A DNA stretch of 64,000 bases, taken from NCBI RefSeq assembly GCF_028389875.1, contig NC_084669.1, forward strand, positions 28,446,567-28,510,566, written 5' to 3'. The notes below the pieces were generated by a model. The model was given only the letters and a program-made list of their open reading frames with translations. It was not told where the DNA came from and ran no database searches. The DNA comes from Rhea pennata. Taxonomy: Eukaryota > Chordata > Aves > Rheiformes > Rheidae. A program made the position numbers and the translations under genes. Below are positions 1-64,000 of the stretch, in pieces (position 1 is the stretch's first letter; every line of letters begins with the position of its first letter).

Positions 1-3000
1 TCGGCATTTGGTTACAAGTATTTACTTAATTTTATGCAATATAAATTGCATAACTACAACTACTACTCAAATTATTCATTATGAATAATGTATTTCAACA
101 AATACGAGCCTTTAATGTGTTTGCAGTTGATTTGCAATCAGTTCATAATTTTTATGTCTAAGCTCATTTTTTCAAGTTGTTTACTAGTTTAGGTTATATG
201 AAGTGGGATTTTATAGATCTCCAAGTATTTATTATGCAGTTAATATGCAAGAGTTTGTGATTTATTGCCCAAGATGTTTCCCCCCACTCCCCCTCCCTGG
301 AAGTCTCTGGGAGTCTACCTGTTGAACAGCCTTCTCAAATGTTTATTGTGTTTGAGTTTACTGTGCAAGTAATGGGAAGAGAAGTGTAAGCTGATGGCAA
401 GCACTTTTCTACTTCGAATCTTCTTGTGTAAATATTAATGCCTGCAATCGTTGTGCTATCTTCTAACAAATTTTTGTTCGTTCCTTCTAAGTGAAAATGC
501 CATGAGTATTCATGACCACATTAGTAACAGTATGTGTAGAGTAGCATCTTTTATATGAAAGAAGTAGAAAAAAACTGAGAAATGTTACAGGAGAAAAGAA
601 GCTTATGGCAAAGCTGCATTTTCTGAAAGAGGAATGCTTCTTTCACATCAGATCAATTTCTGGCAACCTGCTGGAAAACAACTTTTTCAGCGCCAGATGT
701 TCTGGTGCAGCCCTGCTCGCACCGGCCCGTGTGAGCCTGTATGCACTCACGTATTTATCTTGTTTTTTCTAGCTGCCTGACTTCCCAGCGTGGCTGTTTG
801 GTTCAGTTTCTGCTCATCATCTGCTGTTGATGTTCGTTCTTCAGTTCCCCAGAGCCTCCTGTCACATACACCCTTGAGAGAGATGGTTTGGGAATAACGA
901 CGACGTGGAAATGACATGACTGTTATGCGTTTCGTTGCTCTCCCCGCCAGAGGTAGGATTTCCAGGCAGCGCAGGCTGAGGGGCTGCTGGGGAAGGCCAG
1001 AGCACGAAGCGGGAGGCAAATGGGGTGTTTTGACTCCTGCATTTTTATCCATTTCAGTCAGTGAGTGTCAGGCGTTTGCTGGGCAGGGGAAAGAGAAGCA
1101 ATTAATGTAGCACGTAGCTTGTCCTGACATGACGTTAATTTGCAGTTATGCTACTTGAGCAGAAGGAGCAATCAAGTCTTTACACAGTCGGGGAAAGCTG
1201 AACAGGGAACGTTGTCCAAGGCGGAAGGTCGCGATTCGAGCCCCCCGATGTATGCCGTAGGGGTCATTTGGGCTCGTGTATGGAACTGCGCGTTTACAGG
1301 TGTGCGCACGGCCGCCTTGGAGCAGTGCTGGCCCTGATGAACGCCAGTGTCAGATAGGAAATTGGGAGCTGTGCAGCTCTTCCAAGATTTCACTCGCTAC
1401 CTTCTGGGGAGCTACTAAGACAGAAACATGCTCTGCCGTTTTTGTTCTGCGCTCTGCGTAGTACTGTCATGGCTGTGTTGACTTAAACTCTGGTGTGATT
1501 TTCCAGTGCAATTTTCCTCTCCTGATGAAATGTCCTTAATGTGACAAGCTAAAATAAGTGTCTGTAAGGAGGCTGCCTATTAATATGCCTTGTAATTAGT
1601 ATGTCCTGTATCGGTGCTCAAGAGGCAGAATTCCAGTTAGCCTCTCTGGCTCTTGGGAGTTCCCTTTTACTGTGAGCTAGGGAAAAGGCCAAATAGTCGG
1701 GGGCTCGGCATCTCTCCTCTAGTCTCTAAGAAGAATGACTCACGGATCGGTTTCCACAGATGGGTGGCCGTGATCCTCTGTGGGGAGACTTTGTTGCCAG
1801 GACAACTGTTGCCAAGACAGGCTAGTTTTCCTTGGGAACAATTTGTGATTTCCCTGTGTTCTTTCTGTAGAGTGAACCATCTCCTTGGGTCTGTTGTTAG
1901 ACCCCTGCAAGGAATTTCCCTGCTGGAATTTCGGCTCCAGTGGGAGCCAACAGGAAGGGCAAGCCACCCCCATGGTCGTCCAAAGGGAGTTTGGAGGCTT
2001 GCGTGGGTCTGCACAAATTTGTGATCTCTGAGAGCATCCGTGCACTGTGCGGACATGGGCCCCGAAACCTAGCGTGGTAAGCCTTTCCCGGCTATGAGAT
2101 CAAAGTGAACTCGGAAGCTTACTGTTCTTTTCAAAAACATACAGCTGAGAATAGGATGAGGTCCTTAAGGATATTTTATGTTTTAGTACATCACTATAAA
2201 GGTTTTTACAATTTAGTACAGGGGCTGTGATCAACAACTTGTGCAGGCTGAAAGCACTGGATTCCACTGCCTCCCCCTGTCTGCAATAAGCTTGCACTTT
2301 TTGGAGTGACTGCTAGGCACTGATTCAGTGGAGATTTGCTTTGATTATCGTATAATATTAGATAAAAATTCAACTGAATGGATGCAAAGCATTTGGATTG
2401 CTAAGCTACTTTTTTAATACAAAGCAAACAAACTTAACACTCTTGCTGTCCACCAGAGGTCACCTGCAGGCCATTTGACTCAGTACTGACTGTGCTTTGA
2501 CTTGCCTAGTTAGTGTATTTCCCCTGCTGAGTACTTCTGGACCAGCAGCGCAAATGCATGGTCCTGAAGACTCTAATCTTGACTTTGAATCTTGTCTTAG
2601 AATCATTAATATGCAACATAGAAAGGCAAAATCCCCCTGAAACATAAGGAAAACGATAAAAAAAAAAAAAAGTGTTGGTATTTAATTGGCCCCATAATTG
2701 GAGTAGCTAATCTCCGTAACTACCCCATGCTTTGCAAGCTTCACTGAGTATATTAAATAATTTTCAGAGCACAAAGACTCTATCTCGTATTATCAAATCT
2801 ATGCAGGATTCTTATCAGGATGCTTATCAGTTCAGTCTTCATGAAATGTTTTTCCATGTGCACTTTAATTGAGAAGAAAAGTGTGGCTAGGTCTTCTGAT
2901 ATTCTCATACTTCAATTATATGTGAATCTCCATTTTTGCATGCTTGAGGAGGCCTGTGCTTTACAAATTTATGTTGCAACATGAATAAAACTGTCTAGAA

Positions 3001-6000
3001 TTCTTAGCGACTGATCAATAAACAAACATGAACATTTTTTTCTAATTTTGGCAAAAAATGGGATTCCACATTTTCTTTCCTAGTTAAAGCGAAAAGCTTA
3101 AAATCGGACATGGTGTTTTATGAGCTCCTAAGTATCAAGAAAAGGCAGAAAATGTATTTGAGCAGAAAATAAGTATAGACTTATTTTGATTCTCTGCTGA
3201 ACTAAAACTCCTTTCCATACATGTTTTATTTACAAGTGGCTGAAGGAAAAGCAAAGGAAGAGTGAGGAAGGTGCCTGCTCCTTCCAGATGAATGAGGGGC
3301 AGGAATCCCACTTTGTTCAGTAGCCCAATAGTTAGCTTGTATGCTCAGAACTTGGTATGACTGACTTTTATTTTTGTCTTGTGACTTTTTGATGGCAGGA
3401 CCTAACCAATTTTTGCACAGAGAAAGATAGCACCAAACAGTTTGGAAACCTGTGCCCATGTAAGTACCTGATCTTAACAGTTTTTGTATGATGCAATTGA
3501 TTTATAGCGGATATCAGGATATAAACTGTGGTTTTGCATGAAGCACTGTAGTTTTTCTTTGTGTGTGAGTGGGCTGGAGTAGAAGAAAAATGTGAAATCT
3601 TGTCGTTCTCTGTCTTTCTGGCTGCCTAATTCTTCTGATATTTGGGACAAAGTTGTAGCTGCTCAGATACAAGGTTTTTAAAATATGTCATGGTTTTACA
3701 CATGGTTTACAGTTTTCCATTCTCACTAAGTAGTGCATTTTTTTCAGAAGTCAGACAGAAAGTTGGGTAAAAAGTGGCGTGCTGGCTATATAACAACTTT
3801 TCCCAGGTGATGGATGGCCCATGCACAGACACATTGCAAATGTATAAGGTAGGCTCCCTTACGTCTCTATGAGGGTGAAGACAGAGTATTATACATGCTG
3901 ATGCTTATGCTATTGTATCTGCCTTCTGCCATGAAAAAGGGGTCAGACTTTGTATATTACAGTGTTATTCCTATTTATCTGTGTTATTGCTATGGCATTG
4001 CTCCTAGTGTGTCCTGCTGTGTAAATCTATAAATATACTCGCTAACGAGCAAATGATACTTTCACCTTGCTCTTAACACATACAGTGGACACAAGATTCA
4101 AAGTTACTTTTTATCATTAACGAGGATTGAGTCAAGCTACCAGCCCAACATGTGAAGCAACTATTCAGCCACATAGTCTTTGGGGCAGGTTGACAAGTGA
4201 AAAGAAATAGATGAAGAGCTTCAGCTCTGCTCTATCTTTCTTACTGTGCAGAAGGTTGTATATATGGTAGGTTACACAGGAAAGGAATAAATTACTGCTC
4301 ATTCAGAAGAAAAAGATCCTGCACAGGACAGCATCCATTTGTGTCTTACTATGAGCTCTAATTAAACTCACTGTAGCAGTGCCTATTAAGAATGATGCCT
4401 GAATGCCTGGTCTGAGATTTTTCTGAAACAAGGTCATTCCTAGGATTTTGTTCTTCAAAGGTCTTTAATCCTACCTCTGCTTGTCTCAATGAAAACTCTG
4501 AAATGCTTTTTAAACTCCTGGCTTGGAGATAAGAGTGCTCTGTTAGCTTGACATCAAAGAGAATCAATGAGCTTGCTGTGCCTCTCAATCCATTGCTTTA
4601 GCCATATATTATTTTGCAAGCTTCTAGAAGCTGTCACCCTGCTCTGCAGTGACAAAAATAATTAGATGTGGTTCCCACTTCTGTTTTGCCCATGTGATGT
4701 TGCTACTGGTGAAGAATACTCAATGCTGATGGCTCCAAAGGCAGTGCTGAGACTTCAAAAGCCAAGTGTTCTCACATGTTGAGCTGCTCGCTTCTCCGAG
4801 GGAATCTTCAGAGAGCTGCACCATGTAACAAAGAGCAGCCAGACATAAGACCTCAGAATAAGTGGTATGTAGGCCGAAGGTATATTTACACATCTAAATA
4901 ACGAGGAACTAAATACTCAAGCTGGGAATAAGGAGAACCAAATAATTCTAGAGGAAGGGAATGCTGCATAGAAATGATGAGGTAGAGGATGGAATTACAA
5001 ATCCAGTGAAGAGAAACACTTAATAATCTGTGAATACTATGTCACCTGCCCTTATGATTTTTATTTGTCATCTGATGCAGAAATTTACAGGAACCCTGTA
5101 ATTTTAGATACTACATATAAACATGCTACTTTGCCATAGATGAGTAAATTTCTACGTGGTAACCTACATTTCAATAAAATACTTCCCATGATATTGTTTT
5201 GTGTTGAGCTGGTAAGAACTAGGGACGTGGAAATTGCTGACAACCCCATCTAGTTTGTACTTCCACGCTTCCACATTTAAAAGCAAAGAGAAGTTCAGGA
5301 AGGAAATATAGACCATTTAAGTGGGTTGTGAGGTTACAAGATGAGCTGTGGATGCCATGTGTTGACAGCATATTGATACCATGTTCTGGTTCTTGACCAA
5401 AATAACAAGGGTTAGATTCCTAATTAAAGAAGTAGATCTCTAATTCCAGATCTATATTGGCTTTACGATGTTTTTATCAAATCATGGCTGACAAATAAGA
5501 CTACTCTGAACTGATTTTTTTAATCTTATTTTACTTAAATTAAACTTGTTCTGGCTCTTGAAGAGAAAGGGTGCAGACGTAGCCTGACCAGCTACCACAT
5601 CTCAATCTGATTCCACCAAGTGAGAGAATAACAGCCCCGGAAATAGGATTTTGGAACAAAATCAGTCCTGTTTGTGCAAGGGGGATAGAGGATTTGGATT
5701 GATTTTTGCAGCTAGCACTGTCTAGCAGAGCTTCCTCTGGGTAAGAAAGTTTTCTGCTGGCAGAATTGTCAGAGACACCTTCCTCGGCATCAAATGTTAT
5801 TCATTTCAGAGCTAACCATGGCAATTTTCTTACATGCACGCTCTTCCTACCACTCTACTTTTCATGTCCACATAATTTGTACAGCTTAGCCAGCTGTACA
5901 ATACAAGCTGCACTGGGAAGTGCAGTCTAATCTGTAGCTGTGTGACTAGCATTATAGGAAGACCAGTATTAAGAAATTTACTTAAAAGTTTAAAGTTTTA

Positions 6001-9000
6001 TTCCTTCACCCCACATTGTTCCTTCAAATCTCACCTCCTATTTTTAAAAATAAATGGGTAGGTTTGAGTTGGACAAGGGTTTTCCAGGGATAATTCGGAG
6101 CGTGTTGCAGGAAAGACAGTCACTGAGGTCAAGCAGGACCCAAGTCAAATAGCCTTCCCTCTCCCAGGTTATTCAAAAATGGATCCACTGACTGAATAAA
6201 GGGGAAGAATCTTACAGTCGGAATGCTCATTGCCTGCAGGTGTTCCAGTTTTTTGGTTGTTCAGTTGTACTGTAACATAGCCAACATTTGTCCAAGGTTA
6301 GGCAAAGAGCAAAGGGCTTGCTCCCAGAATGCCATATGCAGTACCCATAAATAGGGATGATAAGGTTGAGTTGGGCAATAGTTAGAATTGTGCAAGATAG
6401 AGAGAGATAAGCCAGTATACCACCTTTTCCCAAAGGAAAGCAGAGAATTACAGGTTTTAGTTAAAATGTGGTCATTTTGGTCTTTTTTTTTTCTTTCTTT
6501 TCTTGTCTTCCATTTTTAGGGAGAGGTGTCAGCAGGCTTATCCTCAAGGTAAAAATCCAGTAAATTTTCATTTGTTTTCTACTACATTCTGTTATGCTGG
6601 CTGTCAGGAAAGCCAGTGGTGCAAAAGAGTTTCTCTGTGTACTGATCAAGTAAAATTGTTGGTAAGTAATAGTGTCCATACTAAGATAATGCAACTCTTT
6701 CAGGTGCAGATATGCAAGTTAGAAAGGACCTTTAATAGCTGCCCTACTGGAGCATTGCAAATTTACAAGGAGGAATGTTAGCAAGATGTGATCCATCAGT
6801 TCAACGGCATTCTGCCTCTTGGTATTCTCTGTATAAATGCAATAACTGCTTTTGAGGAGCAAATATTTGAATTTAGTAGGGCTTCCCTGTCCTGTCAGCT
6901 TCTCAATCTCCAGGGTTAATGACTCAGAGCTGTCACCTCCAAGATTAGGTTTGAAACAAAGACTCCCTGATGCACCTTCCTGGAGCTCTTCCCTGATGTT
7001 TTCTGCATTGAGTGAATCGTGTCCTAAAGCATTTCTTGTGGAGGAACAGAAGAAATTCTTGAGATTTATGTCTTGAAGTAAGGGCTCCTACATCACCTTC
7101 GGAACTACCTACCTCCTAAATATAAAAGAAGTTTCATTGCATCTTTCAGGGCCTAATTCTGATCTCTCTGTTGATAAACTCTGCCAATGTCTTCGGATGC
7201 AAGGACTCTGTCATTGCATCCACAGTGATTCTCCATGTGGGTTTCTCAGTCTAAACATGCATATATATTGCAAAAGCCTTTTTTTTTTTTTTTTTTTTTT
7301 TTAAATCTAAACCACTACCACTGTTGTTGCAAATTGTTATTTATCTCCTTGGGGAGTCATTTTGCTACTAGGAAACATTGTTGCAAAATGGAATTGCAAA
7401 AATAATTTGCAAAAGGTAAACAGGCGGTTCAGCTCTCCTAGAATAAAGGGCTGGGATGGTCAAATTGGAAAGCTTTAGAGATACTTGCATCTTAGTCCCT
7501 GGAGGAGAGGAATGCAGACCAAAACAAAGGCTTATGTGAAAAGAAATCTCTCTAGTGAGATGACTTCTCTGAGAGTTTAACATTCTGTTTTCAAGGTTTT
7601 TTTTATTGGACCAATATTATGAGCGTTGTTTTGCTGCCTTCGTGGGAGACAGCAGAGACATCAGCTTTCCTGGTAGTGAATAATTAACAAATATATTTTA
7701 AAAAGCCAGAAAAAAGAAGCCATCAGAGGCATGGGAAGAACTAGCCCGAGTCCATAAAGCTGGATAAGAAAACATGGGTTAAAGTTTCTTAATCTGGTCA
7801 GCTAAAAACCTTTCGTTATTTTGTCTTCCTATATACAGTTGATGTTGGTGTGAACCTAAAGGAAGCAGCACAGAGAATTATGTAGAGAAGTGGCACTTTT
7901 TAAATTCTGCTTCTTAATGATAATGTTCTCACAGTAATATGCTACTGATTATACTTTTTATTGTTCTTTATCAGATGGGACATGACAGGACAGGCTACTC
8001 TCTATGGATAATCTTTTGTAAAGCTTAAAATAAGAAGAAGTAATTGAAAGGAGTTTCAAAATTCATTCTGGATTTGATTTTCTCTCCTTATTCCGATATA
8101 TAAAACTAATGTTTCCTTGGACTTGTTTTTGATTTTAGTTTGACTGATGGTACTGGGAGAATAACAGGCCAATTGACTTAAGTATGTACCTCTAACTCTA
8201 AAAGTTTATGTCATCTGATGTTTGTGGTAGTTAAACTTTTTTTTTTCAATTAAACACAAACCACCTTAGACACAATTGTTTCAAACTTGACCCTCATTTT
8301 AAAATCAAGGATAATTACTGTGATGCAAATGGTTAACATGTCATACAGAGCTTTTACCTTATGGTTTTATTGCCTGTTACTGTTTTCCTGCTCAGAGAAG
8401 GCAGCAAAGTATTGCAGTTCTGGGATCCAAAAGTAATTCAGCTACTGAGGAAGAATCGCATTTTATTAATATACAAGCTCTGAAAGGAATGAGAATGAGA
8501 AGCAGTCAGATCATGACTACTTAAAAGCACTTAAACGTTTTGTAATTCAAGATATGGGTGTTTGCTGCTAGTGGAGATGCTATCTTGAGAAATACTTCAG
8601 TCTAAGTTTAGATGCACAGTAATCCTGATAGCTATGGAGAGAAGAGTCCCAGGAGAGATGCAGTAGTCACAGGGTTTAGGATTCATCTCAAACTGGAATT
8701 CTCTGTGATTCTCTCGGCATAAGGAAAAATCCTTTAATTTAGACATGTGAGGAAGAAAGCATTAAAAGAGTTTGCAGCATGGTGAGGTAGATGACTGTTT
8801 CTATTAGATATTTTCATTAAGCCTTGAGATTTTCAGCTTCTTATAAGCTTGGTTTTCATACATACAGATACAATCAGAGGCTGGATGAAACTGTTCAGGC
8901 AGTACTCCATGTTCTTGCTGCTTTGACTGAAGAGAGGAGTGTATCTCACAAAAGAAGAGGAAGGTCTGTTTTGACAATCTATAGTCATTGTTTGAAATAC

Positions 9001-9744
9001 AGGAGATACAGATAAGGATTTAAATGCAACACAACAGAGAAATTGAACCCAAGAACATGATGGTGAAATTTACTCCATGTAGAATTTAGGTCATGCAGAA
9101 AAACAGCAAAAGGCCTTATTCATACAAACAAGTCCTAAATGTGAGAGGAGCAATAATATAGCTCTTTATGATTTTCTTGATAGGAGCTACTTTCAACTAA
9201 AAGGAACTACAAAGAGCTGCAGGCTGGATTAAGCAGGAACAAATGACTATCATGATAGTGAAGCCAAATACCAGGATTTAGTCCACATTCCAATGGCAAA
9301 GTTTGGCAATTGAGAAAAAGGGTTTTGTGTAAACTTGAAGGTTTTGGCCAGAGAATGACAAAAGATTTTCCATTCTTCTTTCACTTAGTTTAAGAAAAAT
9401 TTAAAACTAAGCACCTAATAGAGAGGAGGATTGTGTCTGCATTGGCAAGTAGTATGGACCAATGGGAACATATCTGTACAGCAAAACATTTGGTGGTGGG
9501 GACCTCATGTCTGCATTATGTACTTCCTAAGCATATCACTTTGTCAAGGTGCTAGCCAGCATTTGAAATGTGTCTTCCCATTCATGTGGCCTGGTACATG
9601 GTCTGGGCTATTGGCTTGAACTGCACTTCATGAGCTACTGAAGTTAAAATACGAACCAAAGTAAACTGTATTCATTTAAAAACACAGAAAAGTTTACTGA
9701 AGATAGGACATTTTGATATTGGTTTATGTAATATAATAGATAAT
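1..9744. other. Non-coding AT-rich interval, no gene recognised
   Basis: I see no exon with family-level similarity on either strand in this stretch. Two GC-richer patches stand out. Positions about 900-1340 and about 1640-2060 stay open in several frames on both strands at once, which is the behaviour of GC-richer DNA rather than of a coding exon. A poly-T tract lies at 7279-7302. The rest is unique-looking AT-rich sequence typical of an avian intergenic region or a long intron. A decayed repeat would be easy to miss by eye here. Confidence 0.6.
7279..7302. repeat. Poly-T tract (24 T)
   Basis: This is an uninterrupted run of T. It has no flanking target-site duplication that I could recognise, so it is called a simple repeat rather than the tail of a retroposed copy. 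Confidence 0.9.
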
Positions 9745-9749
9745 TTTTA

Positions 9750-10262
9750 ATAAATAAATATGGGCTAGGGGCCAACTGGCTGAAGTGCAGCTTGTTAGAA
9801 AAGGCTCTAGGGGTCCTGGTGGACACCAAGTCGACCATGAGCCAGCAATATGCCCTTGTGGCCAGGAAAGCCAATGGTATCCTGAGCTGCATTAGGAAGA
9901 GCATTGCCAGAAGGTCGACGGAGGTGATCCTTCCTCTCTGCTCAGCACAGGAAGATATGTCTGGAGTGTTAGGTCCAGTTCTGGGCTCCCCAGTATAAGA
10001 AAGAGATAGAGGTACTGGAGCAAGTCCAGCAAAGGACTGCTAAGATGATGAAGACACTGGAGCACCTGTTACATTAGGAAGGACTGAGAGCTGAGATTGC
10101 TTAGCCTGGAGAGGAAAACTCTCGGGGATCTTATCAATGTGTTTAAATATCTGAAGGGAGGATGTAAGGAGGACAGGGCCAGACTCTTTTCAGCGATGCC
10201 CAGTGACAGGACAAGAGGCAACAGGCACAAACTGAAACACAAGAAGGTCCTTCGGAATCCAA
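9750..10262 (+). mobile_element. CR1 LINE fragment (end of reverse transcriptase ORF plus 3' part)
   Basis: The + strand reads through a degraded end of the CR1 ORF2 product, with the characteristic pieces [14 protein letters not shown] and [13 protein letters not shown] around 9800-9890. After that come CR1 landmarks: a 'caggaagatatgtctgg' type block, 'aggactgctaagatgatgaa', 'gcttagcctggagaggaaa' and 'gtgacaggacaagaggcaa'. CR1 (chicken repeat 1) is the dominant non-LTR retrotransposon of birds and is usually 5' truncated, as here. The reading frame is broken by stops soon after 9990, so the copy is dead. The 3' boundary is uncertain; sequence after about 10262 no longer matches the element by eye. 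Confidence 0.88.
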
Positions 10263-13200
10263 CTTTTCCACCCTTTGTGCTCCTGTGAGAGCTGATGTGA
10301 CTTCCTAGGCTGTCAAGCCCCTCCTCCTCCTGAAGGGTTTCTGCAAGGCCTTGGCTGTGCTTCCAGCACACCTGCAAGTACACACAGCTAAGAGGCAAGT
10401 CGTCTACCTGTCTTTTTTCTCACATCTTTTGAGGCAAAGTTAAATGTTGTATAAAGTACATAGATTACATGGTCAACCTCACAGCTAAAATGGAAAGGAT
10501 GCTGGCAACATATATGATGGTTATCACATTTGCCCACAATAAGCAGAAGAGTTTTTATGTTTGGCCAGAGACGAAGCTCTCACCTAACCCTACAAAGAGG
10601 CTACTTATACAGTGTGAAGAAACTGAGCCTCTAGTATATTCTCCAGGAGTAGTGTGAAGTGTAAAAGTAGTGTAAAATACAGTCTTAGCTTATTTTAGGG
10701 CAGCTCTGAAGTTACAACAGTTTAATGCTGTGTCACAAATGACATTTTAGGAAGTATCCATCTACTTCTTCTGTCTGACTCGTCTGTTTTATAGCTATCA
10801 TTTTTATTGCCTAATACTATGTCTACCTGTGCCAGTAATGATATTTCTTCTCTGTACAGCAGGTCATATAGGTGCAGTAGAAAAGTAATTATTGGAGCTG
10901 GTAGAGGGTACAAATTTTCTAGAGTCTGACGTATCTGCTGATCTGCATCATATTTTCCTTGTCATTACTGGAAACACATCTGCAATTCTCAAGTGAGCTG
11001 TATGCCTTCTCTTCAAAAATTGGTGTCCTGCAGCTATGAAAACAAGAGGTTTTAAAAGTTTGTCTTAGAGTTTTTAATGAATATTTATTATATGAAAATG
11101 CAGAATATGCTGCAATATTTAAAATACAGATTTGGGTCAATTTAGGACACAAAAGATACATTCTAGAGAATAAGTACAGTCCTGTTGTGCTTCCAGGTTT
11201 AGGACTCAGTGGTAATTCAGTCTGCAGTATACTCTACTTTGAGACTGTCTCCGAAAACACTGTGATATTTTTTGTGACCATTTAATTTGGAGCTGGAATA
11301 AGATCAGTGATGTATTATGCTTGCAGTGGGTCAGCCAGTAGATTACAGTAACCTCGTTGCAGTGTTAGACATGATTTGGAATAATATTTTGCACATGTGA
11401 ATTGTTCTGTTTCCCACTGTCTGTCACCTAAACCATCCAGTTGTCCTGCATGAAGATCAGCTCAGCAGCACCTAATGACAGATGTTCAAAGGCCTTCACA
11501 GTGAGAAAAAAAAAAAAATAGGTACAAATTACATGTCCAGAACAACTACTCAAAGGAGCAGTGCCAGAATCTCTGAGCTCCAGGAGCTCATTGCAGAAGC
11601 GCAAGCTGATCCTTTCAGATTGCACAAAAGTCCACAAGGCAGAAACAAAACCTGAAAGTAGTAAATAAAGTTTTACAAATTATTGCTACTTGAAACTTTT
11701 AAACTCAGACAGTGAGGTGCTATCGGATGTGCCCTAAGTTCTGACCTTTCTCACTGCATGTTAGGGACATGTTTCTTCTTCTTTGAAAGTGTTTTCTGTT
11801 TGCTTCCAAGACGCTTAAATCAGCCTCTCTGCTGACCACTTAATTTTGCATGAATTACAAATTAATCTATATTTGCTGTTATACCACCGATTAAAACTAT
11901 CTCGTTTGGTGCTAATATGACCTATGCAGAGCATCAGAATGATTCAGGATGAGGGCAGCATTTCTTAATCAGCTCCTGGATTTATATTTCTAAGACACAG
12001 CACAATTTCAGGCTTAGGAAGAGCTATCCTGTCACATCTGAGAAAACAGAATTCCTGAAAAGCTCTTTTCCTTCTCTTCAATGTGGCATTCTTTTTATTT
12101 GGAACTACAAGGAGGAGACAGGAGGTAATTTCATTAAATAGCAGCTTCTATTTACTACTTTACTTTTTATATGTTACATAAATATAGGGGGAGGCAGAGT
12201 CAGCTTATGGTCAGCGCAGAGGAAGGAGGCATCACTTTCTTGGGTCTGAACTCTGGTCTTGTGCAAAGCGTGCAGAGGAGGTGTGTTACTCAAGGAAGTC
12301 TGTGGCTTTAGCACAGATGCAGTGGCTGTACCCTATGGCCCAGCACCTAGTGACATGAGGAAAGAAAAGTAATTTGCAGATTGTAGCTTGGCCAGCAATC
12401 TCCAGGAAGTGAAAGGGTGCAGGAGAGCCTGGAAGCCTAAGTGCTGTCCCATGTCTCTTTTAAGCTCCCTGGCAAACCTCTGAACAGTTAGAGCATGACT
12501 GGATCCTCTATATTAGCTCTAGGGAATAATTTTATCCTGAGGCACTTGCAGTTCACGTCCCTTGTTATGGTCTGTGACGCTAGTCGTGGTTCAGGCATCG
12601 GCGGCTTGAGTCGTTTAGATCAGTGCTGCAGGGCAGACAGTGAGAGCGCTGTTTCTGGGCTGGCTCTTCGCTCGGTTTGGTCCGTGTGTGCAGCTCGTGG
12701 CACAGTTCGTCCCGCAGAGCAGAGCATGCATGTTAATCCAGCGAGAGGCTCCTGGCAGCTCTACAACGGGAGGAAGATACTGCTGCCTGTAAGTGGCTGG
12801 CATCCTCTCCCAGCCCTGGGGAGTGTTTAAATACAGATAGAACTCCAAGCAGCTGGGGTATACTTGGGACTGAGTGTACAAAATGTGAGAGAAATAGTCA
12901 ACCCACACTGAGGTGTCTGGTTTCAGACAGCCTGAGCGCGCTAACATTTTTTAGCTTCTTGGAAATGGGTTTACAATTGGCTCAGCAGTGTAGCACAAAC
13001 TGAATCTCAGTGCATTTCATTGCAGCCTTGTCAGAAATCAGTAGTATAGAGCTGCAAAAAAATCTCTCATCATTCAAATCCCTAAAACTGCCCTCTGTTT
13101 CTGCGTTGCTTTGCCTTTAGTCTCTTATTCGCGCAGTCATTTGGGTTTGCAAAGCAGCTTGGTCATGTAGGTCTCAGTTATTTTCATTCCTAACTATCCC

Positions 13201-16200
13201 ACTCCATCTTGCAGCTTGTATTTGAAATGAATTCCAGAGATGCTCACAAGGCAGTGAGAAGGCGAAGGAGGAATTAAACCATCCAGTCCTATAGCCTTCT
13301 TCTCCATCTGCAGTGAAAAACACTGAGCCATTTCTTTACTTAAACCTTAGTTTGGGGATAATGTTCAATTTTAGGCGTGTGCCAATACGAGAGACTGGGG
13401 ATCTCATTTCAGCAGCCCAGTTCTCTTGGAGAAGATGTGTGGGCTGCATCCCTCCCCTTCCTGCCATCTGCACTGCTGGACAATAACTCTTGGCCACTTT
13501 TGCCTTGTTCTTGCAATAGGCACAAGAAAAGGCTCTGTGCAGCCTTCACCCACCCCAAGAATTATTCCCAAGCTTATTTTTTACTCTGAGACAGATGGCT
13601 GAGGAAAAGTCTGTGTGGAAATATAGCTGGAAGAATGGGCACTGGATAAACAGGTTCATGGAGAGAGATCAGTATTAAAAGCCCCCCAAAAAGCAGAGCA
13701 AGAGAGTAGGGCTGAGTCTGTAAGCTCAAAATGCACTTTGGTCTTGAAAATGAAAGCTGAGAGCCTCCAAATACTGGCAACAGCACTTTTAAGCCAAATA
13801 CCAGGTGTTAGAAAATGACGCACACAAGAAGGTAACCTGAGGCTTCAGGGTAATATTTGCTGTTCTACTCTTCGGTGCACCAGTGTAAGATCTATTTAGC
13901 ATGCTTAAGAAGCAACACACTATTTGTGGTAACACTGGTACTGCAACAGTCAGGAGCACAATTATTTTCCGTAGGTTTTGAAAACTGATTTTTAAAGGTT
14001 AGCACTTAAAATCCACTTCAGCTTTAGATGATTGCCCAAGATAACTGTGGAAATGGACTGACATTGCGAAAGGGGCACGCTGTGTATTCAGCAGGCTGGG
14101 CTCTGTGCAGAGCTGAATCACGGGGAGGCAGCTAAGCCCATGCAAAGTGCCATTGAACCCCAGCACTCATGGGCTGCACCCTCTCTTCACTCCTGAGGTA
14201 TTTCTTCTGTTGTGCAACATGCACACAACTGCAATTGCAAAGTTGGGCCCTGTGGGTAGATGAAGATGCTTCTGAAAGGGCATAGCTGTGAAAGACCAAA
14301 CCTGTGCTGTTCTTACTTTCTGGCTTGAATCCCTGGGACACTCTTGGAAGACGGACAAGCCATGAGGCTGCTTTAAGAACATTTGAAACTCTCCTGTAAA
14401 GGCTGGCTCCAACTCAGCAGCAACACCTGACAAACCAGCATATTGCCTCCTGCCAACCACTGATGATCCGGAGGTGAATCTCTGTCACAGCTCACTCCCT
14501 CTGTGAACTGGGCATGGCAAGTCATCATAGCTTTGATAGAGGCAGTGCTATGGCCTGCCTCCCTCGGATGAATGCAGGCAAGAATATTCAGAGAACGTGC
14601 AAGTATATGACTGGTGACAAATGTGAAGAGCCACCAAAAGCTTCAGAAGAGAGGCTGAAAAAGTCAAAAGAATTGAGAAGATCATTAGCTTGGCAACAGC
14701 TACCACTGTGACAGCATACTTACCTGAAACTATAGGTCTATGCCTTTAGTTAAACTTAACTGTATTTGTGGCACGTGAGCTACACCAGTGTGGTTTAGTT
14801 TGGTGCTTGTTTGGAATCTCATGTCTCTGCTGAAGTGAATGAAAATACAACAATCAATACAAGAAGGTACCTGTAATTGTGCTGCTGTTTATATTCCGAG
14901 AACAGCAGAGAGAGGCCAGCAGACTGTAATAGCTTCCCTAGGCACTGCTGCAGAGATAACGCTGAGCGGAGATAATGGGTATGCAGCTGCATCAAAGATG
15001 CGCATTTTGGGATCTGAGAGAAACTGGAAGGAAGTTCTCATTTGTGCATTTATGGTGGAAAAAGTATGGAGATACACATAGACTATCCTATTGGCATGCA
15101 TACAGTCGTCACTGTTGTGCTTAGCAGAATGGATCTGAAATCTGGAACAGGCCAGGCTGTGGTTCAAATTGCCCTGCTAACAACAGAACAGATGCTCCTT
15201 AGCCAGGCACTAAGCTACTTGGATATGCAAGGCCTGGGGTTTTGTGTGCCAAACACATAAAATGGTTCCTAAAATCAGAGCAGTGAATGCCAAACCAAAA
15301 CACAAGAAAACCAAATCCAGCAGATAGCTGAAATGATTATTAATATTTCTGGAGTTTCTCTTGCCTCACTGAGGAAAATAATTTGTTAAGCTTCAAAACA
15401 ACATATGAAAGTGCTAGAAAGGCTATTATTCCATGAGTGACCTCATGGAATATTTTACTAGTTAAGTATTTGGCATCCATGGTTATTAAATCTATCAGGG
15501 TTATTAAACATTCTCTCTGATTTGTCATGCAAAATCAGTCTGCTGTGCTTTAATAACCTACTAAAGTTTTATTTTGAATTGTACTGGCCTCAAGCAATAT
15601 TCAAGATTTCCCAGTTCTCTCCAGAGGGAATTTGAGGTTCTAGGGCTCTGTTTGTTCCCCTTTGTTTTCTTTCTATTTCTCTGGGTCTTCAGCTGTCCCT
15701 TGTTTTTATCTGCTAGATGAGCTCTAAGGGGTTTTAATCAGCTAGCTAAAAAAAAAGAAAATACACTGCAGAGTGGAAAGAAAAAGTTGGAAATGTTTTG
15801 TAACACAGCTTGCACTAGAGGCTGCAATGGGCTCTGCCTCAGCATAAAGAAAATATCCGTGTCTGTTACCCTAATGCGAGAGCTGCTAGCCCACCTCTTC
15901 CCTTCTCAGTACCTGATTAAAGAACCTCCCGCTGGTTTCTCGGACTTTCTTCCTCTGAGTTTTCTCTTTCCTTACTGTCTTTTATCTTTCTCCTCGGCTG
16001 CTGGTATGCCTAAGGTGGTCTCCAACGGACAGGTGAGTACCCAGTTCCCTCGAAGGTCAACTGAAATTAGAAGATTTGAGAGGTGCTGCTGTTATTTTTT
16101 AGTTACGTATTGCTACCTTATGATCTAGCATTTCCTGAATCATTCTGTTCAGCAAAAGTGTTCTAGTGATTAAAAAAAACATCCAAGAACTAGTCATTGT

Positions 16201-16434
16201 TTTGTTCTGTTTCCTGTGGCTACTTTCCTGAAATATTCAAAGTAACAAACAAGGAAGACATGCTATCTGATGTAGCAGAGCTATTTAAAATGCCATAGTT
16301 TCAGCTGCTTGAATTTCAGTTATGTTGCAGCAGTCTTCTAATCCTCACAAATGAATGAAAACATATGGTATTTAGGTTCATTGTGTTAATCTTTCTGATC
16401 TGAGGTATTAATTTTCACATGTCTTTTGCAAGAG
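10263..16434. other. Non-coding interval between two CR1 copies
   Basis: No recognisable coding exon is present. Two spots resemble exon ends. A GC-richer patch at about 12550-12788 is followed by a consensus-like donor (gtaagt at 12790). A second donor, gtgagt, follows position 16032, directly after a short open stretch that could encode MPKVVSNGQ. Neither has a partner exon I can identify. An 11-bp perfect inverted repeat lies at 15427-15452. Confidence 0.5.
15427..15452. repeat. Perfect 11-bp inverted repeat, 4-nt loop
   Basis: The arms tattccatgag (15427-15437) and ctcatggaata (15442-15452) are exact reverse complements separated by tgac. The structure could form a small hairpin. It is not followed by a T-run and sits in non-coding DNA, so no function is assigned. 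Confidence 0.8.
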
Positions 16435-16885
16435 AGACATGGAGCTACTGGAGAGAGTCCAGCGTAGGGCTACGAAGATGATCAGAGGGCTGGAGCACCT
16501 GCCCTATGAGGAACGGCTGCGAGAGCTGGGCCTCCTCAGCCTGGGGAAGAGGAGATCAAGAGGGGATTTTATGTCTACAAAAACCTTAAGGGAAGGTGTC
16601 AAGGATGAGGCCAGACTCTTTTAAGTGTTGCCAGGTGACAGGACCAGAGGCAACGGGCACAAACTGAGATACAGGCAGCTCCACTCCTGTGAGAGTGACG
16701 GAGCACTGGGACGGGCTGCCCAGAGAGGTTGTGGAGGCTCCTTCTCTGGAGATCTTCAAAACCCACTTGGACACAATCCTGTGCAACCTGCTGTAGGTGA
16801 CCCTGCTTGAGCAGGGGGGTTGGACTAGACAGTCTCCAGAAGTCGCTGCCAACCTCAGCCATTCTGTGACTCTGTGATTTTATTA
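16435..16885 (+). mobile_element. CR1 LINE fragment reaching the 3' end
   Basis: This fragment has consensus-like CR1 3' sequence. It opens with 'ggagagagtccagcgtaggg', then 'gaggaacggctgcgagagct', 'cagcctggggaagaggag', 'gtgacaggaccagaggcaac', the block 'actgggacgggctgcccaga' and 'ggttggactagacagtctcc'. It ends with the short terminal repeat-like motif (attctgtgactctgtgatt) that is typical of CR1 3' termini. It is better preserved than the copy at 9.75 kb. Orientation is sense to the + strand. The copy is 5' truncated and carries no usable ORF. Confidence 0.92.
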
Positions 16886-18398
16886 AAAGAACAGAAGACC
16901 TCAGTATAGCCCAGACTGGAACAGTAATGGCAGTAACAGGAGTGCAGTTGTAGCAATGATGATCTAAGGATATAGGTATAGCTAATGTTTATGGGAGAGG
17001 TGCTACTTTTTATTAGGGTACCAGGCATAAGCCCTAAGCTTGCATTTTGGGCAGGGAGAATTTCTTTGTTTAAATATTGCCCTATTTACTATGTCAAGAT
17101 GATAAAAATATGAGTCCTTTTTCTTAATGAAAATGTACACTAAAGCAATACCTGGATTGCAAACAAAGCTACTTTGGTTTGAAATAAGCCATACCTGTCC
17201 TGAGGGAATTTTCACACTTTTAACTTATTTACTTACCTGTGTGCTCACTATGAAATAAACTTTTTTCAAATTACATTATCTATATTATCTCTGTTAAGAG
17301 ATGAGTAGCTTTGGTTCAATATTACTATTAGCCATAAAGGAAAATACAAATAATTTCAACAAGTCGTGTATTTTCATTAAGAGTTTGGCTTGCAAAGTCT
17401 TTCAGAGAACTCAGTGAGGGAGTTGGCTTGTAATTGAAGAGTATAAGCATCATCCCTTTCAGAATATCGATAACTTTTTGAGGCTTTTTGAAAACTTAAT
17501 TACTAGCAAAATTACAGCAATACCCCACTTAGCTAGTGTGAAGCTCCCAGAGATTTACACTCAGAAGCTGCAGATACTTTGTGGTAACTGAAAAGAACAA
17601 AAGGCCGTAATATCTGCCTAGTACCTCAAAGATCTAAAGTTTACCTCTAGATGCGTGCACTAATTAGAATCTAAAATATGCCATTACAGAAGAAACAGAC
17701 TCAGCATAATAAATACTATATGTTTCAACCACATAATTAGCTAAAGCATACAGAATTTTGGTGTTCAATCTGCTGAAATTTTCTGTGCAAAATGAAAATC
17801 TGTAATACCTATTTTGTCTTAATTTTCAGCTTATGACAGCAATAACAATCGTAATATGTGGCATTTCCTGGGAATTCATTACCAGTCCAGGTCCCTACAG
17901 TAAGATGCAAAGCAGCTTCATTTTATTGTGACCATCAGACCTGAACAGCAGCTTGGTGAGTTTATTATTTTGCCATATAACTCTATTTTGTGCCATGTGT
18001 TTTCAATAATGAGTTTTTCCCAAGGACTTTGAATTTCAATCACAGATAAAATAAATGCTGACAATGCTTTTGGATATATATGTTGTAACACTTATCAGTG
18101 AGACATTAGATGGGCCATTTCCCAGCAATAATAACATAATAGCAACTTAGAAGGGTTTTTTGCTATCTCCAGGCTAGATTATCTTTATTTTAAATTGATG
18201 ACAAAGGCCAGGTGGCTGTCTATAAGGGCAAGATATGAATTACGAGTATGCGTTTCCAAGGTAATTTTGGCCAGTGGCTGTTCAAGCATAAATTGCTTCC
18301 TATCACCACTTTTAATAGGAGGATGCTGTATAGTTCATCTCCATGGGAACTACAACACAGCAGGATACCTCTGTAGTTACTCTTTGCACTATTTCTAG

Positions 18399-18440
18399 TA
18401 AAATAAATAAATAAATAAATGAAAATAAAATAAAAAAAAC
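18399..18440. repeat. (AAAT)n-rich microsatellite
   Basis: Tandem aaat units (about five clean copies) are followed by a degenerate A-rich continuation. Confidence 0.85.
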
Positions 18441-18861
18441 ACTATTTACCCCATTATGACACTACTAATTGACATTATAATGGGTATTTTTGTTGTGCTA
18501 TTGAATAAGGTTGAGCAACTACCCCCATACTGCTGTGCAGTATTCCCATTCTGGGGCTACATGCCTAGCAAGAAAGACAGGGGGAATTTAAAAGTAGATA
18601 ATACGGCCTACAGGATAGAAAACTGAGCTGATTCTTTGGGGGCTACTAGCTTCCTCAATGATCCTAGGAAAGCACCTCTCTAAGCTTTCATTTCCCTAGC
18701 TGTGAAACTAAGATATAGATACATTTTGAGATTAATTAGTTAAAAAGAGATCAAAATCCATAGGTTGTGAAGTTAGAATTAGATTGTTTCTGGATTTCTG
18801 TTTCTTTCTAAAAGGACAAGACAAAAGCTGAATATGCTTCCCTCTTCCTCCCCTCCCCTCC

Positions 18862-18891
18862 AAAAAAAAAAAAAAAAAAAGAGAGAGAGAG
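18862..18891. repeat. Poly-A followed by (GA)n
   Basis: A run of A residues passes directly into six GA units, preceded by a pyrimidine-rich ccctcccctcc block. Confidence 0.85.
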
Positions 18892-19739
18892 TATGTGGAA
18901 AGGGAGAGGGGGAAGGTGCCTGTCCACCTGTCCTGCCAATCTTTGATGACACTGTTTTGTCATACTAACTGCAAAAGCTGAACCAAGTGATCACAGATAG
19001 GGAAGCTGAGGCTGTGGCACGAAGGTGGGCAATGGCATCGTGTCAGGCTCTTTGCCTAGTCTATGTGCAGGACTTCAGGTTTAACCATAAGGAGCTGTTA
19101 CTTCATTATTCTTCAGCTGTGAAATCTCCTGGCGGGGGGGGAGGGGAAGTTGCTACTGTTTAGGTATGTGCTCCTTATAATATTTAATCACCTAAGTGTT
19201 AATGATTGAGATTTTGTATGTATTGATAAGTTTCTAGAAATAATTTTTCAGAAAGTCAGGAATAAAAATCAGTTTGGTATCCAAACACTTTTCTAACTGG
19301 ACCACATCTCCGGGGGAGCTCAAAATGTGAATGTTTATGCTGGAAAGACAAAGAGCAAAAGCACTGACAACACATCTTGAAAAACAACCCACTGCTTTCC
19401 CCATTACATTTCCTTTCTCCTATTTTTTTAAAATCCTCGATAATAACGTAACACTAGAAATATTTGAAAAGTTCTATTTAATGAATTTTGTTCTATGAAA
19501 TATTTAATTTACAAAATGCATCTCACCTGCCTCGAACTGCGGGGAAGAGCTCAGAATGAAAGTCAACCTTGCCATGCTAAGGAATTGCAGCAGCTATGAT
19601 CTGTAGTAGGGCAGGTTACTTTAGAAGCTCTGTAAGAAGACTAGGTTTTGAAACCTGCCATGTTATGCCAGAGCAGAGAGAGTGAAGGCAAGAAGAGCTT
19701 GCTGCTGTTTTTACGTGCTGTACTTGATTTCCTTTCTCT

Positions 19740-19742
<3 letters not shown>

Positions 19743-19775
<33 letters not shown>

Positions 19776-19780
19776 TTTTT
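19743..19780. repeat. Long poly-T tract
   Basis: This is a run of over 30 T with a single A interruption near its end, in non-coding DNA. Confidence 0.9.
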
Positions 19781-21271
19781 AAGGCATAGAAAAAAGAGTT
19801 TGGTTAAAGTGACTTGTCTGGCAACATGCTTACCATTTTCATGTAATCAAAGAGATCGCTCTGCAGCTTTACCCTTTTAGTCCAGACACTGAATGCAGGA
19901 GCGTTTGTGGTAGGTCTTTGTTAAACAGTTCTAGGCCAGAAGCAATATCAGAAAGGTCTCATATTTCAGGAGGAGCTGAAAAAAAAGGAGCAAATGCCAC
20001 TTATCCGGTTGAACAGCAGGACTATATTTTCTAAATTCATTTTAATTGCACCTTGGACCTAGGCCAGTAAGTGGTCAATGAGGTTTCAGGATTTTTCATG
20101 CTGGTGATGATGGAGCTTAACGTATCTTTTGCTCTGAACACTGTATTTAATTACTGATGGGGAAAGCTGAGCAGAAATTGAAGCAAAGTCACTGTTCACA
20201 TTCCCTTCTGTTTTCTTTCAGACTGTCTTTGACAGGCCTTCCTTATATCTCACATTCTTTCTGATATGTATGTCCTACAGTCTGGCTGCAGGAGGCTGCA
20301 AAAAGGATGTATGTGAGGTTGCAGTGAGCATGTATTCAACATTCAAATACTATATTCCAAAACATAAGTCTGTACCTACTATGGACCAAACTTGAGTTTT
20401 TTCCTCTCCTCTGCTTTTTCCTCAGGGAAATTCCTGTTGATGCCTATAGGAACTTGTCCAATTATAAGTTCTCAGGATCAAGATTGCTGTCCAAAGAGTG
20501 GGGCTCCTCTCCAACTTTAGCTAATGCCTTGTTGGTAGGGACCTGAGCTCTGGTACTGACAGAGCTCAGCCTCATTGCCCTTGGTTCTTCATGATTTAGC
20601 TTTTTTGATCATCTCTTAGTCTTGCACCTGGCTTCTTTGTACCTCAATGTCTACCATGTCAAATATGGTATCTAATATGGATTGAAATAAGAGGAATGCC
20701 ATTCTCTCATTATTCTTAAATATTCTTTAACAATTCTGTTCAGTTGCAGTAGCTAAAAAGCTGTAACTTCTTACCCATCTTGTCTACTGCAGGTGTAAAC
20801 TCAGTCTGTATTATTCAAGTTCTGCATTGACAGGAGCCTTTAGATATGTTCCTTCTGGAGACACAGGTAGTGTTAACTGTCACCTCCTGTGTCACAGACT
20901 AAGAAATAACCTCTAATGAATCTGCAGTCTGCCTCTCCCTTAAGCCATTCCTCCTTTTTTCAGTTGTTCAGCCCAATTACTGTAACTTACTGAGACAATA
21001 AGTTTCTCAGGTCCTGTAGTATGCCACTATGTGAATCCATGGTGTAAATCAATTACTTCAAGCACACAAGAAAAAAGGAAATAGATATATTCTGAAAAAA
21101 AGGGCAAGTAGTTCTTCTGTTAGAATAGTTTTAAGGTTACATATTTTTGACAGGACAAGACCATGCCTGCTTCTTTCACAAAAGCTGTGAAAGACCTTGC
21201 CCTCCTTTTCTTGAGGAGTATAATTGGAATTTGCCTTTCCTGGAGCAGAAAATAGGAACAGAAAAGGACCG

Positions 21272-21298
<27 letters not shown>
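21272..21298. repeat. Poly-T tract
   Basis: This is an uninterrupted run of T residues. It creates spurious poly-Phe or poly-Lys reading frames on both strands. Confidence 0.9.
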
Positions 21299-21302
<4 letters not shown>

Positions 21303-24300
21303 GAGTTGCTTAGAGGCGTCCTCTTCTTTTTTTCTCTTAAGCTTAAGTTTTCTGTTCTTTGCAAGTGCAATGTTATGCAAGGGTGGTTCAGTACGGGCTA
21401 GTGAAACCAGCTCTTAAAACTGGTTCCTCTGAGCTCCGTTCCCTGTCACTGCTGTCCTCTCTTTGGGAGTCTCATCACCAGTGTTCAGCAGTTCCTTCTC
21501 CTTCTCCATGCACCTGTTCACACTTGGACTTAGATGTCTCTGCCCTGGGATCCATCCTCCAAACTGACAATGTATTAGTAAGCTGACAGCAACTCACTGG
21601 CACGGTGTTTGTTCATAAACATAAATATAGCTCAGTAGCCACTACATTCTCCCTGTTAAATGGTTATCCTAAAGTTAAAGTGGTATGAGTCTAGAGTAGA
21701 TGTAGCAAGAATACATATTTTAAGCCCTGCCCATAGTATAATTTGCATTTTTTCATTATTAACAGCATAAATAATGAACTGTCATCCCCACTTCTTTCAC
21801 TCTATCAATGCACTTTAACTAGTATAAAAGTGATTTGATTAGTATTTCTTATTTCCTAAAGGCGGAGAGACTGTTTACCTGCCCACGTGTTTTATTCTGA
21901 TTTCTTTCAATAAAATTAACAAAGCTGTGGGGAAGAGGGAGCACTCACCCATTCATCTGCTTCACTACTTAATAAGAGACGAAGTTTAGTTCCCTGTATT
22001 TCAGACAAAGGCTTAAGCTGATGCTAATGAGTCTTTTTTAGACTGGCTATAGGCCCCTAAATCTGGACTGTTTTAATGTCAGTAGCAATAGAACAGTGAG
22101 GTTACAGTGGAAATATTAGGCAAATATTGGAAATTACTGTCATTTTGAACAGGCGAACATGGAGAATCCAACCCCACCTGCTTACCATGCAAATGCTGTG
22201 TCAAGGACAAACTAAGATAGCTGGTATCAGGAACTTGCAGCAGTGACACATTGAAGATTAATGTCTCACAGAATGTGACTAAACTAGTGCGGCTATGTAG
22301 CACTCTTTTACGTGAAAAAACACTATATAGCTTTATGCAGATTGGGCTATGATAAAGTTGCTAGTAATCAGCTCTTTCAAAACAGTGAGCTGAAGAAAAT
22401 GGAGAGCTCAGCTGGTTTTCAGGAAATTAGAGATTTGAAGGCAATATAAAAGAAATTGATTCTGGTTTTGAAACCGCCTTGGCAGTTATTTGGTATTCAA
22501 ACTACTTTTCCGAGGGCAGCCTGCACAGCAGCTGTTTAAAGAAGCAGTCTTTCTGGGTACACCGAGTCTTTGGAAACCAGATTCCATTTTCCCCAAATTC
22601 TCCTTTGTTCCTAGCTGAGGCTGGTTGGGGTTTGGGTTTGGTTTAATGCCAGTGACAAAACAGCCTAATTCATGCTTTCTAGGTCATCAGAAGGAATCTT
22701 AAAGGTCTACTTAATGGCCTTCCCACAGAAAGCAGGGTCTAGGTCCTGATGAAACACGGAAGTGCCCTGGATGGTTTCTGATGGTGCTGCCCCTCCCTAC
22801 AGGTCTTCAGGCATTACCACAAGGAGCCTGCCTATAAATTTCAGAACATTGAGCCTCAGAGCTATTTAAGTGATGCCAGCTTGCAGAAAAAATATTTGCT
22901 TTCTTTCTTCCTCACTCTTTAGTGTATTTGTTTTCCTTAAATCTCTGCCACTTCACAAAGGAAAGTAAATCTAATGAATAAGTAATCTCTGATGTTGGAC
23001 CATGTTTTAGATCTCTTATCAGCTTCTATTCTTTAAGTATAATCTGACTCAAAGTAGAAAAATTGTACAGAAATATATGTTTCTTTGAAGGTTTGGGAAA
23101 AGATAATAATTTATAAAGCTTATAAACACATCTTAAGCCATTATGGACCATGTTTTCCTCATGCTACACTTCCCTGACTGGACAGAGAGATGTAGCTAGT
23201 GGAGTTTTTGTGATTTGCCTGCTTAATGTTTGCAATACTTACGTAATCTTTTTGAAGTATAAACTGTGTTAGATGAAAGAAATAGTACTAGTTTACAAAG
23301 ACTTATAAAGTTGTTTGCACATTAAAGTTGCATGTATATGCATGAATTTGTATATAAAAAAGATATAACAAAGTAATATTAACCATTACAATTATCACAG
23401 ACTTGCCTAGAAACTGGATCTATAGGAGATCCTGTTCTGATAAGCTGAATTCATAAAAACTTGGACTACTAATCACTTAAAGTACTCCTTCCTGAAATCT
23501 AGATTCATTAAGTTCATCTTGAGATGGCAGAAACTTCTCAGAGCTATAGACAACCTGGAGCTCTGCTGCCATTCAGAAACAGAATTACCTGTGTATTGAT
23601 TATGCCGAATTGTTTGGTGTCTGTGCTATTCCTAAGACACTGCAGGATTCAGAATCAAGGTAGGGTACCTGCAGGGTACTATCTAATTCACATTTTACAT
23701 ACATAACACCAGTTCTTTTCATCTACCTCCTCTGGACTGTAGAAGTAGATGTTTCAGCTGATGTGATTAGAGGTTTTATAAAATGACTTAACCTGCATTA
23801 AAATCCTTGTTGCACGTCAGATAGAGGAATGATTTCAATCTGGATCTTTTATAACAATTGTTAGAGCTAGTCATTTGGTTAAAAGGACACTGATATCTTC
23901 TCAATTTGCTTACCTTGTTTTTTGTGATAAAGGATTGACCAGGCTGGGCACTTTTAACTCCAGCAGGAGGCTCACAGAGAAGTTTCACTTCTTTGTGAAT
24001 GGAAATGGAGTTGAAGTGACTGGTTTTCTTCTAAAGGGGATCCTAAACATACCTCTTTCTTTGGCAACTTCTCTTAGCTAGATCAGCCACTTGATTTTAA
24101 TTTGTTGAACTAGGAGCCCAAAGATGTTAACTTGAAGCTGTGAATTCTGCTAGATAGAAAGAAACCGTGTAGTTACAGGTTACAACACAAATTTATGTAG
24201 TTTCAGTCAAATGCAAATGAACAGTATCTCTAAAATGACCACAGTGTAAATTGGCCAAAATAAACAAAAACTGTGAAGTAGAAGCAGCGGTATTTCTACC

Positions 24301-25095
24301 TTGGAGGTGAGGGACTGATAATGCTGACTTGCCGAAGCTCACAAAGCAAACCTAGGCTAGAATCAAACCTGAATGTCCTTATAGCAGATGGCACCGGAAC
24401 CAGAACGGAATTAGCCACCTCCTCCCAGTCTTTATCACTGGGAAATCAGAGGACCAAAGCATACAGCAGTCTTCTTTTTTCACTTGAAAACATTGTCCCT
24501 TTGAGGATTTTGTAAATATATCCAGATTTTCCTGGGATTCATCTCTGAGCAAGTGAGCACTATGCACAAAAGAGACCAGACACTCACAAAAGCACCAGGC
24601 ATACATACAGCTCTTCTTCTGGGAAACCATGGTAAGATAAGGCAACTAGGCCAGCCATAGAGATGGGAAGGAAAGTTTACAATTCTGATCATCAGCTTAG
24701 ACTTTATCCAGAAGACAACAGGGCTTTCCCTAATTTACAAGAGCACCTTTCCTTCTATGAAATCTGCCAGTGAGCACATATTGTTTTTGCTCTTTTAAAA
24801 CAAGAAAAATCTAGTTATAATATCAACTAGATTTATTGAAAGTGTCTTTAAAATTCTGCATCTTTTGTATGAGTATATAAACCTGGAGTTATATGTTCTA
24901 TTCAAGATTGTTTTTTCTCCATTAAGAACATAAATTTGGCTTTCTGTTCTTATAAAAGAAAAAAGAATTGTCTCAGCCCTTAATATTGTTCTCAGTATTT
25001 GCATAACAAGTGTGTAAACAAATCAAATAGGGCTCATTCCTGCCCTACTTATCCAGTCTCCACTTTAGCACAGTGGCATTTAACAAGTAGCACAC

Positions 25096-25149
25096 TATAT
25101 AAAGAGGATTTCTGAGAACTTCTCTTTCATTTCACTTTGAAGCCAAAAG
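25096..25149 (+). promoter_or_regulatory. SFTPA1: TATA box and non-coding exon 1 of the SP-A-like gene
   Basis: TATATAAA lies at 25096-25103. A start site about 30 bases downstream (near 25127) would give a short untranslated first exon that ends at 25149 in ...ccaaaag, followed by a consensus donor gtaagt. The first coding exon begins 2.1 kb further on, at 27242, after the acceptor ttttttacag. The same layout, with the same ten bases gtaagttgaa at the donor, is found in front of the lung-lectin gene, which supports the call. The exact start site is inferred, not seen. Confidence 0.75.
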
Positions 25150-25508
25150 GTAAGTTGAATTTACTTTTTATAAATAATGAGGAACTTCAGCTAGATGGCA
25201 AACCTGTTCCTTTTCATTTCTGTGGTCATATTTAAATTTTTTAATTACATTTTCTTTTATTACTGCTTTTTTACTTTGTTTATATTAACAATTTTACTAG
25301 ATGAAGAGATGCCTGAAGCACACCAGATTGCAATGGCTGATGAAGGTCATTAAAACTGGATTAAAACTGAAGAGTTGTTTTTCCATCTTACTATATGACT
25401 GATCAGGATTCTGACTCTTCATCATGATTCAATTATGAGCTGAATGCAGTAGTCATTCAAATGTAATTCACCGAATGATCAGCATCAGAGGAAGAGTACC
25501 TGATGTAA

Positions 25509-25548
25509 TTGCATTTCCTTATCTCAGGTTGCATTTCCTTATCTCAGG
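25509..25548. repeat. Exact 20-bp tandem duplication in intron 1
   Basis: The unit ttgcatttccttatctcagg occurs twice head to tail (25509-25528 and 25529-25548). Each unit ends in ctcag|g after a pyrimidine-rich run, so each resembles a splice acceptor, but no exon follows. Confidence 0.9.
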
Positions 25549-27256
25549 GACACAAGTATTCCTAGCCACCTAAAGTAGGTTTCTGTTGGAGACTTTAGTA
25601 GTCTGTGGTCTGGAGTCAGTGGCCAGCGTTCTCAGATGCTTCAGATTCAACACACGAAACTCCATGATGCATTCCATACAACATGCGTGTTCTGAGGTGG
25701 TTTTTATGTTCTCGTAAAAGTGAACGTTCCTGACAGCAGGGACAGAAATCGCTACTGCTTAAACAGATTCTATACGCAGCTCAATGCTGAAATTTATGGC
25801 ATAATTGAATAGTTTCATGTTCAAGAGTATGTTCTGCTGAGTTCATTTCAGTGAGACATTCCTCCATAGAAACACAAGTAAACTTTGCCCTTACAAGTAG
25901 TCAGTTTTGAGGCAGATTTAGAATGAAGCTAAAAGCCTTCTACAATAAAGTCAGTCTGGAATATGAAACCACACTTCAATTTTTAAAGCACTGTCCAGTG
26001 CGAATGCATCCATGTAATAAATGGTGCTAATTATAAATAGATGCTTAGATTCTGCTTGTCTTATACACTTTGAAACAAATTTCTTGTATGTATTGGTGAA
26101 CACTCAGCTGTTAATGATCTTGCAGCATTCAAGCTAACCTACATTTTATCCTAAACTTCAAGTGGAGCTGGATTTAGAACATTTTATGTGTCAGTAAAGG
26201 TGATCTTATTGATTCTGGATTTTATAAAGGTAGTTTTAAAAGTTAGTATAGTGCATGGTCATCTCTAATTCAGGCTAAAAGAAAGTCTTGCATATTAAGT
26301 CATATACTTCGTATGATGGTCAACCCATTAAAGTGAGATACTCATTCTGGCATCTTGAACCTATCTTTCTTGGGTTTTTTTAGATAAATAATGCTAATAA
26401 CTGGATACCTCCATGCACAGTGTCTTATAATCAGTTCAAGTTTTATAACCACACAGCTTTAGCCAATGCTGCATACTCACTAGTTCCATTGTGAACCCAT
26501 GATCTCCACCTTGAGTGCTTTTTACTCACGGTATCTTGGCACCAAGGACATAATCTAACTTAATACTATACCTGAAAGGCTAAAATAAAATGAATAAGCC
26601 TCTTGCCATTCAGTAAAAATGCTTTTTTTCTACAAGACTAACTATGCTTTCAAGCTTGTGGGATTTTGTTCAAAACAAGATAGGAATGTCAATTAATCTA
26701 TAAAATTTTGCCCGCTATCAGTCTACTTATTTAAAATAAATGTGCTTAAATGGTAGTGCATTTAAAGAGGTTGCTAACCAGCTCCATACCATCACAACAA
26801 CTGCTGTAAGAGATTGTGCCTTTTAGGCTGGTGACATATATGTCTGTGTTTCATTGAGTGATTATAGCCCTTAAAGTCATGTAATGGCTTAAGCTTGATC
26901 ACTTTTACACCTGAGTCCATTTCTCAAGGATTAAACCAACAAATAGCGATAGCATAAAGATGATTTATCTCCACTGCACCCACATGTGTAGTTGTCAGTC
27001 TGAAACAAGTATACCAATCTGTTTTAGCCTGAAAACTTTTTTATGTATCAGCTGTGAAACAATGGCAAAAACAAAACTGGAAATCTCTTATATCTGAACT
27101 ATAGACTTAATTTGGACAAGGAAAGAATGTAATTTCAAAAAGGGAAGAACGGGGGAAAAAAAGTGTTCAGTTATATCAGCCAATACTTACATTTCCTAGG
27201 GAATTGTTTCCTGACAGATATGTGGAATTTGTTTTTTACAGTTGACCTGAACAATC

Positions 27257-30200
27257 ATGTTATGCTGTTCATTCTACATGGTCGCAGCAGTAGCTGCTTT
27301 TCTCGGGTCTTGTCATGCACAGGATAAGTGCACAGGAATACCTGGGCTACCTGGTACTCCCGGAGCTAATGGGCTGCCCGGAAGGGACGGAAGGGACGGT
27401 CTGAGAGGAGAACCGGGTCCACCAGGTAACTGCGGTGATTATCTTCACTGTACTGCATGTGGACGAATCGTAAGACTACAGCAAGGAAACAAATGTCTTG
27501 TTGTATGTTGTCTTTTCATTCAGACAAAATAAGGCAATAGTAGGTTTATTTAAATGTCTAGTCATTGCCAGTTCCAGTAAATTCACACAGTGATTTTTTT
27601 CTGCTCTGAAGTCAGCAGACTTCCTTTTTGCCACAAATCCTTGTCATGAAGGCTGCAAGAAGAAAAGATGGTAACGCTGAGGAACAGGTGCCCTCTAGGA
27701 AGCTGTTGTGCTGAGCAAAAGAGAGAAGAACTGAATGGAAGAAGTGGTCAGCTTAGTTTTTCTTTCTGAAAGATAAGCTGCTTTTCTGGGAAGAGAGAGG
27801 AAATGAACAGTTTATCAATATTTAAATATATATATATATGTTTGTATGTATATAGACACAGCTTATATACTTAGATATATACATTATATATTATAGTGTG
27901 TATATATGTTCTATATATGCATTATATATAAAGTGTGTGTATATATGTGTGTGTGTTTATGTACAGATATGCACACCCTCATAGTGCTTTTCTATTCTTT
28001 CATAGCAGAATGATTTTTTTAAGCATGAAGAAAATGTTATTCCAATAAGTATGAGTGCAATTAAAAGGCTTCTGATATGTTTTTCCAGTATTGGAAGGTA
28101 GTGTATGTGAAGTAGTCTGGTAAGGAACACACTTTACATCGTATAGTTTTCTTTCCAGTAGAAATGCTTTTTCTAGGTACAGTATCAAGGCTAAAGCACT
28201 ACCAAAATTGTTCATGGATATAACAGTTTACAGTTTGAGATTAAGTTCTGTTGTGTCCGGTCCCAGAATATTCATTGATTGGAAAGAAAATCATATAACT
28301 AATTTTATTTTCATGTTTCTCTTTTCCAGGTCCCATAGGACCCTCTGGAGGTCCAGTGGGGCCTCCTGGAAGAGATGGGCTTCCCGGACCTCAAGGACTC
28401 AAGGGAGAGCGAGGCGAGAAAGGAGAGAAAGGGGACATTGGACCACCAGGTGAAAAAGGCTGATCTCCGTGTAAAGTTCTGTTAGTTGGATGCACTGTTT
28501 ATGTTGGGTCAGCTATGTTGTTTCTCACTGGCAGGGAAGTGCAGTAAGTCAGAGCTGCAACATTGCAGCTCAGGGAGAGGGAACCACATTCGGGCCATCT
28601 ACATTCCCGGCTGTTTTAGTTGCGAGCAGTTGCAATACAGTCACGCAAGCACATTAGTAACTTCCCTCTACACATAAGCCTGTTGTTACCGGTGGCCGTT
28701 TGTGTGGAAAAGTGTCTGCTTGGCAGTCAGTGCTGGATTAGCTGTGCGTGTTTCCCACGACTTAGGCAGAAACCCTCCTATACCAGTGTTTACAGTTCAC
28801 ATTAAAGAAGAATCCCATTGCAAAAGCACAAGGGATCCGTTTAGCTGACTAAAAGGAAACGGTATGAGCTGAATTCTGTTTAGTGCCATAACACAAGTTC
28901 CCTCCCCAAAATCTCCTTTGTGCTTGTTCAGTAACAATCACTGGAATGAAGCAAATTCTCTTTGTCAGAGACATAGGCAAGTACGCTACCTTAGGATCTT
29001 TGCACTTTCATGGGAATGACAGAAATGTAAGCCTTCAACCTAGAAATGTGTGTCCTGTTTTTCTTATAGTTTTTCCTAGGCTCTGTGCAGAGGTGATTTA
29101 TCAGCATTTTGGGGGTGTGGGGCTGTTAGCCATACTGGTTAACTACAAGATGAAAAAATAATGGGAAAATAATTATTTTACCCTAGGTGATGTAAGAAAA
29201 GTACACCATGCACGATTAGTTTTGTAAAGTGATTAGTTTTACCCCATGAATTGTTCCTGTCAGCAGAAGCTGGTTTTGCTTGATTGTATAACTTCTCTTT
29301 TTATCTGTGTAGGTCTACCTGCTTCTCTTGACACCGAATTACGAAACGTTTTAGTAAGTTTAAAACGTCGACTTGCCAGACTTGAAGGCGGTAATTTTTC
29401 TGTTTTTACTTTTTTGGCTCACAAACCATTTTAAATGCAGTGGAAAAAAAAAACATTATTAGAGAATCATGACTTGCAAAATAAAATAGCACTTGAAGCC
29501 TAGTACTATATTTCAAAACTAGAGCTTTCTGTTAAACATCAGCCAAGTATCTTACAAGTTTTGTTGGATGTCAGCAGAACAGGAAAAATAAGCTAAGGCT
29601 TTTTCAGCAGGGGGAGGGAGTTGCTGGAAAAGAGCCTCTGCTTGTTTCCTGTACTGCCACAGACTGATTTTTGGCCTCAAATAAGGCTACTAGACTAGAT
29701 CTTCAAAGATAAGTAGGTGTGTTATTCCCACTAATTTCAGAGGGAAGTGAGACTTTGCTTGCTTCTCTGTCATTCTTAAAGCAGAAATAATGTGCTTGCT
29801 TATCTCCATATTAAAGCTGTTAAGAATTACTTAAATTAGTTCACTTAGATGCTATAGTAATGTTCAATATAAACAGGTGCCCAAAAAGTAATACAAAGGC
29901 TACTGTAACGTGGAGTGATGCTCTGCACTTTGCAAAGTCCTGGATGTTTCAACTGTAAGAAAGCATGTACTGAGATATACTTCATTAGTGAGCACAAGAT
30001 AAGAACCAGAGTAAAGCATACTTTAAAGAGAGAATAAAATGGACTTGAGTATATACAGGGAAGCTGAAATTTAATGAATTGTGATAGATATAGGGAGGAG
30101 ACTTGCTGTTTGTTTTGCTCAGCATACTACCTTTACAAAGGAAGTTTTCCTCCTTATTTTCATCTGATCAGAGTGAGCTCTTACTCTATTGAATAGCATC

Positions 30201-31460
30201 AATAGTTGAATTATTGCAGAAAATGTAAATTTGTAGTGACCACCTTCAAATGTGTTTCCTTATGAGAAGTAAAATTTGCCCCTAGTAGTCTGGGCACCCC
30301 CTCTCTTGGACTACAGATCCTCCTGAGAGGAGGGAGCAAGAACTGGAGAACTGGGGGTCCCTCATGAGACATGGCACAAGACCCATTACACCAGCAAGAA
30401 GTTGTTTGTCTATAAGAGATTATCCTATTTTCTCCTCCAAAGTAGAGGACATTACACAGAACCTACTTTCCCTGCAGAATCAGATTTCTCAGGAACACTG
30501 ATTGCATTTATTCAAATTTAATTTATATATATAAAAAAATCCCAATTGATGTTGCATGTTCCATAATGATTCATGGAAATCCCTCAGCCACACACTTGTA
30601 CAATATTGCTAGCATTTAGATCTACCAGTAGTCATTACAGGTGGTGGAAAGAATTCTTTGTTACTGAGAAGTACTTCACAAAATAATTAAAATATCTCTG
30701 TTTCCTTTGCTCAGAGCGAAAGCAAAACTGACACTCTTTAGGAAGTACACACAGTAAAACAGGGCTGATACCGTATGTAACGAATGGTAGCAGAGCATCC
30801 TTGTCTTGGAGGAAGTGATGACAGATGGTTGCATGCAACATAACAGTATACTTGCTGAATAACTAATGAATTTGTAAAATTTTGAAGAGCTTCATTCCTC
30901 ATCATCCTTTCCTTCGCTCTCATTTTCTTGCCCTAATCTCTTTCCTCCTTCTGTCTTCTCATCAATTTTAATTTTCTCTTCTTCTCTTGATTTTTCTTTC
31001 TTCACTTTCCTATCAATATGCCAGAGGAAATTAAAAAAAAAAAAAAAAAAACACTAACTAGCTCTTTCCTTTTCATATTTTAGTGCTTGCTTTGAGCGCA
31101 AAAATAACAGAAGTGGGAGAGAAAATACTTGCCAGCAATGGGAAGGAAGTCAATTTTGCATCTGCACTAAAGTCCTGTCAAGAGGCTGGAGGAACTCTTG
31201 CAACCCCCATGAATGAGGAGGAGAATAAAGCTATTTTGGGTATTGTGAAGCAGTATAACAAATATGCTTACTTAGGCATTAAAGAGAGTGAGACTTCAGG
31301 TCAGTTCAGCTATATGAATGGCACACCTCTGAATTACACCAAGTGGCGCAAATATGAACCAAATGGCAAAGGGACAGAAAAATGTGTAGAAATGTACACT
31401 GATGGAAGCTGGAATGACAAAAAATGCAACCTGTATCGCCTCACAATCTGTGAATTTTAA
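27257..31460 (+). CDS. SFTPA1: Surfactant protein A-like collectin (avian SP-A), 4 coding exons, 247 aa
   Basis: This is a secreted collectin that binds microbial and surfactant sugars in a Ca2+-dependent way, an airway innate-defence protein. Coding exons are 27257-27425, 28330-28449, 29313-29390 and 31084-31460, all with GT/AG borders and phase-1 junctions. Residues 1-21 are a signal peptide (hydrophobic [12 protein letters not shown]), followed by QDKC, whose Cys fits the N-terminal interchain disulfide. Residues 27-96 hold 23 Gly-X-Y triplets with one interruption (GGPV) at the 13th triplet, matching the mammalian SP-A kink. Residues 97-122 are the neck ([13 protein letters not shown] resembles mammalian SP-A). 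Residues 123-247 are the C-type lectin domain with the Ca2+/sugar motif EPN, WND, the Cys set ending in TICEF, and sequons NGT and NYT. An in-frame extension past 27425 is intron. The start is the first ATG after the 15-nt leader of this exon. Confidence 0.95.
27816..27965. repeat. TA/TG-rich microsatellite in intron 2
   Basis: An irregular mixture of (TA)n, (TATG)n and (TG)n lies between the first two coding exons of the SP-A-like gene. Confidence 0.8.
31033..31051. repeat. Poly-A tract near the acceptor of the lectin exon
   Basis: A run of 19 A lies about 30 bases upstream of the acceptor tattttag at 31083. The pyrimidine tract of the acceptor lies between the two. Confidence 0.9.
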
Positions 31461-31624
31461 AGAATGGCCTTTCAGCCAACTGAGAATATGGAGACCATGA
31501 AATATTGTCTCTCAGCTTTATACAGTATAATTTCTGCAATTTTTCTATGCCAGTAAATCTAAAATGAATCATACTATATTTTTTATCCTTTAGAAAATTC
31601 CAAATGTAGTAGGTGATTAACTTA

Positions 31625-31630
31625 AATAAA
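31625..31630 (+). terminator. SFTPA1: Polyadenylation signal of the SP-A-like gene
   Basis: AATAAA lies 165 bases after the TAA stop. It is followed within about 30 bases by a T/G-rich stretch (tttgatgc, ctgttttag). This gives a short 3' UTR ending near 31650. Confidence 0.75.
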
Positions 31631-31654
31631 ATGTGCCTAATTTGATGCATTTAC

Positions 31655-34600
31655 CTCTGTTTTAGAGGGTTGGAAATAACTCAGAATTCATTTTTTATGA
31701 CAGACACTGTCTCAGTGCACTGTGCCTATGTAGAGATTAGAGGAAAATTCCAGAGTTTGACCTGGCATATTAGAAAAGTCAGAAGTTAAAATATTCCCTG
31801 AATTCATAGTGGAAATATTTCAAAATATGTAACTATTGCTACCTTAGAAGAGATGCACAGTGGTTGATTCAGTGTAGCAGTTACGGGCTTGGGACTTGTA
31901 CATCCGTTTGAAGTATAGGACTTGCATTATGCCGTGTTGAAGTGTGCGTTGATAAATTCAGCATCTGGTAAAAGCAATGATTACATTTCATTTTTTTCAT
32001 TAAATCAGAAGCTACTATCTATAAAACATTAAGATAAACATTGCATTTTATCTGTGTTAACATATGAAAATGCATATAAAATATTAAACAGTGCATTTTG
32101 TCACTGAACCATCACATTCCCTCATAAAACTATGACCTGTAGAACTTTGCGGTGTTAGAAAGGCCAATTTCATCTCACAAACCACCAGATAAGCACTACT
32201 GTTTTAGTGGAGCAGCTAAAGTTAGAAGTACTAATTCAAACACGAGCTGTCTCTTGCTTTCTCTATCAGCTTTCTCTGATGTCATGCTAGCAACCACAAA
32301 GTCAGGCTACGATTCAAACCCACTACAATTCAGAAGAGTCGTTTCACTAAGTCAGAAATATTTCTTACCCCGATTTGGTTTGAGTAACTGGTTTGTGCAG
32401 TGAGCGCTCAGGTAAGGACCACGAGTAGCAAATTCACACAATTACTTTGCAGCAGAGAGGCCCTGTTAAATCCATTATTTTCCCATCAACTCAGGGAGAA
32501 AAGAAAGTACGGGAGTTTAAACACATGAGTAAACGCCTCTACTCCATCTTCCCCTTTTTCTTCTCCTCTGCTGCTGCATGTATATGCAGGGCTCTGAGCA
32601 GGGAGCCCATAAAAAGTTGGACATCACTCTGGGCAGTGGGGAACTCCATGCAACCTTAGCCTACACAGTGGAGGAGGATAGGAATGATTTTGGCAGCAGA
32701 GGATTCGTGTTCAGATCACACCTAGTGCTTCAGTTTGTCTAGGATTGGGCAGGACTTGGGGAAGAGCACTGCCAGACCCACACGTTGGACAGATTTCAAA
32801 GTGTGAAACTTTACAAAATAGCTATCTTGAAAACCTATGACCATGATGCCACTTTTCCCCAAAATTATGAATAGAAAGGGAATAGATCATGCCGTGGCTG
32901 AAATTCTGGCTCTCAGGTTACTCTGAGAGAAGAAAAGGTTTAACTAATGCTTTTTGATTCTTCCTACAGTTTGCTCTGACAAGTTGCATTGCAGCTGCTA
33001 GAGGAAGCTGCAGGTTTACTTAAAACTACCTCTGCCTCTTGAGTTTTAATTATTTAGTAACATCTAACAAGCAAATCTTTTTTTAATCAATATTTATGTC
33101 TTTCAAACATGTAGCTTCTTTCATACAGTTAGAGCAAGATGATTAACTAGCATAAGAAGGTGTCACGTTGGCAAAAGAGCCCCCAAACTGCTGAACTAAC
33201 ATGGCCTTTTATCATCCAAACCATTTTCATGTATTCATTTACACAGATCTCCGGCAACATTTGGGGTATCCTGTTCAATTGGCTAAACACTGATGTATTT
33301 CAGTCACATCTGTGCTTACAAGATGACTATACCAATCTTTTATTAAAATCTTCAGTGTTTAAAATCTCTTAAATGACTTACCGGACTGTATCTCCCATTT
33401 TTAAACAATTAGCTTTTCAAAACATTTTGGTGCTTTTTACCCAATTGAGAAAAATCGTGTTATTTTTTGAGTCAAAAGCTAATCTTTTATTACATCAACA
33501 AGCAAAGCTCCTAAGCTAGGTCTCCAAGTCCAATTCTTTCTTCTTAAGCCGTTATGATTAGAGAAACCAAACCAAACACACACATACTGCTAAAAAATAA
33601 AATCTCCACAGTGTTCTTATATGATTGAAGAACTTCTAGACAGCAGTTTCTTCTGTATAGTTTGCAGTGTGGTTGGTTACATTTCAGGTAATGCAACTAA
33701 ACTCCTTAGTTATTTTCATAAAATCTCTCTCCTTATAGCATCATACTCATTTCTTCTTTTTCTGTGCTTCAGCATTCCCCTTATACCATTCTGAAGTGGG
33801 CCTCCTTGTTCTGTGTCCAAATTCTTGACTATATCTCGTGTATAAAACAGAAGATATCAAAAAGAATATCTATCAGTTCCCTGCCTTCTCTTCAAACAAC
33901 TGTGCCAACTTTTTTTTTTTTTTACAGTCTTTTATCTCCTAATTTCAATGGACTTCAAAAAAAAAAAAAAAAAAAGTCCAGACTGAACTGTCATACATGG
34001 AAGAAATAAATAATATTCCCTAATAAAAGATATGTACAGATACACTTGGAATTCATTTATATTTCATCGGATTTGTGTATGCTGTGACAATTAAAATCCT
34101 GGTGAGGATATAACATTTTTAAATACTTACGTATGTATTGAGTACAATGGTATGTGCTTATTCTTTTCAATTCCACAGAGGAGCAGAAAAAGTATCCTAA
34201 AATATTATACATGAGAAAAAAGCTAGCTAAAAGAATAACATAACTCAGTGCTTAAATGCTGTTTAATATATTTGCATGTATTCCAGTCTATATTTTGTGT
34301 TTTTCCATCTGTTTTTAAAGGCTAAATGACTTTGATAAAATCTTTCTTTAAAAACACAAGCAAAAATAATTGCTGGTGCATAGTGACCAGGCCAGGCAAA
34401 AGTCAATTTAGTCTTTTTAATTTATAATAATTTGCTACAGAAAAACAACTTAACAGCAAGACCTTTCGATTCAGACATGTTTTCTCTTCTTTAAATATTA
34501 TAGAAACAGATTTTGAGAAGTAATGTCTTAGTTCAAGTAAAAAGTTCAGGAAAATTCAATCCCTTGTGAAGTTGGTTTAGTATCACACTAGGGGTCTAAT

Positions 34601-35195
34601 ACAATTGTTATTAATTAAAGTGTATTTAATAATGGTGGACTTTGGCTACGAAAGATGGATGTTGATTGTAGAGGGGCTTCTCTCTAATCTAGAACGATAA
34701 CTTATAACTGTGTAATTTAATTGAGTGGAGGGTAGCTTAGAAATACCATGAGCAATTTTGAGCAAAACTCAGAAGCCTCTCTTGTCCCCTCGCAATCTCC
34801 ACTGCAGGTAGAGAAAGTGACCTTTGATAAAGCAGCTAAATACATTTTTGTTGGCTTTCTGATTTTTGTGGAAAAATGATGAAAACAAGCCCCACAGTTC
34901 TTGGGAGGAATTATTTTCAAATTAATTCTTAAACGAACATTGTAATTGATAGGATGCGATACAGGATAATACGTCTAGCCTATCTTGTATAAACCATGAT
35001 CAGCACTTCCTTTATACGTGTGTGTGCGTGTTGGTGTGTATGTATGGGTTTAATTTGGAAGATAAGTATAAAAAAAAAAGATAAAAAAAGACATTTATTC
35101 CTGTGTTCTTTTCCAGGAGCCCATCTATGGTGGAAAAAAAATGAGTACTTGATGCTGCGACATCCTAGCAGTGCTGCAAGTACCAAGCAGGTAAA
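31655..35195. other. Intergenic interval after the SP-A-like gene
   Basis: No gene is recognised. A T tract (33909-33923) and an A tract (33958-33975) about 35 bases apart could pair. Otherwise the sequence is AT-rich without visible repeats. A segment at about 35118-35191 is framed by an acceptor-like ttttccag and a donor-like gtaaag but has no recognisable product. Confidence 0.5.
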
Positions 35196-35199
35196 GGTT

Positions 35200-35480
35200 A
35201 ATCATACATTTTAATATGTGCCTTTGTGTTAGCAAAACAGTAAGTGGAAATGGGAGAAGAAATACTTGCCATCAGGAAATTTGTTAACTGACTTTGAAAC
35301 CGCAGTGAAAGAACTAATGGCCCTATTACAACTCTCATGAACCAGAGAAAAGCAATATTTGCAGAGTCTTGTGCAATGATTTAACAGACATGTTTATCTG
35401 AGCCTGAAAGAGCATCAGACTGCAGGTAAATTTCATTATTTGAAGTAGAGAACTAGAGTTAAAAAATTGTATTAACCCAC
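35200..35480 (+). pseudogene. Decayed third collectin lectin-domain exon
   Basis: This stretch aligns by eye to the lectin exon of both neighbours, in the same orientation. Matching blocks are tgggagaagaaatacttgcca (versus tgggagagaaaatacttgcca in the SP-A-like gene), ctcatgaaccagag (versus ccatgaatgagga there and cgcggaaccaggg in the lung lectin), gagcctgaaagagcatcagactgcagg (versus ggcattaaagagagtgagac in one gene) and caggtaaatt (versus caggcaaatt in the lung lectin). The similarity continues upstream into the intron, where the acceptor AG is now AA. Frame-shifting gaps, in-frame stops and loss of the first conserved Cys codon show it is dead. Past about 35480 similarity fades, with a possible trace to 35545. 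No neck or collagen exon partner was found. Confidence 0.72.
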
Positions 35481-35585
35481 AGTTACACAAATTGGCCTGG
35501 TTTAGAGCATGATCAATACTGGATGCTTGGAAATAAGAGTAGCCAGCGCTCAAAATGATAAGGGGCTAAAGCCCTGTTAGGAAAC

Positions 35586-35770
35586 GTGCCTGGTGGAATT
35601 TGGCTCCAGGTAATCGGGCAAGCGTGGTGCCCCGCGGAGCCAGGAAGGCAGCGCTGGTGCGTCCCTGCCTCTGCGGCTCCGGAGTCGAGTCAGCGGGAAC
35701 CACGCTGCCAGGGACCGCGAGCCTCACAGGGAAATGCCGTGAGCGTAGTGACGGTGGTAAAGGCTGCAGT
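35586..35770. other. GC/CpG-rich patch next to the lectin relic
   Basis: There is an abrupt rise in GC and CpG content compared with the AT-rich flanks, with several frames open on both strands. No protein family is recognised. It could be a small unmethylated island, a decayed exon or a GC-rich insertion. A donor-like gtaatc follows ctccag at 35610. Confidence 0.4.
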
Positions 35771-37130
35771 GAGCACCTTAACCTTCGTCTGCAGAATATA
35801 TGTGAAAAAAGCATTTCCTCTGGGTCATAAGCATGAGTTGTTTTTTTTCCTACCTCCCCTTAGAATCCTGTTTTGTTATTAAGAACCATTTCACAGGTGA
35901 GACGTTTTGTTACTTTCCACAGGTTATAAGCACCAAACTATTATTTCTTTCTGTGTCTCCCAAGTGAGCTATACTGGGTGATTTACCAGGGACCTCTGGT
36001 GACCTTCACTTGTATCCTTCACATGTAACGTAAGTCAATGGAGCAAGTTGGCAATAGCAGCCATATGGACTGATCACATGTCTCCAGGCAAAATTAAGAC
36101 TTTCTACTCTAAAATGTACTCTTTCTACTTCAACAAAAAGTTATGCTGAAGCTTGTTATATTGGATGTCCATATCTTGTTGTATTCTTTACTTCCTGTTC
36201 TTAAAACTTCACAAAAATGCTTTGGTGCTCCTCCTCTGAGATCTGCTGCCTGACACAAGAACTGAGGTGAGCAGTGAGTGTGGAGGAGGTCCCACATGCT
36301 CTGTGCTCTTCCTGTTACCTCCAGGCATACAGGAGCTGTTGGGGCAATCTGACAATAATTTGGAAGAGGACATGGAGGAAAGAGGATTGCAGGAAGCACA
36401 GGACAGGGTGATAGAGAGGTAGGATGGAAGCGACAGAACAGCATAGAAACAGTGTAAACAGCAAACATAAATGGTGTCTGAGCCATTTAAATACAAGCTA
36501 AGAGAATAGGAGAAGAATTTGTAAGGTTATCGGAGGTGAGACTAGCACTGTGAAGGGAAAAATCAGCTTTCAGGAGGTTAAGTATGCAGAGGAAAAGCGA
36601 ACAAACAGGCTTGTAAAAGAAACGCACACTCGATTCCATAAACTGAAATTAAACTCTAGTGTCTGTATTTCTTTAAGCAGCTAGGAAAGTAGTGTCGGCT
36701 GACGTCTGTCCTTAGCGTATTTTGTATCTACCTACCTATATTGTGTAACACTGAATCTAATCTCAGAATCGCCTTAATTTGCTTCACTAGCACTGTAATT
36801 GTAAAACCTCTGAATGATAGATGCAGAAACATGGAAAAAAAAGTTGCTTCAATATTCAAAAATTTTGTTTTATATCAGTTCTATGTGAAGTATTCTTGGT
36901 TCTTGCTGGGCTTCTGTGGTATACCAGATCAGCAAATAGTGTACAATAATTATAACTGTAGAGAATATTAATATCAGTTTATTGATCGTAAACAAGTGTA
37001 GTAGAAATATGAGTATATAAAATTTTCTATTTCTGCTTGCTCCATCTCATCAGTATACTGATAAAACCAAGAAAAGTTTAGATTTTATCAAATCAACATC
37101 AGTTCTTGTAGGACTGAGTCTATCGCGTGA
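35771..37130. other. Non-coding interval
   Basis: Nothing recognisable is seen. The open frames on the minus strand at about 36130-36490 overlap each other in two frames and show no domain. Confidence 0.5.
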
Positions 37131-37990
37131 GAAAATGTGTCCAGCTTTCCCCAGCCATCGGCCAGTGTGCGTGGCGCCCGTTAACAGAAGCCACACCGCA
37201 TCCCGTCTTGTCCTTGCACAAACTGCGGTTTCTCCCACGTGCAGTTCAAGTGCTGAAGTTCTCCTGACCGTGGACGCGAAGGTCCAGGTTCTGCAGGTGA
37301 CCTTTGCCAGGGCCCATCTGGACTCCAGGTAACAGCGTGTCCTCATGTTCTCCTCCTTTTTCCTAAAACAATGGGAGAACATCAGCCAAAAGCAGTCAAA
37401 AGAATGTTAAGAGCATTAGATCAAACAAGCGGAGGTTAGGAAACTTTAAATTTAGTGGGAAACTTTACATAAAAGTTACTCATGCAAATTTAAGTTGGCC
37501 CTCTTCTGTGAAGGGTTCAGATGACTGGGTGCTGCTTATTTATTTTTCACAGGCCGAGCGCCCTTTGCAGCGCGCTCGCTGGAGAGCGCTGCGCGGCTCG
37601 GTGAGGCTGGTGCGGGAGCGGTGCCAGCGGCCGCCGCGGCGCGTGCTGCGGAGCTGAGCCGGGCTCGCCGCAGCCCAGCCGCGGCGTCGGACGGCGCCCG
37701 CACGGCTGCCGCTGCCCGTCCTGCCTGCGCGCGCGGCTGCCGCTGCCCGTCCTGCCTGCACGCGCGCGGCCCTGGGCCTCTTCCGCTGCCCACCCAGGTG
37801 AGCTGGGTTTGCGAGTTAGGGGCTTCCCTTAGAGCAACCGGGTAGGTTGGGCAAGTTCAGGCTTCCGTGGCTGCTGCCCCGACGCGCGCCACGGACGGGC
37901 CGTGGCCTTCGGGTTGCTTCCCGTTGCCGTGAGGGTCTGCTCATCCGCGAGATGCCGGTGCCTGTCACCCGCGATCCCTCGGTCTCTAAC
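37131..37990 (+). promoter_or_regulatory. CpG-island-like segment with splice-like borders
   Basis: This is the most CpG-rich sequence of the window, densest at 37553-37797. On the + strand it carries donor-like sites at 37329 (ctccag|gtaaca), 37601 (ctcg|gtgagg) and 37798 (cacccag|gtgagc). An acceptor-like tatttttcacag ends at 37552. A 26-bp direct repeat lies inside (see separate entry). The segment starts about 1.25 kb and ends about 0.4 kb upstream of the lung-lectin TATA box. It could be an alternative upstream promoter and 5' exon for the lung lectin, or the start of an unrelated + strand transcript. No protein is recognised in any frame. Confidence 0.45.
37703..37759. repeat. 26-bp direct repeat in the CpG-rich segment
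   Basis: The unit starts cggctgccgctgcccgtc and ends ctgcctgc. It occurs at 37703-37728 and 37734-37759, separated by five bases (gcgcg), so the period is 31. Confidence 0.9.
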
Positions 37991-38293
37991 GAACGCAGCA
38001 GTATTGTAGAGAGGCGCCTGGTGCGCAGCATACCGCCCGTGAACACCGTGTTATTGATCGTCTTCAGTGACGTTTACAATTTAACATTTACAAGGGAATG
38101 GTGTAGAAATATTAAGCATTTCAAACAAGTCTGGACAAATGGCTGTTTCCTCTTTTTTTTTTTTTAAGGTGAAAAGGTTTCCACAAAACAGAAAAGTACC
38201 CTCAAATATTTTTCTCGCATTTTAAGTGTGTTTACCTCTTGAAGAAAACAAATCCCTATCATCCCAGTTAAAGTTCTTGACATTTCAATTCAT

Positions 38294-38301
38294 ATGCAAA
38301 T
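38294..38301 (+). promoter_or_regulatory. Octamer motif upstream of the lung-lectin promoter
   Basis: ATGCAAAT, the consensus octamer for POU-domain factors, lies 57 bases upstream of the TATA box. A single eight-base match can arise by chance, so its use is not shown. Confidence 0.3.
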
Positions 38302-38357
38302 TCATATCATGTTACGTGTTCCTGTAGATAACAAAATAAATCTCAAGTTACAGGCCC

Positions 38358-38410
38358 TATAAATTTAGACCATGTAATGAGCCTTTCTTATTTCATATTG
38401 GAGCTGCTAG
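38358..38410 (+). promoter_or_regulatory. TATA box and non-coding exon 1 of the lung-lectin gene
   Basis: TATAAAT lies at 38358-38364. A start site near 38388 would give a very short untranslated exon ending at 38410 (ctgctag), followed by the donor gtaagttgaa. The distance from TATA to donor (53 bases) and the donor itself match the SP-A-like gene (54 bases, same ten bases). The last 30 exon bases also align (tttcttatttcatattggag versus ctctttcatttcactttgaa). The first coding exon starts at 38988 after the acceptor ttttacag. Confidence 0.72.
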
Positions 38411-39000
38411 GTAAGTTGAACATCTTTAAAGAGACTTCAGTTTAAGTTATGCTGAAATTTACTTAAGCTGTATCACAAACCCTTCCATTTCAGATTTTTT
38501 CATTGCCTTTTAACATTTTTCTTCATTAATACTGTAGCCTACATGTGTGGAGGATGTCACTTGAGATATGGATACTTTAAAAGACAGATTATTGTCATAA
38601 TGAAAGAGTAAGCCTTAATAATTGTTTCCCTCTTAAAACTAATGATTAAGACACTCTAAAAACTATAGCTTTTCTCATGGGGAAAAATGGCATATAGTAG
38701 TATTGACTGTACAAAAAGAAAGGTTTCTGAAGGGGATGTGAAAAGTTTTACTCTATGACTTAGACTCTTAAGAAAGTACACTGTAATATAGATTGCTTCT
38801 TTTGGAAAAAAAATATTTGAATTATTTGAAATAACATAACTTTGTAGCTATTCCAGTAACATTCATTTCAGTGAGGGCAAAGCCTGTGGTACAAAAAGAC
38901 TTCAAATCAAGAGAGCAAAATTTTGGTATGTTGCTATTTTTTAAACACAAGAATCTATACTGGAGAGTAAAATACTTTATTTTACAGTTGGCTTTAAATA

Positions 39001-40925
39001 ATGCTGTCACCACAGCTCTTCCACAAGATCTTTGGAGCGGCGTTTTTCTTGCTCGCCTGCTGTGCTCAAGGTAACTCTGCAGGAATTCCTCCTGCACCCA
39101 ATTTCACCCCCTTGCCTGAGGATGGGGTAGTTGAAGGCTTTGTATCAGGTATCTGCAGTTATCTCTATTTTTATCTAGCTGTACTGTTGTATTCCATTTT
39201 TATGCTTCATGAACCAAATGTTATGTTATATAATCTGTCATGGGTTCTATCTGATAGAAGATAATCAGGTATTTATTAGTTCCCCTGTATAAAGAAGTTT
39301 ATATCCCTCCTACCTAATGATTCTGAATGGTTCACTCACAGAGGAAAGGATATCATTCTGCATAACACAGGGCCACAGACTTTTTATTAGTTTAGGATTG
39401 AGTTGTGAGCAGCAAGTGCATCAGCAGTCCTAAGAAAGCATTAAAACTCCAAAAGTAGCTTCCAAGAATTTATTCTCTGTCTTTATGAAGACTAGTGTGT
39501 GAAAAATACCTTATTTAAAACACAGAATTAAACTAAAACTTATCAAACACAGAACACTTTAAAAGTTCTATTCATTTCACACAACTGTCTCTACTTTATC
39601 TTGAAATCCAAGATTGAAAAAAATAGACAAAGTGTATAATGGTTGTTTCTGTTTTCAGATTTCCCATCACTTGCTGGTAATGGAATGGAAGACATTATCC
39701 TTCAATTAGACTATCAAATTTCCAGACTTGAAGGAGGTAATTTATCTGCTTTTCCTTTTGGCTATGACTGGCTATAACAGGCATAAGCAAAATACGCCCC
39801 CAAAAAAAAAATCTTAGAAAAATGGGGGGAGCAGAATTTTCTGAGTTTTTGCTGCATTCCTTTTATGTTCTGTTCCTCAGTAGACAGGAGAGTGATTAGT
39901 TACAAATGGTAGGAGGGAGGCCAGACAATTATTTTTCCATAACTGGTGAGAGATGCCTAGGTAACAGCAGCAAAATATGGATGCAAGCAAGTCAGAAATA
40001 TTTATCAAACTAAAATCCCTGGCTATGTAGAAGAAGTGCTCCATTGGTATCTCATGCTCCTAAGAGGCAAAAATAAACAGAATATGGTAAACTCAAGAGT
40101 AAAAAAAAATACCATAATAATTACAACAGGATCATATCCAAGGTCCTGCTCACTGAAGTACTGGCGTATTTTTATGCTCTGTATGCCGTCTCAAAGAACT
40201 TAGAGAGTACAGGGCCAGAGACAAAGAAAAAAAAATATGCACTTTGTCTAAATGTAAATTCCTCATTTCCTTCCCTTCTCTCCAACCTCTTTTGTACTTC
40301 TCCTATTTCATTGTCTATCTATCTATAAGTAAGTATTTCTTCCTTTTTTTTTTTCCTCCCCTCATCTTTTCAGATTTCTTCTGGGTTTCAGGGTTTTTAT
40401 CTTTGATTTCAAGTTTTCCTCTCCTTTCCTTTTTCCATTGGTTAAATCTAAAGTTATGGAGGAATACAGACTGTGGGAATTACTATTGCTAGCAAAATGA
40501 CCACAAAACAATACGTAAAAGATTATAATCTTTCTCTTGATTTTGCAGTCCTCCGTTTGGAAGGAAAGATAACAGAATCTGGAGGAAAAATATTTGCTAC
40601 CAGTGGGAAAACTGCTGACTTCTATACTACCGTGCAAAAATGCGAAGAGGCTGGGGGGTCCATCGCCACCCCGCGGAACCAGGGCGAGAACGCCGCCATC
40701 CAGTTCTTCGTGAAACAGTTCAAGAAGTACGCCTACCTGGGGATAAAGGAGTCTCTACTGCCAGGCAAATTCTGTTCCCTCAGCGGTGCCGAACTGAATT
40801 ACACAAACTGGTATTCAAATGAACCTTCTGGCAAAGGGGAAGAGGAGTGTGTGGAGATGTACACCGACGGCACTTGGAACGACAAGAAGTGCCAACAGAA
40901 TCGCCTTACTGTCTGCCAGTTTTAG
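39001..40925 (+). CDS. cLL: Lung lectin (collectin lacking the collagen domain), 3 coding exons, 200 aa
   Basis: This is a secreted C-type lectin of the SP-A branch, with the architecture described for chicken lung lectin. Coding exons are 39001-39148, 39659-39736 and 40549-40925 (GT/AG, phase 1). Residues 1-22 are a signal peptide (FFLLACCA). Residues 23-49 form a short Pro-rich linker with sequon NFT and no Gly-X-Y repeat. Residues 50-75 are the neck helix (IILQLDYQISRLEG). Residues 76-200 are the lectin domain with NEPS where the SP-A-like neighbour has EPN, WND retained, sequon NYT, and the terminus LTVCQF. The neck (78 nt) and lectin (377 nt) exons have the same lengths as in the neighbour. 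Without collagen the chain should form trimers only through the neck. A GC-rich, CpG-rich block (about 40640-40745) inside the lectin exon contrasts with the rest of the gene. Confidence 0.95.
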
Positions 40926-41036
40926 TGCTTCCTCCTCGCGCTCGTTCCCCGGGCCTGGCAGGATCCCGGGAATGCTCACTCTTTCCTATCCCTTTTCTCT
41001 TTGTAGCTAGTGAATTCTCATAAATGCAGCATGAAA

Positions 41037-41042
41037 AATAAA
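41037..41042 (+). terminator. Polyadenylation signal of the lung-lectin gene
   Basis: AATAAA lies 112 bases after the TAG stop. A T/G-containing stretch follows (cttggctttt). The 3' UTR is short, ending near 41060. Confidence 0.75.
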
Positions 41043-42360
41043 AGTCGCTCTTGGCCATCCAGACTTGGCTTTTAAACAAATGCCAACCGCAGAGAGGAGA
41101 TTACTTATAACAAACAAAAGCAGTGCCCGTTTTACGGGGTTTGCGTTGGTTCTCCTGTGCCAGCACAGAAAGCTCAAGGTCTGTGGGAGAGACCAAATAG
41201 GAGTAAAGACGATCCAGTGCCCAAGTGGTTTGGAAAGATGAGTACAGTCAGGGTGAGGTCAATATTTTTTTCTACTAGATTCTACTAGATTCAGATACTC
41301 ACTGCTAATCTGCAGGCACCACTAGCATTTTCAGAGCTGCTCTGTAAGACCCAATTAGGATTCCCATGCAGCTAAGCTCACCAGTGTTTCTGAAGCACGT
41401 GATATTCTGCGTTCGTTACAGAAGCTGCTCAAAACCTGCCGCCTCCAGTTTGGGCTGACGGACTGTTTACAACAAAGTGAACAGTTTTGTCACTGGGGTG
41501 CAGTGCTCCTGAAGCTGAGTGTCCCGGAGGTTAGATGCACAGCTGTGCTACACAACAGGCACATCCAGAGACGTCAACGTATTTTTTTTCCCTCCTTCCT
41601 CTTGAGCAGTTCCCTTCTTTGACAGTAAGGGCTCTGCATATGCTCTGTGAGGGTGTGATATAAAAAGCTGATTCAGTCCCCAGGCATGCCTCCCTTGCAC
41701 ATAAGCTGAGCCGAATGCAATCAGCTGTACTCACATGAGCGTTGTCAGCTCCAGCATGGCCAGAGAGCTGAGCAAGAGAAAAACAAGCTCGAGAGTCAGA
41801 CCAGCAGCTTTTGCCCTCCCTTGGTCAGAGAGGCAGGAGGGTCAGCATATAAAAGTAACTGGGGGGTGGAGGGGAAAGGAAGGTGAGCTCACGGCCGGCA
41901 CAAACACAGCAGCCGTGGAAGGGGCCTGCTTGGAGCAAGACGCTTCAAGATGTGTAGCTGTGCACCTCACTATGACTCTGAAGCAACAGCTGGTTGTGTG
42001 CTACATTCCTGAGCTGGCTTAAATTCAGATGGTCAAATATTTTCAGTATACATTCTCATCACCTGTTCTGTGGTAAGGCATAGGTCTTCCTGGCCTGAGT
42101 TCAGCCCTCTGATTGATGTCATAGCCTGTAAAACATCCTTGTTATTCTGAGTAAATTAAACAACTCAGCTTAGAAGTGTTTATTTAAGATGATCAGTGTA
42201 ACAGGACTAGTATCAAATCAAGATGTTTTCCTGTTTAAACAACAAGTTGCTTAATACATTCACTCTAGCAACGTTCAGATCCTTCATCATGCCAACAGGT
42301 ATTTATTTAACAGGATTGTGTTTCCCTGTTCATGGATCTGTAAAGTTACCCAACCTATAC

Positions 42361-42388
42361 AAATAAATAAATAAATAAATAAATAAAA
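42361..42388. repeat. (AAAT)n microsatellite
   Basis: Seven clean tandem aaat units. Confidence 0.9.
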
Positions 42389-42620
42389 CTGCGTGAGCAA
42401 CATCCTCAGTTTATCCAGTGGATCTGTTTGGCATGTGAGGAGATTCACAAGCTGCTAACAACTAGTGCCCTATTTCTGGGCAATCTAGCTAGGGTATAAA
42501 CCACTGCTCAATCCTATATCACGTAAGGTCTAAGTAGACAGACTGTCATGTTGCTATGTTAACCCACTTTGAAACAGGTACATAAGAAGGAAATGGAAAT
42601 CATAAGTCCATAGGGACTTC

Positions 42621-42647
42621 TTTTACTATATTAACTATATAGTAAAA
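42621..42647. repeat. Perfect 11-bp inverted repeat, 5-nt loop
   Basis: The arms ttttactatat (42621-42631) and atatagtaaaa (42637-42647) are exact reverse complements around taact. This is AT-rich and has no assigned function. Confidence 0.8.
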
Positions 42648-45024
42648 CTTTATAAACGATATTCTTACTCTTATTCACAAATGTTTTAGAGCTTACCAGG
42701 GTATGTCTGCACCCATCAGCTCCCCTACCCACAGCCTCAGCCTTGCGTGACTCCTGTTGTGAAACGAGCCCTGCCGCGGCGCACGAGGAAACAGGAACCT
42801 GGGCATCACCTCGTACAGTAGTTTTCCACTCCTCCTATTCCAGTAAAGTTTGAAAAGTTTACAATGATTAACATCAGCCTGAGAACAGCATTGAAGCCCC
42901 CAAACATTTGAAGCTATGTTTTTATTTTATGCCATCTCTTTCAGAGGTTTAGGTCTCAGTATCAGATCATCTCCCTTCTTATCTCCAGGGGTGACAGAGC
43001 TGTGGCAAAATCTGAGCTAATCATGCGTACATAAGATGACGCTGCTGCCCTCAGTACAGTTCAGATGAACACATGCCGCTGCAGCAGCAGCAATGCACCC
43101 CGCTGCCCAGCGTTCAGGCACTTCCCCCTGGGGACTCCTCAGCAGAGGGTGAGGCACTCGACATGCTACTCCACAGCTGAAGATACTAACCCTGTCGTGT
43201 CACACTAAGGACTCGCAGTCCTCAATGACGATCAAAAATCTTGAATAGAAGTCACTTACCTTCTTGCCCTGCCTGGAGTTCATCCCTCCAGCGACCTGCC
43301 TGCAGCGCTCTGAGCCCTCATCACCCTAAAAGCAGAAGTCGAGATCTGGGCATCAGTTTTCCTAAATCTGAGTGAGAGGGCAAAATAGCATTATCCGATT
43401 TGTAAAAAGAGAGGATTCAGACAGGTCAGGCAACTATATTATCTATGTTTAGATATCTAAAAGTTAGTTATTTTTCTGAAATGTTTATGAACTTAATTAT
43501 TTTGAAAGCCTGATCTACTCTCCAGCTAAACTTAAAGACTAGTTATACCTTATGTGACTGCCACGCAGTTAACCAGGTATGTACCAGTTCCTTGCGCAGG
43601 TGTTCACACCCCATCCGGCTTGCTGACAATCCAAACAATGTAATTTGTTGTTCCATTTTCAGCCAAGGGAGAGCACCACTTCTACGAAGGTCATAGTAAT
43701 GACACCACCACCAGGACTCTAAGATTTAAAATCTTATTAAACTTAACAGCTTTTGAGAAAACAAGATAAGCAGATTTCATGACAAGAAACTTGGAAAAGG
43801 GGAACGCGTTTAGGAAGATCAGGCAATATCAGCAGTGAGATGAAAAATTGCATGTCAGTTTTGGGAAAAAAAATCTTCTTTGTGGGAAAATCTTCTTCAT
43901 TTATCCTTCTGTCCTTGTACAGCGGAGAAAAAAAGTATTATTTCCCCCAAAGGCAAATCATTTTTAAGAAAATTTTGTTTTGAAAATCTGTTAAAATACA
44001 CATTTCCCTCAATAAATGATTCTTACTAATCATTATTTCCTGTAAAAAAAAAAAATCCTAGCTCATATTCTATGCAGTTTCTAAGAGGCTTTTTATGATT
44101 ATTATTATTGTCATTTAGCTGACTGAGGCCTAAACAGAGGTGCTTGAAGACTGAACTTCAACAAGGTAACGTATGTATGGATCAGGTAGGTGCAAATGGA
44201 GGGCCCCCTCAAATATATGTAACACACTAATCGCAAGAAGATAGCTGCAAGGACTTCAGTGACCTCAAAGCGTTCTTTACCCAGGCTGAACTTTGGCCCT
44301 CGCATCTTTCCTTGTTGTCAGGTAAGTGCCAGATGGAGTCCTGGGGACAGATAAGAAGGTCGATTTAAGCCTGGTGTAATGCCACCTCTGAAAATATGTA
44401 CTGGGACAGAGCTAGCTTAGAAGAGCCTCTGAAAAGGCTTCTATGGGTTTGGTGCTTTCCAGTTACTCAGTGTAATAACTACTGCAGCAGTCTGACCATA
44501 GCCATGATTTTTTTAGAAAAAGATTTAAAGCTAGGTTTGTAAGAAACAAGCATGTTGAACCAAAATACATAGTTGGAGGAGGACTGGGCACATGAACCCC
44601 TTGGATCTACAGTAATCTTCAGGGTACCAACTTTCATACTCTAAAAGCTGCATGTGCTGCTCAGACTTCTCTGTAAATAAAATGATTTATAGAGAAAGCC
44701 AAAGTAGTTTCCTGGGAAAAAAAAAAAAGAAAAAGAAAAGAAAAAAGGACCATCATTTATCATCTACAAGCGACTGTCTCCTAAAGCAGTTTCGGAGTAC
44801 GTATGAGCGGTCAGCTATTGTTTTATTGATCTTGAACAAATCAGAAGTGTTTGTGGTCAAGGCAGGACTTCATTATTTCTTTGAAAAGGATCGTGCCACT
44901 TTAAGAACCGAGTGGGAGGTGATACAGGTGCTACTGTACAAACGGTTACCTGTGCGGTCCTGCAGCGCTCACCTCTGAGCCTCCCGCGCGGAGCACTACG
45001 CTCATTGCCCTTTTCTCCCGCAGG

Positions 45025-45140
45025 TTGAACACCGCCTTCTCTAACGCGCTCCTGCTGCCCAACAACAGAGGATGGAAGCCCACGCAAAGCAACCCGATTT
45101 CATCTGCGAGACTTGCAAGACACTTCTAGGACGCTAGGAA
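45025..45140 (+). other. Candidate internal non-coding exon
   Basis: This GC-richer stretch is preceded by a strong acceptor (cccttttctcccgcag, ending 45024) and followed by a strong donor (gaag|gtaaga at 45141). The longest frame from an internal ATG at 45072 encodes only 21 residues (containing DFICETCKTLLGR) before TAG, so I read it as untranslated. It lies on the same strand as the microprotein exon at 54.3 kb and could be a 5' UTR exon of that transcript. The link is an inference. Confidence 0.35.
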
Positions 45141-48100
45141 GGTAAGAGCAGGCAGAAAAGAGCAGAATTCCTACAGGCTCATCACTCAGGTTCACCACCT
45201 TGCCTGCGTTGAGCATTAGAGAAAGGCACAAGTTACTTCAGATAGTCAAGTTGAGAGAGAGGTAAACATTCAACTCAAATTCAACCATTTGCTAACTTAT
45301 TCTGCAAAAATAAGGGGATAGTAAGATATTTCTAATTTGGTTAAGAGGTTGCTGGCAGGGGAGGGAGAGAAGAGGAAAATATCAAAGCTCCCATTTATGC
45401 AGTTGATATTAAGTTCACTAATAGTAAAATAGCCGGTTGACTAAAAAGATACGGAGTTGTGTCTGCAAGTGCATTGCGTCTGACAAATCTTTATTTCCCC
45501 TTTAAAGTTAACAGACCTTCAGCCTGTTTATGTTAACTCAAAAGTGTTTAAAGTCTTAACATCTCAGAATAGGAAAAATCTGTTTTACTCACAGCCCCTC
45601 TTTGCAATGCACTCAAAAGAGCCAGAATACTAACAAGCATGCGACAGAAACACTAAGATAACACATAAAGCCACCTTGTCAGATCAAATAGGAGAAAAAT
45701 CAATCAAAATTTACATATCTAGAAATACCACCAGAGAAGTACTAATCTGTTTTATTTTAACTTTCATTGTGGTCACCTGCTTATATGGAAAAGCGAGGCA
45801 AAGCGTATTGCAGCTAAAGGCACTCAGTGAAATCCTGGTGTTCTACACTGCCTCTGCCTTTGTGTTATTAACGGTGCTGTATCGTCATCCTGCATTTCTT
45901 TTTAAATGTGTTCCTTTTTTCTTTTTAAAACATCAGGTTACATTTCTGTACCCAGGCTTTGTATTGTTTATAACATCCCATAAGCTAGATTTGCCTCCAG
46001 TTAGAGACTTTTTACTCACAGAATGCTAAATAGACAGAAACTTTATGTAAAAGTAATCAAACTACAAAAGCCTTTAGAAAGGGGCTGAAATCCTTTTAAA
46101 GTGAATCCTGAAGTACTTGTTATAGTTATCCCTTTATTCAGTTGTGACTTGTAGATAAGCATTTATAACACAAGGAATTTCAGTGAGACTTCTTTTTTTG
46201 AATATTTTATGACTTTGTAGTTTCAAACCGCTGCACGACCTTTGTTACTCTGTTTGGAAAGTTTTGCCCCTTGAGGGATCAGTGCAGTATGTTATTAGAT
46301 CTATTTGAGGCTCTACATAGTTGAGCTATGGCTTTTTCTCTACAGAATTTAACTTAGGAGTTTGATTTCTGTTTTTTTACGAGTCATCTTTATTATAGTG
46401 TTTTGAATTATGGTAATAGTTATGTCTTGACCATCACCTTCCTTTTGAGTAAAACACTATGCAAGAACTCCAGATTTCAGAACTTTTCACATTCTTCCCA
46501 TTTTCTACATCCAGTTATAATATATATGGTCACAAAAGTCATCTATGAACCGCTGAGTTTCCTGGTCTATAGCAGTTAGCAGTGGCACACTGCTTACAAG
46601 TCACAGTGCAGACATCACAGCAGTGATTACCTCTTTAGAAGACAAGACTGGCATTTGTAGTTATTTTTAAATATTAATAGGAAGTTGGCAGTTATATATG
46701 AGAACAGTACACAGTAATACTCATTTACCCCACTTACTTAAAGTCTAAAGATTCAAATCACCGCATTACTGGAACAGGAAGCAGAACAAGTTGTTGCTGT
46801 TTTGGCCTTTTATTTGTTCTTCTGTTAGAATAACTACATGCATGGGAGAGCAGATGTTTCTATCTTTGCAAAATGGGAAGTGTTCTGCAGCTCCAGCTGT
46901 GCTAAAGCCACAAGGAATCAATTTGTCTAACTGGGTGGTTCTCACATACAGACAATGAAGCGTCTCTCGCATAAAGAGCCATAAGCCCTGTTTGTATAAG
47001 ATACCAGAAATTCAATATCACATCCGGTTTATCTGGATGCAGTGAATTAGTATACTTTAGTAGGATTGCTGACCTACTGGAAACGTCAAAAATGTAGGTG
47101 TAAGGTAACTGAATTTGGACTCTTTAAAATTTCAGATATTTGGTTTTCATTAGCACTGTCCATTAGCACTGTCATGTTTTACCATCCAATCTGACTGTAT
47201 TTACCTCTGCAAAGAAGGCAGCCTAGCGATCAAGCACTGTAGAAGCCAAGTCCCATTTTGTTTACTCAATGACTGTGTCTTTGCGTCTGAGAGTCAGATT
47301 TGCTATTCTCAAAAGCCCTGTGTTAGAAGTTATTTGTACTGTCTGCTTTGGACTTTGTCAGTAACAACGCAAATCCAAGCTCATTCTAAAGGCTCATGCC
47401 TTTAGGGATGGAGGAGAAGGAAGAGGGGAGGACCAGTTCTCCGCAGCTCAACCATGCTAGAGCTCTTGTAGAGGAGACCTGCCTTAGCTGGCTGGTCCTT
47501 TGTAAAGCCACTATTGTTTTCTTCAGTGTAAGAGTAGCTTATCTCCCCTTCCAGCCCAAAGCAGGATGAAGAAAAGAGACAAACAGATAAACTGGAGTTT
47601 CTTAGTGAGGTGCATGATAAATAGTACCCATGCTACCTGCTTCAGGGACAGCAAAGTCAAAACACCCAGCAGATGTTCCCAGCCAAGTCTTTGTAAGTGA
47701 TACTTTTATTAATGGGGTCCATATGCCTGCATGTGTCAGTATTTTCTTCTCCAGCAGTAACAGAAGATCCAGGAAAGAGCCTAGTGCTGTTGCTAAGCAT
47801 TTCAAGTGACATTAGAAACAGAATCTTAGGGCAGACCACTCAGCATAAAATTAAACACCATATTCACTTGTTTGGACATTAGTCAAGACTCCACATACCA
47901 ATTTCTTTGCTATGCTTCTATAAATACTCAGGCACACAAGCCTACAAGCATATGTCAAATAACACATGTTTATCCTTGCTTTACAGATATTTAGCAAAAG
48001 GCTTTCTACTCAGTAAGACCATTTAAGCAAGCAGTTCACCAGCTGGAATTTGTTCTAGTGTTGCAAGTGCTGAGGTTCTTGCCAGCCTGAAGTTACCCAT

Positions 48101-48610
48101 CTGCAGAAATCATTTAAGAGTCACAGGACATGCACAGATTCTGTTCTTTCCAGAACAATGTAAGTATGGGTATGAACCTGAAATACTGCATTGGGGAAGA
48201 TGAAGAAACTGCAGTTTGTATTTATGCTGGAATTGAGAATGAGGAAAGGCAAACACTTTTACCCACATTTCTTGTTTGCTTCCAACTGAGTATTTTGCTC
48301 TCAAGTGCTTTGATTGACATTAAAGGCTGATTAACGAGAAGGAAGTTACTGATGAGAAGGATATCCTGAGACAAGAAGAAATTTAATTAAATTTGCCATT
48401 ATGAAATGGGCCTTGTGGGCTTCAAACCATTCTGCACTTTGGTGACTGCATTTAGGAATTTACCAGGCTCCCAAGGGAATCTTCAATTTATTTTTTCTCT
48501 ATTCCTAGGCACTGGTCAGCTGTGCTAGATTTGTGACCTCTCCAAGCAGAGAGGAAAAAAAAAATACTACAAGGTAGTCAAGTACTTTGAAGTCTGAAGG
48601 AAGACTTACT

Positions 48611-48614
48611 TATA

Positions 48615-48654
<40 letters not shown>

Positions 48655-48655
48655 T
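48611..48655. repeat. AT palindromic microsatellite
   Basis: (TA)n is flanked by tatatttta and taaaatata arms, making a self-complementary stretch able to form a cruciform. Confidence 0.8.
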
Positions 48656-51600
48656 AGATATTTCAGAGGCTGAGGTCAAATCAAATAGATTCCAGATCAT
48701 CTTTCTGCCCCATGCAAAGGATCTTCAGAGGAATAACTATTGAGAGCAAGTAACATAGTCTGGCAGACCACTGCCTCCCACAAGCATCTCACTCAGGGAC
48801 CTTTTCACATTCCAGCGTTCCTACAAGCATAGAAAGGTCGTCTTTTAAAGCTTTACAGTACCTCTGTAGACTGCAAATCAGCCTATTTTGCATAATATTT
48901 ACAGTAATAACCTCTAGCATTTGGCCTCATCACAACACTGAGAAAAATGTAGCTTTATTTTTCCAGTTGTGGCAGGGGGAAACTTGGATAGGAATAAATA
49001 CATCTGGGTTTTCATAAAGTTTTTCCTATTCTCTAAAATTGAAAAATATTCATGTGCAAGTTGGAGGGGAAAATGCAAGATTAGCAGAAAGTAACTGGCA
49101 TGCGCTCTTAAATAGCATCAACTGGTGGGGAAAGACTGGGCTAAATTTCCTGCAGGGCAGAAGCTGTGAGGCAGCTGTCTCCTCTGCACCCTGCCCCTCC
49201 GTTTTGCTGGAAGGGGGCCACCTAAGTCAAGGAGTAAATCACCCCTTCTGCTTACAGCTGCTGTTTTCTGGTAATAAGAAATTACAGCTTCAGATCAAAT
49301 GGCCCAGAGAGAGCATTTCCTGGCTTTTGTGTTGTGACAGATTGTGGGTTGGCAGACAAATATACCTCCTAAATATACTATAAAACAAGTCTGTTTCCTG
49401 CTTCCATAATCTTCAGCAACAGTTGTGTGCCATGATCTTAAAGACATTACAATTCATAAATAGATCTGTTATAAGGTAAAAGAGGAGCAGTGAAGCAATC
49501 CACAGTCTTCAAGACATGCATTTTTACAAGGCCCAATTTAGACTGCATTAAACATAGGCAGTTAATCAAGCATGCAGCTTCATTTCCAGAAGTCTGTCAC
49601 AGGGTTATGATTTTTTTCTCTGTGGTGGGTGAAAGGTAGAATCATGATTGAGAGGATTCTGTCCACCTCATGCTATGAAAATCTCTTTAGAGTCCAGACA
49701 AATAGGTCTTCATCATCCATAGTCCAGAAAAAATCTTCAATCTGTGTAGCTTCAGGCAAATCCAAAGTCAAGCATTGAGTGTGGGACATAGTCAGAAACC
49801 ACACAGCTTTCTCCAATAGGCCTCTGTTCCTCCCTCCCTAAATGCCTTCCTTACCATACAACTCTAAAGTCGTCATTTAGTGCCTTCATCTCCCATCCTT
49901 GCAAAGACCTTTACTCTTCTACTCGGTTGTAGAATTTGGGGGGAGAGGGGGAGATCTAGAGCATCCTTCACTGCAAAGTATTTTACTTAGTGGTTTAGAG
50001 ACCAGATTTGATGTGCTCACACACTAAGAAGGATTTTCACTGAGATGAATATATAAAGATCCAGTGACAGTGTGTTTATTCTAAAAGGAAAACACTGCTG
50101 TTTTTATATTTCCAGAGTATTGATCCAGAGTGATTGACTACTGTTTTGAGTTGTTCATTCACACTCCTCTGTAACCAAATCTCTGTAAAGATGGAGGGGC
50201 TACTGGCTGCCTGAAATGACCATTAAGCACATACCAGGACAGCCTGCACACACCAAACACTGCCACAAATCAAGAAATGCCTCATTAGCTGAACAGCAAT
50301 TCCAGGTCTTTCACATGCATGACAGAGGCTGGCTGACACAGGTAAACCACATTTAAAAGGGTAATTTGAGTTGTGGCTTCCAACCTCTGTACCTACTAAT
50401 TGCACAGCACCACAGTCCAGCAGAATCACATGTCAGTGCATTTATTTCCATTTGGGATAGATTCCACTGTCAAAAAAAATTCACCTTATTTCTAAGACAT
50501 CTTACTGGAGATGATGTAAATTAGTAATAATAACACACAACACAACCCTCTTGTCATATGCGACGTAGTAGTTTTGGTCATGGAGAGTTCCTAACCTATT
50601 CAGTACCCACAAGACCAGCAAAGCAAGCTGCATCATTGGAGGCCCTGGGCTGTGTAGTACTTTATCACCGGTCAAGAGCTCAAAGCCTTAAAACATGAGA
50701 ACCCCGAGACGCATCCTAAGTGAAGGACAAATTAACAGTTCAAGAACACTAGATAAGATTTACTACCAGAGTTATTAGCCATCAGCAGCAGTCATGAGAA
50801 GATTACTCCTCTGACTGACTGACAAAATACTTACCCACAGCCCTCCCCATTCCTCTTGCTGTAATTCACTCACCTGTCATCCAGAATAAGCAGCATCTAT
50901 ATTTTAAGCAGACTCACTTCAATGTCAAGAAAAGGTGCTATTCTGCCCGTTTGCTAGCTAAAGTTCAGGTACCTGACAGTCCCAATACAGAGTAACAAGG
51001 CCCTCAGTAAGTAAACTTCTACTCTTGACAGCCTTGACTCCTTGGGGCTGGCTCCGTGCTATCACAGATCCTCTCATCGCTTCCAAATTGCATCTGCAAT
51101 ATCCTCAACACTATTTTCTGACTGCAAAGCATTTCTCCCACAGATGCACACAGGGCTCTTGTCTGACCTTTATTTTACTGCCACTAGTGCTGCTGCCAGT
51201 GCAGCAATCCTTTATGCAAGCATACTGACCTGGTATGTCTTGTCTTCACCAAGGAAGAAAGCAGAGCAGCCCCATCCCCATGGTGCCTGCTTGTCCAGCT
51301 CAAGCACATCTCACCTTCATCACTTCAATCCATTGGGCTCACTTACTCAGCAGAGGAGGAAAATAGCCCACATCTTCCTTGCTTCTCAGAGCCCAGGTTG
51401 TCTTGGGCCCTCTATTTCCTGCTTGGCATGGTATAGTCCAATTGAAGGTCCCTGGAAGTTCATTTTATGGACATTTAACAGGTATGTCCTTTTCTCACAG
51501 CCAGAATTTAAGGGAAGGAGGCAATGCAGCTGCTCTCCTTCCCACTGTGCTCGGGCTGCTGAGGGTAACAGCCTGGGTATCAGGCTCACTGGATTGTTTC

Positions 51601-52016
51601 CACTTAGCCAACTGCTAATGAGGGATCAACAAAACAACATGAGGAGAGGGGGTTTCCCACAGGAACAACACTTGTGAATAACTGCCTGAACAGGGGAACA
51701 GCAACAAACTAAAAGAGGAGATTGAGGAGGAGGATTAAATATAATGAACACAAACAAATTAAAACTGGAAAAGAACCAAAAGTAGGAGCAGCAAGAGGTT
51801 AACAAAAGATGCTTGAGGGAGAAACAAAGGTTGGAACAAGAGACATTTAAACAAGAGCTATTTAAAGGAATGCATTGATGGACAAAGAAAATTGAATAGA
51901 GGAGCAAGGACAAGAGGCCCATGTGTGATATTCCTCACGTGGTCTCAGCTGCCTTCCCAGGGATACGTTACCAGCCTCTCCCTTACCTTTATACACTAAT
52001 AGGGGAAAGAGTGTGT

Positions 52017-52033
52017 GGGGGGGGGGGGGGGGG
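52017..52033. repeat. G17 homopolymer
   Basis: Seventeen consecutive G follow a short (GT)n run. The tract can form a G-quadruplex and is prone to length error. Confidence 0.9.
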
Positions 52034-54283
52034 AGGACAGGAATCAAGAATGCTGCAGCTAAGGTCAAAATACCACATAGCCTACAGAGCTCCAGGACTA
52101 GTTAGTTAGAGCAGGTAAAGAAGAAACTGCAGCTCTGAGCCAACAGAAAAAGAGCAAAACCAAGCAGCTATGTTGTAAATCAGGTGACATGGGGGGATGA
52201 ACCCAGCAGGCAACATTCCAGCCCCAGCACCCAGCTGGCCTCAGGTATGCGGCTCAGCTGGCCAGGCAGCAGCCCCCACCTGGGCGCTTCAGGCTCTGAG
52301 CAAAGCAGGTTTCACCTGCAGCTTCCTTACTATTCCACAGCTGGCTAGAGTTAACATTAATCTGTACTTTGAAACTCAACATGGGCTTGCAAGAGCTGAG
52401 ACTTTTAGGGAGGTCTCTGCATTTTTGCAGACAGACTCAGACCCCAAATGCAGCCAAGTCTGGGGAGAAAATGCGTTTTCCACTGACAAAGTTTTTTTTT
52501 TTCTCTCTCTCTCAAAAAAAAGGCTGAATTGGTACCTCAACACAAAGAGGAGAGGGTAAACCTACATGAAGGTTGGCACTAGAGAGTCCAGCTTTGACTC
52601 TAAGTAGCAGACTCAAATTCATTTAGCAGCCAAGACAAGCTCTGTCTAGAGTCTGCCTAACAGATTTCCAGTTTTCACTAAGGAGCATCATCACAAAAGC
52701 CTCCAGGATTTGTTATCAAACATCTGCTCCTTCACTTCACGGACCAAAACAAAAAGGTCTTTGTTGAAGGCGGTTTTAACACTCCTAAGCCAGGTGAAAA
52801 AATGCTGGTAGCCTAGTTTTGCGTGCATACTCCAATTCTTCTATTCTCTCCCCAAATAAACACATTCTGTCAATCCTGTTTCATCCTTTTCCTTCTTACA
52901 AAGGTCAGCGTTTAACAACAAAAACATATTATACCACCCCCTTGAAGTAGCAACAGACAAACCTGAAATACTCTCTTCTGAAAGCTAGGCCAAATTCCTA
53001 GGCTGAAGGGAGCGATGCCATCCCTCAGGAAACTGCCTTACCACCCCACTGAAAGGACAAGGGGTTGCAGAAGAAAAACCCTCCTCAGCCCTGCCCACAA
53101 GCTTTTGTACCCTCAGCCGTGGGCTTCGTTATAGTGCTCAGGTGTGTAGCTCTCAGGCTGGCCGAGTCCCCCCTCGCCCTCCCTTAGCAAGGCCCTATCG
53201 GTTACCAGTGCTCCCCCCTCGCATCGCAGCCCAGCGCGATTTGACTCCAACCTAGCTGGTCTACTCTTTCTGCGTTGCACAACTCAACACGTGAGACTTA
53301 GTAGTACTGCTTCTGCTCTGCACGTGCGCTCCCCTCGCTGGCCACTAAACGCCTTTTGCATCTTAAGTTCACACGTGTTTCACTAAACCATTTCAAATAG
53401 AAATCAGCTTTAGAAAGATTTAACAGTGTCATTAAAATATATTTGTAGTCATTCTCAAAGCACATAATTCTTTACTGAGTGTCCACTGCAGCTCTTCGGC
53501 AAGCACAAAGTTTCTAATGCGTATATTTTAGGAGAAGTTAAAAAATGGAGAAATATTCATTTTGTTGGCAAATGATTACAGTTTTCTCTTCTTTCCAGCA
53601 TATACTTTAGCTGTGATAGATACTAGTATAACTTTGTTTTGTATAACCATGCACAAGTAACCTTGCTGTCCAGGACTGAGCGACTCTGAATTTTGCTTAA
53701 TTTATCAGTTATGCTGAGGTGAGTATTAATTAAGGACTCGGTAACTATCCTGATATAAACTAGTCCTTAACTATTAAAAAAAAGAGTTTGCCTTCTTAAC
53801 TTACTTTCCATCTCACTTCCTCCTCTCCCAAGACATTTTACCAACTCTGCTCATTTTCTGCATTATGTGCCTACTTGACAGGCAATTTGCTTGCTAGATA
53901 AATGCTAAAAAATTATTACACTTATTCACTTCTAAAACAAAAATCTCTTCCAGTCTGTTAACTGTGGGTCCTACATGCGAGATGGTGTCAGTAACTGCAA
54001 CACTGGGCAATTCAAACTCAGATAAAATTAAAAACCTTTGACCTCCACCGACCGCTTTGGCTTTGCCTGTGCCAATGAGAAACACCAAAAGAACAAGCCA
54101 GCGTCCCACTGTGAGAAATGAAGCTGGAAAAAAACTGAAGACTGCTGGCTTTAGTAACTAATCTGAAGTGTCAGCTAGCAGCGAGTCTTGCTCCTCAGCC
54201 TGACCGGTGCTCTTCTCTTTCCCAGCCCTAAGTGAAACAAGCATATCTATACATTCATAATGCCTTTGCAAGAAAGTAATGAA

Positions 54284-54299
54284 GTATATATATATATAT
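54284..54299. repeat. (TA)n tract before the microprotein exon
   Basis: A short TA run passes directly into the pyrimidine tract of the acceptor at 54314. Confidence 0.85.
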
Positions 54300-54344
54300 T
54301 TTTTTCTTTTACAGTTTCAAACGCTTGACATCATTGAGGAAATC

Positions 54345-54497
54345 ATGGTGGAAGGGATCTTAGCACCATGGGAAATACTGCTGGTCATTTTTGCTGCAGT
54401 GCTGATAATGAGTTTTCTTATGTTTCTGCCCCCTGCTGCTGTGGTGCTCTGGAGAATGAAGTATATTCCTCAGATCTCATTGCATGGATCTGTGTAA
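54345..54497 (+). CDS. Putative single-pass membrane microprotein, 50 aa (terminal exon)
   Basis: I do not recognise the family. An acceptor (tttttcttttacag) ends at 54314. The first ATG, 30 bases into the exon, has a strong Kozak context (A at -3, G at +4). The frame runs 50 codons to TAA, and AATAAA follows 56 bases later. The product begins MVEGILAPWE, then has one long hydrophobic segment (about residues 11-36, LLVIFAAVLIMSFLMFLPP) and a short polar, basic tail (RMKYIPQISLHGSV). The frame is also open upstream of the ATG to the splice site (FQTLDIIEEI), so an earlier exon could add an N-terminus. Splice site, start context, membrane segment, stop and poly-A signal all agreeing makes it more than a chance frame. 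The alternative is a non-coding RNA exon. Confidence 0.5.
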   Translation: MVEGILAPWEILLVIFAAVLIMSFLMFLPPAAVVLWRMKYIPQISLHGSV

Positions 54498-54553
54498 GCG
54501 AGCCCTAAAATACAAGATAATATCGCAGATCCCTTTAAAGAATGTTTCAAAGC

Positions 54554-54559
54554 AATAAA
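54554..54559 (+). terminator. Polyadenylation signal of the microprotein transcript
   Basis: AATAAA lies 56 bases downstream of the TAA. The following sequence, ctgttactgc, is moderately T/G-rich. Confidence 0.5.
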
Positions 54560-54599
54560 ATCTCTCAGGACCACTGTTACTGCTTAGGATCCATCTGAA

Positions 54600-57300
54600 A
54601 GTGATGTTTGGCCCAATCTTCTGCTGCCAAGTTCCTGTGAAAAGAGAATATGTATAATTTTCTCTTCATTTACTACAGTTTTCAGCACTTTTTGCCTTCT
54701 GTTTGTTGGCTACATTGCAATTGCTTTTATTTGCTTAATACCCAGACTGATTTCCTCTCTTGCATTATAACAGACTGAAGACTAGAAGAGAAACAAGCAT
54801 AGTACAGTATTCTATTCCCTTATCTAATTTTGGTAAAGCTTGCCTATTTATAGTTATACTGTAAATAATACCAAAAAGATTAACTGAGATCACTGACAGT
54901 TATGCAGGTGGACGTAGCAAAAGCAAATAGTATACGCTAGGGAGCAAACAGTTTAGCATAGTTTTACTGTGAAATCTAAAAAATATATATAAAGGAAAGG
55001 TGCACTAAATGGGCATCTTGTCCTTGTTTTGTCCAATTTAAAATGTGCTGACCTGAAATGTTTTTCACTTTTCTTTGCTACGCTATGACGTCTTCTCTTT
55101 GCACATCCTGCATGTAAGGACACAAAGCCACCCCCATCCCGGGTGCGAACAGCAGCGTAAGGGAAAGCCTGATGCTCAGACGTGCCAGCCTAGCCACCAG
55201 CTCTCAGTTAATGCAAACATACTGCAATCATTTACCTGAATTATATTATGCAAATTTACTCTGGGAAATAATGTGATTAAATGTACTTTAGTTTTAACTG
55301 TATCCTATAGGCTTATTGGTCCAACAACTGCCCTTTCTCATATATAAATAATAACTTGGGAGGTGAAAATAGAACCAAAGTGCTTGTCTATTAGTTTATA
55401 ACAAAAGCAATCTTTAGCTCACAATACATGCAATATTAAATTAAGAGCCTTCCAGCCTAATTCTTCCACATTATATGAAGCTCATTAGTGGGATAACTGC
55501 TGCACAGATTTAATCATTTCTGTTACTTTACAAGACCTATTTTACAGTATATGGGCTCGATTTTTCTCATAAAAAACAGTAGTGGGTCTCTTTTGTTTTG
55601 TTGGTTGGTTTTGGAAGGTCACTAGAATGTGTGAATATACCCGGCAGAAAAATGTTTCTTTTAGTAGCAGTAGAAAAATGATAATGGCAAGTGCTCCATG
55701 CTTCAGGACTGTTGAGCAATGACTGATAATGTATTGGCTGGAAATGAAAGACCCAGAGACATTATAACTTCATTTGGTATGGATTAGGTGTCTGCCAAAA
55801 ATAAACTCACGCACCAAGGACTGAAAAACAGTTGCTTTAAGACTGCAACACTTTTTTCTTGCCAATGCCAATGGTGAGGAGCCAAAGCAGGCAGCTCATC
55901 CCTTCTGTTGATGCAACTCCGGTCCGCATTAATCGAGTCCTGTGACCGTCAGGTTAGCGTGTGGGCCTGAAAGCCACTGATGGATTTTTATGATTTTAAT
56001 GACTAGATTATAGACCTTTAATTTTGAATACCTGAAAGGTACTTTGTAATCTTCCTAAATAATGTTACATATATCTGAATCATGTAAATGATTAATGAGA
56101 TAAAAGTCCATTAAATACCATGTACGGTGTAACTATGCTGCCTATGTCTTTGTGGTACTCGCAAGGATAGGGAAGGGGTGAAGAAGCGGAAGGAAGCACA
56201 GAATGATGAGCTGGCGGTCGTCAGATCCGCAGCTTCACTGTTTGGTCAACACAAGAAAATTTCACCAGACCCCAAGGTTGGGTTCCACTGAAAACTGAGC
56301 AAGCAGTGACAAAGCTTTTTGTTTAGATTTCGTAAAAACTCACATACCGGTCTACTCTGACCCGAAACCAGGGCAGTCCAGGGCCAGCACCCAGAGCTGC
56401 TCGGGCACCGTGCACGGACAGCAGCGCCGCTGAGCCACTCTGCTACCTGCCAGCTCTGACTCGCTTGCCCCTTTGCCCCGAGGCTGAGCTGGAGGCGGCA
56501 GCCGCAGTATCTGGCAGCCACGGTTTCTTTCCAGAACCACCACAGTTTTGCCCGCAGGGACTGATCAAAGGAGCCTGAAGCTGGTCCCTGGCACCCCAAT
56601 CACAGAGCTTCTCCCTGAGATCCTGCAGCAGCTGCCCCCTGCCTCCTCCTGGCAAAGAGCACAGGATGCAAATACCTGCGCTCTTAGGGCAACTCCATTT
56701 CTCATGTTCTGTGCTGAGCCAAGAACATATTTTTTCCAGCAGTTTTACTAAATTGCAGGATCCACAGGGCACTTTTTTTGAGTAACAGAAGTGCAATGTG
56801 CTCTACCTAAAGGGTCTCTTTGTGAGATGTTCTCAAGCTGATAAATACAGATGGAGTGCCGCTGCGAGCAAACCTATGAGCTTCAAGTTCGTAGCTCATG
56901 AGAAAGACAGCACCTTTAACAAAGAGCTGTATGTACAGCCTGATTAAACCCCAACCAAGGAAACAGCACGCGAGCAAAGCATTATATTCCTGCGGCCAGG
57001 AATTGCTGTGCCATTGCATTGCTTCAGTGGCCACCCCAGCAGCAACAGCACCTCTAGAAGCAGCTCGGGGCATCGCCCTTTCCCAGCAAACGTGGCCCCT
57101 GGCAAAAGAAAATTTTTGATACCAAGTATTGCATTCAGCTGAAGACCATATCCATTAAACAACTGTCATTCTTACTTAATTCCAGTTAGGCAAATTTAAG
57201 CCATAAGCGGTAATCCTTTTCTCTGAACCATCTCCATGCGTTATGTGATTAGGTTTAGCCTATATATTGATAGCCAAGAGCCGAGGCCAAACAATGACTA
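54600..57300. other. Non-coding interval
   Basis: No gene is recognised. A GC-richer part (about 56340-56700 and 56950-57100) is open in several frames on both strands without any family resemblance. Confidence 0.5.
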
Positions 57301-57440
57301 TGATCTTTAATCTTTTAATTAAATAAAATGCCTTAGCAATGATTTCACTGCTTGACTTTCTTCATGTCAAAATACCCATGTCAAATTGCAACAGCCGGTT
57401 GGCCTGTGGCACAGGCGTTTTGGCCCTGCGCGCCCTGGCA

Positions 57441-57617
57441 CTAGGAACTGTACATTACGCAGTCAGCCTTGCGGTCGTGCCCGGAGACCTCTACCCCTCG
57501 CTTGCGAAGCTCTTCGAGGAAGATGTTTACCTGCTCTTTCTCAGTTTCAGCGAAGGCTATCATCGTGTGCTGGTAGGTGCTGTTTGCAGGGAAATAGGCA
57601 GATTTAGCTCCACTGAC
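57441..57617 (-). CDS. Candidate terminal exon of an unidentified minus-strand gene
   Basis: On the minus strand a pyrimidine-rich stretch and an acceptor-like tttccagcctcag precede an open frame that ends in TAG at 57441-57443. It encodes about 58 residues, beginning VPVSGAKSAYFPANST, continuing with HTMIAFAETEKEQV and a helix-like FLEELRKRGVEVSG, and ending ADCVMYSS. The composition is protein-like (alternating charged and hydrophobic residues, predicted strand-helix-strand), but I recognise no family. The frame is consistent only if the acceptor is at the agag|gtg position or the upstream exon leaves one base. ATTAAA-type poly-A motifs lie about 120-130 bases downstream (minus strand, near 57308-57319). 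Two + strand frames are also open here, so chance in GC-rich DNA remains possible. Confidence 0.3.
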   Translation of the reverse strand, partial: VSGAKSAYFPANSTYQHTMIAFAETEKEQVNIFLEELRKRGVEVSGHDRKADCVMYSS

Positions 57618-57646
57618 AGGCACCTCTGAGGCTGGAAAGCTATAAG

Positions 57647-57697
57647 CCCCCCCCCCCCAAAAAAAAAAAAAAAAAAAAAAAAGAAAAAGAAAAAGAA
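57647..57697. repeat. C12 run followed by poly-A
   Basis: Twelve C are followed by about 24 A, then by gaaaaa units. Confidence 0.9.
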
Positions 57698-58528
57698 ACC
57701 ACTGAATTAGCTATGCTCAGCACCTGGGCAGGTTTGTGTTATGTCCCACTCCTCAGGCAAGCTCCATCACTCCCACTTTCCAGGCTTAAGTCTTCAAATT
57801 GGAATAAAACTGCATAGACAGCACGGCACCAGGAGGATGCGGCTCTTCCCGGGGAGCTGGCCCACGCCGGCACTGGGAGCACCTGCCGGTGGCTTGAGCC
57901 GCCAGCTCCCACAGCAAGGAAAAGTACGAATTATACAGTAACTGCTTGTAAACTAGTGAATTAAGCCAGCGATCTGGCAGCAGTGAAGCATGCCTCTTAC
58001 CTTCTCACACAAGGGTTTGCAGTACCGAAGGTGATCAGTGGCGACGCAACAGCCCACTGCTGTGGGGGCTAGCAGAGGTGGGCATGGGGGCAGCAGCTTG
58101 CAAACGTCTCAGTGGATTTGAAGGAAAAAAAGCTAATAATACTGAAAAATGAGCATTAATGATTTCCTCCTGCCCAGAGTGGACGATGGGCATACTCACT
58201 GACCTGGGGATGGGCGTCAACTGCCCCCACCACTATTTGAAGTTGACAAAGTGAGCAATTTTTTATCATCAATTTAAAACTTTTTTTTTTTTTGACAATA
58301 CCCAAAATCTCTGTGATAGCAAAGTCCCAGCCAGCCCCAGATGGGCTCAAAAACTGGCAGCACCCACACGAATTGAGGCAGCGGCTGTATTCCCAGCACG
58401 GCCATCGGCACTATGGGGGTTAAACTGAGCTGAGTATCTCCTGGGCCAAGTGGGCACCAAGGAGCCCCAACGGAGCTGCTTATTGGAGGGGCTTTGGAGG
58501 GTGGGCTTTTTGTTTGGTTTGGTTTGGT

Positions 58529-58532
<4 letters not shown>

Positions 58533-58562
<30 letters not shown>
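58533..58562. repeat. Poly-T tract (30 T)
   Basis: This is an uninterrupted T run, preceded by tttggtttggtttggttg. It creates spurious poly-Phe frames. Confidence 0.9.
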
Positions 58563-58563
<1 letters not shown>

Positions 58564-59586
58564 GTTTCTTTTCCTTGTGGCTTCGCTGCTGCCGGGTTGT
58601 CAAGCGCTCTGGGAAGGCCAGCGGCGTTTCAGGGTCGAGGCTCGCACTGCTCTGGAGCACGGCGCAGAAGGCCCAGAGGTGCTTGCACGCTCCTGGCGAG
58701 GAGACTGACTGATGGTCTTTCCCCTTTGGTGATCATTTTATGGAAGCATTTTGAATATTTCTATGGAGTTAGGGAGAAACAAACAACAAAAAAAAAGGCT
58801 AAGTTGCAGAGGAAAACCATTGACATTCCTTTGTAAAAGCAGTGATTAGAAAGAGTTTTCCATTAGATTTGGATTGAGAGGGAAGACTGGTAGTTTTTTT
58901 CTTTCCATGTATGAAAAGACGTCTTTAAAAACAAATGTATATATTCTTTCCATACAAATCATTGGGTAGTTATTCCTTCTGAGTGCTGGCAGCTCTTACA
59001 GACAGTTTTGTGTGTGTATGTGGTTATAAATGTATATATTTGTGAGTATAAATGAAGAGGTTCCTGGGATTTTTTTTTTAATCTAGCTATTGCCGTGTAG
59101 CCTTATAAATAAAGGCCACTTACCTTGACCGTCTCGCTAGCGCTGGCTGCTGTTGCGCCTTCACAGCCGCTGTTACTGGCAAAAGCACGAGCTTTGGTGA
59201 AAGCCAGCGGGCGAGCAGGGGACACATGCACAGCTCGTTCATGATCCCCGAGGCGACACCGAGGCGAACAGACCACAGCCCTTGCGTAAGCGTGCGCCTC
59301 TTTTGCAGCGCTCGTGCTACCTTGTGCATCTCAGGTTATCGCGGCTCAAATGCGAGTAAACCGGGCGGCTGCTGAGTTATTTTGGACCGTCGGCAGCTCG
59401 CCTGTGTGCGAGGGGCCCTCCTTTCCCTAAGGAGCCCGGTAAGCAAACCCGCCAGGACATTTTCAGATTAATTGTTTTACCATAAACATTTTCAGTGCTC
59501 ACACCAGCGCACACTCATACAGACGGCATAAATACACCTAAGGGCTCAGCCTCGTCCCTCACTCGCCAAGCAAAAGCCCGGGGAGG

Positions 59587-59612
59587 GTGTGTGTGTGTGT
59601 GGGGGGGGGGGG
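59587..59612. repeat. (GT)n followed by G12
   Basis: Seven GT units pass into a run of twelve G. Confidence 0.9.
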
Positions 59613-60874
59613 TGACAGCGGCCAGCTCGATGTGCGCCCCGCGGCTGGGCCCACCAGCAGCTGCTCGCTGCAGGGGCAGGTTATGAACACCGGGTTATTA
59701 AACACAAATTAAACAAAGCGGCAACAGCAGCAGAAGGGGAACCCGTCGTGGTGCACACGACCTACCTTCAGTGCATATATTATTGGACTGATTGCGTGGT
59801 GTTTCCGTGGAAGAGGGGTGTTTTTGTTAGTGGGACCATGAACCTTGTGTACCTGTGGCCATTTATGGGAAGAGCTGACTAGCTACCAAAATTGGCACCA
59901 AAAATTTGGTCATTGCTATGCTAAACATTTATTATTGGATTAATTCAATTATCCTGATGATAACGGTCGTATGCTAGGGATGCGACTAGCGCCAGCTGCC
60001 AAATGCCGGGTGTGGTGGCCGGGGATGGCCTTTTGGCCGGTCCCCAGCAGGCTGCTGCACGCGCCCGTGCCCCAGTTCCAAGCCTCATACTGCTCCCACC
60101 TGCCCCGAGCAGCAACCAGGTGCTTCCTCCGACTCCCGCATCGCACACAGGCAATGGTAACATTTTGCATCTCCCACTCTCCCACTCACATGTGCACAGA
60201 TGTGTTAGTGCCACTATTAGAGTAGACCTGTTCATTTGGTCTGCAGCAGATAGGACCATGCTGCTGTCACGCTATGTTGCCCAACGTAGTTACCTGTACT
60301 GCACTCTTTCAGCTTGCTTTTCGTTTAGTTTTGTTTGCGTGCTTGCTCCTGCGAGTTGACGTACACAGCCGCAGGCCCAGGAGCTCCAGGGCAGGTGAAG
60401 GCCGTGAGAGGCGTCTGCCGCGATAACCAAGCCGAGCTTTGCTTCCTGCGCCAGCCCAGGGCCTTCGTGATAAACATCTCTCACGCACGTCCGCAAGGCA
60501 ATTCTGCAGCAGTGCAACCAGCACCTTCCTTATTCGTCTTAGTATTTATTATTAAGATGCCCTGTATACATTACTGACAGGTAAAAGTTAATTAGCAAAA
60601 CAAGGCTTTAATAATGAATACCAAAAATTATGTTTCGTGGCAGACTGACAAGCCTTGGCTTCAAACAGTTTCCATTTTTAGAGGCTGGCAGTTACACACA
60701 CAGTCTTGCTTGTATGATGAGCAATATCCAGCTGGGAAACCTGCCAAACTGTATCCAGGTGTTTGATGAAGGCCACTGATTAATGCATTAAGGCCTCAGG
60801 AGACGAGGAGCCACATAAAGAACTACTTAATCTTCCCAACTCACATAATACATATATTTACTGTACATAAATAG

Positions 60875-60898
60875 ACACACACACACACACACACACAC
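60875..60898. repeat. (AC)12 microsatellite
   Basis: Twelve clean AC units are followed by a gtatgtatgtac stretch. Confidence 0.9.
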
Positions 60899-61991
60899 GT
60901 ATGTATGTACATATATGTATATTTGCGTTACATTTGTGACATACTGGAAGAAGAGACTGAGCGAGGTCATCAAAGCTGGGCACTCTGTTTCTGTCCCCGT
61001 CCCCTCCCTGAGATGCAATGCAAAGAAATTGGGTTTGGAGAGAAACATGCTGGGAAGCATGTGGAAGCAGTTCTCCAGTGCAGAAGATCTAACAAAATGT
61101 TGCTTAGATTGTAAAACTGGGATTAAATGACTCTTTGTGCCTCATGCATGTGTGCGTGTGTATTTGATTTTTAGGGGAACCTTCTATTGCAGGATTAATT
61201 TCATCCTTGTTGCCTGCTGACAAACAAAGCCAGTCACAGAGGATTAAAAATCGTTCCCACACCCTCCTGATTTAAATAAACCTAGGGTCATGCCACAGTC
61301 CTTCTCCAAATTACAGTGTTTCTTGATGAGAACCAGCATATGAATTTTATCATCCGGATAATTGAATTAATCCAATAATGTTTAGAGTAGAAATGACCAC
61401 ATTTTTGTAGTCAGCTCTTCCCATCAAGAAGCGACATCCTTATGCTCCGTCTAGCCCTGGCACTGGTGGAGGGGTTCAGCAGCGCAGCAGCTGGCACCAG
61501 GCGACTCGCTTCCCCCAGCTGTGGCAGGACACACAGCCACCTAGCGGCTACGTCCGCAGGGAGACACTGCTGGACAGTTTAGCAGTCCAAATTTAAACCT
61601 CACACTACATATATTTTTGTGGCTATCTTCCAGTTATCTCTATGCATTTTATTTTATTCCAAAATTGCCTCAAGCCAGGTAAGCCATGAAATAAACTTAA
61701 AATTTGGGAGCAAAAATTACAGTAAGAGGGTTCTGCCAAACACCAAAACCAAACCTAACAGTTAAAAATAAAACTTGAATACATTTTCACCAAGCTTCTA
61801 TTAATTACCAGGACTAAACAACAATCACATTTACTGAAAAATATCTTTGTAGTACAATTCCAAAAGCTACTAAAATTTGGTTATTAACTGCACTTTGATT
61901 TCCTGGCTTTAGTGTTTTATTTATGTTTATAGCTCCTAAAAATCTAACAAACAACAGTGTAAGAGGTTGAGTTGAGATGGAACATTTTGCT

Positions 61992-61994
<3 letters not shown>

Positions 61995-62032
<38 letters not shown>
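61995..62032. repeat. (AC)19 microsatellite downstream of MAT1A
   Basis: Nineteen clean AC units. Read on the MAT1A strand this is (GT)19, lying 36 bases past the poly-A signal. Confidence 0.92.
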
Positions 62033-62036
<4 letters not shown>

Positions 62037-62067
62037 CAGTGCCTTAAACACATGGTAGGAAAAAGTG

Positions 62068-62073
62068 TTTTAT
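62068..62073 (-). terminator. MAT1A: Polyadenylation signal of MAT1A
   Basis: AATAAA on the minus strand lies about 590 bases after the TGA stop. It is followed by a T-rich stretch and then a long (GT)n run, as expected for a GU-rich downstream element. Other AATAAA-like sites further on (for example near 61650) are possible alternatives. Confidence 0.55.
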
Positions 62074-62662
62074 TGAATGATTGTTGTTTTACAGGAGAAC
62101 ACTTATGTTTCAAAAACACAAGTAATTGAAACACAGCAGTAACAGCACATACCCAGTGAAGATTTAAATATTATGCATATGATAACACTTTATGCAGAAA
62201 AGGCTGAGATACAGTTATGTGATATATTCAGCCTTCTTCCATTAAAATGACACACAGATGTATGCAATGCTAACTCCAGTAAGGAAATTGGACCCCAGGA
62301 TTTCCCACTGTGTAATCAGAAGCAAGAGATCTACTGATCCATTGCCCAAGCAGGATTTGAGGTTCAGCCATTGGTTTGTGTACCTGAGTCATATTTGCCT
62401 TTATCACAAGAATTAACAGAGCAGCAATAAAAAATAAACTATTTTGTTGTCTTATACTGATAAAAAACCCAGACTCTGCCCCTAATGAAATACATTGAGG
62501 GCTAGAAAAATCAATTTCCAAGAAAATAACCTTTTGTTTCTTTCTATTTAAAATCTGAAATTCTTTTTGTTGAATACTCTATCGTAACATTTGATTTTTG
62601 GAAGTATCCCCATCATTAGTTGACTTCTCTTCCCTTCTGTTTTTAAAGATAGACTCTTATTG

Positions 62663-63660
62663 TCAAAATACAAGCTTCTTTGGTACTTCCCATGAGAATT
62701 CATTTCTTCCAAAGTGACCATAACATGCAGTCTTTTGGTAAATGGGTTTTTTTAGGTCCAAATCCCTATGTGTATAATAAAGAAAGAGAAAAAAAAATCA
62801 TGTTACTATATTTCATGACATATACCATTAAAATCCAGATGATGATTCCCTAACATGCTCTAGGTGACCCTGCTGAGCAGGGAAGTTGGACTAGATGATC
62901 TCCAGAAGTCCTCCCTTCCAACCTTACTGATTCTGTGATTCTATGCTTATTTCATGACCTCAATCTAGTGACCATATTCTTCGGATGTAAACATGTCAGT
63001 GAATATGCCCAACAACAGAACCATAAAATTGGCAACAAAACTTAAATCTGAAGTGCTTTAGGGCTAAGATAAAGTTCTTTTAGTTATTGAGAAATATGAA
63101 TTTTAACATAAAAGAAGGAATATCTTCAATTAACTTTGTAAAATGAAATATTTTTAATTTTTACAGCACTGTAAAGGTAAGTAAAAATCCTTGGAAGTCA
63201 AAAATTAATTCATTTTATTTTATTTCAATTCATATGCTATATAAGGCCAAATGCTGAAAGTTTCATGCTCCATATGAAACTTGAGAACTACATCTGTCAT
63301 CTTAGAAGATACTGCACACTGGTAGATCCATAAAAAGTTACAACTGTGACAACTGATTAAAAAAAAAAAATCTCTTTTGTCCTACATGGAGCAATCCAAC
63401 TCCATGAGCTCAAGAGGTTGATCTATCACTGCTGCTTCATGGAAACATCTAACAGTTTTGGAAGGAATCAGTTCTGGAATGTGATCACACAGGTATTTCC
63501 CTACCTGTGTGCTCCTATTACTCTACCTGACAATGACTCCGGGCCGAAGGTCGAAGTTTTTGTGCACAATGTCCAGGAGCTCTTTCTCTGTTTTTTGGGA
63601 AGTTCCGTAAGTGAATAGTGAGATGGACAGCGGCTGAGCTACTCCAATGGCATAAGAAAC
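62663..63660 (-). CDS. MAT1A: MAT1A, last two coding exons (partial)
   Basis: This is the C-terminal part of S-adenosylmethionine synthase, liver type, a cytosolic enzyme that makes SAM from methionine and ATP. The penultimate exon is complement(63527-63660), 134 nt, starting [16 protein letters not shown] and ending [10 protein letters not shown]. The last exon is complement(62663-62765), starting with the second part of R, then [19 protein letters not shown], and ending EVPKKLVF-stop. Borders are acceptor/donor consensus and the split Arg codon joins in frame. The terminus KKLVF, together with [10 protein letters not shown], distinguishes MAT1A from MAT2A (which ends KKLKY). Upstream exons lie beyond the right edge; the remaining 340 bases are intron. 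The gene converges on the collectin side. Confidence 0.96.
62859..62945 (+). mobile_element. CR1 3' end fragment in a MAT1A intron
   Basis: This short copy of the extreme CR1 3' end has ctaggtgaccctgctgagca, ggttggactagatgatctcc-like sequence and the terminal gattctgtgattctatg. It is antisense to MAT1A and lies in the last intron, about 95 bases before the last exon. Confidence 0.9.
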
Positions 63661-64000
63661 CTATAGGGAAAAAGATGCTATAGTTCATAAACAAGGACAG
63701 AGCCTCAGTCAGCGGCAGAACAAAGTATTCATTTATGAACCATCTTAGGAAAATAGAGCCTCTCCTTCACTTCCTATATTTGCACAATCTGTATTCATAG
63801 AAAGAAAGAGAAACCTTTGAAAAATTTTGACCTCGCTGGTAAATTTTTGTCTGCTTTATCCAGTGATCAATGCTCACCTCCATGAGCAGAGAGCTGAGGG
63901 CTCAGTAGATGTCCAGAAGAACTTCCAATAAAATGAACGCTAAATGAAGCCCCAGCTGCTCATGTGTTGTTAGACACATTACAGTGGTCTTGAGCCATGC

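Follow-up and report, generated by a model that had tools for sequence, protein, structure and literature searches.

Decayed collectin exons in the lung-collectin cluster of Rhea pennata: a probable third SP-A-type copy and SP-D-like relics

The living genes of the cluster

We analysed a stretch of 64,000 nucleotides of Rhea pennata DNA (the window; contig C7:28446567-28510566) and searched a genome whose 180 contigs add up to 1.27 Gb. The window holds two intact collectin genes, SP-A and cLL, both on the forward strand; they were read from the sequence, with support from the Pfam Lectin_C and Collagen families (Table 1). On the strength of the absence of collagen in cLL, we take this gene to be the ‘avian SP-A2’ of the literature, an equation that is made here.

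Other features were documented in and around the window. Exons of an S-adenosylmethionine synthetase gene, identified by Pfam, adjoin its right end on the minus strand (127-8208 of the flanking locus L027); this is presumably MAT1A, a neighbour of the human collectin locus. An open frame at 54261-54494 matches small integral membrane protein 3 (PF17307, E 2.9e-7). A 254-base repeat at 9763-10012, which we take to resemble part of a CR1-type element, is 76% identical to a copy in the left flank and has an open frame without a Pfam match.

Table 1 Exons of the living collectin genes and the decayed CRD exons (positions are those of the window unless a contig is named)
Feature	Position	Strand	Basis
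SP-A exon, signal peptide and first collagen repeats	27258-27425	+	Pfam Collagen; ends from GT/AG in sequence
SP-A second collagen exon	28331-28450	+	Read from sequence
SP-A neck exon	29314-29391	+	Read from sequence
SP-A CRD exon, intact	31084-31460	+	Sequence, Pfam Lectin_C
cLL exon, signal peptide, without collagen repeats	39003-39149	+	Read from sequence
cLL neck exon	39657-39736	+	Read from sequence
cLL CRD exon, intact	40549-40925	+	Sequence, Pfam Lectin_C
Relic A, decayed CRD exon of SP-A-lineage collectin	35202-35562	+	nhmmer, Smith–Waterman, protein alignment, trees
Relic B, decayed CRD exon, most like SP-D	4713-5037	+	Protein alignment scan, PDB search
Relic C, second decayed SP-D-like CRD exon, 3.6 kb left of window start (locus L026)	C7:28442759-28443004	+	Flank scan

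A decayed lectin exon between SP-A and cLL

Relic A lies between SP-A and cLL, in the orientation of both. An nhmmer search of the window, with the SP-A and cLL CRD exons masked and their DNA profile as the query, matched 35247-35443 at an E value of 8.6e-15; the other two matches listed had E values of 0.97 and 1.1. Smith–Waterman alignment of 35180-35620 scored 497 against SP-A and 326 against cLL, values reached by none of 2,000 dinucleotide shuffles in either case (maxima of 352 and 255; z of 10.7 and 7.1). The best of 1,100 other window pieces (550 places, both strands) scored 308 against SP-A and 304 against cLL, so that measured against real sequence the margin is clear for SP-A (497 versus 308) and thin for cLL (326 versus 304). 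A frameshift-tolerant alignment of DNA to protein gave 115 for SP-A and 82 for cLL, where 600 shuffles reached no more than 47 and 51; it pairs 35222-35562 with the first 112 of the 124 residues of the SP-A exon, with around 8 extra codons from 35452 and around 56% identity at aligned codons. An initial annotation of this DNA had placed a decayed lectin-domain exon here, aligning to both neighbours and in their orientation, and these results bear it out; the extent it gave, 35200-35480, ends too early, as homology runs for a further 82 bases.

The exon is disabled. Stops fall in all three frames, there are several frame changes, and the first conserved cysteine of the CRD falls in a gap; the open CRD frame of a functional collectin is absent, and relic A makes no lectin now. 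No other copy of it was found in the genome.

Similarity fades at the exon edges. The 120 bases of upstream intron align at chance level (141 of 1,000 shuffles were as good for SP-A and 437 of 1,000 for cLL), and the last 30 bases or so are marginal against SP-A (26 of 2,000) and indistinct against cLL (222 of 2,000); the initial proposal that the upstream intron aligns thus holds, marginally, for this short stretch and for SP-A alone. On the 3′ side, no alignment with the neighbours was found beyond the exon. The splice acceptor was said to have changed from AG to AA: an AG is indeed missing from the aligned place, but the reading ‘AA’ depends on where a gap is put, and other AGs stand a few bases on (for example, at 35231).

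Affinity of relic A

Several lines of evidence rank the SP-A lineage first. Profile scores were 107 for SP-A, 83 for cLL, 80 for the SP-A group, 51 for the SP-D group, 34 for the MBL group and 28 for CL-10/11. A phmmer search of 177,635 PDB sequences with the read-through of relic A, which was guided by SP-A and cLL and is therefore biased towards them, returned 5 SP-A sequences first (3.7e-8 to 1.4e-7) and SP-D from 1.6e-4. The loop and CRD length is of the SP-A/SP-D type, MBL being three residues shorter, and the residues T-x-G-K-F are common to relic A and SP-D.

Likelihood trees were built from 11 reference CRDs and relic A under LG+G4, with constrained trees obtained by fast search, on an SP-A-guided and a cLL-guided alignment. 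Under the two alignments, AU tests rejected placement with SP-D (p 0.020 and 0.005) and with MBL (p 0.004 and 0.0005), and were borderline for CL-10/11 as the sister (p 0.062 and 0.048). Sister positions to SP-A (0.62 and 0.72), to cLL (0.16 and 0.27) and to rat SP-A (0.07 and 0.13) all went unrejected, as did those to SP-A plus cLL and to the whole SP-A group. The CRD of relic A is closer to SP-A and cLL than to SP-D, MBL or CL-10/11, and these comparisons of sequence support its assignment, as a pseudogene, to the SP-A lineage.

Within that lineage, relic A is equally divided between its neighbours. At the 39 amino-acid sites at which SP-A and cLL differ, it agrees with each at 10 and with neither at 19 when the guide is made of both; the split is 11:10 of 42 sites with an SP-A guide and 8:11 of 38 with a cLL guide. 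This agrees with the earlier view that the exon is not a plain recent copy of either gene. At third codon positions that differ between the two genes it matches SP-A 30 times and cLL 18 times, a lean that may be explained by base composition and the GC-rich third positions of cLL; DNA alignment scores are also higher for SP-A than for cLL. Of the short strings that the initial annotation had assigned to one gene or the other, ‘aatacttgcca’ is present in the SP-A exon and absent from cLL, ‘gaaccag’ is present in cLL and absent from SP-A, and ‘cagg-aaatt’ fits cLL, which has CAGGCAAATT there. The fourth, ‘ctcatga’, had been called SP-A-only and occurs in neither functional exon (SP-A has cccatga).

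Traces of an earlier coding life

Where SP-A and cLL agree, relic A differs from them at 43 of 137 first and second codon positions and at 21 of 37 third positions (p 0.007); the third-position excess has p 0.0007 against cLL alone and 0.06 against SP-A alone. This excess, which is inflated by third-position saturation, points to protein-level constraint on relic A after SP-A and cLL had split. At sites fixed in three SP-A proteins, relic A has changed at 27 of 77 first and second positions, a count that gives no date because it mixes decay with older divergence.

Signal, collagen and neck exons to accompany relic A were not found in 31.5-35.2 kb by nhmmer, blastn, protein alignment or a scan for Gly-X-Y periodicity. 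For five front-exon queries in this region, the top score was also reached by 5, 7, 22, 33 and 35 of 40 shuffled regions, and the SP-D neck query had a single shuffle as its control. SP-A collagen exons that had been planted after simulated decay to the level of relic A outscored all 40 control pieces in 36 and 39 of 40 trials, and a planted SP-A neck exon, likewise decayed, did so in 27 of 40. Given this fair power, relic A had a different front end, lost the one it had or never had one, and each of three histories would fit: a front end like that of cLL, the deletion of a front end, or duplication of a part only. The initial annotation had taken relic A to be the remains of a separate, older paralogue. 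An old copy of the SP-A lineage is what we recover; a complete gene is not, with no other exon found, nor is a branch outside both neighbours, with three placements unrejected.

Two SP-D-like relics to the left of SP-A

Relic B emerged from a scan of 592 window pieces (296 places, both strands) with a frameshift-tolerant aligner. It scores 132 against SP-D (shuffle maximum of 52 in 300), followed by MBL-A (100), COLEC10 (98), SP-A (96), cLL (92) and COLEC11, or CL-11 (89), and group profiles give 126 for SP-D, 100 for CL and 98 for MBL. It retains W-E-x-G-E-P-N-N and E-K-x-L-I-I-C-E-Y. Of the best 60 of 62 matches in a PDB search with a reading assembled from guided alignments, the leading 9 are SP-D or conglutinin (4.2e-15 to 2.7e-12); MBL follows from 4.5e-11 and SP-A from 8e-9.

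Among 930 pieces from 60 kb to the left and 40 kb to the right of the window, limited to pieces free of N (the left flank contains 83 N), relic C was the only further CRD found. It scores 63 against SP-D, 42 against MBL-A and 35 against both SP-A and cLL. With a reading guided mainly by SP-D, all 9 of its PDB matches are SP-D or conglutinin (7.9e-6 to 6.5e-5); a guide-free phmmer search was weak, with 4 matches, all conglutinin or SP-D, and a best E value of 0.29. By score and rank, SP-D is the best match of both relics.

Trees are less specific. For relic B on an SP-D-guided alignment, positions beside SP-A or cLL were rejected (p 0.003 and 0.0005), and those with CL-10/11 (0.20), with MBL (0.059) and at the base of the SP-A group (0.058) were unrejected; on an SP-A-guided alignment, the cLL placement alone was rejected. 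For relic C, two alignments rejected positions beside SP-A and cLL (0.007 to 0.009) and left CL-10/11 (0.53 and 0.68), MBL (0.15 and 0.20) and the SP-A base (0.15 and 0.20) unrejected. Diagnostic residues were uninformative for all three relics: with an SP-D guide, SP-D and SP-A residues were found at 5/16 and 1/8 (B), 5/16 and 1/6 (C) and 5/13 and 2/9 (A), and with an SP-A guide at 2/14 and 2/7, 3/16 and 1/6, and 2/19 and 2/9, respectively.

Relics B and C are also alike in DNA. Their alignment, which covers 4509-5190 on the relic B side, scores 682 (shuffle maximum of 312 in 300), with an identity of 0.69 in the exon (213/308). The 5′ flanks alone beat shuffles (256 versus a maximum of 155 in 500) and the 3′ flanks alone do not (116 versus 123 in 500); identity in the real 5′ flanks is 0.676, and shuffled flanks align at 0.675 over shorter stretches. 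On the DNA alignment, mismatches at the three codon positions number 19/78, 21/76 and 31/80, a mild third-position excess, and because of it both relics may have remained coding for a while after their separation. A previous count by SP-D-guided codons, which are less well paired, had given 23, 21 and 22 mismatches of 51, without a positional difference. Free decay of both relics since their duplication, along with a date for them, was considered and dropped in view of the third-position excess and of shuffled flanks that reach the identity of the real 5′ flanks.

Collagen exons upstream of relic B were not detected above control (the query score was equalled by 4 of 40 shuffles), although decayed exons could escape such a search. 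A scan of 164 kb for Gly-X-Y periodicity recovered the two SP-A exons at 13/13 and 12/13; the next best places (101811, plus strand; 64384, minus strand) reached 7, and one shuffle reached 6.

Collectins elsewhere in the genome

The intact CRDs among the matches listed in the genome are those of SP-A and cLL, two that we presume to be CL-10 and CL-11, and one at C2:49.05 Mb. No intact SP-D is among them (150 of 167 candidates scored, and 38 of 38 in another search), in a reading that covers the CRDs other than the one at C2:49.05 Mb. An MBL gene was not found with a rat MBL-A query (30 of 30 matches scored), and has been lost or is missing from the assembly; chicken has a mannose-binding lectin gene. 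A complete absence of SP-D from birds has been reported (Kunchala et al. 2025, PMC12077231). Because of that report and the lack of an intact SP-D in our searches, relics B and C may be remains of the SP-D that birds lack.

Weighing the explanations

The reading that we favour, with a probability of around 0.7, is that relic A is the dead CRD exon of an old third copy of SP-A type, and that the cluster probably also lost an SP-D-like gene, represented by relics B and C. Relic A might instead be a stray CRD exon, copied from SP-A (or cLL) in a partial duplication, that never belonged to a gene and was in decay from the start. The lack of any other exon, at fair power for SP-A-like collagen exons, the higher alignment score for SP-A and the presence of the sister-to-SP-A position among the equally best trees all suit such an origin, which we nevertheless consider unlikely: it leaves the even sharing of amino acids with SP-A and cLL and the third-position excess of change unaccounted for, and similarity ends near the exon edges, whereas in a recent genomic copy it would extend farther into the intron or the 3′ side. 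The mammalian gene order has MBL1 between SFTPA and SFTPD, and the place of relic A between two surfactant lectins, together with the T-x-G-K-F that it has in common with SP-D, would suit an avian remnant of MBL1 or SP-D. That identity is very improbable given that both alignments reject SP-D and MBL in the AU test, that the scores for the MBL group (34) and the SP-D group (51) fall below that for SP-A (107) and that the domain has the SP-A/SP-D length rather than the shorter one of MBL; MBL1 was rejected as a candidate at the p values given above. Chance similarity, for which the low identity to SP-A might speak, was refuted by the shuffles (0/2,000 and 0/600) and by the nhmmer E value, and we give it practically no weight.

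For relics B and C, the source might be another collectin, an MBL or a CL-10/11-like gene. AU tests leave room for this (0.20 for CL-10/11 and 0.059 for MBL with relic B; 0.53 and 0.15 with relic C), the CL and MBL group scores of relic B are 100 and 98 versus 126 for SP-D, and with no MBL gene found in the genome one would expect to meet the relic of an MBL somewhere as well. On the other side, SP-D and conglutinin take the first 9 PDB places for relic B, all 9 matches of the mainly SP-D-guided relic C and all 4 of its weak guide-free ones. We rate a source other than SP-D at roughly one chance in a few. The most far-reaching reading takes relics B and C for what physically survives of bird SFTPD beside SP-A, and relic A for a lost third SP-A paralogue, so that a cluster of at least four genes was reduced to two; it seems to us evenly poised between right and wrong.

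A history of duplication and loss

Under the favoured reading, in which relic A is a dead SP-A-type copy, a third SP-A-type collectin would have arisen by duplication, presumably in tandem, inside the lung-collectin cluster, at about the time at which SP-A and cLL parted. It would have spent some of its existence under constraint at the protein level, with a presumed functional phase, and would then have decayed through stops, frame changes and small insertions and deletions. The same cluster would probably also have lost an SP-D-like gene, with relics B and C as its two putative decayed copies.

Relic A resembles SP-A (SFTPA1) and cLL in its CRD exon, its orientation, its place between them and its SP-A-type loop length, and differs from them in its frame changes, stops and inserted stretch, in the missing AG at the aligned acceptor and in the front exons that were not found. 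The mammalian collectin locus has pseudogenes of its own, human SFTPA3P and MBL1P. These, like relic A, are collectin copies that died within a cluster of this kind, but relic A is equally near to two living paralogues and not close to one. Mammalian SP-D (SFTPD) and conglutinin are the closest match of relics B and C, which differ from SP-D in being disabled, confined to the CRD region and present in two copies; unlike mammalian SP-D, they have SP-A between themselves and the S-adenosylmethionine synthetase gene.

As a dead gene copy, relic A is nothing out of the ordinary, but it is genuine and old, and it supports the initial suggestion that the cluster once held more collectins than its two living genes. 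In the accessible part of the report on SP-D in birds (PMC12077231), neither ‘pseudogene’ nor ‘locus’ was found. A study of raptor genomes names SFTPA1 among the genes under positive selection in two orders of raptors, and the pseudogene passages in the accessible part of its text concern filtering and olfactory receptors (PMC6714440). A literature search, with most subscription journals outside its scope, found no title on collectin pseudogenes in birds, so novelty is unproven.

The loss of SP-D in birds has so far been known as an absence. If relics B and C are its readable remains, the death of the gene could be traced and dated in birds and crocodiles alike; relic A suggests a shrinking of the SP-A branch as well. 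Both would bear on the defence of a lung that has no SP-D.
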